Source of the DNA: Ophiosphaerella korrae
Taxonomy: Eukaryota; Ascomycota; Dothideomycetes; Pleosporales; Phaeosphaeriaceae
DNA length: 64,000 nt
Direction of reading: 5' to 3'
Assembly (NCBI GenBank): GCA_028456385.1
Contig: JALNQF010000004.1
Coordinates: 248,001 to 312,000, forward strand
A program made the translations under genes and the position numbers. The first letter of the stretch is position 1. Each line of letters begins with the position of its first letter. The notes under the pieces are model-generated. The model saw nothing but the letters and a program-made list of their open reading frames with translations. It made no database searches and was not told the origin of the DNA. Of the stretch, positions 1 to 64,000 are shown piece after piece.

Positions 1-316
1 GGCATGACATTTCGTACCTAGAAGATCTTCGTATCTCTCATGATAGTCGTGTATGTACAAATGCATCTAACTCCTTGAGAGGCGTCGTTGTGTAGACTGT
101 TTGCACGAGCCATGCGGCTCTAGTTCCGGCAAGGCAAACATTCCACCATTATCGTGTCGTCATTATACCGAACGTGTCTCGCTCGGAAAGAAAAGAGAAA
201 GTGGAAGGTATTGGCGCAAGAAGTGCATTGTATCCTGAGAGGGCAAGCGTAGTGCGCATGTCGAATAGAAAGTGTTCGCCAGGGCCCTTTGATCTGACGT
301 GGGGACAATAGAAGCA

Positions 317-834
317 TTAGTGCATTGGGGGCTGGTAATTGATTGGTCGCCTGTATGTGTTAGGCGTCTGTGTGGTGTACAGATGGTGCTCGGGGACGTA
401 CTTGAAGAGCAGAATGTGAGGTTCTGGCTCATGGACTTCATAATGTTCCCAACCCAGGCTCTGCAGTCGAGTCAGATTATAAACTTGATACTTGATTTTG
501 ATGTAGCTGTGGTACTGTACCTGTGTGATGCCGAGTGCTCTCCACTCTTCCTCCCACAGCAGTTTCAGGGTGCCTCGCGCGTCAAAGTAGTCCTTGGGAA
601 TGGCCTTGAGCATCTGTTTTGGGAGCTGCACGTGACGGTACTCATATGCGTCATCTGAATATCTTATGCACCTGTTAGATCCGGACGCGTCCAACGAGTC
701 TGGGGCTTTTTGACGCACCTAGCCGAATAGTGGATGGCGTCGACAAACTCGTCTAGCTTCTCTTTTTCATGCTCGGAGAGTGGGCGTGGCTTCCTGTTGC
801 GGCGGGTGAAGTCAATGTCCATCTCGGCGGTCAT
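317..834 (-). CDS. CKS1: Cyclin-dependent kinase regulatory subunit Cks1
   Basis: Small adaptor that binds cyclin-dependent kinase and phosphorylated substrates to promote cell-cycle transitions. Four exons rebuild a 116-residue protein: 834-719, 662-521, 460-402 and 350-317, with introns of 56, 60 and 51 nt. All are GT-AG, and the 60-nt one is free of stops in frame. Family hallmarks are seen directly: the [12 protein letters not shown] segment, the [14 protein letters not shown] stretch, and the [11 protein letters not shown] beta-hinge motif (the HxPEPH strand-exchange loop). The last intron joins LLFK to a short [10 protein letters not shown] tail. An N-terminal segment rich in charged residues ([15 protein letters not shown]) precedes the core; a second in-frame Met lies four codons later. 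Family assignment is very secure; the exact start is slightly less so. Confidence 0.95.
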
Positions 835-2276
835 GGTGAGGCCTGAAGCGAGGGAGGAGCTCGTGTGCTCGTGCAGTGGGGTGAGATGCGAAGCACAGCT
901 GGCGGGGCCGGAGCGGTCAGGCAGCTGCAGCGCGGGGTGAAGTGCACGGCTAGGTGTTTGTGCTGGGTTGATTGCAGTGTATCAACCAAGCAAGAGATAT
1001 CTAACAAGAAAAGAAGAAGACTTCGTCACAGCGCGAACACAACAAACCTTGTTTACAGCGTCGTGAAATTCGGGACGTGTTGCATGGGGTCACGCGTCCG
1101 AGCTTTGCGCTAGCCTCCTCCAACGGCTCGGCTAGCCATGTTCTTACCACGACCTCCGATTCTGTGCCCACCGCTCCGACCATCATCCAGCCACGGTTGC
1201 GCCCTCGGCTCTGTTCATAACTATCTACATGTCATCTGTGCCATCCAGTCCACTTTTCGGTGTTATTTATGCATCGATTGGAAGCCCATACCGCCTTTAC
1301 AAATGCGGTATACCCACTAGCAGCTGCTAACATGTATCAGTCTTGAACCGGACGGACAACTTGACCAGGACATTTGCATGCATCTCCCATTCGCAGCCAT
1401 ACCCCGGACATGTCCGAACTACCCGGGTCCTCTGGTACGGAGTCTTTGTACCAATTCTCTCTATTTTACAAAGTCTATACATAACCTCGGCCCTTTCCTT
1501 GCCTCTCTTCATATCCTTTTCTGTCTAGAAATAATTGAAAACCGGGGACCGGTAGCGCTGCATACATCTACAAGCCTGTAGATATGCTCGAAACTGGAAG
1601 GTTCACAGCATGGCTGGTCGGGGTCCGGCTCTGTTCGCTCGGTCCAACTACTCCTTCATCGTCCCTACGCTGGCTGTCACCATGGTCGAAATGAGCAGCT
1701 TCAGTCCGGTTCAAGGATAGTGACAGTGATACGCGCGTATCAATCTGCAATATATGTCTCGGACAATGATGCACGATAATTTATACTGCGTCATCCGGAC
1801 GTGTCCACAATCTTGGGGGTATCCACCGAGCAGTAGTATTACCAAAGCGTCTCAGCTATACTTCAGTCCTATACCTATCTAGCGACTTTTTTTTTATAAG
1901 GACTACGATGGAATGCAGCCAGATAAAATAGATACTTAGTCTCTCTTTACTTTGCCCATTTCAATATTACTTTAGCAAATAGGGTAACGTGTATGTTACT
2001 AGGACGATGCCTCGCCCCCGAATCCACTCAAGAATAATCATCTCTCTCAAACCTGCGCATACACATGCACGAAATTGACCGATCTCGCAGCTTTTCCTTG
2101 ATTCACCCCATCCAACTCATGCCTTTCTAGCAATTACGCTAACCTCTTTTGTATCTTGCTTTGTTTCTCTCTTCTTCTTCTTCTTCTTCTTCTTCTTCTT
2201 CTTCTTCTTCTTCTTCTTCTTCTCTCCTTTCTTCGACCTATACCGTCCCGTCTTTCCGATCACACGGTATAATGCT
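835..2276. other. Intergenic region upstream of CKS1
   Basis: About 1.4 kb with no recognisable gene on either strand; the short open frames here show no family resemblance. It holds the CKS1 promoter at its left end and, near the right end, the trinucleotide repeat listed separately. The 316 bases left of CKS1 (1-316) also show nothing beyond its probable 3-prime flank. Confidence 0.6.
2171..2222. repeat. (CTT)n / (GAA)n microsatellite
   Basis: An uninterrupted run of about 17 CTT units, reading as GAA on the minus strand. It begins about 55 bases downstream of the stop codon of the small membrane-protein gene at 2277, so it probably lies in that gene's 3-prime region. Length variation between isolates is expected for such a tract. 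Confidence 0.95.
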
Positions 2277-2660
2277 CTAATCTTTCGCTTCTAATAGGTC
2301 ATATGACTTTAGCACTGCCCTCCCAAGATCTCCACCCGCTAAACAACTACCCCTCCTCTCCAACCAATCTTCTGCACGCTCACTACTCGTCCTAATAACC
2401 GGTAGGAGCTCAATGGATGGCGTGGCTGTAGTTAGATGCGACAGGCGCTGTAGGTCATCGTGACGCTGCTGTTGTGACTCCAGCCGAGGAGGTGATGGTT
2501 GACTGCTATATTCAATGTCGACTTGATTTTGATGTTGCGCTATGTCTTTGCGGTACCTTTTAATCAGGCGGTTTAAAAAGAATACAATGATGAGTACAAG
2601 AACTAAGCAGACTAGGATGATAAGAGCGATGAAAAGATCATATGTGATTACGCTATTCAT
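2277..2660 (-). CDS. Small single-pass membrane protein, hypothetical
   Basis: Intronless frame of 127 residues from the ATG at 2660. An upstream in-frame TTG would lengthen it by 13 codons, but the ATG is the better start. Residues about 8-32 form one strongly hydrophobic helix of Leu, Ile and Val, followed directly by a positive RLIKRYRKD stretch. This predicts a signal-anchor with the tail in the cytosol. The tail is Gln/Ser-rich, then turns acidic and ends LLEAKD. I recognise no family. Composition and the helix-plus-positive-flank layout make it plausible as a real gene, but no homology supports it. Confidence 0.5.
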   Translation of the reverse strand: MNSVITYDLFIALIILVCLVLVLIIVFFLNRLIKRYRKDIAQHQNQVDIEYSSQPSPPRLESQQQRHDDLQRLSHLTTATPSIELLPVIRTSSERAEDWLERRGSCLAGGDLGRAVLKSYDLLEAKD

Positions 2661-3204
2661 AGTCGAAAGTACTGAATAGGTTTGTAAGGGAAAGCGCAAG
2701 GTGATGAGTTTGGATGTGTCGTGATCTAGTGGCGCACTATTGTAGAAGGTATATGACTCTATGTATTATGCTATCTACAGTGCAGGCCTTTGGGGGCATA
2801 CGTAGCGCATTCATTACGGGTATTTCTGGCTAGACCTCTCCAGGGAGGATCGCACAGGAGTGCATTCCTTTTGTTCTTACTGAACAAGATGTGTGTGCGA
2901 GACCGGTTAAAGGGAACATATGTCCAAGCTGCAAATCTTGAAGTTGTATCACGTAACGGCTATGGAGTTTGTGCAACATGCGTGGAACTTGAGTATTTTC
3001 CCGCGGTTAGAATATACGCATATGGCAAAGCTATTAGATGACTCTAACGAGAAAAAAAGAAGGCTAGGAGGTAGTGTGAAACCTGAATACCTGAAAACCC
3101 AACATTATGCCAGTTTCGTGAAACAACATGGAGCGCATCGATGGCAATGAACTGTAGGAGCCATATTACCCAAGCATACATATATGCTATCCAATGCTTA
3201 TAAT
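2661..3204. other. Intergenic, no gene seen
   Basis: About 540 bases between the small membrane-protein gene and the 3-prime end of the next minus-strand gene. Short open frames only, without recognisable products. Confidence 0.55.
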
Positions 3205-3860
3205 CTATGCGATTTCCCCGGCCCAATCGTAGGTCATTCTTATCCTGATAACTTCTTCCCTATCCTTCCTTCTGATCACAAATCTTCTTGTTAGTCTGCG
3301 CTCATTATTGATCTCTGCGAAACCCCAAATCTGCCATCCAGTCCACTTTGCATCTTCGTTGTCAACAAAGCTTTCCACAACCTCGCCTTCCTCGGTCTCT
3401 TTCAACCATCCCTCGGCTACAAATTTGGCATCCTCCTCTTCATCGCCCTTGCCCTTGGCCGCCTCGAGGACTGCCTTCAAGGTATTGTAACGTGTTTTAC
3501 CCTGGAGCGTACCAAAGAGCCAGTCGCTGTGTCCGCGAAACTGCCAATCCAAAGTGCGATGCTCACTAGTCCCTTTTACCCCGCCAGTAGAGGTCTGGTC
3601 GATGTCGATTTGGGTGACGGGCTGACCATCTGCGCCAGTCGTGGAAGATTGCTTCAGGTGCTGGGTCACCGTCGCAAGGCCAATTGCTTTGCGAGTCAAC
3701 CATCCAACACCTTGGAGGGCGAGAACACCATCGGGAGAGTCGGATAGGGTTTTGTTCTACATCATATTAGCGATATTTTCGAAACATGTATGCCGAGGAT
3801 ACTAACGAGAACCCATTTGCCCTGTAGGTTCTTAATATCGACGTTCGCTGGAGCTGCCAT
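3205..3860 (-). CDS. Conserved fungal protein, lipocalin-like (often labelled LipA and NB-ARC domain protein)
   Basis: Two exons, 3860-3807 and 3756-3205, with a 50-nt GTTAGT..TAG intron, give 201 residues. The protein opens with a short lead and then NLQGKWVLNKTLSDSPDGVLALQGVGWLTRKAI. The G-K-W near the start and alternating hydrophobic strands rich in Trp suggest a lipocalin-like beta-barrel, and it ends in WAGEIA. I recall similar ascomycete proteins carrying the label LipA and NB-ARC domain protein, but I see no NB-ARC nucleotide-binding motif, so that label looks misleading. No signal peptide is present, so it is probably cytosolic. Function is unknown; a small hydrophobic ligand is only an inference. 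Confidence 0.75.
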
Positions 3861-5638
3861 TATGTATGGATGGTTTGATTTCTCGGTTTGCGATTTGTGG
3901 CGGAGTTTCAAAGCTTTCTGCGTGATGCAAGTCACAAAACTACTTCAAACTTATCATGCACGCGGAAGGTCGTCTTAAGTATGCCGTCCGCCCAGGATCC
4001 AAGCCAGTATGAAGACGCCATGTGTTTTAGCACGCCATGCCATTGCGCTCACATGCGTACCCACGCATCGTACCTGCCTGGGGTATAACGAGATGCCTCG
4101 GTTCGTTCAGAGTCAGCGACAGCTACCCTGGTCGATCGTCTATGACCTTCCCCACAAACATCAACACCTAAGCATACGACAACACCATACGAGAAATGCA
4201 TGTGCTACGCATCAGTCAGATTGGTCGGCATACGATGAAAAAGGCGCGCTCATACGGAGCGACCTGCTGTTTAGGGCAGGAATTGCGTAGTCAGATATTG
4301 GAGCAATCGGACGTCCTGGGCATGCCAAAGGAACTCGTCATTGAGTCGTAGATTACGAGTGTGAGAATTGTGACATACATAGGTAGTCCATGCCTCTTTT
4401 CCTCAAACTGTTATTTTCCAGTTATCTGTTTATCATTCCTTTGTACCTGATGGGTTGGCTATTCTTCTGTTTTGCGTCGCCTCCACTCAAAGTACAACAA
4501 AACACAAAAAGAAAGACAAAGTACAAGTACAAAACTAGGTAAAGAGAAACCTCACACCCTTTCCCAATAGAATATTGATGATGCTGAACATTTTCATGCT
4601 CGTCAAGCTCTCTGCGGAAAATGAAAAAGGATATGAACAGCAATCTTTTCAGATATAATGACCTTCTAGCCAGACTGCGAAGATATGGCGACAAGGAAAG
4701 TTCGAATACTGACCCATCCCCGTGCCGTCTTCTGTTGCCGCTCATTCTCCAGTCACGATTTTGCACGAAATCATCCAAGCGAAGGCAGACTCTAGACTTC
4801 AGTACCATGTGTTGGTAAGTCAAGGATATCTCCAGGATACCTGGACTGGTCAGGGTCGCATTACCTCTGTAGATCGTGTTTGCCGTTGATCCAGATTACC
4901 TCAATGTTCCGAAATAACGTCATGTCGCAGATAGGGTGTATCGCCATCCACCTTGTGGCGTTACTTTGTAGTTTTACGGTCTGGCAGCAACAACAAAACC
5001 GACCTTATCAACTCGATGAATTGGGAGCATGGGATTTGGTCACTGGTTGGCTTGGATGCGGCACAATTACTGTGCCGTGTGCACTATCCCCAATAGTAGT
5101 TCTGTTTGGTACTGCGCCGCATGTATTTTTCGACCACACGAATATCTTATAGGCCATCAAAAGGTCGGGTATACCCGTGCTAAGAACAGAACGCATTGAA
5201 ATTCGATTTATGTCGCAGTCACACTGGATTTTGTCAAACTCTCCTCTCACCTCATTAGTTACTGCGACACGGTTCCTTACATATAATCGGTTACCACGCG
5301 TAATTTCGCACTGTTACAAGCGCAGCTATAGCGTGGAGAAAAGGGTGCAAAACGATAGTCTGTTTGAAGTGGTTCTGGTACTGAAGCTCTTTTTACGTGG
5401 ACACTTGTTTCCTTCAAGTTCTGCGCCTGGTGCCTACTTCTACCTCATCGACACTCGTTTCAAAGGCAATTATTCACGGGTGCTCAGTCACACTCTTGAA
5501 TTGACAAAGTTTTTGTTAAATCGGTCATTTCATCCGTTTGCACTCTTGTCCTTCCTATAATCTTCCACCCTCCCTACACACACCCCACACACTCCAACAC
5601 TACTTGGTCAACGACTACACCACGCTCCCTTAGCAGCT
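3861..5638. other. Intergenic, no supported gene
   Basis: About 1.8 kb between divergently oriented genes. Open frames of up to 133 codons exist on both strands (for example 4422-4823 minus and 5177-5560 plus), but their composition is unlike a folded protein and none resembles a family. Pyrimidine-rich sequence at about 5560-5630, with many CACC/CTCC repeats just before the next ATG, is typical of a fungal core promoter and 5-prime leader. Confidence 0.5.
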
Positions 5639-6376
5639 ATGAAGATCTGCCACATGATTCCCCTCGCCGCGCTCGCCGCCGGCACCATGGCCTATACCGC
5701 GCAACTCAACATGCACGAAATCAAAGATCTCCTCGCCCGCGACTACCGGACCATGGATCCTACACGCCTCTCCGTCCTCTCCGTCCTCCGAACCGCCGTC
5801 CCAACCGGAGCAACGCCCTCTCTCCCTTCTGGTACCGTCGAGCCTGAATGGTACCAGAAGCTTCCCAACGATGTCAAGTCCCTGCTACCAGTCCTCTATC
5901 CCGCCGTCGTCTCTCCATCGCCATCGCCATCGCCATCATTTCCTCTCACTCCCGTAAGTTCTACACACCCAATCTCCAACTGTGTCAATGCTCATTGCCT
6001 GTAGAATACAACGGGATTGCCTAACACTGCTGAATCAACGATTACATCGACCACGACGCGGAAAACTACCGTTACTAAAACGCTGCAGAGACCTTCTGGC
6101 ACGGGAGTCGCAAGCGTGTTGGCGCCAGCATCAACGTCATTGTCACTTTTGGCATTGTCGTCGTCGTCATCAGCAAATGGTACGTCGAGTGCCGCGATGA
6201 GCACTACGATGAGTACTTCGACTTTGAGGCCGGCAAATGTGTCGGTTACGACAAGGCCATCCGCATCATCCACGGCCTCCATCTCTGCTGGCGCTGGGAT
6301 CAGGGCTGGGATAGATACGGTGGCTGGGGTGGTGGCGTGGATGGGACTCGGGGTTGGGTTCTTCTTATTTGCCTAG
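5639..6376 (+). CDS. Secreted Ser/Thr-rich GPI-anchored cell-wall type protein
   Basis: Two exons, 5639-5953 and 6005-6376, separated by a 51-nt GTAAGT..TAG intron, give 228 residues. Residues 1-18 form a signal peptide (a basic start, then an Ala/Leu core ending near TMA-YTAQ). The N-terminal third is an ordinary globular segment with EWYQKLPNDVKSLLP; similar segments occur in small secreted fungal wall proteins. Then comes a Ser-Pro repeat encoded by a CCATCG hexanucleotide tract at 5915-5936. The rest is almost wholly Ser, Thr and Ala, expected to be heavily O-glycosylated. It ends in a hydrophobic tail (VVAWMGLGVGFFLFA) fitting a GPI-attachment signal. Precise function is unknown. Confidence 0.85.
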
Positions 6377-6790
6377 TCAGCATCGTCTGTCTATCTGTGT
6401 TCGACTTGACTCGTGGAGATGCGGCGGATTGACGGCCACGCATGGCTATGTCGAGCCGTGAATACTTCCATTTCCTTACAATAGTCTCTGAGGCGTTTGT
6501 TCGGGGCTGAGCTTTGGATAATGGGTGGGTTTGCATATCGGAAGACAAAAGCCGGCCTTTGTGTTGCCGATAATATTGAGGCGAAGCTGGCGTATGTAAC
6601 GGGGTGTTTCTGAGATATCTCAAAACTTCCTTGATTCCCATCACCATGAGAACGGGTAACATTCAGTGTTCTGATCCAGGCTCCTCTCATGCTTAGAGTG
6701 ACGACCTGTATCTACCACCTCTTTTCGCTGACCAGGGTTAAAACTACCCGCCAGTGCAACGAATCTCATACAAATCGTCTACAAGACTTT
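6377..6790. other. Convergent 3-prime intergenic region
   Basis: Space between the converging 3-prime ends of the GPI protein gene and RFC2. Open frames on the minus strand here have no coding character. I see nothing more than untranslated regions and terminators. Confidence 0.55.
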
Positions 6791-8092
6791 TCATCCCTGG
6801 CATAATATCCCCGCAACTCTAACACCCAAGTCCAACACTGCAAGGTGTTCATCTCCACCATCTACCAACCTCTTATCTGTCTCACTAAACACGCCCGCTA
6901 ACCGCACCTTCTTCATATCACCAACCCTCTCATCAAACATGACCTGTTCATACAATTGACCCACAGTTTGTGTAGCACTCCACCCCTCAGCAATCATATT
7001 CTCCACAACCTTTGCAATCTCCATGTACCTTATGTTTTTTGCCGCGGATTTGGGAAACAGCGAATCCGATAGAGTAGACAGTGTGGATGCAGGTATGACA
7101 CCCGCGATTTCGGCGATTTGTTCTAGCGAGATAGATGATGTGGCAGGTTCATCGACATCCATCTCATCCTCGTCTTCTACGACCCGTTTATTCTTCCGTG
7201 CCACAACGCTGCTTGCGGGCGTTTGTGTTGCGCTTACAAGCCGAGTGGCAGATTGCAAGAAGGTGATTGCCTTTCGTAAATCGCCGTCGGCGACTCGAAC
7301 TAGCTCTTCGCTGACGCCCGAGTCGAGATTTACGCCTTCAAGCTTTGCAATGTCTTCCACACGCTTGACTGCGTTTCCCTGGTCAAGACTCTTGAACCGG
7401 AACTTGCTGCAGCGAGATGCCAACGGATCAATGATGCGCGTAACGTAGTTACACACGAGACAGAAGCGCGTCATACGGCTGTATGTTTCCATGGTGCGAC
7501 GAAGTGCGGATTGGGCGTCTTGCGTCATGCTGTCTGCTTCATCCAGGACGATGATTTTGAAGGGGGGGCATGGGTACTTGTCTCTGTATCGCACCATCTT
7601 GCCATGGTCAGCGCTGTCTTTATCTTCGACCATTACGTTGTATGTTGGGGCTACACTGAGCTGCTGGCGCGCAAAGTCTTTGACTTTCTGGCGGACGATG
7701 CTGATGCCTCGCTCGTCAGAGGCATTTAGTTCGAGCACTCGCGTCTTCATGAGCTCAGGGCCATAGAGCTGTTTGGCGAGCGCGAGGATGGTCGAGGTTT
7801 TGCCGGTTCCCGGAGGGCCGTAGAAGAGCATGTGGGGCAGATTGGAGGATTGTAGAGTGCGGGAGAGGATCTGGATGGTGTTGTCTTGTGCTGTGACTTC
7901 GGAAAGCGTCTTTGGGCGACTGTATGGCCAAGGTTAGTCACCAGGGCAAGCTATAGAGGGTGGAAGAAAAAGGTACTATTTTTCAACCCATGGTTGCAAT
8001 CGACTCGTTTCCTGCTTGCTCGTGGGCGCCTTAGACGAGCTTGCCTGTGCGGCCGCCTGTTGCCGTGCTTTGAGATTGAAGAAGTCTGCCAT
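6791..8092 (-). CDS. RFC2: Replication factor C subunit 2 (human RFC4 orthologue)
   Basis: AAA+ subunit of the clamp loader that opens PCNA and places it on primed DNA; it is also part of the checkpoint and cohesion clamp-loader variants. Exons 8092-7977 and 7919-6791 with a 57-nt intron give 414 residues. RFC boxes are visible: PWVEKYRP near residue 34, Walker A GPPGTGKT at 73-80, ELNASDERGI, Walker B DEAD at about 165-168, and the SRC arginine-finger motif at about 207-209. The sequence follows yeast Rfc2 more closely than Rfc3 or Rfc4. Two oddities lengthen it: an insert rich in charged residues before YPCPPFK, and an acidic EDEDEMDVDE loop between the AAA+ and collar domains. Confidence 0.95.
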
Positions 8093-8466
8093 GTTTGGCT
8101 TGTGTATTTGAGCAGTCGAGCGGTCGTGCGGCCAACGACGATAGCTAAAGTGGAACGCGGACGCGACGCGACTTCACGTTTAGGAGCACAGGCCATGCGA
8201 GCATCCATCCAATCACATCAGCATTAGGTCCGCAACACGTGCACTACACTGCTCAGTTTCAAGCTTGACTGGTGGCTATCTATGCTCTCAAGAAAGGGTA
8301 TGTTTTTGATCCTCCTTGTGCTTTTCCCACATCGAGTTTACCACATCTCATATTCATCATGTCCTTCCCCCTTGCTCCCAACCAAACCCCACCAACCTCT
8401 ATCCCAGCGTCGCATGATCGTCGTTGAACCTACAAAGCAAGAGCATAGCTATAGAAAGCATAACTT
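8093..8466. other. Intergenic between RFC2 promoter and NPL4 3-prime end
   Basis: 374 bases. It contains the RFC2 promoter on its left side and the 3-prime untranslated region of NPL4 on its right. No gene is seen. Confidence 0.55.
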
Positions 8467-10524
8467 TCATTTTAAGCTAGCCCCCTTGAGCCTCTTAGCC
8501 AGCTGTACTGAATCAGAGTCTGAACCATGAGAGGGCTGCCGTCTCAAACGATCTTGCGCTGCAGCCCCCCTACTGGTCGAATTGGAAAGACATGGAGATT
8601 GGTAGGAACGTTTCGGGGGGCGCTCACCACTTTCTTTGAGAATCGTTAAAAGCGTTGCCCAGCCTCCTGTGTGCTGGAGAGCCGAGCCTTCAGAGAGATC
8701 GTGTGATGATGCGACTTTGAAGAGGAGTGACTCCTCGTCCTAATACTCGGTTAGCAGCTTGGCCTGACCTATGAAGAGCAAAAACATACCTTGGATAGGA
8801 TACCAAGACTATGGACAAAGCATAGGAGATGGAAGTTCGAGATGGCGTTGAGGCCACTAGTAGTGTTTAGTGCAAGACCATTTGCTTTTGCGTTGAGCGA
8901 TTTGCCCAGAGTGGATACGTCGGCCATCTCGCCCATTATCTCACGGTTCTCGATTGGGAACTTGCCGCCTGTAAAGAGAGGACTTGGCTGGGTAGGGAAC
9001 CCGTGAGTAAGAGTGACTAGCAGGTACTCTACGGGGAAGTCAGGCTTCGCACTCTCCTGGACATTTGCTCCATGCTCATTTATCCTCCTGTAGAAGACCT
9101 CGGGAATGTATCGTGCACGATTTAGGGCATTGTCATCATCTTCTGACTGGACCAACATGACCGATGGCTCTGCTGATGGCTCGATGATGTCTGCTCGCAC
9201 CATCTCTACCGCTGCGTTAGATGCCTGATATGACGAGATACCAATCTGGCCTTTGTCGTCGCCACTGACTACACATGTGACGAAATTAGACCCGAACTTG
9301 CCAGTTTCGCTCCACTTGGTCGGCCGCGGGTACTTCGCCTGGTAGCGAGCTGCAAAGGTAATATCCAGGGACGATAGGTAGTACGAATCGATGTGCCGCT
9401 TGCAGATGACGGAGCCATCACCTTTGTCTGCATCTAATAGATCAGTAAAGATAACACCAACTCTCTGGAGGCCGCATTGTGCAGCAATATCGTCAATGTC
9501 CTTCTCGTTGTCCCACTCGCCAAGTGAAATGCCATCTACCTCATTGACTTGTGGCGGCTCGTAAATTGTCTCTACCACGGCCTTTGTGCCTAGTGGTACC
9601 TCAGCGTACTCCTCGTATCTGCCGTATAGGAAGCCTAGCCGTTGACACCCGGTGTTTCTCCAGAAATTGATCAGATCATCGACCACTTGTATGGAGGCGA
9701 ATTCGACGTGGTCAACCATGCGGTACTCTTGGGGCTTGAGGGAGATGGCGCTAGGCTGACACTTTGTGCAGATGCCTTCAGGGAATGGTTTGTGTCCAGA
9801 AGGACAGTCCGGTCGTACGCGGTAGTATGGTTCGTTGAGCGGTGGGATGTACGAGGCTCCGAGCTCCGGTCTGTTTTTTGCCGAGTTAACCTTTCGCAAG
9901 TACGAGTGGAATGACAGGTGCTTGATCTTTTTCTCGGCGAGGTACTCTGCCGAATAAGGCTCCAGCGGCATGCAGTAGTCGCACATGCCCTTGGGGCCGT
10001 GGGTGCACATGCGGACATCGCGTTTGCGGGCAATCTTGCCATCAAGACGGTCTAGCTTGTCGTCCAGTGGGGACTGCCGGACCACCTCCCATGGATTCTT
10101 TATGACTTGTGCAGGGGAGCCAAGAGGGGCAGCGGGCATGTCGGAGGCCTCGACAACTTTGCCATTTAGTCGGTTGGCGCCGATGGGAGCTGTGGCATGG
10201 CCGTTGGATACCGGCGAATGATGTTGGAAGTCGAGAAACAGCTGTGCGCCGTGTCTGGGAAGCTGTTAGTGAAGAAGTGTAGGTGGGACGAGTAACGCAC
10301 GATAGGCCCACCTGCTCAAAGGATACACCCTGTAGGTCGGCTATGTTTCTGGAGTCGCCGCCATGGGGCTTGTTGCTGATGGTGACAGTCCGGAGGTCGA
10401 CGGTGCTGGGCAGCTTATCCGCAATCTGGGGCAGGATGCCTGGGAAAGTGGTAGTGGGTTCGACAGTGAGGCGGAACTGGCCCTCTTTGCTAACAAATCG
10501 CAGTATCATGGTGCTCTCTGGCAT
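8467..10524 (-). CDS. NPL4: Nuclear protein localization protein 4 (Cdc48 cofactor)
   Basis: Npl4 pairs with Ufd1 to deliver polyubiquitinated clients to the Cdc48 unfoldase in ER-associated and chromatin-associated degradation. Exons 10524-10301, 10254-8790 and 8739-8467 (introns 46 and 50 nt) encode 653 residues. Order of domains: an N-terminal ubiquitin-like domain (residues about 6-75, beginning [14 protein letters not shown]), a zinc region with Cys158, Cys166, Cys169 and then Cys225, His229, Cys237, Cys240, and the MPN-like NPL4 domain from about residue 250. The last exon supplies the [18 protein letters not shown] segment and a basic Ser/Arg-rich tail. An in-frame Met five codons downstream (10509) is an alternative start and matches the usual MILRF start of fungal homologues. 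Confidence 0.95.
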
Positions 10525-11004
10525 GTGCGGGGGCTGTGTGGATGTACGGGTATCTGGGTGCCTCACGCGTATGTGTAACGAGTGGGTTGAGGCAGAGAGA
10601 AGTAAAGCTGAGGTCAAGTCTGGGGCAGGCGACAACCGACCATGGTGAACGGCGATTATATACACGCGCTAGACGGCGGGTCAAGCCACACGCCTGCGCC
10701 ACACGCCACATAGTCTGACACCAGCCATGACGCACGACAGGGTGTAATTAGCGCCAACAGCCCGGCGGCTTTTCCGAATAGGCCAGATATTTAGTTGCAA
10801 TCGTCACAGTATCCAACGGCATCATCCCTCTAATAATATACCCCACAACCCTCTCTTTGTCCTTTTCTTTTCTCTCGGGACCATTGCCGCCACTCCTTCA
10901 TCCCGTCTGCGTTGCACCAACCATCACTGCACCGAGCCCGTACCACCCAAATTACATACTACGCCGCGCCACAGGCTCACGCTCTACACACCTTCATCTT
11001 CAAA
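10525..11004. promoter_or_regulatory. Divergent promoter region NPL4 / SEC66
   Basis: 480 bases between two divergently transcribed genes of protein quality control and ER import. It must carry both promoters. A pyrimidine- and CACC-rich leader precedes the SEC66 ATG. No specific operator is evident. Confidence 0.5.
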
Positions 11005-11718
11005 ATGTGGCCCTTTGATGCAGTTGACTGGCTGATGCTCGGCGTCCCCATAGCTTATCTCGTCATCCTCGTCGGCTCTCTCACCGTCTTCTCTAACCTG
11101 TACCGCAAGCGACAAGCAGTCAATGCCACATCACTCGAGCCCTGGTTCCCCACCCACCTCCAGCGCAACATCTACCTCTCTCTCCTGCACCAAGAAAACC
11201 CAAAGGTGCCCGACAGCATTCTGAAAGCTGCTTTGTTGCGCCGCGCAACAGAAGACATCCACCGTATTGTGCAGATTAGAAACGCGAAGCAGGCGCTGCA
11301 GGTTCTGTTGCAGCGGGGCAGTGTGGGGGACGATTTGTGGAAGCGCTTCGAGCGGGCTGAGAAAGAGATTGAGGAGGAGCTGAGGGATGTTGTCCAAGAG
11401 GTACGGTAGCCACTTTTCCCTCTTCATATGCCGTTGTCTAACTGTGCCAAGGCAAATGCTTTCGCTCCCAACTGGGGCCAAACTATCTTCCAATCAGCCT
11501 CCGAAATGGCACAGAATACACATATTCGTGAAACCTTGAGCGCAATCATGTCCAAATCTACCGAGGAGAAGAAGTGGTGGGAGTTGCGCAAGGCCACGAT
11601 CCAGGCCGACTTTATGAAGGAACTAGACGAGGAGAAGACCAAGGGTAGCGAAGATGATGCCGTGCTTGTTGAGGCTGGCGGTCCTGCAGGCAGTGTTGGA
11701 CGGAAAGGGAAGAAATAG
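11005..11718 (+). CDS. SEC66: Sec66 (Sec71) subunit of the ER post-translational translocon
   Basis: Sec66 belongs to the Sec62/63 complex that helps the Sec61 channel import proteins after translation. Exons 11005-11400 and 11452-11718 with a 51-nt intron encode 220 residues. The start was chosen at MWPFDAVDWL because the following helix (residues about 10-30) is the single membrane anchor known for the family. The long cytosolic part follows, including the SLEPWFPTHLQRNIYLSLL motif and a Glu/Lys-rich helical region, with conserved NWGQTIFQSASEMAQN after the intron. A longer frame opening at 10912 exists, but its extra residues lack family character. Confidence 0.93.
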
Positions 11719-12074
11719 ATATGCTCCTGAATGTGCATGTGAGGCTGGGGGAGGAAAGGTGATTGGTAGACCCCTTCGACGTTTGAGATTGGTCTTTGCA
11801 TTTGCTGGCGTCCCGGTGTTATGTATACCACAGAGTATACCACAGAGGCATCATGGTGACACTCAAGACTTTTCTACGGGCTTCTTGAACACAGTCAGCA
11901 CCGTGCAATTATTCATGTATCAATTCCAAAACAACTAAACGCCAGTGACCAATGTGAACCTGATCCAACCAAAGTGATCGTACAGAACCTCGCTCTGCTA
12001 ATATGATGAAACTTTGTTATACACCAAACATACAGCCCTTATCCTCCTCCACACCCATCCTACCTTCTGGCACT
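11719..12074. other. Convergent 3-prime intergenic region
   Basis: 356 bases between the stop codons of SEC66 and the Vps3844 gene, holding only their 3-prime flanks. No gene is seen. Confidence 0.55.
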
Positions 12075-13296
12075 TCACTTCCTTACCGGGCCACTAACGC
12101 CAGCACCAATCACGCTCGGTAGTTCTTCGCTGCCCATCGAGTAGAGCATGCCAATCCCAGATGAGACCAGGAAGGCAAGGACAACACCTGTTGCCACAAA
12201 CAGCCAGAATTGGACCGAGATGTCTTTCTTCTGGCAGGCTGGTCCGCCCCAGTAGGTAACCTTCTGCTTGGACTCCATACCATGGTCTTCGCCAACCTTC
12301 TCGACGGTTGGCACACAGGCACAGCCATAACAATCAGAGCCCATGCCCTTGTGTAGAAGCGCACATTCGCCATGGCTGCTGCAATTATGTGTCTGCTTCT
12401 GGCACGCAGATTTGCTGCTGAAGCAGCTAGGAAGGATGCCTCGCACGGGGCCGCTGTTGCTCGCCTGGTTGATGATGACAGGGAAGTCCTCGAGGTCAGA
12501 GACGGGAGGGGCTGACGAAGAAGATGGTTCAGGTTTGATGGATAGCAGCGCTTCGGCGCTCTCGCGGCGAGCTCCATTGAGTGGAGGGAGGGCATAGGTG
12601 CCCCAGCCGTTGGCTGTGCGCTTGGTGTGCGCTGCCGAGGCTGGCAATGCGATGAGAGTTATTGCGAAGCCGAGCTTGTCTGCCTGATTGATGATGAGGG
12701 CGAATAGAGGGATGTCTTTGTTGGTCTCATTAAGGCGGACAACGTTCAGGTATTCGTTGTATGTGTTCAGCGTGTTATTGAGCGGAAGCAGCGATTCGAT
12801 GGCAAGGGCTGAGTTGTAGGTTGCTTGCTTGGGGTCTGGGAATGCAGGCAGTGACTGCGCTTGCTTGATCAGGTCCTCGAACAGACGCTTGTTGTCGGCT
12901 GGCGAGGGGGGGCCTGCTATTACGAACTCGTGCACTTTGTCTGCGCCATCAATAGCGACGACTGGTGCTGCTGGTCAGCTTCGATGTCTGTGAAGAGGGA
13001 CTGGGTTGGCGAGGACGCGCACCGGTTGCTTGCTCAGCAGTTGCATGGTCTATCCACACCAGCAAATGCGCCCTCGACCGGGCTGCATCATCTGCGCCGA
13101 ACAGTTCTTGTTTCCGGCCGCCATAGGCGTTGATGTGCCGGATCGCATCAGCATCTGCGTGCTCGACAGAGTGAAACCGCGAGAGGCCCAGCCGCTGGGC
13201 AATGATCAGGCGCGCCGTGTCTGGCGAGACGGACGGCTTGGATGCCGAGGCTGTGCAGTAGAGCGATGCGAGGAAGAAGCTCCAGGACAGCTTCAT
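12075..13296 (-). CDS. Vps3844/DUF3844 family type I membrane protein
   Basis: Two exons, 13296-13023 and about 12970-12075, give 389 residues. Three neighbouring CAG acceptors, all in the same frame, make the second exon start uncertain by up to three residues. A signal peptide (MKLSWSFFLASLYCTASA) starts the protein. The luminal part ends in a cysteine-rich EGF-like block (CFSSKSACQKQTHNCSSHG, then CYGCAC and PACQKKD), followed by one membrane helix (WLFVATGVVLAFLVSSGIGML) and a short tail. This layout matches the fungal DUF3844 family, annotated as vacuolar sorting protein Vps3844 and acting in the endomembrane system. Biochemical function is not well defined. It diverges from the mitochondrial gene starting at 13474. 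Confidence 0.88.
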
Positions 13297-13473
13297 GGTG
13301 GGTGAGTGGGTGGGTGGGTGGTCGTGGTGTTCGTGGTGTTGGATGCTGGAGGTTAGAACGTCACCACCTATCAGAGCACGAAGTCGTTCAGCGGAAGCTC
13401 TAGGCACTTGCCGCAGTTATGCCGGCCGCCCAAGCCAATGCACTGCATTCCCCTCCTCCCGCACCACCAGAAC
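13297..13473. promoter_or_regulatory. Compact divergent promoter, 177 bp
   Basis: Only 177 bases separate the start codons of the Vps3844 gene and the mitochondrial-type gene. Both must be driven from this segment or from within neighbouring sequence. A GGGT/GGTG-rich tract lies at about 13298-13325 on the plus strand. Confidence 0.55.
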
Positions 13474-14784
13474 ATGTTCAGGGCACAGCTGTTGCGGAGG
13501 AACTTCTCGCTTTTCACCAGAGCCTCCGCCTCGCGCATCGCCCGCTCAGCCGCCCGCGATGGCCACGAGTCCGTCATAATCCAGCGAGTCCGCTTCCGCC
13601 AACCCTTGTTCTCCCGGTCGTGAGTCTGCGCCCTCCACCCCCACTTCCATCAGACATTCACTCATCTTACAGACGCATAGTGGGCGCTGTATTGATTACA
13701 GCAGCACTCTATGGCACCAGCCGCTATATTGGCATAGAGGTCGAGGTCGAAACAGCACGTGAAGGGAAGAGTAGAGTCGGTGGACAGGACAACAACACTG
13801 AAGAGGACGACAATAACGACGACGACGACGATGGTGACGACGCCATACTGTTCCTGCCTACGGGCCTTTCGCGGAGGGTCCCAGACACTCCCTACAAAGA
13901 ATCAGACCCAGAATGGCAGGAATTTGTCAAGCTAGACAAGGACAAAACAAGACAAATAAGAATATGCGGTATGCACAATGCATTACCAGGCACCCATGGC
14001 AATGACTGACCACCTGCTAGCGGAAGTAGCCATATGGGCTCGAAATCATCTTAGTGCAACTTATCCGAAGCTCGGCCAGGCGCATTGGCGTAGCCGGGGA
14101 ATATGGCTCGAGATTGTGTATCCTGAGAATGCGCCGCCCCGATACGAGCGACCTGGAGTTGAATTGACCCAAGATTTAGAATGGCGGAAGGCGACCCGTC
14201 CGGTCGAGGGCCGTGTTCATCGCCGTCTAGAGAAGCTTCTCTACTCAACCCGCGTCTCGACCGCTTTGTACCAGGATATAAAACGAAAGGCAGTACTCTC
14301 GTGGGAAAATTTCCAAGAATACATGAGTTCGGCTGAAAAACCGGAGCTCGACACGCTGCAGCGAGCTCCTCCAAACGTCTCCACAAACCCCCCTTCACCG
14401 CCTGCTCCCGCCAATCCTACCTCCCCTGACTTGTCATCCCCGCCCACAACCGCTGCAGCAAACAACAAGCAGTCTTCTAATAAGCCTTCATCGCTCGCTT
14501 CTCACGCGAAAGACCTCGGCGTTGTCCTCCCGCGCGCCAGTCAACTTACCCTCGACCTTGCGCAATTCCGCAAAGACGCTTTCGAAAACACCAAATTTCA
14601 CATCGAGGATGACCCGCGAGGCGTGGTCGAAATACGTGGACCTATTGGGATTATCTATCCTGCACACTCAGTAACACTCAAGGTCCGAGCAACGTATGAT
14701 CCGAAGCAGGGCCGGTTTGTCAATCGAAGTTACACAGTTGCGGAGTTCCTTCCACATGACCAGCTTGCAAATCGCAAACCATAG
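13474..14784 (+). CDS. Probable mitochondrial inner-membrane protein, conserved, function unknown
   Basis: Three exons, 13474-13619, 13673-13968 and 14021-14784 (introns 53 and 52 nt), encode 401 residues. The start at MFRAQLLRRNFSLFTR was chosen because it gives a clear mitochondrial presequence: Arg-rich, amphipathic and without acids. An in-frame ATG 22 codons upstream would bury it. One membrane helix follows (RIVGAVLITAALYGTSRYI), then an Asp/Asn-rich linker partly made of GAC repeats (13804-13832). A conserved soluble region (ARNHLSATYPKLGQAHWRSRG to QDIKRKAVLSWENFQEYM) and a C-terminal beta-rich segment complete it. I do not recognise a named family. The design (targeting signal, one helix, intermembrane-space or matrix domain) is what I infer. 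Confidence 0.82.
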
Positions 14785-15164
14785 ATTAATCATTTCGAAC
14801 TGCAATGGTGTGTTGCATGTTTCTTTTAGGAAGTGAGCGTGTATGATAATCCTGCATTGGCTGGCGCATATTAGGCAAAGATAGCTCATCACTTGCATCT
14901 GAACCACACCATTTATCAGGTCTTTCGGCGGATGTTGGGCAGTTGCATTGAATTCCATACCATGTTACAGTAATGAATGGCCCATAAACCACTTGATCAG
15001 ACAACACACGATGCCTTGATGGGAAACAGCAAATAACTCGAGGAGTTGTCATGAGCTATGGATACACCACGAAACCAAACCCTTCTAGGATGGATAGAAT
15101 TGCCCTAACGCCAGCTCAATGCAAATTAAGACCCGTTTTTAGTAAAGCACAGCGCGAAATCCAA
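14785..15164. other. Convergent 3-prime intergenic region
   Basis: 380 bases between the stop codons of the mitochondrial protein gene and KRE33. No gene is seen. Confidence 0.55.
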
Positions 15165-18100
15165 TCATCGCTTACTCTTCTTGTGCTTCTTCTTCCCGCT
15201 CCCGCCTTCCTTGACCTTCTCTGCCTCCTTGTACGCCTCCTCAACCGCCTCACCAACCTTCCTCTTCTTCTCGCCTGTCTTGACCGCAATGGTCAAATCA
15301 CCCGCCTTACCATTCTTTGTCGCCTTGCTAATCGCGCGTTCGGCATCTTCCCAGTCCGTCGCACCCGACCCGATTTCGTACCTGGGATGCAGCGTTAGAA
15401 ATGCTTGCGTAGGCTTGCGTAGGCACGAGAACTTACTTATGCAGGGGCAGAGCATCGATTAGGCCTCGGGCCCGTTCGCGCTCTTCGCGAAGTGCTTCGT
15501 CACCTCCTTCTTGTAGCTCTTCTGCAAGATCTTTGGTCAGTGGCTTGAAGCGTTGTTGAGTGTCTGCGTCCTCGCCACGTGCAATATCATTATTATCAAG
15601 TTGCATGGCTTCCGGCATTGTCTGTTCGACTGCGCCTTCCACTATGCTTCGCAAGGCTGTTGCAGCTTTGCGGACGACTTTTACGAACATAGCCATCAAT
15701 TGACTGGAGTTGAGGTTTAGATCTTTCTCAACGTCGGAGAATTCTTTGCGTTGGAGACCGATGGCTAGGAGGAGTGCTCGTTGGGCACCGCTAAGGGTCA
15801 CGGCGCTCTTAAGCCGGCCAGAGAAATAGAGGTGTGCAATTGAAGGAAGCATGTCGAGGATGACGTGGTAGTCAAGCATGTTGTTCGCATACGAGTCCAA
15901 GCGCTTGAGGTCAAATGGTGTAAATAGGGCATCGAGCTCTGCCTTGGTGATCGGTTGTGCTTGGAGATCAGCGTCTAACTTTGAGCCAGCTGACGCGGAT
16001 TCTTCAATAGATAGTGATGTTACAGAAGGAAACGTGCGGAACTGATAGGATAGAAGTGAGAGGAATCGTTTCTGGAAGTCCTTTGTAAATGCTGCAACCC
16101 AGCTACCATCTGATGAAGTGATTTCGAGTGATCGAATCATGATACATGTATGTTCGCCAGTTAGGTCGTTGGGTGTCTGGCGAAGATAGACTGGAACAAA
16201 GGATTTTCTCTTCCAAAACTTGTGAAGTTGTTGAGTTAGACCATACGATACGCCGACATAGTCCAATTGTGGTGCTTTTAGTTCAGGTAGCCGGGCAAAA
16301 AGCGGTGGCATCTCATTTGCTTCTCTGACCTTGACATTATCCTGCAAAAGCGACGCATCTTCTAGCTCGTCTTCAGTCACTCTTCGCATTTCTTCTACTG
16401 CCTGAGGCTCACTCTCCGATAGACTCGCAAGCTTGCCGTCGTAGAAGTCGACAAGAAGCTCGAGCGCTCGAGAACCGTACCCCATACTGACATAATCAGG
16501 ATTTGTTGCTATTCGTACAATACGCGCACCAGATAGGCTAGCGAAGTTTTCGTCCTGGAACTGCTGCGAAACTATCCAAGGGATAAGGTCACCTCCAGCA
16601 CGCTGGCCTCGACTGAGACTGCTGAGTACACTCTCTCTGCTAATTTGTCCTTCCAGAGCAACCTGAATTACACAAAGAGGTTCAGGTAGTTTATTTTCCT
16701 CAGGCGGAGCTACCAAAACGAAGAGCTGATGGGCTGGCGCATCGGACATAAGCTGAAGGTCATTCGGCGTGTTTTTATAGTGGCTAGCAACATAGAGAGC
16801 CATCATCTTCTGTAGGAACTTCTCGGCAGCTGGGTTGAAAGAGAACAAAGTGTCGCGATTCACGTGTAGGAGCTGGCACTCCTTGGGGTGTGGACAACCT
16901 TGAGTGTTTATTTTCGATTTGGGAAGAGTGGCATCGAGGCACAAAAGGTCATTCAGCCATCTTTCGACAGAATCACCTTGTGCGTAACGAATAGGCTCTG
17001 AAAGTGTAATTTCACGGAGTGAGCGAGCAGCCATGGCACCCTCTGCGCCATCTCTTGCCTCTTTTCCAGTTGAGCGATCGACTACGCGAGCTGATCCATT
17101 GGCCTTACCACCTCTTGATTGCTCACGGAGCTGCTGAATGAGTTTGAGAGAGAGTGATCGTCCTGTTCCTTCGTAGCCGTTAATTGTCGAAGCCATAAAG
17201 ACCAGATAAGGTCCCATTAATTTTCGTACAAGTGGCAATGGTATAGCTGCAGCTTCATCGATAACTAATAATTCTGCCTGACCTAGTACGTGCGCATCTT
17301 CTGGCTTAATGTATTGGATGACCTGTCGATGTTGACGATGGAGGTTGATGCGCAAAATGACCTTGGCCTGATCGGGTTCCATGGATTGCATGATATTATA
17401 ATCTTGATGATCCACATATCCCAATGCGTCGAAACCCTTGAGAACGAACTCAAACAGAGTTTTCAGGTTCTCCGGGCTAGGTGAGGTGATGTAGATGTTG
17501 TTATATCCATGCGCTACTGCAGCAGCAACGGCTACGCCTAGGGCTGCCGATTTTCCTCGTCCACGAGCCGCTGTCAATGTCACGGTGCTCCTTAGTGTCT
17601 TTTCCACAATTGCGTCAACGAATGTAAGCAGGGCTTTCGCTTGATCTACTGTCTTGGCAAGTTTGACTAGATCGCCCACGGGGGGCGAGTCTGCCAATGA
17701 TTCCTTAATCTCTGCGAGTTCTTTTGCCTTTGGGGTTTTGCCCTCGAGTTCTTGGTCCGGTGGAAGCAATTGTTTGACATGCTTGCCACCTGATATCGGG
17801 AGCACGTTTAGCTCATCATCCACCACCAAACAGCTGTCGCATTTGCCTAGGGACAAGATGAATCGCTCGTTAAAGCGCGCCACAACGTCGCTATGCGCCT
17901 CGGTTCTGTATCTGGAGTGGATATCCATTGACAATGTATACAGTTGCTTCAAACTGTTCATACCCTTTAGCAACAAAATGACCAGGCCCCCTCCTTCTAC
18001 TGTCTCTATTGTCCGCGCGAGTAGATTCGGCGTCAGAGCCTCGAAATCTTGTAAGATACACATGCCGTAGGTATTGCCCAAGATCTTGTCTGTTTCTTTG

Positions 18101-18533
18101 TAATAAACATAGCGGATGTTTTGCGTCGAGACGAATAGTTCGAATGGGTCCTCGGTATCGACGTCGCGGATGCCTCGCTTGATTTCGCTCTTGATCTTCT
18201 TTTCGCGCTTCTTCCGATGACTTGAGAAGCCCAGCAGCTTGTTCTTATAGGCCCATAGTACCGATTTATTTAGCTTGACGTCTACGTTGAGGAGGATGTG
18301 GTAGAGATTGACTATAACATCCTTTTGCCTGTCACCAACGACAACGAAGAAGCTTCGTTTCTTCTCCTAAAAAACATTAGATAAGTGTAATTCAGAGCGC
18401 TTTCATTCTGACCTGTACATACCTGCGCTCCATTACGAATCAACGCCGGTATCCGGGAGTCACTACATTCATATAAGCGTCATGGCCTCCTTACTTTCTA
18501 TTGCGCTTGCACATACATAGCTTTCTTAGGCAT
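15165..18533 (-). CDS. KRE33: RNA cytidine acetyltransferase Kre33 (NAT10)
   Basis: ATP-dependent enzyme making N4-acetylcytidine in 18S rRNA and in tRNAs; essential for small-subunit maturation in the nucleolus. Four exons, 18533-18517, 18462-18423, 18366-15437 and 15381-15165 (introns 54, 56 and 55 nt), encode 1067 residues, the usual family length. The 17-nt first exon encodes MPKKAI. Visible in order: the DSRIPALIRNG start, a helicase-like module with GRGKS at about residues 288-292, the GNAT fold with IVRIATNPDYVSMGYGSRAL, and the RNA-binding segment GLTQQLHKFWKRKSFVPVYL. A lysine-rich nucleolar tail ends KKKHKKSKR. The start matches yeast MAKKAIDSRIP. Confidence 0.96.
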
Positions 18534-18997
18534 TGTGGCAGCTGTGCAAGCTTCCCCGCCGCCTCTCACGTAACTTGCTTAAACACAGAGGCGCACGTGT
18601 CAAAATGGCAGAACACTTATCGCAAGAGTGTAATCTATTGTTACGTAGGCCAGGTTGTCTATTTCGCAAGGTAATTAGGCTATGCGTCAGGTGGTAGGAA
18701 AAGTTGTGGCGCGGCCGGCTCGAATTGGAGCCTCCGCAACTTTTTCTGCCACCGCCCTAACTCCGCCTCGGGCTAGCGCAGCGACCAGCCTCATAGGAAC
18801 ACCTAGATCACGCCTCGCAATTGCAATATGAAGATCTCAAGAAATCCAATATAGGGGTTAGGTCTTCACGTATTGATACATATATACCTTCAAGCTGAAT
18901 AATATTCAGAGTTGGAAAAGAGCATTCAATTTGATTCTACATACATGATGTATGTTGTGTGGTCAATATCCCTACATCTCAGCCATATGCCATTCCC
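18534..18997. other. KRE33 promoter and DPP5 3-prime flank
   Basis: 464 bases between two tandem minus-strand genes. Contains the KRE33 upstream region next to 18533 and the DPP5 3-prime untranslated region. No gene is seen. Confidence 0.5.
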
Positions 18998-21266
18998 TCA
19001 ACGTAGAGGGATGGTAGTCTCACCTAACTTCCCAGCATCCACCCGCTTCCTACTCTCTGTGTACTTTTCCAGACCCACATGTCCATTGATCCAATCTAGC
19101 ACAACTTCGTGCCACATCAAACTATTCTCGTGCTTCAGCACCCAATGATTCTCATCCGGAAACGTCAAAAACTGGCTGTCCACACCTCGAGTCTGGAGTA
19201 CGTTGAACGCTGCTAGCCCCTCACTAATAGTTAGCCTGTAGTCCAGCTCGCTGTGAATAATCAGGTGAGGAGTGTCCCAGTGTTCGGTAAAGCGGCTTGG
19301 ATCCCATTTCGCCCAAGCTTCCGGCTTGTTCCAAAGTTTTCCGGTGAGGTCGTGAAAGGGGAAGTACAATTCCTCGGAAGCCATTTGCCCAGTCATAGAG
19401 AAGACGCCGTCATGGGTTACAAGCGCTTTGAATTCGCGGCCAAGGGGGTGACCTTGAATCCAATTCATCATGTATCCGCCGTAACTTGCACCTAGCGCTA
19501 CAGCCCTGTCAGTGTCCACGTAGTTCAGATTCTTCTTGATCCAGTCAAATCCCAATGCAAGGTCTTCATACGGTAATCCGCCCCATTGCCCTTGAATTGC
19601 GTCTACAAATTTCTGCCCATATGATGTTGAGCCTGTGGGGTTCGGGCATATGACGATGTATCCTTGTTCGGCGAAGACTGCAGGATTCCAGCGTGTGCTC
19701 CAGCCATCTGTCCATGCGCCTTGGGGTCCACCATGCACTAAATATGCAAGCGGGTATGTTTTCGAAGACGAAAATGTACTGGGCTTCACAACCCAGGCGT
19801 GAATGGATGTATGTGGAGCGGCGCCAGGAAAGAGGATTTCATCAATCTGGCTGCGTGAAAGGCCAAACATGGCACCGGAATGCGAAGTAGAAGATATATA
19901 TTTTGTTGTCCGATGGTGGGATTGCGAGTCGTAGGGGCGGTGGTCAGTGCAGAGAGTATAAACCACATCCTGGGAGGGGGAGGTACTGACAGGTACCAGA
20001 CTGTAAAGACTATTTTCAATCAGGCTAGTAGATGTTAGAAAAATATCACCCGACTCAAGAACATGAGCCGAGTTTATGGTTCCACCTTCAACAAGGAGGG
20101 TGGGGAGATGTGTATCTTCTTCCTTCGTCGCGGGAGGATGAGATTGAAACAAGGAACCACGTCCGTGTGCTTCTGCTAAGAAATAGAGACGCGCATCATC
20201 TGCACTCCAGGTGACTGACTGCGGGCTTCGGTCCCATGTGCCCTGGCCATCCTTAGATCTCCATAATAAAGTGCTTTCTGAGGGTTTCGTATAGTCGAAG
20301 AGTATGAAAGGTTCGTTTTTGTCGGATTCGTAGCCATCCGTTCTCATTGAGAGAAAAGCAATCATCTTGCCAGAAGTTGACCACACAGGACCTGTGCTAG
20401 CACCTTTGAAACCATCGATGGAGACCTTGTGTATTTCTGGGAATTCTTCGTAAAAGAGGTTATGCCAAAACCCTGGCTTTGCCACCACGTAGATGTTGGT
20501 TTTGGTATGTGTCGCAGGATTGAGACTCGGATCCTTTGACGTGAAGACAAGTCCGTACCTTGAGATGTCAAAGTGATCTTTTCCACCAAATGGCTCGATC
20601 GGGCTTTCCAGGTTTGTCCCTTCCAGAGCGTTTTTTAGCTTGCTGAGCTCAAATTTATCATTGTCCTTCTTGTGTAACTTCGCGAGCCAAATAGCGTTCC
20701 GGTTCTGGTCCGTGTAGTGGTCCCAATGCCTCACAAAACCCGCATTATAAATTCTACCTGATGAAAGGGGCTTTTCAGCATCCTTGGGGTTCAGCAATGA
20801 GCCGTCGGGCTTTGCTTTGCCAGACATAGCGATGCCATACCAACCAACGCCAAGATCCTTGATCTTGAGATCACCTACTGGACCTGCAATGGTGCCAGCA
20901 ACATATTTGCTTGCATCATATCAGCGAGCCGAAACCATGTGAATTTTGGTGTTCTTACCTTGTCTCGAAGTTACTCGCATTTCCAACAACAACACTAGTA
21001 GTCCCGTCTTCTTCGGCTTTGAGATACAAAATTGTGTCATTGTCTATCCAATTCGGCTCACTTGCTGACTTATCGTCCGTTATCAGACTAGATTGTTGAG
21101 TTTTGGGATCCAGAAGCCGGATCTCAGACTTTTTCGCATGTTGCGCAAAGCTGTAAGCTGATACACTATACAAGACCTTTGATCCCGAACGATTTGGTTG
21201 AGCTTGGGAGCGTCGAGGTGCTTCAAGTAGCACCTCTGGTGTAAATTTTCGTGCTCTGATCGTCAT
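18998..21266 (-). CDS. Dipeptidyl-peptidase V-like S9C serine peptidase, non-secreted form
   Basis: Prolyl-oligopeptidase-family enzyme that removes dipeptides from peptide N termini. Exons 21266-20959 and 20909-18998 with a 49-nt intron give 739 residues. An N-terminal beta-propeller precedes the alpha/beta-hydrolase domain, which begins near the HGGPQGAW oxyanion motif. The catalytic triad can be placed: Ser578 in GASYGGY, Asp659 in SELDYRL and His691 in DENHWV. Unlike secreted DppV of Aspergillus, this protein opens with MTIRARKFTPEVLLEAPR and has no signal peptide. I infer a cytosolic member that recycles peptides. The intron donor lies directly before a stop in the unspliced frame. Confidence 0.92.
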
Positions 21267-21972
21267 AATAGAGGTGGTAAATTTTTGAGATGATTAACTA
21301 GTAGTTATACTGTTAGCGTTTCCATAAGGCCGTGTTTCCGTCAGAGGAACTCAAGAGTTGAACGAGGAATCGAAGTACAAGTCGCTCATGCGAAACAGGG
21401 CGTCCACTCTCACCCGAACAGCATACAGGATGCAGGAACAATGCGCTTTCTCCACAAGTTCGCAGGCCATGAATACCTAAAACGAGCGGACTGGTCTGTC
21501 TAACTTGGTGGTTTTGGTACAGACCTTTAGAACACAGCATCTGTGAATTGCCTATGCGACAGGACGTACATGATCCAATGAAAGATGATGTGCCCAATTC
21601 TAATGTGAGAATCGAGAACGATTCACGACTTACCACTAGGTCGGATTGCTCCAAATATGAATATCAAGTGCGCTAGATCGCGCGTGTGAAGTGCTGGAGG
21701 GAAGGCTGAGCGACAAAGACACCGTAATGTTGGAGTGCAGCTGCTAGCCGAATGGGGCCCATAATCAACCCCTCACGCCAGCCACCTAGCCCCACTATTT
21801 AGGCCACAAACGATATCATTGCTCACTGAAAGATGCGAACACATCTCACCCGCAAAGTGTGACACCGGGACTCCCTGCGCAATGGTCTAAGAATACACTG
21901 CTTGACTACAAAAATATATATATATTTTAGCTAATTTAAGAAATTTCCAAATTTCAGTCCGAGGGACCTTCG
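21267..21972. other. Intergenic with TATA-rich stretch before the tRNA gene
   Basis: About 700 bases between DPP5 and the tRNA gene. Open frames are short and unrecognised. A TATATATATATATTTTA-type stretch at about 21914-21930 lies roughly 45-60 bases upstream of the tRNA 5-prime end, a position where TATA-like elements can aid Pol III. I infer that role; only the sequence is seen. Confidence 0.5.
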
Positions 21973-22129
21973 AGTCCTGTGGCGCAGTGGTAGCGCGCCG
22001 TTCTTATAAGTTTCGTCAGACACTTATGACTCTATTTGAGTAATGCGGATGCCGTGGGTTCGAGTACGTTTCTCTGAATGGTGCCGAGGGTTGAACTTAA
22101 CTAACATTCCTCAGACCCCACCAGGACTA
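21973..22129 (+). tRNA. tRNA-Ile(UAU), anticodon TAT, with two interruptions
   Basis: Exons 21973-22008, 22043-22063 and 22115-22129 give a 72-nt tRNA. The acceptor stem pairs 21973-21979 (AGTCCTG) perfectly with 22122-22128 (CAGGACT); A at 22129 is the discriminator. D-arm GCGC/GCGC has loop AGTGGTA. The anticodon loop is CTTATAA, with TAT at 22005-22007 and A37. The T-stem is GTGGG/CCCAC with loop TTCGAAC. The first insert, 22009-22042, sits after position 37 like a normal tRNA intron, and its ACTTATGA pairs with the anticodon loop. The second insert splits the T-loop. A box TGGCGCAGTGG is intact; the B box begins GGTTCGA and is interrupted. One weak point: positions 31 and 39 form a T-T mismatch. 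A T5 terminator follows. Confidence 0.85.
22064..22114 (+). other. 51-nt GT-AG intron-like insert in the tRNA T-loop
   Basis: The insert begins GTACGT and ends CTCAG. It contains TTAACTAAC (CTAAC at 22101-22105) about ten bases before the acceptor. These are the donor, branch and acceptor signals used by protein-coding genes in this window, and 51 nt is the typical intron length here. Exact removal joins TTCGA to ACCCCAC, producing a standard seven-base T-loop and a fully paired T-stem. It lies outside the anticodon loop, where nuclear tRNA introns normally sit. Spliceosomal removal is inferred; the signals are seen. Confidence 0.75.
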
Positions 22130-22142
22130 AGAATCTCTCTTC

Positions 22143-22147
22143 TTTTT
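22143..22147 (+). terminator. Probable Pol III terminator (T5)
   Basis: A run of five T residues 14 bases after the tRNA discriminator base. Fungal Pol III often needs longer runs, so strength is uncertain, but the placement supports a live transcription unit. Confidence 0.6.
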
Positions 22148-22379
22148 GCCGTTCCTTTTGCGATTCCAAGGTCACATTACAGTTCTGTTTATCTTGATTA
22201 TTCTTCAACATCACATAGCTCTTTAGATCGTCACATTTGAATGCAAGAAAATATATGGCTCAGAATTACTAAATCACTACTAAAATGCTACAGGTATCTC
22301 TATCCAAGGGTTTGCACGCGAGCCATGCTCACAGCCTGCTGATGATAATGCTCGCTAATTTGAAAATCCATTTCTGTTC

Positions 22380-22937
22380 TTATGACCGGTAACTCAGCCC
22401 CGAGAAAGTTTTCTCTAATCCCTTCTTCTCATCCTCAATACCCTTCACGATTTTGTTCCGCATAATTTCAATCTGACGCTCACACTCCCATTTTGGCGTA
22501 TCTGCGCCTTTCATGCCAATAAATCTGGCAAACATGCGCATTTTGACATGTAGTCGTTCCAAGTCGCTCAACTTACAATTCTCGGGCAATGTGTCATCTT
22601 TGTAGAGGAAAGGCTTGGACCAGTCCATTTTTCCAGGATATTCGTAAGTGAGTGGGCAGGGTGTGGTTTGGGAGTAGAATTCGGCCATTCGATCGAGTTG
22701 GTCTTCGGTGAGGAGGAAGAGGTTTAGCATGGTCCCTGGGAAATCTGGCGCCGGTAGGCCAGTTTGAACGTGCAAAATAGGAGCGATAACAAGGCACATC
22801 GATTGGATTTTGAGCGCAAGTTCTGGGTTTCGTGTCCAGAGCAATCTCTGCCTTGCTAGGCGACGTTGTATTATGCTTGATTTTTTTCTGGTTGGCTTGG
22901 AAATTCCTCCCCTGTTGTTCACGCGTTGGGAATGCAT
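22380..22937 (-). CDS. Hypothetical protein, 185 aa, basic and helical
   Basis: Intronless frame of 185 residues starting at the ATG at 22937; an in-frame TGA lies eight codons upstream, supporting this start if no intron intervenes. The N-terminal 35 residues are rich in Arg and Lys (SKPTRKKSSIIQRRLARQRLL), followed by a hydrophobic stretch (LALKIQSMCLVIAPILHV), an acidic TEDQLDRMAEFYSQ helix, and a Lys/Glu-rich C terminus. Composition looks like a real protein. I do not recognise a family, and no membrane helix is convincing. Confidence 0.55.
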   Translation of the reverse strand: MHSQRVNNRGGISKPTRKKSSIIQRRLARQRLLWTRNPELALKIQSMCLVIAPILHVQTGLPAPDFPGTMLNLFLLTEDQLDRMAEFYSQTTPCPLTYEYPGKMDWSKPFLYKDDTLPENCKLSDLERLHVKMRMFARFIGMKGADTPKWECERQIEIMRNKIVKGIEDEKKGLEKTFSGLSYRS

Positions 22938-23486
22938 ATGTCCTCTTAGTCCTTCCTTTCAGTTTTCTAGTATTACCTTCGACCTCTGGGGAGTTCTTTA
23001 CTGTATTATATGGACGAAAGTTTGCTGCAAACAAGCGTGCTTTGAGGAAGCCGATGAGCACGAAAGTCGGTAGCTTATGTGTACCAGTATGTATGAATGG
23101 TACACGATAGGACAAAGCAGGTAGAAAAGAAGAATGGACATTGTTGGCGCTTTGACTGTTGTTGTGTGGAACACATGGCGTCTCTGACTCTGTGAAGTGT
23201 GCGATCTTTGTCTTGTTTCGTCACGTGAACAATGTCTTACAGTACGTGGGGGCATTTCTCATAATGCTCTTTCACTCCTAGGGGCAATGGAAAATAAGAC
23301 CTGGGATTGAGGGTCGTTCGCAAGAGTGTGATGGTTTGTTAAATGTGATGTAGCCGTACGTTGTTCAGGCCTTCGAAGATCCGGAAGCTATGACACAATC
23401 GTCTCCAGCCGTGCTTAGTATGTGACTGTGGAGGTACAATCACCAGCTACGACATTGTTGGTGGTTATACGGCCTGGCGCAAGTGA
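22938..23486. other. Intergenic between hypothetical gene and MCY1 3-prime end
   Basis: About 550 bases holding the promoter of the 185-residue gene and the 3-prime flank of the cysteine-synthase-like gene. Short frames only. Confidence 0.5.
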
Positions 23487-25015
23487 TCAAGTATCGAGAA
23501 TATTTTCAAGAGAAACATCATCCTCAGCTCCGCCAACAGGTTCGGTGTTTTTCCAAAATTTGCTGAGATGTCTCGCACCGCTATGGGAATGTTAACGAAG
23601 CTACCGATCCCTTGTAGCCAAAAATTACCTGTCGCACAACAGTGTCACGATTCGATGACCAGGGCCAAGCATCTTTGCAAGCTTTATTGCAGCCACGCCT
23701 GTGCTAATTAGTTCAAAATGTCATGTATGATTCAGTGAATGACTTACAATTCACCGCGCTAGAACTGCCGATGAAGATCCCATCGTGTTCCACTAGCCAG
23801 CGTGCCATATTGATTGCTTGCTCGTCATTCACTCTAATAGCATCATCGACGAGCTCCCTGCCTACATCGAAATTGTGAGTGACTCTGTTTATGCCGATAC
23901 CCTCGACGATAGTATCTACTTGATGTCGCCGGCGTGTACCTTCTCTTTCCTTGGGGTCAAACATGACACCGTATTTAATACGATTGTATAAGCCGCTTCC
24001 TGGAGGATCCGCAAGGACAACCTTAAGATCGGGAATTTTTGACTTTAGGAATAGGGAGACGCCGGAAATGGTGCCTCCTGTGCCAGCGCCACTCACAAAA
24101 GCGTCTAAGTAACCTCCGGTTTGCTCGTAAATTTCTGGTCCTGTGCCAGTGAAGTGCGCACGCCAGTTTGCCTCAGTCTCAAATTGATCTGCGAAGAGCC
24201 CCCTTCCAGGCTTATCGGGACTTGCTGTATGCTCTGCAGCTCTTGTGCGAGCAAGATTGACAAACTGGTTCTGGTCAACAATTGGTGCTGGTCGCACTCT
24301 CTCCACCTCTGCGCCAAGTTTCAAGAGAAGATCCGACTTCTCGATTGCCATGTCATTTGGCATACAACTTTAGTTGTTAGATATTGATTGCCAAAGTCAC
24401 GCACCCACTTACATGTGTGCTTTGTAGCCTCTTGCTCGACATATTGCGGCTAACGAAATACCTGTGCTTCCTACAGTTCCTTCATAAATGGTGTCACCAG
24501 AGTTGGGTACAATTAGACCTTCGCCCTCGGCCTGGAGTCAAGGTTAGCTATGGAGCCCCAAGGCAAGGCGTGCGTAGAAATGGCCTGGCCATACCATTTC
24601 AATAATGCTGAGGGCCACCCGATCTTTAGGGCTATTACCGGCGCCATTGAGAAACTGAGTACTTTTATTCAGCTTGGCCTCTTCAAGAACGCAGTCATGG
24701 CCGCTCTACCTCTGCTTTTGCAAGTATTTCGCATCCTGTATATTCGGATAGTGACTTGATTTTGATCAAGGGTGTGTTACCAATACAACCTTCCACTCCT
24801 AATTTGATGCTTCCAGCGCCATGACCTAGTGAATTACCAACTTCCCCCAAGGTTTTTTTCAACGTGTTTATATCACTGGTGTTGCTATATCGCTGACGAG
24901 GGGGAGCTGTTGTTGACTTTCGGTCTCGATAAGATAACCGTTTGTTGTACGCAGTAGTCAGAAGCACACCAAGAATAAATGCCCCCAAAAGATAATGTCT
25001 GGATGGGTCTGACAT
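23487..25015 (-). CDS. Cysteine synthase-like PLP enzyme, membrane-anchored (yeast YGR012W/Mcy1 type)
   Basis: Fold-type II PLP enzyme related to O-acetylserine sulfhydrylase. Six exons, 25015-24710, 24654-24595, 24531-24413, 24367-23748, 23698-23629 and 23580-23487 (introns 45-55 nt), encode 422 residues. Residues about 8-22 (YLLGAFILGVLLTTAY) form an N-terminal anchor, as in the yeast outer-mitochondrial-membrane protein Mcy1. Family marks: GNTPLIKI, Lys112 in the PKDRVAL segment as the PLP lysine, the NSGDTIYEGTVGSTGISLA loop and SGAGTGGT phosphate loop. The usual NPGGSVKDR is here NGAGNSPKDR, so substrate use may differ. It shares a 176-bp promoter with the methyltransferase gene at 25192. 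Confidence 0.92.
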
Positions 25016-25191
25016 TGTCGGCCTTTGGGTGGCGCAGCAAGCGAGAGCGTGTAGTAGGATGGTGTGTTGGATAGAGCTTTGACGGTCGAGTGTCTTGGCA
25101 ATGAAGTGACCTGCAAACCTCACCAACTGCTTGCGCGCCAGCAGCTTCTCGCACCCTTGAGTTTCGGTCTGGGCGCTTATTACAGGCGCCA
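25016..25191. promoter_or_regulatory. Compact divergent promoter, 176 bp
   Basis: The start codons of the Mcy1-type gene and the MidA-type gene are only 176 bases apart, so the two mitochondrial-type genes share one short promoter segment. Confidence 0.55.
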
Positions 25192-26733
25192 ATGGACTCG
25201 CCACTTGTCTCTCAGATATTCCGCCAGCTTTTCTCGCATCGAGCGTCGCAATGCCTTGCGCGGGGAGCTCGACCGACTCTTGCTCCTGCCCGCACTCCAT
25301 ATATTCAGCGGAGGGGGAAGGCCGTGCAGGCTGTAGCAGGAGAGACTAATCGGGAGAGTCGATGGACGCCGAGAAAGCATTCATTTCCACAGGAGAAGAC
25401 GGAAGAATTCGAGAGATACCCAATGATGACTTCAGACATGCTGCGGAACCGAAGAGAAAGACCGCGCAGAGTGAAAATGCTCCTGCGAGATTTTATAGAG
25501 GACAGTCTTTATAACCCAAACTATGGCTATTTCTCGAAGCAGGTAGTAATCTTCTCGCCCGGCAACCCCTTCGACTTCAATTCCATGTCCTCCGAGCACG
25601 AGTTCTTCCAGCAGCTGCGGCACCGGTACACCTCCTTCGAGGATGCACTTGACTTCCAAGAACCAAACGACCTTCGACAGCTATGGCATACCCCGACCGA
25701 ACTCTTCTCACCCTACTATGGCGAAGCGATTGCGCGATACCTTGTTGAGGACTACAAATACAACTTCTACCCATACCACGACTTGAACATCTATGAGATG
25801 GGTGCAGGTAATGGCACAATGATGCTGAATATACTGGACTATATTAGGGATGCACACCCTGAAGTGTACGAGCGGACAAAGTTTAAGATCATTGAGATAT
25901 CCAGCCAACTCGCACATCTGCAGCAACAAGGCCTGGGCCATTCGGCATACGCACGGGGGCACTCGGACAAGGTCGAAATTGTGAACCGCTCCATATTTGA
26001 CTGGAACACACATGTCTCCTCACCATGCTACTTCCTCGCACTAGAGGTCTTTGACAACTTTGCACACGACGCTTTAAAATACGATTTCGAGACCGGCGCG
26101 CCCTATCAATCCCACGTAGTAATAGATCAACGCGGTGAGCTTTTCGAATACTACTCACGAACCCTCGACCCTGTTGCAACACAATTTCTTGGGCGCCGAC
26201 ATGCCGCTTGCAAGTCATATCCACATCCACTGCAGGGTTCGCGAATCATGCAAAATCTCCGGAGTCTGATACCATGGCGAGATAATATGAGCCAACCAGA
26301 GTATATACCCACACGGCTAATGCAGTTTTTTTACATTTTGTATCAAAAGTTTCCCAATCACAAACTAATCAGCAGTGATTTTCATAAGCTAGGGGATGCG
26401 GTTGAAGGGTTGAACGCACCAGTAGTCCAAACCAGATATAAGAGACAGATGATACCTGTCACGACACCCCTTGTACACCTCCCTACATCTCCCAGATGTA
26501 AATGGCGCTAACACGAATACTAGGTACACCAAGGCTATTTTGACATACTCTTTCCTACCGACTTTGAGGTCATGGAACAAATGTATACTGCAATTACTGG
26601 CCGTTTTGCCAGAACATACTTGCATGAGGATTTTATGGCAGGGAGAGCAGATATTGCAGAAACGAGCACGAAGAATGGGGACAATCCGCTACTGTCTTGG
26701 TATAAAAATGCTAGTGTCATGATTACTCTATAG
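25192..26733 (+). CDS. Mitochondrial SAM-dependent methyltransferase, MidA/NDUFAF7 (DUF185) family
   Basis: Exons 25192-26472 and 26524-26733 with a 51-nt intron give 496 residues. The first 50 residues are Arg/Ser/Ala-rich without acids, fitting a mitochondrial presequence. The SAM site is visible as YEMGAGNGTMMLNIL (GAGNGT from about residue 204), followed by the acidic IIEIS strand and the FLALEVFDNFAHDAL motif. After the intron comes VHQGYFDILFPTDFEVME, typical of fungal family members. NDUFAF7 methylates a complex I subunit during assembly. This protein is divergent from the classic N-terminal region, so it may be the fungal paralogue rather than the assembly factor itself. Confidence 0.85.
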
Positions 26734-26991
26734 AATTATAAAAGGGAGCAATGTAGCTCAAGCTTGAAGATAGCATATTGGAATACTAGATACACAAAGA
26801 CAATAATGTTGCGATCCAGATACCTCGATACTGCTTCCAAAGTTTCAAGCTTGCCATGTAGGATATCTCTCTATAGGAGTTCCTCTCCAGCAATTCATGG
26901 TGCCCTCAAGCAGTCAGCAACACCGTGCCGTAGTAATAATCCCTTGGGCCACTTTATCTGATTTTGGCTGGTTGATATTCTCATCTTCGGC

Positions 26992-27680
26992 TCATCGCCT
27001 GAACCAGCTGCTAACCATACCGCCTGCGAGGTTTCGGGCAAGACCAGAACCATAAATAGCGTTTGAAGCAAAGCCACTCGCATGGCTGAACTTGTCGCAA
27101 CGGGAGAAAGCAAGGGTATTGGTGATGGTAAGAACAAGCGCAATGACTGGGTAACGTTAGTTTTTATTCATGCATCTTGCTCCAACCATGCCCAACTCAC
27201 CAACCAAAGTCAGCCATATGAATTTCAATCCAATAAGGGCAAACACGGCAAGTATAACCCAGAGCACCGGCTGGATATACAAGGCCATCCAAAAGAATCT
27301 TCTGTCAGTCGCGTTCTGCTCTCTTGTTTCCGGATCTGCAGACTCGAACACCCACCGGCCATCGCCCGTAGTGCTGTCGACCTCATTCCACCAGCGCAGT
27401 CCGACTAGGCGGCGCCCAGCAATGTTCTTGAGGTAGTAGAAGTCCATAGCAAGGAGGAGGATTGTCACGATGAAGATCAAGACGAAGTTGGAGGAGAGAA
27501 GCCGGAGGCCGAGGAGGTAAACAACGAGAGATGCTATAGTCATTGTCAGTCCTGATTGTTAGCCTGAGGTCAAAGGCACATACATATGCGGAAAAAGAGG
27601 AAAGTGAGCAGTGTGATGGGGTGGCTGCTGAGTTTCCAGCTCAGCGACCCGGGCGCAGGCGTCTGCTGTGCCGTCTCCAT
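26992..27680 (-). CDS. TVP23: Golgi membrane protein Tvp23
   Basis: Small four-helix protein of late Golgi vesicles, linked to Golgi-endosome traffic. Exons 27680-27584, 27533-27201 and 27146-26992 (introns 50 and 54 nt) encode 194 residues, the normal family length. The reading is distinctive: [13 protein letters not shown], then [49 protein letters not shown] and, in the last exon, [24 protein letters not shown] shortened acceptor choice at 27534 is required, since two earlier CAG sites lead to stop codons. Divergent from the CLYBL gene with 257 bp between starts. Confidence 0.95.
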
Positions 27681-27937
27681 GTTACGCGAGCTCGGTGAGT
27701 GATGGGATTGGAGTTGGGTGAATCGTGAGCTTCACGTGGCTTCTGTTCAGGAACGCGTCGGCGAGTCGGCGTTTGCGGCATGAGCTCTCCTCGTGACGTG
27801 CCCCACGTCATCCACCGGCTATCTGCCGCTTGAGTGCCCGAGGGTAATAGCCTATTGTTTACATGCAATTGAGCTATACGAACGCTATACACGACTTCAA
27901 GCCTTAATAGTCGTGTCTAAGCACAAGTACAACGGAA
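27681..27937. promoter_or_regulatory. Divergent promoter region TVP23 / CLYBL-like gene
   Basis: 257 bases between two start codons in opposite directions. It contains two CACGT elements (about 27733 and 27802), which can be bHLH or bZIP half-sites. Function is inferred only. Confidence 0.45.
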
Positions 27938-29002
27938 ATGGCAGCTTCAATTATCCGCAGGGCGTGCATGTACGGTATAACCTCCCCGTCTCTGCCCTCC
28001 ACTCGTCTCACTCCGTTGATTATAGCTATTGGGGAGCTAAAGACGTAACTAAGACGCCATATAGTTCCTTCTTCGTCGAAGAAAATGCTTGAGAAGTCAT
28101 TTGCTATGCACGCCGACAACGTAACCTATGATCTTGAAGACAGTGTTGCACCACACATGAAAGCCGAAGCACGCTCGAACCTACGCGATATTCTGAACAA
28201 ACAGAGACCGGGTGGAATCAAGGAGATGTGCGTGCGCATCAACAGTGTAGATACTGGTTTGGCCCTAGACGACTTAACCGAAGTGCTCAAGGGAGAGTCC
28301 TTAGATGCCATCATGCTACCCAAGTGTGAGAGCGCTGCCGACTTACATTTTGTCACCGATGTTATCCGACATCTAAGCCCAGAGCGGCATCCGTCAAGTA
28401 AAGCAGAAGGTGCCCGGAATGGGACTAAGAAAGAGCCGGTGCGTATTATTGCTCTTATCGAATCGGCCAAAGCAATCCAGAATCTGGCCTCGATTTGCAA
28501 CGCATCACCCTACCTCAGCGGGCTTGTCTTCGCAGCCGAAGATTTTGCCAAAGACATGAGCCTGACACGGACACCATCCCTCACCGAATTCCTGTATGCA
28601 AGATCAGCCATCGCAACTGCTTCACGAGCCGCTGAGCTTCCTTCTACAATTGATCTGGTGTGCACATCATACAAGGGCGAAAACGGGCTCAAGATACTCG
28701 AGGAAGAGTGCCTGAACGGCAAAGGCTTAGGCTTCAATGGAAAACAGTGTATTCATCCTAGCCAAGTCTCAATTTGCCATAAAGCATTTAGCCCAGGCGA
28801 GAAGGAGGTCGAATGGGCAGCGAGAATAGTCATTGCAGATGAGAAAGCAAGCAGGGCAGGCCGAGGCGCATGGACAATGGACGGCAAAATGATCGATGTG
28901 CCAGTTGTCAAGAAAGCTCATGCGATACTAGAGCGCGCAAAGGTATGTGAAATTGATGTTAAGGCTATAAGTGAGAAGTGGAAAGGGCAAGAACCGGAAT
29001 AG
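27938..29002 (+). CDS. Citrate lyase beta subunit-like protein (CLYBL, HpcH/HpaI family)
   Basis: TIM-barrel C-C lyase of the citramalyl-CoA/malyl-CoA type; human CLYBL cleaves citramalyl-CoA in mitochondria. A 37-nt first exon 27938-27974 ([12 protein letters not shown]) joins 28065-29002 after a 90-nt intron to give 324 residues. The joined start reads [16 protein letters not shown], the family N terminus. Further marks are [14 protein letters not shown] (acidic metal-site strand), [32 protein letters not shown] and [12 protein letters not shown]. The short Arg-bearing N terminus could be a mitochondrial signal, but it is brief. A run of unusual inserted residues ([16 protein letters not shown]) sits before the IALIESA strand. 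Confidence 0.9.
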
Positions 29003-29415
29003 ACTACGAATATCAGTCAAATTCGAACATAATACATACGTGTGTATACATTACTTTGCGTGATATGCGCTTTGAGCGTGTGTATTGGTGTAAGGTACAA
29101 CCGGAGATAAATGGACGTACGAGGCATGAATTCATCAACCATCTGTCACGATTCATTCAACTATGATTCAGCTTACGTCTGGTCCTTGCTTGTCCTAAAC
29201 ATAACCCTTATAGCAGATAGCCTAGCCCAATAGGTACGGTCATTGCGGTTACAGATACACCTTTACCATTATCGTGAGGGAGTGCGGTGTACGAAAGTAA
29301 TGAACAGGGAAGCACGCCATTCCGTCCGTTATTTAAAGCCGTTAACTACCCCACCTTCCGATTAGGAATCAACACCATCCGTCACCCTTAACATCAACCA
29401 CGAAAAACATATAGA
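29003..29415. other. Intergenic between CLYBL-like and dehydrogenase genes
   Basis: 413 bases between two tandem plus-strand genes, holding the first gene's 3-prime flank and the second gene's promoter. No other gene is seen. Confidence 0.5.
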
Positions 29416-31124
29416 ATGGTCATAATGGGCGGTGGACCAGATTTGCCGCCAAGAGATACTTCCGAGGTGAAAGAGTTGGTTCTCTGCGCACTACCATGGC
29501 CTGAAGATGAAGTAAAGGAGAGCATTGAGTTGCTGAAAGAAGAGTTCCAGGATGTGGAAGTCAAATATTTCCATACCATTTTTGAAAACGGGAAGACAAA
29601 ATCCATCAACATACCTAAAGGTAGGCTTTGGAATGACAACGTGAATTCGTCATTTGTGCTGGTGTCGGTGGTGTTGAATCGCCCACCCCAGGTTTTGCAA
29701 GTCATTCTTAGCTACGAAAAAATCTCTAATCAATCTCGCAGAGCTTACCACCCGCGCTTCCTACCTAGTAACACTTTTTTGGCTCCCTACAGGTCCTGAA
29801 GTCATACCCAATACGAAATTTATCCAATTCTTCTCTGCAGGCACCAATCACGTCGCCAAGCACCCAATATATACCGACTCCAAAATCCCATTATGTTCCG
29901 CAAATGGCGTTCATGGGCCTCAGATCGCGGAATGGGTCATTATGATGGATTTGGTGCGTAGTCACAATTTTCCAGAGTTGTACGAATTGCAAAAGCAAAA
30001 GACGTGGAGGCAGAAGGTTGGAATGAGTGTCAGTGATCGTGTGGGGAAGAAGGTGGGTATATTGGGCTATGGCTCTATTGGACGGCAGGGTGAGTCTTTT
30101 TCTCTTTTTCGCAATCGCTCCCGTCGGCGAAGATTACACCATCACGCCACCGCAGCCAGATCTGGCGTCCTGGATCAACGCCTCCAATAGTCCGAATGTT
30201 ATATCTTCTGCCGCCTTCGGTACCTAGATCTTAACTCCAAGAACTAATCGTATTGGATATTTCGTAATAACGTCTATCCTGCATATATCGATCCTTCGCG
30301 TTGGACCTATCGGATCCTTCGCCTGCGCCACCTTAACAACCTCACTCCACAATCCGAACAAGCGGAGGACTGTCCAAGTTACGAAATACATCCGATGTAT
30401 ATCCAAGCGGCCACTGAACTTCCTCTTTCTGCGTCGCGTCTTGGATTCGTGCGAATGTGGAGATTATGGACTAACGACGAAATACAGTGGCTCGCGTGGC
30501 GAAGGCTTTGGGTATGGACGTGATTGCATACACTGCCTCGCCTAGAACGACGCCAGAATCCCGCAAAGACAATGGTTACATAGTACCTGGTACTGGTGAT
30601 CCGGATGGTACTTTCCCAAGCGCATGGTTTCACGGCACCAACAAGGAGGATGTCCATGAATTCCTAAAGCAAAGGATTGATCTCCTGGTGGTTGCTGTGC
30701 CTTTGACGTGAGTCCTCTTCTGTCTGATTGAAGGAACAATAGAAGATTCAGTGACTTACCCTCTTGCAGTAAAGCAACCACACGTTTCCTCTCAACCGAC
30801 GAATTCAATCTCCTACACCAGTCTAACCCACATGGCACGCACATTGCCAACATCGCCCGCGGCCAAGTCATTGACCAGCCTGCTCTCGTCAAAGCTCTTG
30901 AAGATGGCTTGATAAGCGGCGCAGCTGTTGATGTAACTGACCCAGAACCACTCCCAGTGGATGACCCGCTGTGGACGGCTCCTAACGTTTTGATCACACC
31001 GCATGTCAGTGGGTCTACAGATGTATACGCTAATCGGGCCTTTGAAGTACTGAGAGAGAATTTGAGGAGGCAGCACAGTGGCAGGCAACTAGTCAACGAA
31101 GTTGATAGGAAGAGGGGATACTGA
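29416..31124 (+). CDS. D-isomer-specific 2-hydroxyacid dehydrogenase, NAD-binding
   Basis: Oxidoreductase interconverting 2-oxo and D-2-hydroxy acids. Exons 29416-29620, 29742-30089, 30488-30707 and 30770-31124 encode 375 residues. Introns are 121, 398 and 62 nt, the first two unusually long here. The Rossmann motif GYGSIG is at residues 177-182. Catalytic residues are visible as Arg in NIARGQ, Glu in DPEPLP and His in ITPHVSG. Joining exon 1 to 29742 yields INIPKELTTRASYLVTLFWLP, which fits the family. Reading through the first intron instead does not connect in frame. Physiological substrate is unknown. Confidence 0.9.
30090..30487 (+). other. Outlier 398-nt intron with coding-like fragments
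   Basis: Intron 2 of the dehydrogenase gene, with a GTGAGT donor and a TACAG acceptor. It is 6-8 times longer than usual here. Two stretches read like protein: about 30110-30226, giving PVGEDYTITPPQPDLASWIN and ending in TAG, and about 30285-30487 in another frame, giving YIDPSRWTYRILRLRHLNN onward, open for about 67 codons. They are not part of the enzyme. A captured piece of another gene is one explanation; the source is unknown. Confidence 0.5.
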
Positions 31125-34100
31125 GCCTCACAACTTAGTTGTAACCAGTGCCAATGGCCGGCCAGTATTTTGAATCGTAGACAACTTAGAGATGATTAAA
31201 TTTAACTGCAGCATTATTACAAACATATAAGGCTGTGGATACAACATAGCAGACTGAGGTAGAAATGGAATAACCGTTGCATGGTTGCGCAGAGCTTGTC
31301 AAAGGCACCACTGGTAGAAGTCAGTGTACGTACACCAGTGTTGAGGTACATCCTCCCCTCGCCTCAAGCTGCTTACTGGATCCCTGTTGGGACTCAATCT
31401 CTCGCGTGTCAACTTCCCGCGCCTGTAGGCCACGGAGAGATGCAATCACGATGCCGCGTTCAACGATACATACGGAAAACCCTAGCGCACCGCGCAGAGC
31501 CATGGGAGGCGGCACAGGAGACTGCGCAATAAGAGTAAGTGATGCTATTCAACTATGCCTGAGCATCATCTCAGATACGAGCATAACGAAGGGGCGCCCT
31601 TGACGAGCACATTGATGCATGCACACGAGACACATCAAAAGGATTGAAAGTCTCAATCATAGCGAAGCTGTTCGTCATCGTTGAGTGTGATGGTCATGCA
31701 CCAAGTACACATGAAACGTCAAGTCTGCCTCCAGGCCCAGCGAGCATCGGGTCACTACATGATACCTGTTTCGTAGCGGCGATAGGGTTTCCCTCGTGTT
31801 GTTCATGGTCAGAGTAGACTCGCGTGTATGTGGCGGATTGTGCAGGTATAACATGCTTCTCTGCAAGACCAGATTGTAGATGCATGTGAAACAATCTCGT
31901 GTGGTACATTTTACGCTCGCGTTACGACGCAATAACCTTGCAGTTAGCAGATCTGTACTTCTCTTAGTATGGGGAGTCATCTTCTCGGAGATATGAATTC
32001 GTAAACAATAGCTGATCGCATAATTCTTGGTGAATTGTTACATATGGCCCCTGATTATGACCGGGTTGTCATCGATTGGTAAGAGGCAGACTTAGGTGTG
32101 TTGAAGATTGCAGGCTGCAGTAATTAGGCGAATGTTGAGCTTTCCAAGAGTACGGCTCATCACTACCGATATCTATCTCGCGTGGGTAATCCTGCGCGGT
32201 GTGTTCCGGGTCATGACAGCGGACCGGCAAATGTCCAGTGCAAAAAGCAACGCGACTGTCTGTGCAGCAGCAGCTCGCGTCGGAAGTAATCTAGCGAACC
32301 GCAAGAGCAGATCGTGGCTCCTCAAACCCACGTTCTCTAGCCGTACCGTTAGCCGTTCCTCCGCGGCCCATGAGGTGTCTAATCCTTGCTCTGCCGCCTT
32401 CCACATGCAAAATTGTGGTCGGATTCGGGTCCTCCATCTCGTTTTGAGTCATTACTCCGTGTCATCGTCCCCATTATTCTTGCAGTGTGTTTATCCAGCC
32501 TTACACATTCTTAGAAAGTGGTGCTTTCGAGCCGTGCCAACCATACCCATGGCAGCTACCTCAGTAAATAGCCAAACCTCGTTCGGTTAGCAGGGTTCCG
32601 TTGACTGTCTCCAGATACCTGTTCCTGCATCTGCACAACCGACACCGTGTCTCTGCCGCCATGCCGTCTTTGGGGCTAGACCAATAGCAATGAAACTAGT
32701 TGACTATAGTCAGGGTTCCGAGGCAGAGCCTGGTGGGACGGACAGAGACGGCCGAGTTGCTGCTTGTATGAGATTACTCCGCGCTATTAATGCTGTCGAT
32801 CGCGTCCTCTCCAGCCAGCGCTTTGGATCTTCTGGAAGGTGAGGTGAGGTGAGGTGTTGGGCTCGGCTACCGAAACCGAGGATCGCTGAGGTGCATCGAC
32901 TTGGCTAGCACGTGAATTCTGTTGAATCGCTCGTCTTCCTTCCCAACGGCTATCAACTTACCACACTTTGAGGATATATTCGTAAGTGAAAGCACATGCA
33001 GATATTGTTGAGAATGTGGAGCTTCTACTGGGGCGACAGGTACGGAGGTACACCTATTTTCCATTTGTGGTCAAGCTTACCCTGGCTGTCAGCACGGCAG
33101 AAGGCTCTCGTTCCGTGCCCACATTTCCCACGAACGGCAGTCAGACCAGTGGTGACATAGGGTTATGCCAAGTTGTATGGAGGTCCGCTCAGCATTCTGT
33201 ACGAAGCTGACGCTCCACAGCCGGGTATCACAGCTGAGAACTGGATACGCTCGATGACATTGCTCATGATTCGCAGGCCATAGCGAATTTCGGGAAGTGC
33301 ATCCTGGTTTTGTGCGCGAGCTGCCTTGCCAAGATTAACATATTGGCTGCATTTATCCATAGTATTGTGCAGAACGGCCCCAAGCGACTCATCAATATGA
33401 CAGAAGAATATATCGAAAGCTCATCCTCAAGTGTGTAATGTGATACGGTATGTAAGCTACAGACGAGAGTCACAGGCGATACAGAAAATATACTCCCAAG
33501 ATGCAGAAGGAACGGAAAGGTGGGTCTTATTAAGTTTCAGTTCAATGGCTTTATTCGTTTGACAATCCTGTTGCTGTTCTCTTCGAACGACAATGTAGAG
33601 TTTGTTCTTCAAGTATTGGAGTTCCTCTTGCATGCTAGTCTAGGTACTTTTGAGAGCGATGAGATTTTGACCCATATGCAACGCAATGCTTGTCAGAGAC
33701 AAGGACTGCATGTTTGGAATGTCCGGAGACATGTAAAGAAATAAGTACGCCCGGGTTTCGCTAGCTGCCCATTCGTTACTGGCTTGCGTAACCACGTCTT
33801 ATTCATGCGCTGCGATATTCTTAGTGTATGAAGACTAAAGTATTCAAGCCTTGGTGTCAAAGTGAATATGGTTCTTAGGTAGATACACCTAGCCGATGCC
33901 GGGAGATGAGACTCTAAGATTTGACCCTCGTTATATTGCATGAACAGGGACCACAATTTATGGCAAGCATTTTTTCCAGGCTCATAGAGGTTTCTCTACG
34001 AGGGGTACTAAAGTCTTGCAGCATGGCTATTGGCCCATTCCGAATCATGAATGATATCCCGTAGGATGGCGTATGAATGATGGTGCGTGCGCACATCAAA

Positions 34101-34268
34101 AGCGTGGCTGACATGGTTGGCATGAGAGGTGCGTAACCGATGTGATGCTCGTGCACAAGTCACCAAAATCGTGGGTGGGTAAACCAAAGCGCACGGCAAT
34201 TGTAGCAGCGTTGACATGAAAATTTGTGAGTCGAACTTTATTTGGTAAAAGTCCTAGGAAAGTTGTGT
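31125..34268. other. Gene-poor region, 3.1 kb
   Basis: No supported gene on either strand. The longest open frame (32108-32590 plus, 160 codons) has no family resemblance and low-information composition. A short tandem GGTGA repeat (four units) lies at about 32839-32858. The region probably includes regulatory DNA or decayed sequence. I cannot say more. Confidence 0.5.
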
Positions 34269-36044
34269 TCATATCTTCGTATCGAATTCTGGCGGATGTA
34301 ATCCCAGACCTCCTCTCGCGTGTGTTGACCGAGGGTCCCAGTCTACTTGAGTCAAAGCACTTGACTGAGGTCGTGGCGCTGAGAAACTAAGGTTCGGACT
34401 CTTGTAGTCACGCTCCGTCTCCTTTGTGAAATAGTCGGGGGTGTCAGTCCGGAAGTGGCCATAACCTGCAATCTCTGCTGGTGGAGCCAGAGCGCTTGGA
34501 GGAGGCTGAATCGCATCGTGGTTGAATTTGTTTAGTTCGTAGTTCCGGGAGTTCTCTGCTAAGTTGCGCGCATCCAACGAAACAAATTCGCGGTTCTTAC
34601 TGAATTTGATCCGGAATAGATCGACCCAACCGGTGAACATGCTTCCGCGAGCAAGCAAAACGAACACCTGGATTCCCGCGATAGACAGCATCATCAAAAC
34701 TGCAACTACAGTGGATTCGTTGACTGCGAGCTCCTGGCCTAGTCCGAAACAGGGCTTTGGATTGGTCGGATTTGCAATGAGACAAAATAAATATGGTTGG
34801 AGTTCTTCTTTATTGTCCTTCACATGGGTAGTCAAAGAATTCAACCAAATAAAAACGACCGAGAAGAAGATGACGTCGACCAAGATGAAGACTACAATGG
34901 TAATACCACGCCACTGAAGCCAAAGGACTTTGCGAACACGACGGTATACTACGCGCGCAGAACGTGTTCGCACGCTTGTTGTGTAAGATGGGAGACCGGC
35001 ACTGCTCTGTGTTTCAGTCCTGTCGTCGCTGAACATGTTCTGCAGGTAGACTTTGATGCAGTACCCGAATCTGACAGAAGCGTCAGTTATATATATGTCA
35101 AGAGAGTACCATAGACTTACGTTGCAATTTGTATGACCATGGCAGAACCTGCAATAGCCAGCAACGGGCCCCAAAAATCTTCCATCGAATGCGCAGCATT
35201 AACGTGACACACATTGCCAAATCTGAATGATACTCCAGTGATAGTTATGGTAATCGTGAAGAAGGTGGCAGCAACAGCCCAACCTAGGCCTTGTGCCCAG
35301 TAGAAGAATTTTTTACCAGGCGTGACGTCCCAGCAAATCTGAAGATGCATTGAAAGTGCGCGGATGAAAACTGCACTGAAGTTAGTATATCGCGCTCTCA
35401 TCATCATCATACAGCACATACTCCACACGGCCATTGACAAACCCCCAGAGATGAGGAATGCGCCAGAGAAGGCGCATGCTAAGCTAGAGTACATGTCGTT
35501 TGGAGTGATCTCATTGTGGCACTGTTCTGGGTTTGCACCTAATGGTACCACAAAGCCCAGCTGATACTTGTTAGTCTGTAACATTTTTGGTATGGTTTCT
35601 TGGACTTACCGCCATGAGTATCGCAGCGATGATAAGGCAATAGCTGAGATAGTGGCGACGGGTCTTCTCTGCTGGTAGTATGATGAACGATATGAGGAGG
35701 AATGAGAGCAAAATCAATCCCACAACGTTCAATGCTTCCGCAGCACGGTAATATTTGTTGAACTCTAGGCATAGTTAGCACAATTACCCCCAACTTCCAG
35801 CTCCGGATATCAGTACCTGGTGGATACAAGAATTCAGTCATGGGGCATGGTAGACAGCAAACAAGACCTTTCTTGATCTGTTCGCAGAATCTCCCTTCGA
35901 GGACTACAGCAATCAGCATCAGTAATGAGAGCGCCGTAGGAGGAACTTACAACCACCCAAGTCAAATTTTGAGGCATCGAAGAAGGGCGCGGGGCAACCG
36001 CCCCGAAGGCCTGACGCCAACGTTGTGTTCATTGGCGCGGTCAT
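34269..36044 (-). CDS. Seven-transmembrane receptor-like protein (fungal GPCR, GprM-like)
   Basis: Six exons, 36044-35951, 35903-35817, 35764-35610, 35560-35422, 35370-35121 and 35070-34269 (introns 47-52 nt), encode 508 residues. The extracellular start has spaced cysteines (GGCPAPFFD, EGRFCEQIKKGLVCCLPCP). Seven helices follow: LNVVGLILLSFLLISFIIL, YLSYCLIIAAILMALGFVV, CAFSGAFLISGGLSMAVWIF, GWAVAATFFTITITITGVSF, GPLLAIAGSAMVIQIATFGY, ITIVVFILVDVIFFSVVFIW and VAVLMMLSIAGIQVFVLLA. A cytosolic tail of about 120 residues ends the protein. I recall ascomycete receptors with the LSMHLQICWD and FGYCIKVYL segments grouped with GprM; ligand unknown. The start could be Met5 (36032). Confidence 0.85.
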
Positions 36045-39000
36045 CAGTCAAAAGGATCGGCTCAAACCCGTTCAGAGCGTGGTGGGAGCACAACACATGG
36101 GAAGTGACTGTGGCTGTCACCCTGCTCTGGATCTAGGGCGTTATACAGTCGACGGTCAAAAGGTTTCAATCAGCAACGAGGCTTCTGGGATGCGGTGCAG
36201 TACTTGGGCTATCCAGGCGTGTAGAATAGATAGTTGGCTCCTCTTATGGTTTTGATGATGAAAAATCAGTAGGTATGGCAATGGTGAAACTCTTGACAGC
36301 AGACCCGAGTTAAGTTTCTCTACAGTGTCGCAGGATAGAAAACGAGAGCAAAAGTGGCGTTGTGTTGCTTAGTCCAAACGTTGGGCCAGTGGTGGGGAAA
36401 ACTAGTGAAAGAGTGACAACGGGGTTGGAACTAGAGGCTCGTGCAAGACAGCCAAAAAGAGAGTAATGAATGGCGGGATGTAGCAAAGTAAAGAGCAAAA
36501 TGCCGTCGCAGGACAAAATCACGCCGCAGGAGGTGGTAACCAAAATTGGCATTCTGCTGGGCCACCGGCTTGATGCTGTCGAGCCAAGTGGATTCGCGAC
36601 GGACTAAAAATGGCCAGGGTGGTAGCCCCTGCAAGCCCCGAGGACTAGTCCTCCAGGCACGCATGCATGCACGGGTGATCAAGACTACAATAGTGGCGGA
36701 TTGAAGCAGGGGTCTGGGGACAAGAGCCGTCAGCGGTTCCGCACTGGCTCAAGGCAGCTGGCGGTAGGCTGGTGGCACAACGAGTTCCACGACTGCTGTC
36801 AGCTTGTGCAACATGATTCGTGAAGGCAAAGATATGCTCGTGTGTGCTCTTGGGAGATACTGGTGGATGCTAGAACTTGTGGGTCAGGCAGCTGACGCAT
36901 TGTTGTTTGGTGACGACTGCTCCTGTCAGTGTCTGTTCATCTGAGATGGGGATGACAAAGCCATTGTTCATGCGCAGTGCTGGTGCCGACCTGGGTGCAT
37001 GCGACAGCAGGCCATGATACGTCCTTGGATCGCTGTCAAGCCTGCAGCCTGGAGCTGACAAGGTACCTACCTACCTATTCAGCTTCCAAGAGATCGATCA
37101 AAGTTTCTACTTACAGAACAAGAGTCAAGCAGCATTCTTCGCCCGGTGCTGGTCGTGCAAGGAAGAGTGACGACATACTCGACGGTGAATGGTTGACGAG
37201 AACCGCTCGGCGGTGACCGGCCAGTCCTCAGCCTCCAATGACGGTGAGCGCCGAAGCCTGGCAGGCGGCGCAGCATCGGGACGGCCGTCAGTCAATGCTG
37301 TCTCATCTCTTCTTTCTCTTTCGTCTTTCCAGATACAGCAACGCATAGCGTATCTGCCTAGGCAGGCACGTGGTGACGGTGTTTGTGCCTTTGTTCTAGG
37401 CATGCAAGGTGCAGCCTCGGGTGGTGCATATGTTCTGACATCCGGTGGTTTCGTCTGTGGTGGAGGCCCAACAAACGCGTGACACGCGCGTAAGCACGAG
37501 GATGCGCCCGTCTGATTGGACCAAACACGGCGAGCCCCCATCTAGTCAGGTGGACAAGGTGGGTGGGCGACCAAACACGGCTAGCCTCGGTTGGTCTTCG
37601 TGTCCCCACGAGCACTTTCCCCTTCGGTGTTTCCTCTCACCCTCGCCCTCTCTCGTCCTCATTCGGCCGCACGCTCAACCTCCCGAGCATTGTGACATGA
37701 AGTTTCGTTGCCGCCATAGATTCCAGACGCGCATCTCTGCGACTGCATCTGACCCTAGCCACTATTGACCGCGCCATGGTGACCACTGTGTGTGTATGAG
37801 CAATCACCTGATGCATTCTAGAGATCATGCTCGTCGCATGTCCCTGCATCCACACATTCATCCATTCGATTTCACTCGCTAGTCTCTTCCTAGCGTCTGT
37901 CTTCGCCATGCAGCTGCTCGAGGACCACACCGGCGTGCCATTGGTGGAAGCATCTCGGCGGAGATGCCACGGTCAACCCACAATGCCAAACACCAACACT
38001 GGCAACAGCCACGCACAACACGTATTACTCCAGAGCACAATTGATATCATGACTCGCGTTGCTCAACAAGGGAATGAACTAAAATACTGCTACTTTTATA
38101 CCTACCTACGCCACTTCACAATTCCCCATAGTCTTTCTGTGGGTCCCAGGATGAAACATCGAATTTTAGGAAACATGTTAGTTGGGTTGCGGCAGCAGAC
38201 TACCTAGGCCATTGTGGATTCTTTCTGGAACTGTGAATCCTATCACAAGGCTACGGCACCCTTTCCGAGCCTGGAAGCATACCAACCGCCCTGATGCGAC
38301 AACAGATTAGATGCTTCCAGTTTCCAACCCCCAACCTTGAACAGCTCCAGCATTTTAGGTTAGGCACTCTTCCAATCCCCAATGTCGGGTGGAGCACCTA
38401 CTCGTAATCGTCTAACCCCGCAGAGTTCCGAGGACAAGGCACACACACACACCATGCACATTGAGGATGTCGACTGCCACCTGAACATTGGCATGCATAC
38501 ATGAAACCCTCATCCCAAGAAGCGATTTTCATGCAGTGTCTATGTGCCTACTATGTATACCACGAAGCATGAACCGCTCTCCTCGACTCGTACTGCGGTG
38601 ATTCAAGTTGATTTCCGCAATTCGATCGGCCGCTGATCCCAATCTTTTCACGGAACAACTACAGGAGCAATGGTAATATTATCCCCCAGGCTAGTTCCTG
38701 TACCCAATGCGCATGGCGTGGAGGACAGCAACGAAAATCCCAGCTCAAACCCTCTGAATCCAGGCTATCCCTTGTTACCTAACTCATCATTTTCTCGATT
38801 TTGTGTTGCAACAATGAAACGCTGAAGTTGGAGTTCATCATCATGCTCGATGTAAAAACTCTTGTGGGGTGGTGTAGATTTCTACCGGGCGCTAGAGTTA
38901 CCGAGCTGTTGGTTGGTGTTCGCAGTATGTCATTTCTAGTGCATCTCGTAGGCTTTGAGACATGGAACGCACCGAAGACGGAGAGGCAGCTCTTTTGGAG

Positions 39001-40657
39001 CAATTGCGACCAGCTGCAAATCAGTGTTGAAGTCAACAATCAAAAGCGTGGGCCAAGTGTTCACCGAGCTTTTCTCCTTTCTTTTTTCTATTTACTAAAT
39101 ATACGATCGAGCCGTGGAAGCCCAACCACTCAGACCTTCCAGAAGGCGGGCGAGCTACTTCATATGGTAAGGTTCTACCCACGATTGCGCAAATGTCATT
39201 TCACACACGAGCGCGCTATTCCAACGCCACACAATCTAGAGAACCTTCCATGAGATTACGCCAGTACACGCCAATGCTTATTCTTCATACGAGGCCTACA
39301 GTGGATCATAGTGTTCTTTAGAGAAAGTAAATTCGACGGGAACGACGGCAAGATGCCAACGTCTCGTATCCTCATCGAGACCTAATCCTATTGCCAATTA
39401 GACTGAGCGGTCTACTGTCACTTGCAGGTTTTCAGTCAAATCAAGACGTCCATGTTTCGCGCGCCACATGGTCAAGTTACAACCACAACTAGAAGCATGC
39501 CTCAGGTGACAGCGGGAAAATGCGACCTCAATATCGTGTCACGTCGCTTAGTTTAGCCCGCCTAACAACAGAGTCAAGAGTTATGAAAATTCGGCAGATC
39601 GAGTCACGCAGTGTAGATTATGATCTTTTCCTAGCAACGTGGTCGATGAAACACGAGCGTGCCCTAGGGTTGGTTCGGTGTTTCTTTCAAGGTTTGGCGC
39701 GGGCTTCCACGTTGCCGAGCTTGTTTGAAGGGGTTTGGTGCATCATTGAACCACGACTTTGGGTGTGCACTGTGCGCACGTGGCACAAGGCCTGAACAAG
39801 TGCTTCAACAGCTAAAGCTTCCTGAGTCGTCTCAAATGGCGTGGTCAGACTGTCTGCGGTGCTGTGCATGTATTCCGTTTTGGGAAGATTAGCAAACTCT
39901 GTCAAGAATGAGTCGCGGTACTGCACGTCGCCGAACCCACAAATCAAGGTTTTATCGGCACAAAAAATAACCTTGAATGATCATCGATTCGGGCCGCAAG
40001 TGAGCGATCTCTACAGCCAAAGCTCTCCTACGTCATAGCACTACGTATGTGACCTAGTATGTGATGATGGCCCACATGGAAAGTGGACTGCATTTGAAAT
40101 ACCTGGGACCTGTGACAAGCATGTCGATCGCCACAAACTCCATGCGCCATGGCTAGACAATCATCGTCAACTTTTACATTCAAGTCGTTCTAAGAATACA
40201 GACTAGACTGTCGCTTCAACAATAAAGCCAAGCCATTTCACATAATATTCCGAGAATAGGCTCTCCCTTGCATAAATAACTGAACCTTAAAATTCCTACT
40301 GCTCATATTTCCCCACCCTATCTAAAGTTTGCCATGGTTATCACGTCTACATAGTACAAGGGGTGCCAGAACGGATGAGTATGGCTCGTGTCCGCTTAGT
40401 CAAAATTTGTATAGAAAACTGTCGATTTCTTTCGAATTCTGTATAAGTTTGAGCATGGACTGACTCATCCATTCTAGCACCTCCCTTGTATATTGATCAG
40501 CTTAATTCCTTTAGCCTGTTTTTAGTTGACCGACATTTACAAGGGCACCAGCGAATTCGCCCGCATGTGCATCAATGATATCCGCGATACCGTAAAGATT
40601 GTCAACCAGGTCTTCCACATTGCCCATAAAATCACCGGTAACCGGGTCTCATTCTGT
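36045..40657. other. Gene-poor region, 4.6 kb, with a small TIR element
   Basis: Lies between the receptor start and the 3-prime end of the secreted-protein gene. No supported coding region. Small features only: a perfect 14-bp palindrome (GAGGACTAGTCCTC) near 36640, a direct repeat of ACCAAACACGGC at about 37521 and 37571, a short CA repeat at about 38439-38452, and the inverted-repeat element at 40355-40490. Long upstream regions are common for regulated receptor genes, but that role is inferred. Confidence 0.5.
40355..40490. mobile_element. MITE-like element with about 26-bp terminal inverted repeats and TA flanks
   Basis: The left end reads CAAGGGGTGCCAGAACGGAT from 40357. The right end, reverse-complemented from 40488, reads CAAGGGAGGTGCTAGAATGG and then ATGAGT. 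The arms match except for a small indel and two C/T differences. Both ends are bounded by TA, as expected for Tc1/mariner-type target duplication. The 132-bp body has no coding capacity. It lies about 170 bases downstream of the secreted-protein stop codon. No second copy was noticed in this window. Confidence 0.7.
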
Positions 40658-42987
40658 CTAATCGATGCGAGTGGAGAGGTCCTCTTCAGCAGAGTTGTCA
40701 ACAGGTTGCTTAACAATATCGCTGCTCGGTACTTCAACGGTGTCGCTGCTGAGTTCTTCAGTATCGTCACTAATTGGTCTGGCAATAGTCTCTTTGCCTG
40801 GCTTGCCATCGCTCGGTGCTACGAGAGTCTTAATACTAGGCCGAGTATCGGCTGCTTCGGTAGGTGCGGTCTCAGCTGGTTGATTGTTAACGTTCCAAAA
40901 TCTCGCGCTCCCAGGCCCGACAGTTGGATCAAAAAGACCCAAAGGATCCAGCGAGCCATGGGCTTCAAGGTGAGCTAGGGCATCCTTACCAAGCTTCTCA
41001 GCATTGTCAAGCTCGATGCCTACATTAGGGAGTCCATCCTCTCCTTGTCGGCGTCCATAACACATGCTTCGCTTCTTCTCCTTCCCCTCAAGATTCAGAC
41101 TACTATCATCAAACATGACTCTTATGATATCCCACTTATTCTCTACCGGGACCTGGGCATCCAGCAATATTTGCGCGAGGGCATAGAAAATATCAAGAAC
41201 TGGCGCAATGACATCGGGCGCAGGCTTAGCAACGTCAAGACCTAGTGCGATAATAGGAACGGAACTAACGACGGCAGTGACAGGCTTGATAGAGCCGAGT
41301 AGAGGTTTCACGGGCTCTACGATGGGTTTGGCGATATCGAGAGCTGGCAGGATGCTAGGGAGTGTCGACTTGGAGATCGCAAGAGCTGGCGTAGAAACTA
41401 GCAAAACCAACGAAAATACACCAATAATCGGTGCAGATACCTTAGGGACTAGCGAGGGGACCACCAGAGCTGGAATAGAGGCTGCAAGGACCGGTATAGG
41501 GACTGCAATCGAAGTCTTGACATCATCGACCAAAGCTTTTGAAAGAAGAGTGGTTGGCTTAGGCACCTCAAGACTAGGGACAATCACAGAGGATACAGGT
41601 TTCACCGTCAGTAGGGTTGGCGATAGGATCCCCCCAACTATTGGGGGCAGTTGACGCGCACGGAGTGACCCACCACGGGGCACAGTGAGGTCTGCGATGG
41701 ATGCACTATCAATCAATGTAGCCGATAGAGTACTGGCAGTAAGGCCAAGGGAATCCAGGTTTCTGAGCGCTTCCAAAGCCTCGTTGAGGATATTAGTGAC
41801 GGTTGGGAGATAATCCGCCAGTGTTACTTCAATAAACAGGTCCGCGGAGAGTTGGCGTTTGCCCAAATAGCTTTTGTGAGCAGTCTGAAGCTCCTCGATG
41901 GCCTTGTTGCGCTCGGCATGTTTGGCTGTGGAGACATTAAGAAGGTGCTGTTGCTCCTGTGTTCACGGCACTCCCAGCAGCGTGGGTTTGCTTGGCCGTC
42001 AAATCCAGTGTTAATCCGAGCAACAGCTCAACGAAATTTGTGAGAGGACTCGAGGGGGCACTAGGGGTATTAGGTTTGGTGATATTTAGTTTTCCGTTGT
42101 CGACTACGACAGGACGGGGCCTCTTGGGGGGACGGCGGCTGCAGATGTCTTGGCCAGGAAGCCAGTCGCCAAATTAAGGGGAAGGGCGAGCACCTGTGCA
42201 AGTGCATTGGTAGACTAATCATTCGATGTTACTGTAGATTTAGATTGAGTTCGCACTTGGCGGCGAAGGTGGGAAGTGCCAATGCTGGGTTCGGAAGGTG
42301 AATCAACCTGCGGAGGAGTTGCACCTTTAAGGGCGGCGGGCAGGACACTGAAAAAGCCGTTAATGGCATCCGATATTTGCTGAACGAGGGAGACGAAAGT
42401 TTCCAGTTCGAGAGTTGGTGTGCCAAGAGGGGTACCCTAGGAACTTCCTGCGTGGCTGCGGAAGGAATGATAGTTTCAAAAACAGTTGAAAATATTGACG
42501 CTGCTGTAGGCTCTTCCAGAGTGATTGGAACGTCGGGTTGAAGCGGATCAACGAGGATGGTGTCAATAAGCGGCAGTTCACTAAAGGCTTCTGGGCCAGT
42601 ATCATCGCTGATACCTGGTTCAATAGGAATAGGAAGCGTAAGAGGAGGGGGGACCAAAGGATCAACTAAGGGAATGTGACCATCAAGAAAACCGACCTCT
42701 TCATCCCATGGATAGATTGTGGGAAGATCGGCGGAAGTGAGGACGCCCCCAGTGAGATCGCTCACTTCAGGAACTGTAGATGCTATCTCGAGAATTTCGG
42801 TAGGAACGAGGTCGATAAGTACAACAGGATCAGTCTGAGCAGAGACATCACTAGTCGTGGGAGCGGCAGCATTCAACACTTGGAAAGGCGTACTATCAAA
42901 GAGAAGGAGGCTCTGGGCTACCGAAATGGAAAGCCTATGTGGTAAAGAAAGGAGAAGTAGTGCTGACACTGCGTGGAGGTGAGACAT
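40658..42987 (-). CDS. Large secreted low-complexity protein rich in Pro, Val, Leu, Ile and Ser
   Basis: Rebuilt from five exons, 42987-42436, 42379-42257, 42214-42108, 42060-41972 and 41925-40658 (introns 56, 42, 47 and 46 nt), into 712 residues. An N-terminal signal peptide (MSHLHAVSALLLLSLPHRLS) is clear. The middle holds loose repeats built on DVAKP, DIAKP and EVPKP units in a hydrophobic Pro/Val/Ile/Leu background; the last 180 residues are polar and acidic. Dibasic or RAR sites (GKRQLS, LRARQLPP) could be cut by a kexin protease. No known domain is recognised. Exon joins are phase-consistent but donors such as GTGCCG are weak, so the model needs transcripts. A wall-associated or host-facing role is inference. 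Confidence 0.6.
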
Positions 42988-43797
42988 GACTACTCACTTA
43001 CGTTGCTGAGGGAGAGCGAAGCTGGCTGAGACGGCACCAAAAGCATGGGGTCATAGGTTGATATCATATACAGACATCTCTTGCATTCCTCGCACCGCGT
43101 GCGCCAGCACATTCCCTCCAGCCTTCAAACATAACTGTCACAGTGTTGACCAGGAAGCAAGGAGAACTTGAATCTTGCTATTGAGATTGCTACAAAGGGT
43201 AGCGTGCTCGGGCGCCCGCACTTGTGTTTGTCATGGCATGAAGTTGTGCGCCGAAAAAATCTTCCAAATGGGGTACGATCAAGAGTGGTCCACAGGCCTC
43301 CCATCTAACTTCAGCCGCATTAACCCCGGAAAACCCACTATACAGGTTGATAGCGGAATCCTTCGAATTGTCAGTGGCTATTGGCAAAGAGAGTTGCATA
43401 TAATGCATAACTCACTAGAAGCAACCTTTACAATGAAGGGCATTACATCATACACACGTTCCCAAAGAATCTAACACGATTCCTAGCTTGGCCAAAGGGG
43501 AAGTGAACTGTGTGAGATGAGCGTGAGTAATGACGTAGACCATCAGCTGACTTACCAAGCGCAATAGTCAACAACTAATAAATCTGGGGTATTCCAACAA
43601 CGCCTTATACTCCCAAATATCAACCAGAGGTACCATGAAGATCCTATATAAAAAAGCCACGATGGAAAGCGCAAAAGGCTTGAAAAGGCGGGGTAATTGA
43701 AGCGCAGCACGGGTGTACAAACAAAACGAAAGGCTTCATCGGCTACACATCAATGCATCCAAATCAGGAAAAAGGGTGCGTCGAAAGAGCGAGAGAA
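42988..43797. other. Intergenic region upstream of the secreted-protein gene
   Basis: About 810 bases holding the promoter of the secreted-protein gene and the 3-prime flank of CDC26. Short open frames only, without recognised products. Confidence 0.5.
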
Positions 43798-44019
43798 TTA
43801 GTTGCCCCGGCCGCCGCCTCCGCCCATGATCCTGTCTTTTTTGCTTTTCATGGGTGCTGTTTGGGACTGGTCTTTGGATTTTTCAGGCGCATCGGCTGAT
43901 TGAGACGAGGATTGCTTTTGGGCTTGTTGCTGCTCCCACAATTTCCGCTGGCGATTGGCCTCGTACTGATCCACGTCGGCGTTGGTGAGCTGGATGGTGG
44001 TGGCTGGGCGGCGGAGCAT
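43798..44019 (-). CDS. CDC26: Anaphase-promoting complex subunit Cdc26 (APC12)
   Basis: Very small APC/C subunit whose N terminus binds and stabilises the TPR protein Apc6/Cdc16. A 73-residue intronless frame starts MLRRPATTIQLTNADVDQYE, the family signature: an acetylatable Met-Leu-Arg-Arg start, the T-T-I-x-L-T core, then a helix. The rest is Gln/Ser/Lys-rich and disordered, ending in a Gly-rich GGGGGRGN. Length fits the family (60-90 residues). The assignment rests on this short motif alone. Confidence 0.82.
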   Translation of the reverse strand: MLRRPATTIQLTNADVDQYEANRQRKLWEQQQAQKQSSSQSADAPEKSKDQSQTAPMKSKKDRIMGGGGGRGN

Positions 44020-44411
44020 GATGAGTTTGTTGGCCAGTATACGTGAGATCTAAACGGTGCGTTAGTTTAATGTTGAAAGACCGGGTGCGTTAGGTTGTTA
44101 TACAGTATTGCTATGGTTGAATTGTGGTGGTGGTGGTGGTGGTGAGGGCGAGAGTGAGTCGGGGCGAAAGCAAAGAGTTTTAATTACAAAGGCGACCAGA
44201 CGCTAGCGAGTTTACTCATTTGCCTCGCTGCCCGGACGAAAAGAAATTTCCTCTGTTATTTGTGCGTGTAGTGAAAGTTGGAGTGAATCACAACAGCGCG
44301 TGCTGGGGTTGATGGCGCACGCGGGGATCCCTGTAATGCCAAGACTTTGCGATTCCGAAAAGTTGAGCCAGTCGGTGACAATGGGGGCATGAAGCTTCTA
44401 GTCATTGCGTC
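44020..44411. promoter_or_regulatory. Divergent promoter region with (TGG)n repeat
   Basis: 392 bases between the start codons of CDC26 (minus) and the 322-residue gene (plus). Contains a run of about seven TGG units at 44124-44144. Both promoters must lie here. Confidence 0.5.
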
Positions 44412-45435
44412 ATGGCACAACGACACATGTGCCCTCCAATGGGCACGCTGAGACGGGTGCTCGCTTCAGACGTGGCCGTCCCGCCAAAGCGCTCTGTGAG
44501 AGCCCTTTCAAACGCAGCGAGAAGACTTGAAGAGCAGCCCAGCAAACCACCACCCTCGGCCCCAGGTACGCTGCATCTTCAGCCATGATTGCTGAATATC
44601 CTCTCCTGACTTAATACCAGCGCCAGCAAATGCCAGTTCTCGTCGTACCCGCTCCGCATCTGCTTTCAAACAGATCAGTTCACTGCAAAACCGCCGCATC
44701 CAGCCGGGCGGCCTGGCCAGAGGCAGCTTCCCCAGCGGCCAAAATACCAGAGAACCCGCTCCAGGGGACTCTGGCCAAGGGAATACAAAGGATGGTCATG
44801 CTGCCCAACCCAGATTCGTCAAATTCGCCCCCCGCCCAGCAACCTCACCTGGCACAGCTCCTCCGGAAGGCCGCATGGTTCGCGCGCCGGGAACACTCAA
44901 AATAACGCGCAATGCAACTGTGGGCGATATGCGTGGGCCCAACCTAGGTGGTCGGGCTAAAAGCCGCGGTGGTCCAAAGGGAAGCAGAGGACCAGGCGGT
45001 AGAGAGCAGGGCCCAAAGAGGCGTGAAAGAAGCGGTGCTACCTCAAACGCCACACAATCGACCTCTGTCGCCGACATCGACCCTTCCACAACATTATCAG
45101 ATGGAATGGTCCGTCAGCTGCTACGCCTGCAGCGAAAAGAGTGGGATCGCGTGCCGTACGAGCCCAAGTATGCACACGGAAGCTTCGAGGCTAATAAGTT
45201 GATACACGAGGGACGAGAATTATTCAAGGGAGAAGTTCCGCCAGTGAAGATTTGGGGACGTTTAGAGAAGGCAATTGGTGTCGTGGGCATGTTTGGTGCT
45301 GAGGCTCATTTGAAAGTGCGGAGGGTTCCTGACGGCGATGCCGCACCCTTTGGGCAAGAGGACTCAGAAGACTTAGAAATAGTAGAGCACCAGGAAGGAA
45401 CAAAGGGAGAATCGAAGGAAGCTACTGTACAATAG
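44412..45435 (+). CDS. Arg-rich, probably mitochondrial protein, conserved C-terminal region, function unknown
   Basis: Exons 44412-44565 and 44621-45435 with a 55-nt intron (branch CTGAC) encode 322 residues. The N terminus is basic and free of acids for over 30 residues (LRRVLASDVAVPPKRSVRAL), suggesting mitochondrial import. In-frame Met codons at 44427 and 44439 are alternative starts. The middle is disordered and rich in Gly, Arg and Pro (SRGGPKGSRGPGGREQGPKR). A compact conserved stretch follows: RQLLRLQRKEWDRVPYEPKYA through LEKAIGVVGMFGAEAHLKVR. A mitochondrial small-subunit ribosomal protein (for example the mS46/Rsm28 group) is a possibility I cannot confirm. Confidence 0.72.
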
Positions 45436-45523
45436 CTAAGTAAGCATATTAGGGTTTGTAGAATGGCACATTGCATGTGGTCATATCGTGACTTAAATTT
45501 CTACTTGGTCAAGGCCTGTTGAT

Positions 45524-47075
45524 CTACTTTGAGAATACAACCTTGTACTTGAACTGAGTTGGGAAACTCTTGTCAGTGATTGTCAACTCCTCGCCCTCTT
45601 CCACAAGATCGCTCATCTTCTTATCGAGATTAGGACGCAACTGCTGTTGCAAGCTAGCAAGCTGCATCCACAGAGACTTCTCGCCTGTACGAATCGCTGG
45701 GTTCTTGAGTTGTCTAGTAGTGGTTAGCGAGACCAATCTATAACAGCTCGTACGTGTTAAATTCGATCGTGGACTTACGCTTCAGGTCGCTCTGCTAAAC
45801 TGTCGATGAAGTCCTGTAACGTGAAACTTGGGTTGATCTGAAGTGGTCGAGCGATGTTGCCAGAGCCACAGACAGGACAGTCTTCTTTCTTTTGATGCTC
45901 AAAAGTGTAGGTATACACGCTATCATCTCCAGTGTACATCATGTAGTTGTCTTTTTCGGGGTAGCCCAAGAATGGATTTGTGTTTGTTGCGATTTTGAAT
46001 GCCTCGTTACAGCAGCTGGCTGCCACAATTGCATTGGTACTCGCGATAGCTGGAATGATGTTTTTTACCACACCTTGTGTCATACTGTATGTGACGCCTT
46101 CAATATTGAACTCCTTTGCGCGAGCAATTGCTTTTTGGTATAGCCAGGTGATGTGTTCTGGATCGTCAGTGTCGAGTGTGATATCTTTGCGATGCTCCTC
46201 CCAGGCAATGATGTGTGCCCACTCGATACAATGCTGAGGTTGACGTGGAATAGTTGCTAATGTGCAGAGAGGAACGGCAGCACGTGGAGCATGCATATCG
46301 AGCTGGCATTCGATACAGGATGTCATGGTTGGGAATACGACCCGTGCCTGACCTTTGAAGCCTTCAGTTCCTCCATCAACAAGAGGTTTCATTGAGTCAG
46401 GATTGTTTTCATCCACCATGCTAACGAGAGTTGCGTTGATCCAGCGTCTCGCTTCAATACTGTCCAGACCACACACGACCATGGCAAATTGCATGTAGTA
46501 GGCCTCATCCTTGTCTTGAATCTTACCGCAGTATGGAGTAATCTTGACCCCTTTCACACGCTTCTCAACAAACTTGGCGGCCACTTCGGCTTTGTAGCTG
46601 CCTACGTCTGATGCGCGGAAGAGGAATTGTCGATTCAGGTTGGACACATCGATCGTGTCCATGTCAATTACATGAATGTCTTTGAAACCAGAGAGGGCTA
46701 AATTCTTGAGTATCTCACAGCCTAGCCCACCGGCTCCGCTGGATACATAGTAAATACGGTGTGTAATTCTGAGATTAGGAATGGCTTGAGGGCGAAAACT
46801 CACATGACTCTAAATCCCGTTAGTCTTTACTTAAGCCTATATTTTGACTGCTCTACAGACTTACAGTATCTTCATTCTTTCCAATCCAGCTATAGCAGCT
46901 TCACCAGGTTCGAACATATCAGGATCTGTGAACGGCCCGGGCCGAGTGAGGAGCTTGTCAAGATGTTTCCTTGCACACAATGTTAGTAGTTGTCATTGAC
47001 ATGAATGCGAACATACCATCTCAGTCGTGACTGTGCTTGAACGCCCGAGGACACGCTTTCTGCTTGAACTGCCAT
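45524..47075 (-). CDS. UBA3: NEDD8-activating enzyme E1 catalytic subunit Uba3
   Basis: Adenylates and thioester-links the ubiquitin-like protein NEDD8/Rub1 for transfer to Ubc12, so driving cullin neddylation. Five exons, 47075-47017, 46969-46865, 46809-46804, 46738-45779 and 45713-45524 (introns 47, 55, 65 and 65 nt), encode 439 residues. Exon 3 is only six bases and supplies the Val-Ile before the nucleotide loop GAGGLG (58-63), giving KILVIGAGGLGCEILKNLA. Catalytic Cys215 lies in PLCTLATIP. A CxxC pair is seen in CPVCGSG, and a C-terminal ubiquitin-fold-like domain follows. The N terminus is short, as in fungal homologues. Confidence 0.94.
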
Positions 47076-47422
47076 CTTTCTGTCAAGTTGAGGAAAAGAA
47101 TGCGAGGCCGAAGTAAGTAGCACGGCGTCAATAGGCACCCATGAAGTTAGCGTGGGGCAACCGCACTAGTGCACGAGTTGCCGACCAACGCTTTGAGTTA
47201 CTCCAACAACGTCAATGAGGCAACGTGATAGTTGATTCCGTTACACTCCAGAGATACGAGAATGAGATCAGGTAGTGTGAAAAGCATTAACTTGGAACAA
47301 ATTCGTTGATTATAATATTTGAGCATCCCAGCCCCAAGTAACTAGCAAACTGTGATCCGGGCTATACATGCACCCTGGCTAACTTTGGACAGAGAAGTTC
47401 AAAAACTAGATTCCGTCTCAAT
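47076..47422. promoter_or_regulatory. Divergent promoter region UBA3 / TEL2
   Basis: 347 bases between the start codons of UBA3 (minus) and TEL2 (plus). No distinct motif is convincing. Confidence 0.45.
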
Positions 47423-50405
47423 ATGGCTGATTTTCTCACTGCTATTTCTACTAAAAAGATTAAAGCTTCGGAACCACTGCTTCAAGAAATTAAAAGCCTA
47501 AATTTGCAAGAAACAAATCACGTCGATTCAACAGCTTCAGCACTCGAAGCCTTGAAGAACCAGCCAAATGAAGATACCGTTAACAGCGCCCTGAAGTTTC
47601 TGGCTTCGGGTCATTTTACTCTTTTGCTTCCGGAACCGTTACATGCAAGTATAGCATATGAGCTTGTCAATAACACTGTCCCACATTACTGGAGATCTTT
47701 ACAGAAATCACCACAAGCGGACCCCTTGATCAAAATTCTGCGGAACTCAATCGGGTTGGGTCACATTATTACTAGGATGCGTTCCCTTGTTGTGGACAGT
47801 CGACAGAAGAAGGCACCAGGCGAAACCCGGGATCCGTCAGAACACATCGAAGACCTATTGAACATCCTAGGCAGAATTTTCCACGACGAAAACACCTTAT
47901 ACCAAATCCTGGATGAAATCCAGACCCATGGTAAGAATTCGATGCAGAAGAAGTTGATATGGCGAGAGATTCTTGCCCAAACAGTATCTGGCCGCCTCGT
48001 CTCGATTGCTGCTGAGGCCGAAGACATTCTCAAAATGAAGCGAACATCAAGAAAACCCAGCTGGCTTGCAGATGGTAGTCTGTTCGCAGATTGGTTAGGG
48101 CGGAATATTGTTATCCTAGTGCTGGCTGATGATAGAAGCGACGAGCATGTCTCCGCTGTATCTGAACTCTGTTCGAAGTCGCTCACACTAGGTTACACAG
48201 GTCAGTCGCAATGCCATACAACGATAATTTTGCTGACTTTTTAGATCGTGTTGTCGGGTCACTGATTTCCAACCTTCTGGTAGCAAACTCCGTGGGGCTT
48301 CTTCCAGATCTCTTGTGTCGGTTGAAGTTCTTCGAGCAGCGGAAGTATATGGATGCAGTGGTTACTTTTACTATCAAGAAGTACCCCATTTCCACCCAAA
48401 GCCAACATGGTAAATTACCTATACCGGCTTCCAAAGTGATTTCTGGTATTGCAAGCCTTGTTTTGGCCATTACGAAGAACAGTGATGGTCTGATGGATCA
48501 TCTTGTGTCACTGCTCACAAGATCTTCCATCCCGTTATTAGATGATTCGTTAGCTACGCGCCGAGGTATCATGGCTGTGATAGCCCAAGATGACGGTGAG
48601 AAGAGTTAATGAATAGTTAAATTGATATACTAACACTAAATAGATAAACTGCACACACTGCTAGAGAACTGTATCCAAACATTTGGAGACTCAGTCTATA
48701 TCAAGCATACGCCAATTTTGCAGCAAGAAGGTATGACTGTTCATATACCAACCATTAGTCTTGCTCACAGTGACTAGCTTTGGCCCAAAACCTAGCTCTA
48801 TGCGCTGGATATGTTCAACGAACGCAGCCCATGTTCCTCATGATGATGGCGAAGTCATCCTTCCATGTCAATGGCATGTCCAATCGCATTGGCTCAACAT
48901 CGCCTCGAACACGTTTCCTTGGTATTGCGGTTGGTGTTGCTATATCGAAAATGGTAGATAAACCAGAAATGCAGCTCAAGTTCGAGCTGGAAGGTCCTGA
49001 AGAGGCTGAGGCATCCTGGTATGAACGACTCACCGAAACAAAGGACCACCTCGGAAACATCGAGGACCTCCAGGTTACGGACAAAGGCGCAACACTAGCC
49101 AACAAATCCCAGAAAAAAACCAAGCTTTCATCACAGTCTTCGAAACCTACTATCACCAAGATTCAAGGTCCACGCATCGTAGAAGTGCTTTCAGACTCAG
49201 ATGAAGACGATGATCTAATAGCCTACAAGAAGCCAGACTCTGATCCTGAAGATAGCGATGATGATCCCACTATTGTTAATCGCAATAAACCGACCGCACC
49301 TGTCTACATTCGCGACCTCATCGCTGGTTTGCGCGACCAAGAGGACTACGATCGACACGCGCTCGCATTGTCAACAGCTGCGTCTCTTATTCGCCGTAAA
49401 GCCAATTTCGGAGCCGAAGTCATTGATCATCTTGACGAGCTAGCAACTGTCCTCACAGGGATACAGGATAATCTAGAGCTTGAAAACTTCGTGCAGCACC
49501 GACAGCAGGCACTGATTGCTATGCTCCTTGTCAAGCCAGCACAGATGGCGCAATGGTTTGCACGATCATTCTTCTCAGGCGATTACAGCCTTACCCAACG
49601 CATCGCCATGCTTACAACGCTTGGCCTAGGAGCGCGTGAGTTAGCTGGATTCAAAGATTCTAGTACCGAAGACCTTGTTCCACCAGCTACTTCATTCCCT
49701 AGCAAGCAACTCCCGCCACATTTGCACCAAATGTACATCGAGAATAAGAATACAAACCCAGTAGCGAGAATCTCAAGCACCATGGCAAGAGAAATGCTCT
49801 CCCCGCTTGCAGCGCAGGCTGCAGACCAGATCACCGGACCAAATATTCTCAAGGTGCGCACCTTTAGCTCGCGCATGGAAGTTGAGAAGAAGCGGCACAA
49901 ACCCATACCAAACGCATTGGCACAAATCGTTGCCGACAACTTCTTCTTCCCACTTACAGGACGGTGGTGGCTGCAAGTTCGAGCAAGCAACGACTCGCTT
50001 TACGCATCAACCCACCTCCTTCCTCCATTTCTACAAACACTCTCGCTTTTGCTCAACGCTTCTGGACCCAATACGCTTGCACTTCCACAGATGACACGTG
50101 AATACTGGGACCTTCTTCTCTCCGTCCGTGGGCTCGCGTCGCAAGACAAGCAGGTTCTTCACGCCGTGCTGTTCGGTTTCTTGATGCTGCTGGAGACGAA
50201 CGAGAACAAAGAGAGGCTGGCGATGGAGCAAGGGAAAGAGTTGATGGAGACGCAAGCCTGGGTGAAAATGGTTTTTGATGATTTGGGTGCGGGGAGCGAA
50301 GAAGATGAGCGGGTGAGAGTGATCGCGGCAGGTGTTCTGGTGAGGTGTCAGGAAGTGGTGGACAAGTATCAGCGGAGGATGGCGGGTGTGTTGATGGATT
50401 ACTAG
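47423..50405 (+). CDS. TEL2: Telomere length regulation protein Tel2 (TTT complex)
   Basis: Tel2 with Tti1 and Tti2 matures PI3K-related kinases (TOR, ATM, ATR) with Hsp90. Exons 47423-48200, 48245-48595, 48644-48730 and 48778-50405 (introns 44, 48 and 47 nt, all phase 1) encode 947 residues. The protein is an alpha-solenoid throughout. An acidic linker (VEVLSDSDEDDDLIAYKKPDSDPEDSDDD) is the kind of CK2-site region that binds the R2TP complex. The conserved C-terminal Tel2 domain begins PVYIRDLIAGLRDQEDYDRH. Identity rests on this domain and the overall layout; no nucleotide-binding site is expected. Confidence 0.9.
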
Positions 50406-51300
50406 CAAGCGCTTTCACTACGAAGCACGTCTGTGTGCCAAGCCAGTCTGAGGAGAAGAGGCCGTTGCCAGCTTTTGTGACTCCAATTAAATGCGAAGCT
50501 TTGTATATTTCGTCGCGTTTGGAGCACGTAGCACATGTGATGACCGGTATTGCCTGGTGTGCTGCCTGCTGTTGAGGCTGCCTCGCGCACTAAACATTGT
50601 GTCTCAAAGTGTGCGCCTGACGCTCCTCCACGGTCTGGGTACTTAAATCGGTGTGATGGAGTCGTCGAAGAGGAACGTAGGATTTAGCAAGGTATGGATT
50701 ATTGTTGTGAAGCCCGGCTGTCGCACGGCGCATTGGAAGGACTTATTGTGCTGTCTCTGGGCGTGAGGACGTAAAACGATGATCGGAAGCCTAGTCGGGC
50801 GGGGAAGCGTGCACTCAGCTGCCCATCGCACACATGTGGTGAGAAGCAAACCTTAGTTGGGATGATCAGCACGGTGCACAGAGGTCACGGTGTCAAAAGA
50901 TAAGAATGAGCCGCCCTTCAAAACAAGCATGCAAAATACCGCGATCTTCTTCTTCAACCGCTTACCATGTGGCCAGCGAGTCAACGAAAAAGCACAATGT
51001 GCAGTCCAGCAAAAATTGTCCCACTGAAACCCACGAATGAATTTCAATCCACGACCTGTCCGCGCTGTGCAATGCAGCAGATCCTGAATGATCGAGCGAA
51101 AGCTTGAGCTCGCTGATCGCAAGAAGGTAAGTATGCCCTATAAATGGTGGGGGCCGAGGCGTTTATATACTTCGCTGGGAGAATCGGCGCTAGTGTGCAC
51201 GTGATCGCTTAATGGATGATCCTCGGGCAGCAGTTGAGCATTGACATCTGCGTGGATCCAGGCACGTGCCAGGCATCAAAGCCGCCTCCTGGCAAACTGA
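50406..51300. other. Intergenic, TEL2 3-prime flank, no gene
   Basis: About 900 bases of ordinary composition. Short open frames on the minus strand (50643-50849 and 50853-51122) show no recognisable product. Confidence 0.5.
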
Positions 51301-51809
51301 AAAAGTGGGATAGTTACACTCTTTATATCAATGCTAGATGTATACAATAGATTATATACTACTAAATAATTCGGAAATGCAGATTCCTCTAGCTATAAAT
51401 GTAGATACTTCAGAGAAAGGTTCTAGGCAGCCTGAGTATCTTCTGGTTGCTACATCTGAAGTGATTAAATGCCAGCCTATTGGCCAGTGTGTGTAAGGCT
51501 TATTTGTAGCATAAATGGAGGTGGAGGGTTGTAGATTAAAAGGGGTGGAGGGTTGTTGTGAGGAGTATTTGGCAGGAGTCAGATATGATGGAACAATAGG
51601 TATATTGATGAAGTGAGACGAATCCTTAAGGGATTCAAGGGCTCACGAAGGTGTTTATATATCTAAGGAGCGCACGTGATCCCGAGTAGCTCCGAGGGTG
51701 ATCCTGGGGGTACCCGAGGAGCTCAAAGGGAGGTTCAAAGGGAGAGGCTCAAAGAGAGGTTTCAGGTAGGGGGAAAAGTACCCGTGACAGTTGTAGATTG
51801 AAAGGGGTA

Positions 51810-51975
51810 TCAAGCTAGCCATCGAGCTGCTATCAAGCTGGCCATCAAGCTGCCTATCCATTAGCCATCGGGCTGCCCATCTATCCGCCATCTATCGCCT
51901 CGGGGCTAGCTATCGATCGCCTATAGGATTGCCCATCAATCGTCCATGGGACTGCCTATCAGCCATTGAGTTGGC
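51810..51975. repeat. Degenerate tandem repeat of GCCATCAAGCTGCCTATC-like units
   Basis: About seven to nine imperfect units of 16-20 bases built on GCCATC followed by A/G-AGCTG and CCTATC variants. Substitutions are mostly C/T or G/A. A short minus-strand frame across it (51655-51891) is repetitive and not credible as a gene. Confidence 0.65.
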
Positions 51976-52330
51976 CAGGCTACCTACACACAAATGCCTT
52001 ACCTTTATAATGTACTATTTCTTACCTTTGTTTGACTACTTTTCTATGTTGAAAAAGAAGAGATAAGAGGAAGAAGAGGAAGAAAAGGGGAGAGCGGGTA
52101 ATACTTAATCCGGGCGACAGTGCAGAGGGCGCGGACAAAAAAGAGGCGGGCACGGACGGAAAACGACAAGTTTGCAAGGCTCCAGCAACAGCCACAGACA
52201 TTATATAGAGTTGAAATTTGAGGGCAAGGTAGCGACAGGTATAGCGAATAATTTACAGGTAATTTTAGGTGGTGCAGGGGGATATTGGGGAAATAAAGAT
52301 AGTCTATTATTATATAGAAGGCTGTTATTC

Positions 52331-52383
52331 TATAGATATAGATTATATAGATAGATATAGATAGATATATAGATGTAGATGTA
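52331..52383. repeat. (TAGA)n microsatellite
   Basis: Imperfect run of TAGATA/TATAGA units of about 53 bases, ending in GATGTA repeats, about 190 bases before the HET gene start. Confidence 0.85.
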
Positions 52384-52567
52384 GCTGCCAAGATGCTGAC
52401 TATCAACAAATTCTTAGTGGTGCTGCCCCTTGTTTGGGCTCCACTGCTAAAACTTACTGGGGGGACAACAGTAATTATCCTGTCTACATTGCTAACCTAC
52501 CTATGGTCGTCACTCAACGACTCCGTTCACCTCATACGGAGCGCGCCTTGATAACAGTGTGATTGAT

Positions 52568-55048
52568 ATGCTTTGCAAGATCTGTGTAGGTATGCTGAGG
52601 GGTGGAACACACGACCTGACTTTTGATCACCACAAAACGACTACGACGCTACGACAGTCGAGAGAAGCGGATTGCTTAATTTGTATCGCTTTGGCCAATA
52701 TTCTACATCGCGAGTTTGACTTGTTAGAGGACAGACCTATCTCAATTCGAGCCACCCTTCACAAGCTTCCACAAGATCGGTCTAAAAAGGCACAGTTCCG
52801 TTTGAAATTCGATCTAGAGCGAAAGCACACGCGAATGTTCTTGCTCAAAGAGATAGGTACCATTTTGAGGATATGTACGTGTACTTAGAGCTATAGAGCT
52901 GATCGCATCTTAGGTTTAGAAAAGCGCCAACTTCGGACACTACGATCTTTAGACACCTCCTCCGATGAGGTGTTCGAGGTAGCGCAGAAATGGATAGAGG
53001 ATTGCACGTGCGCAAACTTTTGGGAAAATCCCAGTGAAAGGTGGTATCCCAGGCGCCTGCTTGACCTGAGAGAGCTTCGTAGAGCAAATGGTCTTACTGA
53101 AGAGGATGGGCCCACATTTCTCTCAGAGCACAGTGATTTAGAACGTACGAAAGTATACTTGGTTGAATCGAAAGAAGTGATCAGTCAGCACACGATGAGG
53201 GACGAGAACCGAGTGTTCAAAAAACCGAAAATAGGCAATGAAAGCAGAATCAGAGAACAAGAAAATTACCGATATATTACACTTAGCCATTGCTGGGGCA
53301 AGCCAAAAAGTGTGAAGGGACAACTCAGACTGAGTAGTAAAACTGAAGAAAGATTCAAAAAAGAGGGTATTGAACTGGAGGAACTTCCCAAGACATTTCG
53401 AGACACTATGTTATTTGCATGCCGCCTAGAAAAAGTGGGATTTGTATGGATCGACAGTCTTTGTATTCAGCAACCTGTGTTAGGCACTGCTTCGCAGGTA
53501 CAAGAAGGGGCTGAAAATGACTGGTTGGAGCAGAGTCGCGACATGGACAAAATCTACTTCAAATCGTTCCTAAACATATCCGCAACTGCAGCAGTGGATG
53601 GCGACCAAGGATTGTTCGTCAATCGCCGACCTGAATATCTCTGGGAGAACGAACTGTATGTCAATAATACGGGTACAAATATTTTTGGTGCAATGAGAGC
53701 TGACAGCACAAAACGTGATGAATTGATAAGGTGTACTCTGATCGATGTTTCATTCTGGGATGAATTAGTCGAACATGCTCCTGTCAATCGTCGTGGCTGG
53801 GTGCTCCAAGAGCGGTTGATGGCTCCACGAGTGCTGCATTTCTGCCGTGATCAAGTTGCATGGGAGTGTAAGGAATTTGAAGACGCAGAAGGCTACCTAG
53901 AGATTAACCAGACATCCAAGGCTAAGCTTGGTGACATTGTTGACGAGGGGCGGTTGAAAGACCTCACCCTTGAGGCTGGACTTGCTTTACGGCAGATAAG
54001 ACTGAGAGGATTTCCGGATCCGGATCAAGGCATGAAAGACTTGTGGGTTTACGAATTGTGGAAACGAACCGTCGAGGTCTACTCCCGTACTCATCTGACA
54101 GTATCTCGCGACAAGCTCATTGCACTCGCTGGCATTGCCAGACTATTCCACAAGGACTATTTCGATAAAAATACCAAACGCGAATATATTGCCGGGCTCT
54201 GGAGCAGCAACCTCGAGAGCCAGCTGCTCTGGCAAGTCAACGAACTCTACCGGGACGGCATCTTTGAGAATCCGGCACGACGCGACGTTACTAGAAGTCC
54301 CTCATTCTCCTGGGCATCTATTGACACTCCACATGGTATCACGTATGGTGAGGTGACAGACTACGGAGTTGCGTGTGATAACAGCACCGTGTTTGAAGGC
54401 AATGATAACGACATTGACATGCTCGCCAACGAAACGAGGTTTCTGGGGAGACCCAGGACTCGGGCTGAGTCTGGGACGCATCGGACAGCTCAGTTTCGAC
54501 TTGACCAGCGAGAAGTCGGTCAAGACCCTGACCCCAGCAAGAAGGAATTATTCTTCAAGGTCGAAGACTATCATATTACGCGGTTGGACACAAAGAACCC
54601 TTTTGGTATGGTCAAAGAAGGCCAATTGCTTCTCAAGCCTGAATACCTACGCCGCATCAAACTCAAAAGGCTGGAGCCACCACTTCGCGTCCCATACAGC
54701 TGGTACTTGACCGAATCTGCCCTCGCGAAGGGTCCCGTTGAGCATGTCAATTTATATCTAGACGCACCTGACTCAGATGTCGACATTTTCAGGCAGGACG
54801 CAGAGTTGTATTGCATGGCAGCAGCACTTGGAGAGAGGACGGTGCGGAGAGAATCTCGCTATCTCTATTGTCTGCTACTGAAGTATGAGGAACGGGCAAA
54901 TTTTCCCAATTCAGCAAGTCGTAGTGGACGACAGGGAATTCGAGCGTTCCGGCGCATCGGCATCACCAAGCTTTCGAATTATATGGATGAGGATGGGCAA
55001 AAGGATCTGATGGCTGAGAAGACGGATGAGGCCATAATTTTGAGGTAG
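52568..55048 (+). CDS. HET-domain protein (heterokaryon incompatibility type)
   Basis: Exons 52568-52856 and 52914-55048 with a 57-nt intron encode 807 residues. The ATG at 52568 was chosen; an upstream GTG is not needed. A CKIC pair opens the protein, with a second Cys pair in DCLIC. The HET domain shows its three classic blocks: YRYITLSHCWG (about residue 215), FVWIDSLCIQQ (about 273) with RDMDKIYFKSFLNISATAA, and RRGWVLQERLMAPRVLHF (about 390). The C-terminal 350 residues have no recognised domain and no NACHT or WD repeats. HET proteins trigger cell death in non-self recognition; this one's partner is unknown. It sits beside repeat-rich DNA. Confidence 0.92.
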
Positions 55049-55346
55049 AATGACGGCTTAGGTTGTTTGCCAGGTGTCAGGAGAAAAATACTCTGGAATG
55101 CATATACATAACTCTGCTGATCCAATCAGTTGATTGTGACAAGAGGACAAAGTTTTGTGCTGTGCCTGGAAAAGCGCGCTAGGAAGCGCGTAAACTGTCC
55201 AGTGGCCCCTGCCGCAACCCCACCAAACTAACACTAACATAGCGCTCCTCACCGCCAGAAGGGAACAAGCACTCCTAATCTAACAGCCTGCCAGCTACTT
55301 CGCTTCTTCTTCTCCAGTCTGTCCGAGACAGCAATCCACGTCCACC

Positions 55347-57196
55347 ATGCGAGGAGAGGTGAGTCCGTCCGCATTGACAAGCCAGTCTCCCATTCCAGCT
55401 TCATTGAGCCTGGTCCCCTTCCGAGTATCGCGCTGCGGACGAGACCGAGTTCTTGGACCGGGTAGCTTGACGGGCGCATTCCAACTCTTGCAGAACGTGA
55501 CATGCATGGCCTTCAATCCGCTAACAGTAGACTCTATAGATCTGCCACCTCCATATCGGCCAGGCCGGCACCCAGCTTGGTAACAGCGCATGGGAGCTGT
55601 ACGTATACGGACTCACTTGCACGTGTAGGATTCTGTGTTGACGCCCTCTGTCCAGATACCTGCTCGAGCATGGCCTCAAGGCTGACGGCCGCCCCGACCC
55701 CGACGCGAAGGAACTCAACGAGGGAGGCTCCTTCGAGACTTTCTTCACCGAAACTGGCGGCGGGAAATACGTTCCTCGTTCCATCTTTGTCGACTTGGAT
55801 CCATCCGTATGTGCCCAATTTCACCTGATGCCGCAGAGCCAAAGCTAATTGACACAGCCCATCGACGAAATCCGAACTGGCGACTATCGTCAATTATTCC
55901 ACCCTGAGCTGTTGATCAGTGGCAAAGAAGATGCTGCCAACAACTGTGCGTCGCAAAGAAGAACGCGAAAATACAAAACGGCTGACAAGGACAGACGCCC
56001 GTGGTCACTACACCATTGGCAAGGAGATGGTGGACAGTGTGATTGACCGCATCCGTCGCGTCGCTGGTACGGTCTGCATCACCTAACTAGACGCCCCATG
56101 TTAATTGAAGATAGATAACTGTTCTTCTCTCCAAGGCTTTCTGATTTTCCACTCGTTCGGAGGCGGCACAGGTTCTGGCTTCGGTGCTTTGCTCCTGGAG
56201 CGTCTCTCGACCGATTACGGCAAGAAGTGCAAGCTCGAGTTCGCCGTCTATCCTGCGCCTCGCGTATCTACCTCTGTTGTCGAGCCCTACAACGCTGTTC
56301 TCTCAACTCACAGCACTATTGAGAACTCCGACTGTACCTTCCTCGTTGATAACGAAGCCGTCTACGATATCTGCCGCCGCAGCTTAGACATCCCTCGTCC
56401 CAACTATGAGCATCTCAATCGCCTGATTGCTCAGGTCGTCAGTTCCATCACCTCCAGCTTGCGCTTCGATGGGGCTCTCAATGTCGACTTGAACGAGTTC
56501 CAGACCAATCTTGTGCCATACCCCCGTATCCACTACCCTCTCATCAGTTACGCCCCAGTTATCTCAGCCAAGAAGAGTAGTCACGAGAGCTTCAAGGTCA
56601 GCGACCTTACCTTCCAATGTAAGTTGCCCCATGTCTTGTCTATTATGATCTTGGACACATAATTGACTTGGTTCAGGCTTTGAACCTAACAACCAAATGG
56701 TTGTCTGCGACCCGCGCAACGGAAAGTATATGGCTGTTGCCCTCCTCTATCGTGGTGATATTGTTCCTCGTGACTGCTCTGTTGCCGCTGCTGCTCTTAA
56801 GGCCAAATCCTCTTTTAACCTGGTTGAGTGGTGCCCAACAGGGTTCAAGCTCGGCATCAACTACACAAAGTGCGTATTTTAGTTGAGACGCATAGTATCA
56901 AACGCTAATATATTTTTAGACCTATTAGTGTTCCAGGAAGCGAGCTTGCCGCTGTAGACCGAAGCGTTGCCATGCTTAGCAACACCACTGCCATCTCAGA
57001 GGCTTGGTCGCGTCTTGACCACAAGTTTGATCTCATGTACTCCAAGCGCGCTTTTGTGCATTGGTATGTGGGTGAAGGTATGGAGGAAGGCGAGTTCTCT
57101 GAAGCTCGTGAGGATCTTGCGGCTCTCGAAAAGGATTATGAGGAGGTTGCCAGCGACTCCCTTGACGAAGAAGGTGTTGATGAGGGTGAGTACTAA
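55347..57196 (+). CDS. Alpha-tubulin, divergent paralogue type
   Basis: GTP-binding subunit of microtubules. Eight exons, 55347-55358, 55540-55598, 55656-55806, 55858-55945, 55995-56066, 56115-56618, 56677-56869 and 56920-57196, encode 451 residues, the standard length. The 12-nt first exon gives MRGE before a 181-nt intron. Signatures: [17 protein letters not shown], the GTP loop [22 protein letters not shown] with the catalytic Glu of alpha-tubulin, and [25 protein letters not shown], ending in Tyr. Several normally fixed positions differ ([29 protein letters not shown]), suggesting the less constrained second alpha-tubulin of filamentous fungi rather than the main gene. Confidence 0.94.
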
Positions 57197-57617
57197 GTGA
57201 TTGAAGATTGTACTTGGACAATTGGCTCAACTCGATATGCCACGTAGTGTTAGGTCATTGAGGTAAACTAGTCATGTAGGCACCTGGCCATCAGATCCAA
57301 AGAGGAAGGAATGTAATGGGTGTCATATTTTCACGTTATATGAACTGAGTTCGTGGTTAGTGTCATTGTGATGAGAATTATTGCCTTACATTACACCAGT
57401 TTAGCTTTTCAAGTGGAGATCTGTGCTGTTACACCTAGACCTGGACCTCTACTAAACTCAATAGATATGCAGCTCAACCCGTCGTGGTTATGGTTGCAAA
57501 GCAGGGACCGGGACATGTCACGTCATGCCAGAAGGAGGAAGGCGCGACCCTGGGCTTCATAGCTACCCATCCCCGCAATTGCTCCGTGCCATCCTAAGCT
57601 CAACACCCAACACCACA
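57197..57617. other. Intergenic between tubulin and questin-oxidase-like genes
   Basis: 421 bases with the tubulin 3-prime flank and the promoter of the next plus-strand gene. No gene is seen. Confidence 0.5.
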
Positions 57618-59096
57618 ATGTTCAGTCTGCCAAAAATATCAGTTCCTTCGTTCCTACGCGTTCGCGACGGCAGCTCTTTGAAAGTAGACATTGCGTCCGT
57701 GGAAACACACGATATTGAAACGGCAGCAGAAAAGCGACCGCGAACGTTGAAGCATCTCCTGAAAGCCAACCATGCAAACTACTCAGTCATCTATCACCAT
57801 CTACTCTTCCATAACCATACATCGCACGTATGCTGCTCCAATGTTGGATCGCCTGTTGCTGGCTAAGCTTGGATTGTAGATTCTGGGATCAGCTTACGCT
57901 CTTGGAGGAACAGCCGAGCACCTAAATGACATCTATGAAAAAGAAGCCGAAGAGCTTGAGCCTTGGATAGACTCACCTGGAGAGATATCGAGAGATGACT
58001 GGAGAGACTTCTTAGGGAAGAGAGAGTAGGAAGGTCGTAGCGTTTGCATGCAGTTTACTGACGCGTGCCAGATACCAGCGCGCCTTTATCGACTTTTTCG
58101 AGGACCAGCTTGTGTCCACGCGTTACAATCTTCAGGAACTACTCGACGAGTTTTTATTTGGAGGCAAAGAACCATTGATCAATGGATTAATTTCAGGGCG
58201 TCGGTGAACACCCCCTTTCCCAATGCGCTGCTAATTGATCAATAGTCGCCCATCCACTAATCCATCTTGGCTATGCATACGAACTCGAGTCCAAAACTGT
58301 TGCAATCGAAGCTCTTACTCTTGGTGCCTGCTTTTATAGCTCACTCCACAACTATATTGATGACCCTAAATACACGAAGCCAAGCCTATATCGTCGAGAC
58401 GATGGGCACGAGGCAAGTCTCTTTGACCTTTTACACAGGGTCCGAGGGGACATTCGCTTCGATGGTCTATACAATCATCGTAATGGTGATATTTCCAAAG
58501 TACTGGAAGAGCGGGAAGAGGCATTTCTAGAGTACTGGAATGGATGGGAAATCATCAAACCGACAGAGCAATTCGAGGAGGCGCAGGCGGTGGCAATGGC
58601 GATTCTAATGGAGACACCACCTCCAGAGAAAGGGAAGTTTGACTTCTTCTTTGTCCATATCCTGACCTCAAGCCACGCCATACGTATACTGCTCCCCTTG
58701 ATACCTGCCAAGTTTCACGTAAACTTGTTGAGGCAGTGGTGGCTATTTACTCTGGCTGTGTATATTGCCCAGACGAGGCCACCCGTCGGTCAATACAATT
58801 GGGTTGGCGGGCATGACACTAGAGAGAGAAATTGGAAGTATGTGGTGCACAATGCACTCAACGGGCCACATTCGAAAGATGCACATTATGTCAAAGGTAG
58901 GCTCCGGTCCTGAACACGGGAACGCAAGCTAATATACGTAGCCCTTAGAGCTTTGAAAGTGTGCGCAGAAACATGGGGCGACGAAAACAAGTCGTACATG
59001 AAGGCGGCGATCAGGTTTACAGATGAATTCGAGCATTGGGGAGGGTTTGGCACTGAGGACGACGCAGCCAGATTGGCTTATCCGGTCAAGCAATAA
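57618..59096 (+). CDS. Questin oxidase-like protein (DUF4243 family)
   Basis: Five exons, 57618-57827, 57880-58025, 58072-58199, 58246-58896 and 58942-59096 (introns 45-52 nt), encode 429 residues. Diagnostic segments: YSVIYHHLLFHNHTSHILGSAYALG, EHLNDIYEKEAEELEPW, GEISRDDWRDFLGKREYQRAFIDFFEDQL, and the GLAHPLIHLGYAYELES motif. The family includes questin oxidase and AflY-type Baeyer-Villiger-like enzymes of anthraquinone pathways, but many members are stand-alone with unknown substrate. There are no polyketide-synthase neighbours here, so a role in a cluster is unlikely. The fourth exon's donor (GTCGGT after GGGC) is slightly unusual but gives the family reading. Confidence 0.88.
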
Positions 59097-60031
59097 ATTA
59101 CAGGTATGCCGAAACTTGTGCGTCTTTGTCGAATAAAGTGTGCGGGTCTTTGGCCAAGGCGTGGTACCTGAATCCCGCGGCTAGCACTATGACGAAGGTA
59201 TGAGCGAATGTGTGTCAGAACAGTACGGGCGATCCTGCTTGCGATAACATGGGTGTTGATTGTTCGCTGCCATGCGCAAGTCGGTCCCCAGATGCCATTC
59301 GTGCAAATGCCATGTCCATGATGTGGGAAAGCAGGTTGACATGTTTCGACCGGGATAGCAAGCCAGACATGCAGCCAGACAGCTATTCTTGGTCATACAG
59401 GAGAGTCGGGACATGTGATGATGCATGACTGATAGTGCTGCATCAAAACTAGCAAGCTTAGCACACAACGCATGTACTGTCAGCAGCCCAACACGACGAA
59501 TAGCGACTCTATGGGGTGGTGCAATGTACCCAGGCCACCAAGGGAGCCGTCCGGACCCGCAAGGCAAAAGGACTGAGCGCCCCAGGCAGCGGGAGTTTCT
59601 TCAATTCTAGCGGAATTTCTCGGCAACTACTTGATTGTTTTTGCTTTTGCCTCGAGTCCAGGTCGATTCAGGGTCTACTGACGTCGATCTGATAACACAC
59701 GCTTAGTGCAAACAAGCCACCGGTGGGGTGTAGGCGTGGCGGCCCTGAACGGCTCTCGGCAAGCCTGCAAGCGCGTCATACCTCCGTCGGCGCAATAACA
59801 CGCTTGCAAACACTAGGACTCTGGGGATCCAATTCACGCAAGCCGCTGCCGGCCGCTCCCGTACGAGCGCGTACAAGACTTGCTGGCATTCTTTTTCTTT
59901 TCTTCCAACAACCTTCCGGCTTCTCTCCTCCCTCCTACACGCAATCGCTCTCAGCGTCTGCTTGCTCCGCTCTGCGCCTGGTAGTCTAACCACACGCACT
60001 TGGGCACAGCTCTCGCGCCACCACCGCAGCC
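59097..60031. other. Intergenic, promoter of the AspRS-DUF2156 gene
   Basis: About 935 bases without a supported gene. The last 150 bases are pyrimidine-rich (CTTTTTCTTTTCTTCC and CTTCTCTCCTCCCTCC), the usual fungal core-promoter and leader composition before a strongly expressed gene. Confidence 0.55.
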
Positions 60032-63000
60032 ATGTCTCTCAAAAAAGCCCTGAACAAGCTCAAGACGGGCTCCCACAGTAACCCAGCCTCAGACGAGGAG
60101 GCCAGCTCCAAGACCCCCACTGCCACTGCAGCCGCAGCTGCAGCCACTTCCAACGGCGCAAATCCTACCCCGCAGTCGCCCGCCACGGCTTCGCGCTCTT
60201 CTGGCATCTTCAGCCATAGAGCAAGCGGCGACTTCAAGCGCGGCGATGCCACTTCTCCCACCGAGAGCAGGAGTAGCTTGGACGGTGGCCCACGCCATTC
60301 GCTGACGGGCCTCCTCAGCCGCCGCACCGACAGTCCAAATCGCGGTACTGGCAAGACAAATAACCACCACCGATCTGGCTCGCTCTCCACCCATAGCCCC
60401 ATCCGGGCGGTCAAGGAGAAGCTGCACATTGGCGACAACTCGTCGAGCGAAGAAGGCCTGCCTCTTAACCGCGAGGGCGAACCCATGTCCAAGAACCAGC
60501 TGCGCAAACACGAAAAGCAGGCCCAGCAGGAAGAACGCTTCAAGCTGAACATGGAGAAGGAGAGAGAACTCGAGCGCAGGCGGAGGGAAATGGAAGAGCA
60601 GGCCGATGCCGAGCTCACACCACAGCAGAAGGCCAAATACGGCAGCATCCATCCCAATGCCTATGCCGGCGAATGGAAGCATGAGCCACGCATGAAGATC
60701 CAGGACTTCTCTGCAAAAGACGTCGGAAAGGAGGTCGTCTTCCGTGCTCGTATCCATCACTTGCGGAAAATGAGCTCCAAATTCGTCTTCCTCATGCTCC
60801 GCCAGCAGCTCGCTACCATTCAGGGTGTTTTGTTGGAACACGCCGACATTTCCAAATACATGCTGTATTGGGCGGAGCATCTTGACGCCGAGACTGTTGT
60901 TCTCATCAAGGGTATCCTCCAAGAACCCAAAGCCAAGCAGGGCGAGGTTCTGGGGGCCACCATTCATGATGTCGAGGTTTCCATCCACGCCATGCACGTC
61001 GAGGCCGCTGTCACCGAAAATCTTCCATTTAATGTCAATGAAGCCGAAGTTTCTCAAGCCGATGTCGACTTGGAGCTCGCGCGCGAAGATCACAAAGAGG
61101 GCCACAGCCGCGTAAAGATCTCAGATCGAACACGTCTTAACAACCGTGTCATCGATCTCCGAACGACTGCCTCGCAGGGTATATTCCGCATACAGTCTGG
61201 CATCTGCAACCTGTTCCGTGCCCAGCTTGACTCAGAAGGTTTCATTGAAATCCACACCCCGAAGCTTCAAGGCGGCGCCACTGAGTCAGGTGCCAGTGTG
61301 TTCAGGCTCGACTACTTTGGCCGCGGTGCCTTCCTTGCTCAGAGCCCTCAGTTGGCTAAGCAGATGGCTATCTCCGCGGACTTTGGCAAAGTGTACGAAA
61401 TCGGCGCCGTTTTCCGTGCAGAGAACAGCAATACATACCGCCACTTGACCGAGTACACCGGCCTCGATCTCGAGATGCAAATTGATGAGCATTATCACGA
61501 AGTCCTTCGTGTACTAGACCGAACCTTCAAGGCAATCTTCAAGGGTGTCTATGAACGCTACCGCCCTGAGATTGAGATCATCAAGAAACACTTCCCTCAT
61601 GAAGATCTTGTGTGGTTGGAAGAGACCCCGGTGCTGCCTTTTGCGGAAGCTGTACGAATGCTGAACGAGACGGGTTGGAAAGATGAGCATGGAAATCCAT
61701 TGGATGAGAATGAGGATTTGGGTACCAGAGATGAAGTGCAGCTTGGTCGCGTGATCAAGCAAAAGCTTGGAACAGATTACTACATTCTGGACAAGTTCCC
61801 TACCAACGCCCGACCGTTCTACGCCATGCCAGATCCAAACAATCCCAACATCACCAACTCATTTGACATCTTTTGTCGTGGTCAAGAAATTCTTAGCGGA
61901 GGCCAACGTATACACGATGCTAACATGCTACTGGATAAGATGCGTAGACTTAAGGTCGACCCCACGACAATGGAGGAATACATCCAAGGCTTTCAATGGA
62001 GTGCTCCGCCACATGGTGGTGGTGGTATTGGTCTCGAGCGTATTCTCATGCTCATGATGAGCCTCGGAAACATTCGCCATGCTTCGATGTTCCCTCGTGA
62101 TCCCAAGAGTTTACCGGAGAAGCCAGTCATCAAGCAGTTGAGGCATCCTGAAGCGAGCACCATGCACCCCCCTTGGGAGGGTCAAGATCGTGCCGTGGCA
62201 ATGATCGACTTCCAGCCTATCGAAAAGCTCATTGCCAACTACGGCGATGCTACCAACACCTCTTGGTTAGAGCCTCGAACCGAAATTTGGCGCGATGGCT
62301 TTACTGGAGCAGCTGTTGGGTTTGTGCCTCAAGATGGTTTTGCCATTACGGTTGGCGATCCTCTCTGCCATCAGTCTCAGTACTTGAAGACTATGACCGG
62401 CTATCTGAAATACATCAAGAAGGAGCGAAATCTCAAGCCGCTATGGCTTCTAGTAGGTGCATCAGTAGAGGAGGTTTTGGCTACCAAGTTCAACTGGCGA
62501 ACCTTCTCTGTCACAGGGGAGCAGCGTGTTGATCCCATACACAACCCAGCCGAGAAAGATGGTGATGTTCAACGCAAGATCCGGCATGCCGAAAAGGAAG
62601 GAGTCAAGATAACAGACTATGCACTTGGCTCTCCTCCACCTCCAGAAGCCAAGCAGAAGGTTGATGCTCGTGTCGAGGACTGGCTGAAAAATCGTAAAGG
62701 CAAGCAGGTCCATTTGACCAATATCCACCCCTGGCAAGACGAGGAGCATCGTCAGTACCATATCGCGCATACCCCGGATGGTATCATCTGCGCCTTTGTC
62801 GCCATGGCACAGCTTTCGCCTGATCATGGCTGGCAAGTCAAGTATTCGCTTGATTTCCCTAATGCGCCTTCAGGCTCTATTGAGTACATTGTCACACATG
62901 CACTCAAAATGGTCGGTGCAAGTGGTGCAACAACAGTCACTTTCGGTGGCGGTGCCAGCTCCAAGTTTACCCCTGGGCACAATGTCAAAGGCACACGCGT

Positions 63001-63184
63001 CAAAGTCCTTAGTCGCGCCTACCATGCGATTGCGTCGGAGCTCAAGCTCACGAACAAGACGGAATTCCGTGAGAAGTTGGGTGCCATCGATGATCCGAGC
63101 TACATCTGCTACCCACCACATGGGCTGGGCCCACTGGCAGTCAAGGCTATTCTCAACTTCTTCTCTGATGAGGATGATAGTTAG
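60032..63184 (+). CDS. erdS: AspRS-DUF2156 fusion, ergosteryl-3-beta-O-aspartate synthase type (ErdS)
   Basis: Single-exon gene of 1050 residues. Residues 1-150 are low-complexity, Ser/Ala/Pro-rich; about 150-190 is a charged helix (RKHEKQAQQEERF). From about 225 to 700 runs a class IIb aspartyl-tRNA synthetase: OB-fold, GGATESGASVFRLDYF, motif 2 FRAE at 461-464, and motif 3 GIGLERILML with Arg670. After MFPRDPKSLPEKP comes a C-terminal DUF2156/GNAT-like transferase (about 715-1040), with WRDGFTGAAVGFVPQDGFAITVGDP and GGGASSKF. In fungi such fusions charge tRNA-Asp and transfer Asp to the 3-beta-hydroxyl of ergosterol, remodelling membranes. Function is established for the family; for this copy it is inferred. 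A separate housekeeping AspRS is expected elsewhere. Confidence 0.93.
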   Translation: MSLKKALNKLKTGSHSNPASDEEASSKTPTATAAAAAATSNGANPTPQSPATASRSSGIFSHRASGDFKRGDATSPTESRSSLDGGPRHSLTGLLSRRTDSPNRGTGKTNNHHRSGSLSTHSPIRAVKEKLHIGDNSSSEEGLPLNREGEPMSKNQLRKHEKQAQQEERFKLNMEKERELERRRREMEEQADAELTPQQKAKYGSIHPNAYAGEWKHEPRMKIQDFSAKDVGKEVVFRARIHHLRKMSSKFVFLMLRQQLATIQGVLLEHADISKYMLYWAEHLDAETVVLIKGILQEPKAKQGEVLGATIHDVEVSIHAMHVEAAVTENLPFNVNEAEVSQADVDLELAREDHKEGHSRVKISDRTRLNNRVIDLRTTASQGIFRIQSGICNLFRAQLDSEGFIEIHTPKLQGGATESGASVFRLDYFGRGAFLAQSPQLAKQMAISADFGKVYEIGAVFRAENSNTYRHLTEYTGLDLEMQIDEHYHEVLRVLDRTFKAIFKGVYERYRPEIEIIKKHFPHEDLVWLEETPVLPFAEAVRMLNETGWKDEHGNPLDENEDLGTRDEVQLGRVIKQKLGTDYYILDKFPTNARPFYAMPDPNNPNITNSFDIFCRGQEILSGGQRIHDANMLLDKMRRLKVDPTTMEEYIQGFQWSAPPHGGGGIGLERILMLMMSLGNIRHASMFPRDPKSLPEKPVIKQLRHPEASTMHPPWEGQDRAVAMIDFQPIEKLIANYGDATNTSWLEPRTEIWRDGFTGAAVGFVPQDGFAITVGDPLCHQSQYLKTMTGYLKYIKKERNLKPLWLLVGASVEEVLATKFNWRTFSVTGEQRVDPIHNPAEKDGDVQRKIRHAEKEGVKITDYALGSPPPPEAKQKVDARVEDWLKNRKGKQVHLTNIHPWQDEEHRQYHIAHTPDGIICAFVAMAQLSPDHGWQVKYSLDFPNAPSGSIEYIVTHALKMVGASGATTVTFGGGASSKFTPGHNVKGTRVKVLSRAYHAIASELKLTNKTEFREKLGAIDDPSYICYPPHGLGPLAVKAILNFFSDEDDS

Positions 63185-64000
63185 ATAGTTGGAGAATCAC
63201 ACACGTACACGCAAGGAGATAGGCATGGGGGTTGGGCGTAGCCATGCGCCGCTGGCATGATACCACGTCGTTCGCGAGACGACACTGTTGTTGGATACGT
63301 AACCGAGGAGCGTTTTGTGTGAGACGATCCTTTGGCTGAGACTATATTTTCCTTTCCTAAATTCCAATACCCTCCAAATTAAATGTTGTTGCTGATAGAA
63401 GTAACCCTTACTTGTGACACGTCTCCTAACCTTTCTCCTTGAACTTTGATACGAGGAACACCTCGTGACTGATAAGTAACACTCGCGGATAATGACATTA
63501 TGCAACTTGTCACATTTGGGTGGAGATTGTAGGTGCTTCACCGAGGCTCTCCGTCGGTTGATAGGCCTAGTCTTCCAATTGTAGTCAAACTCGACGCTAG
63601 TGTCGGATTACATAGTCGGGAATCGGACAGATTTTCGATATCCACTCCAGTCTCTTCGATTACGCAGATTACTCGGTCGTAAAGGCTCCCTAATCGGGAC
63701 GTGAACGGTCAGCCTCACCCATCCGCTAGCCGAAGGTGTGCGGGGGAAACTCGGGGTCTGCAAGATTGCGGGGTCGAGATGCCCAGGTTTGTTGTGCGAT
63801 CGGACCTTCAACACGGCTTTGTAAGTCTGGTTTTAATCCGCCGTGATTGGTCACTGCCAGTCGACGCCTGCTAGAGTTAGCTGCAGCCATGGGCGTGACG
63901 TTTGCAGGCGTCGTCCTGCCGTCGGATGGCTAGGAAAGACAACCCTGCGTGTCCGAGACGTCGAGAAAGGATATAAGGATTGCGTCCTGGTTCTTATTTT
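63185..64000. other. 3-prime flank of the ErdS-type gene to window end
   Basis: About 816 bases without a supported gene. Frames on the minus strand (63197-63541, 63608-63814) have no recognised product. The sequence may hold the start of a gene region beyond the window. Confidence 0.5.

Follow-up and report, generated by a model that had tools for sequence, protein, structure and literature searches.

Spliceosomal-type introns in the T-loop, and at other sites, of nuclear tRNA genes in a fungal genome

The gene for tRNA-Ile(UAU) in the window, the 64,000-nucleotide stretch of DNA analyzed here (G000:C334:248001-312000), is interrupted twice: by an intron of the ordinary tRNA type at position 37/38 and by a 51-nt intron of spliceosomal type in the T-loop, between positions 58 and 59. 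This T-loop design is not a single case but runs through the genome, and the whole assembly (63.0 Mb in 974 contigs) yielded 18 spliceosomal-type introns in 17 tRNA genes, the window gene counted. Nuclear tRNA introns are taken to be the work of the tRNA endonuclease alone and lie mostly at one place, and we know of no use of the spliceosome by tRNA genes. The sequence evidence makes it highly probable that the 17 loci are functional nuclear tRNA genes, that their inserts are ordinary short spliceosomal introns of U2 type, and that the Pol III precursors of these genes are spliced by the spliceosome. The features of the window gene are as follows.

21973..22008, + strand: tRNA-Ile(UAU) 5' exon, positions 1-37, anticodon TAT at 22005-22007 (sequence read, cloverleaf derived)
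21980..21990, + strand: putative internal promoter A box TGGCGCAGTGG, after the general consensus; presumed function
22009..22042, + strand: 34-nt intron of the ordinary tRNA type at 37/38 (cloverleaf derivation; exact ends uncertain, ARAGORN placing a 15-nt intron here)
22043..22063, + strand: tRNA-Ile(UAU) middle exon, positions 38-58 (3' strand of the anticodon stem, variable loop, T-stem 5' strand, TTCGA)
22057..22067, + strand: putative B box into which the intron cuts, the exon end and the first intron bases together reading GGTTCGAGTAC; presumed function
22064..22114, + strand: 51-nt spliceosomal-type intron in the T-loop at 58|59, GTACGT...CTAAC...CTCAG; its removal restores the cloverleaf
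22064..22069, + strand: 5' splice site GTACGT of the T-loop intron (sequence read)
22101..22105, + strand: branch site CTAAC of the T-loop intron, branch A at 22104, 10 nt before the intron end
22112..22114, + strand: 3' splice site CAG of the T-loop intron (sequence read)
22115..22129, + strand: tRNA-Ile(UAU) 3' exon, positions 59-72 plus the discriminator A (sequence read, cloverleaf derived)
22143..22147, + strand: T5 run, likely Pol III terminator

The first-pass annotation of this DNA had picked out acceptor strands AGTCCTG (21973-21979) and CAGGACT (22122-22128), T-stem strands GTGGG and CCCAC (22117-22121), and between them a 51-nt block that starts with GTACGT, contains CTAAC and ends in CTCAG, and all of these elements are present, GTGGG at 22054-22058. 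It had also held that cutting exactly at GT and AG leaves the loop TTCGAAC and restores 12 pairs. The cut does so, but the pairing does not prove its exact place, because the 12 pairs come back complete in eight different registers. TTCGA is preserved in three of them, and of these a single one, which yields TTCGAAC, has GT-AG ends. Pairing alone sets the length of the insert, not its phase. The spliced molecule has a T-stem of 5/5 pairs, an acceptor stem of 7/7 and an anticodon stem of 4/5 (U-U at 31-39). Neither ARAGORN nor Rfam at gathering scores reported a tRNA in the unspliced window, and after in silico removal of the 51-nt block ARAGORN reported tRNA-Ile(tat) and placed another intron in its anticodon loop. 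Because the intron begins with GTAC, exon and intron together still make up most of a B box: GGTTCGAGTAC agrees with the general consensus GGTTCGANTCC at 10 of its 11 positions when N is taken as agreeing. A BLAST search of the assembly with this locus returned only the locus itself. Upstream of the gene, at window positions 21868-21928, lie CTGCGCAATGGTCTAAG, which resembles an A box, and the run TATATATATATATTTT, which might be an upstream Pol III element.

The census of the assembly drew on several searches. Of the four matches to an initial pattern combining T-loop, donor, branch site and acceptor, one was the window gene, another was L055, a gene of like design for tRNA-Leu(UAG), and the remaining two do not resemble tRNAs. 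The gap-free pattern RGTTCRAGTRHGT gave 39 matches versus 51 for its reversed control; all 39 sites were read, and 12 proved to be tRNA genes with a T-stem of 5/5 and an acceptor stem of 7/7 after cutting 49-53 nt ending in AG, while 5 of the other 27 had a chance 5-pair match only. A wider pattern gave 69 matches versus 77 for the reversed control, and its 34 further GWTCRAGTAHGT sites contained no tRNA by eye, with a chance 5-pair T-stem match in 1 of the 34 (five sites were left out). Queries with mature tRNAs added a further pair of Gly(GCC) genes interrupted in the T-loop; the intron of one is GT-AG, that of the other GC-AG. The like design of 13 further genes at 58|59 places the T-loop insert far beyond chance, and chance resemblance is ruled out by the recurrence in 17 genes together with the 34 further sites without a tRNA.

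Fourteen of the 18 introns lie at 58|59, in genes for Ile, Leu (two), Glu (three), Gly (four), His (two), Asp and Arg, and one each lies at 11|12, 14|15, 25|26 and 34|35, so that tRNA genes for nine amino acids are hosts and the canonical 37/38 location is used by none of the 18. The genes with introns at other sites, and the GC-AG case, are the following.

L091: tRNA-Lys(CUU), intron at 11|12
L051: tRNA-Lys(UUU), intron at 14|15
L074: tRNA-His, intron at 25|26 (D-arm), plus a T-loop intron and a 37/38 intron
L050 / L097, G000:C973:123947-124082, minus strand: tRNA-Pro(UGG), intron at 34|35, inside the anticodon; miscalled Leu(taa) by ARAGORN
L147, G000:C790:101380-101610: tRNA-Gly(GCC), GC-AG T-loop intron with donor GCAAGT

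The inserts share the signals of mRNA introns. All are 49-54 nt long, 17 are GT-AG and one is GC-AG, and every one ends in YAG (11 CAG and 7 TAG). A branch site CTRAY lies 6-15 nt upstream of the intron end in 16 of the 18, compared with 6.3% of shuffled sequences, the other two having ATAAC and TTAAC instead. The GT of the first 12 T-loop introns is partly a matter of selection, since the search pattern demanded GTRHGT, and AG ends and stems were also demanded in sorting; the two later Gly introns and the four introns at other sites were found without a splice-site pattern, and the branch site was not demanded by the GTRHGT pattern. For comparison, 50 mRNA-like introns were collected mechanically from open frames in 235 kb, GTRNG and CTRAY being demanded and some of the introns surely false. 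Their median length is 56.5 nt, against the 49-54 nt of the tRNA introns, and they show the same signal classes in donors and branch sites, GTAAGT, GTATGT and GTACGT being common to both sets (GTACGT in 3 of the 50). An example from the window is the NPL4 intron at 8740-8789 (50 nt, GTATGT...GCTAAC...TAG), which is supported by a Pfam match that ends at position 274 of 309, at the end of the frame. The mRNA-type reading proposed for the window's insert at first pass thus fits its donor, branch site, acceptor and length, and it also fits the missing bulge-helix-bulge geometry discussed below and the one GC-AG case.

The interrupted genes are probably alive, judging from several features of their sequences. 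ARAGORN reported a tRNA in 17/17 spliced sequences, with the anticodon as we read it in 14/17 (the two His genes were called His(atg) where we read GTG, and the Pro gene Leu(taa) where we read TGG), versus no tRNA in 15/17 and a miscall in 2/17 when they were left unspliced. Splicing gave a T-stem of 5/5 in all 17 and an acceptor stem of 7/7 in 16, with 6/7 in Pro. A run of at least five Ts starts 6-19 nt past the acceptor stem in every gene, and TTTT occurs inside none of the 18 tRNA introns versus 10 of the 50 mRNA-like ones, a difference that is not significant (p=0.052). Judged by eye from the general consensus, 14 genes have a B box interrupted after A58, which speaks against the reading proposed here, and the two Lys genes have an interrupted A box. 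When mature tRNAs were used to query the assembly, no full-length copy of Ile(UAU), Glu(CUC), Gly(GCC), His, Pro(UGG) or Arg(UCG) appeared among the 20 matches listed, and matches to the T-loop cases stopped at A58 or one base further. BLAST found three Glu genes, each with the intron. Within the Glu, Gly and His sets, the paralogues agree fully in mature sequence, whereas global alignments give 59-85% identity for their T-loop introns and 49-61% for flanks of 40 bases. The empty site can be seen in intact paralogues for Asp (L042) and Lys (L029 and L035) and, for the D-arm intron of L074, in another His gene (L068); the T-loop TTCAATT of the intact Asp gene supports the GT-AG register of the interrupted one.

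In the pathway that we envisage, Pol III would transcribe each gene from its internal A and B boxes to the T-run terminator, and the spliceosome would excise the GT-AG or GC-AG intron from this precursor as a lariat, by intron definition. Excision would rebuild the T-arm, on which RNase P, RNase Z and the CCA enzyme depend; for four introns it would restore the D-arm or anticodon loop instead. The 37/38 intron would be taken out by the established pathway of tRNA endonuclease (SEN) and ligase, probably after the spliceosome step, since the tRNA endonuclease in general takes its measure from the folded mature tRNA. Because the introns are just like mRNA introns in appearance, the spliceosome seems to be required for making these tRNAs. 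Folding of the precursors was not uniform: the acceptor stem was at least 0.84 in 14/14, and the 3' splice site was mostly paired (unpaired <0.2) in 6/14. A stable T-stem as a general feature of the unspliced precursor was rejected, its mean pair probability exceeding 0.5 in just 4/14. The T-stem and 3' splice-site figures count against the proposed pathway, as does the 3' exon, which at about 15 nt plus the trailer is very short for a spliceosome substrate.

Three other explanations have to be set against spliceosomal splicing of Pol III precursors. Introns outside 37/38, sometimes several to a gene, are described in the tRNAs of Cyanidioschyzon merolae, the Guillardia nucleomorph and Crenarchaeota in passages of two reviews (PMC4090602, PMC3978253), and the T-loop inserts could likewise be ectopic introns cut by the SEN endonuclease, as in the two algae, the more so as a 37/38 intron is often present in the same genes. 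The introns of those groups are assigned to the splicing endonuclease, with a bulge-helix-bulge in C. merolae, whereas those described here have GT-AG or GC-AG ends, a branch site and a length of 49-54 nt that are unexpected for SEN introns. The bulge-helix-bulge fold, which had been named at first pass as a pointer to SEN, also fails: in the 16 introns tested (the two late Gly introns left out), the central helix of intron nt 2-5 with 3'-exon nt 2-5 forms 1/4 pairs in 15 and 3/4 in one. This failure is not final by itself, because Guillardia introns often go without a defined bulge-helix-bulge, according to a passage of PMC3978253, but taken with the splice signals it leaves SEN cleavage very unlikely. 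We also see little likelihood in the tRNAs being embedded in Pol II transcripts, spliced as mRNAs are and then trimmed out. Such a route would give the spliceosome its usual capped substrate, but the tRNA boxes are largely retained, the T runs follow the acceptor stem in 17/17 genes, and the window gene lies between an open reading frame that ends at 20827 and one that begins at 23713 (frames of at least 200 aa were listed, so shorter exons fall outside this comparison).

Another reading is that the interrupted genes are dead copies, with intact genes elsewhere or absent from the assembly. The assembly is in 974 contigs, intact paralogues exist for Asp and Lys, and the list of tRNA genes is incomplete, with 63 out of 1896 candidates scored and several isotypes turning up in no search, so an intact copy could have been overlooked. 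Eight tRNA sequences of other fungi used as queries gave no match, leaving Phe, Ala(AGC), Tyr, Trp, Val(AAC), Gln and Thr not located in this way, and Glu(UUC) was also not found in the assembly searches. Degenerate tRNA-like relics occur as well, and one uninterrupted locus, L036, is labeled tRNA-Ile(tat) by ARAGORN, which counts as evidence against live interrupted genes. With a GC content of 0.33 in surroundings of 0.27, L036 shares 29 of 45 aligned bases with spliced Ile(UAU), and it belongs with six other AT-rich, decayed tRNA-like repeats (L037, L049, L089, L090, L094 and L095), to which it is 77-85% identical; we take it to be a relic on account of its AT-richness, its identity to these six and its unlikeness to spliced Ile(UAU). 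Such repeats are perhaps tRNA-derived and mutated by a RIP-like process. For a second, intact tRNA-Ile(UAU) gene, which at first pass had been said to mark the window gene as a dead copy if the locus also gave no spliced transcript, there was thus no full-length match, the one labeled candidate being of this decayed family. The dead-copy reading is weakened further by the lack of a full-length match for six isotypes among the 20 matches listed, by the common design of the Glu, Gly and His paralogues, whose mature sequences stayed identical while their introns diverged, and by the intact T-stems and, in 16/17, acceptor stems. We judge it improbable to much the same degree as SEN cleavage.

The nearest known parallels to spliceosomal introns in tRNA genes are found in other small RNAs. 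The U6 snRNA genes of fission yeast and other fungi contain mRNA-type introns that are removed by the spliceosome and thought to derive from reverse splicing, according to passages of PMC10484740. These, too, interrupt a small Pol III RNA, but U6 is itself a part of the spliceosome, whereas the hosts here are tRNA genes for nine amino acids. A U6 intron in this genome was considered and rejected, the sole match over the cut-off having none, which is a point against the spliceosomal reading. Passages of PMC5832005 describe introns of fungal U3 snoRNA genes as GT-AG, rarely GC-AG, with a branch site RCTRAY, clustered insertion sites and paralogues with and without the intron. The tRNA introns are alike in their GT-AG and rare GC-AG ends, their branch sites, their clustered site and their paralogues with and without the intron. 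According to the same passages, as of 2017 U3 and U6 alone among small structured RNAs were known to carry introns frequently; the passages do not mention tRNAs. Of two tRNA-intron reviews, one does not use the word spliceosome (PMC4090602) and the other uses it once, about protein genes (PMC3978253), and the paper on tRNAscan-SE 2.0 describes its search for noncanonical introns for the archaeal mode, with the spliceosome unmentioned (PMC8450103). No prior report of spliceosomal introns in tRNAs was found in the open-licence literature, and an earlier report may exist elsewhere.

As to their origin, the T-loop introns resemble each other. Those of different isotypes reached z>2 in 13/60 pairs, versus 11/351 mRNA-mRNA and 12/324 T-loop-mRNA pairs, and when one T-loop intron per isotype was taken, as much similarity arose in 5 out of 5000 random draws of seven mRNA introns. 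The motif YAC stands at intron positions 12-14 in 9/12 T-loop introns tested versus 0/50 mRNA-like ones, and in the looser span 10-16 in 13/16 tRNA introns versus 7/50, figures that are post hoc because the motif was noticed in the same sequences; at 12-14 it is absent by eye from the two later-found Gly introns. We found no explanation for it. Introners and introner-like elements are similar in that many spliceosomal introns were gained in one lineage, but they occur as near-identical genomic copies, and 16 concatenated tRNA introns matched only their own loci (17 matches, one of them a reverse-strand self match), so a recent introner burst was rejected. The resemblance is compatible with descent from a common, older source or with gene conversion through the T-arm, and also with a shared constraint. 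It is conceivable, and we hold it tentatively, that a tRNA-specific family of spliceosomal introns spread through this genome via one site, T-loop 58|59 in the B box, and came to interrupt tRNA genes of seven or more amino acids, with reverse splicing into tRNA and gene conversion through the shared T-arm as examples of a route, and that the supply of Glu(CUC), Gly(GCC) and His tRNAs now depends on the spliceosome. A scan of IMG/VR for relatives came back empty. A match in a bacterial MAG contig (L148) is GC-rich, contains no tRNA and looks like a chance match.

Should the tRNAs of a genome indeed need the spliceosome, then Pol III precursors can be routine spliceosome substrates, and mRNA splicing would be directly linked to decoding via the supply of essential tRNAs. 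The genes would also offer many natural introns at a known site for testing intron gain. Tools that search for tRNAs in eukaryotic mode could be missing whole isotypes, and genomes with odd gaps in their tRNA sets could be re-examined at once.

Two further observations concern the assembly and the window. Contig C92 of the assembly (87,939 bases) has many compact tRNA genes and is probably the mitochondrial genome. The window also encodes a NAT10/Kre33-like protein that makes a filamentous ascomycete the likely source of the DNA: its best PDB sequence matches score 1354.9 and 1354.8 bits, with a third at 1175.5 bits; we take the top two to be from Chaetomium and the third to be from baker's yeast.
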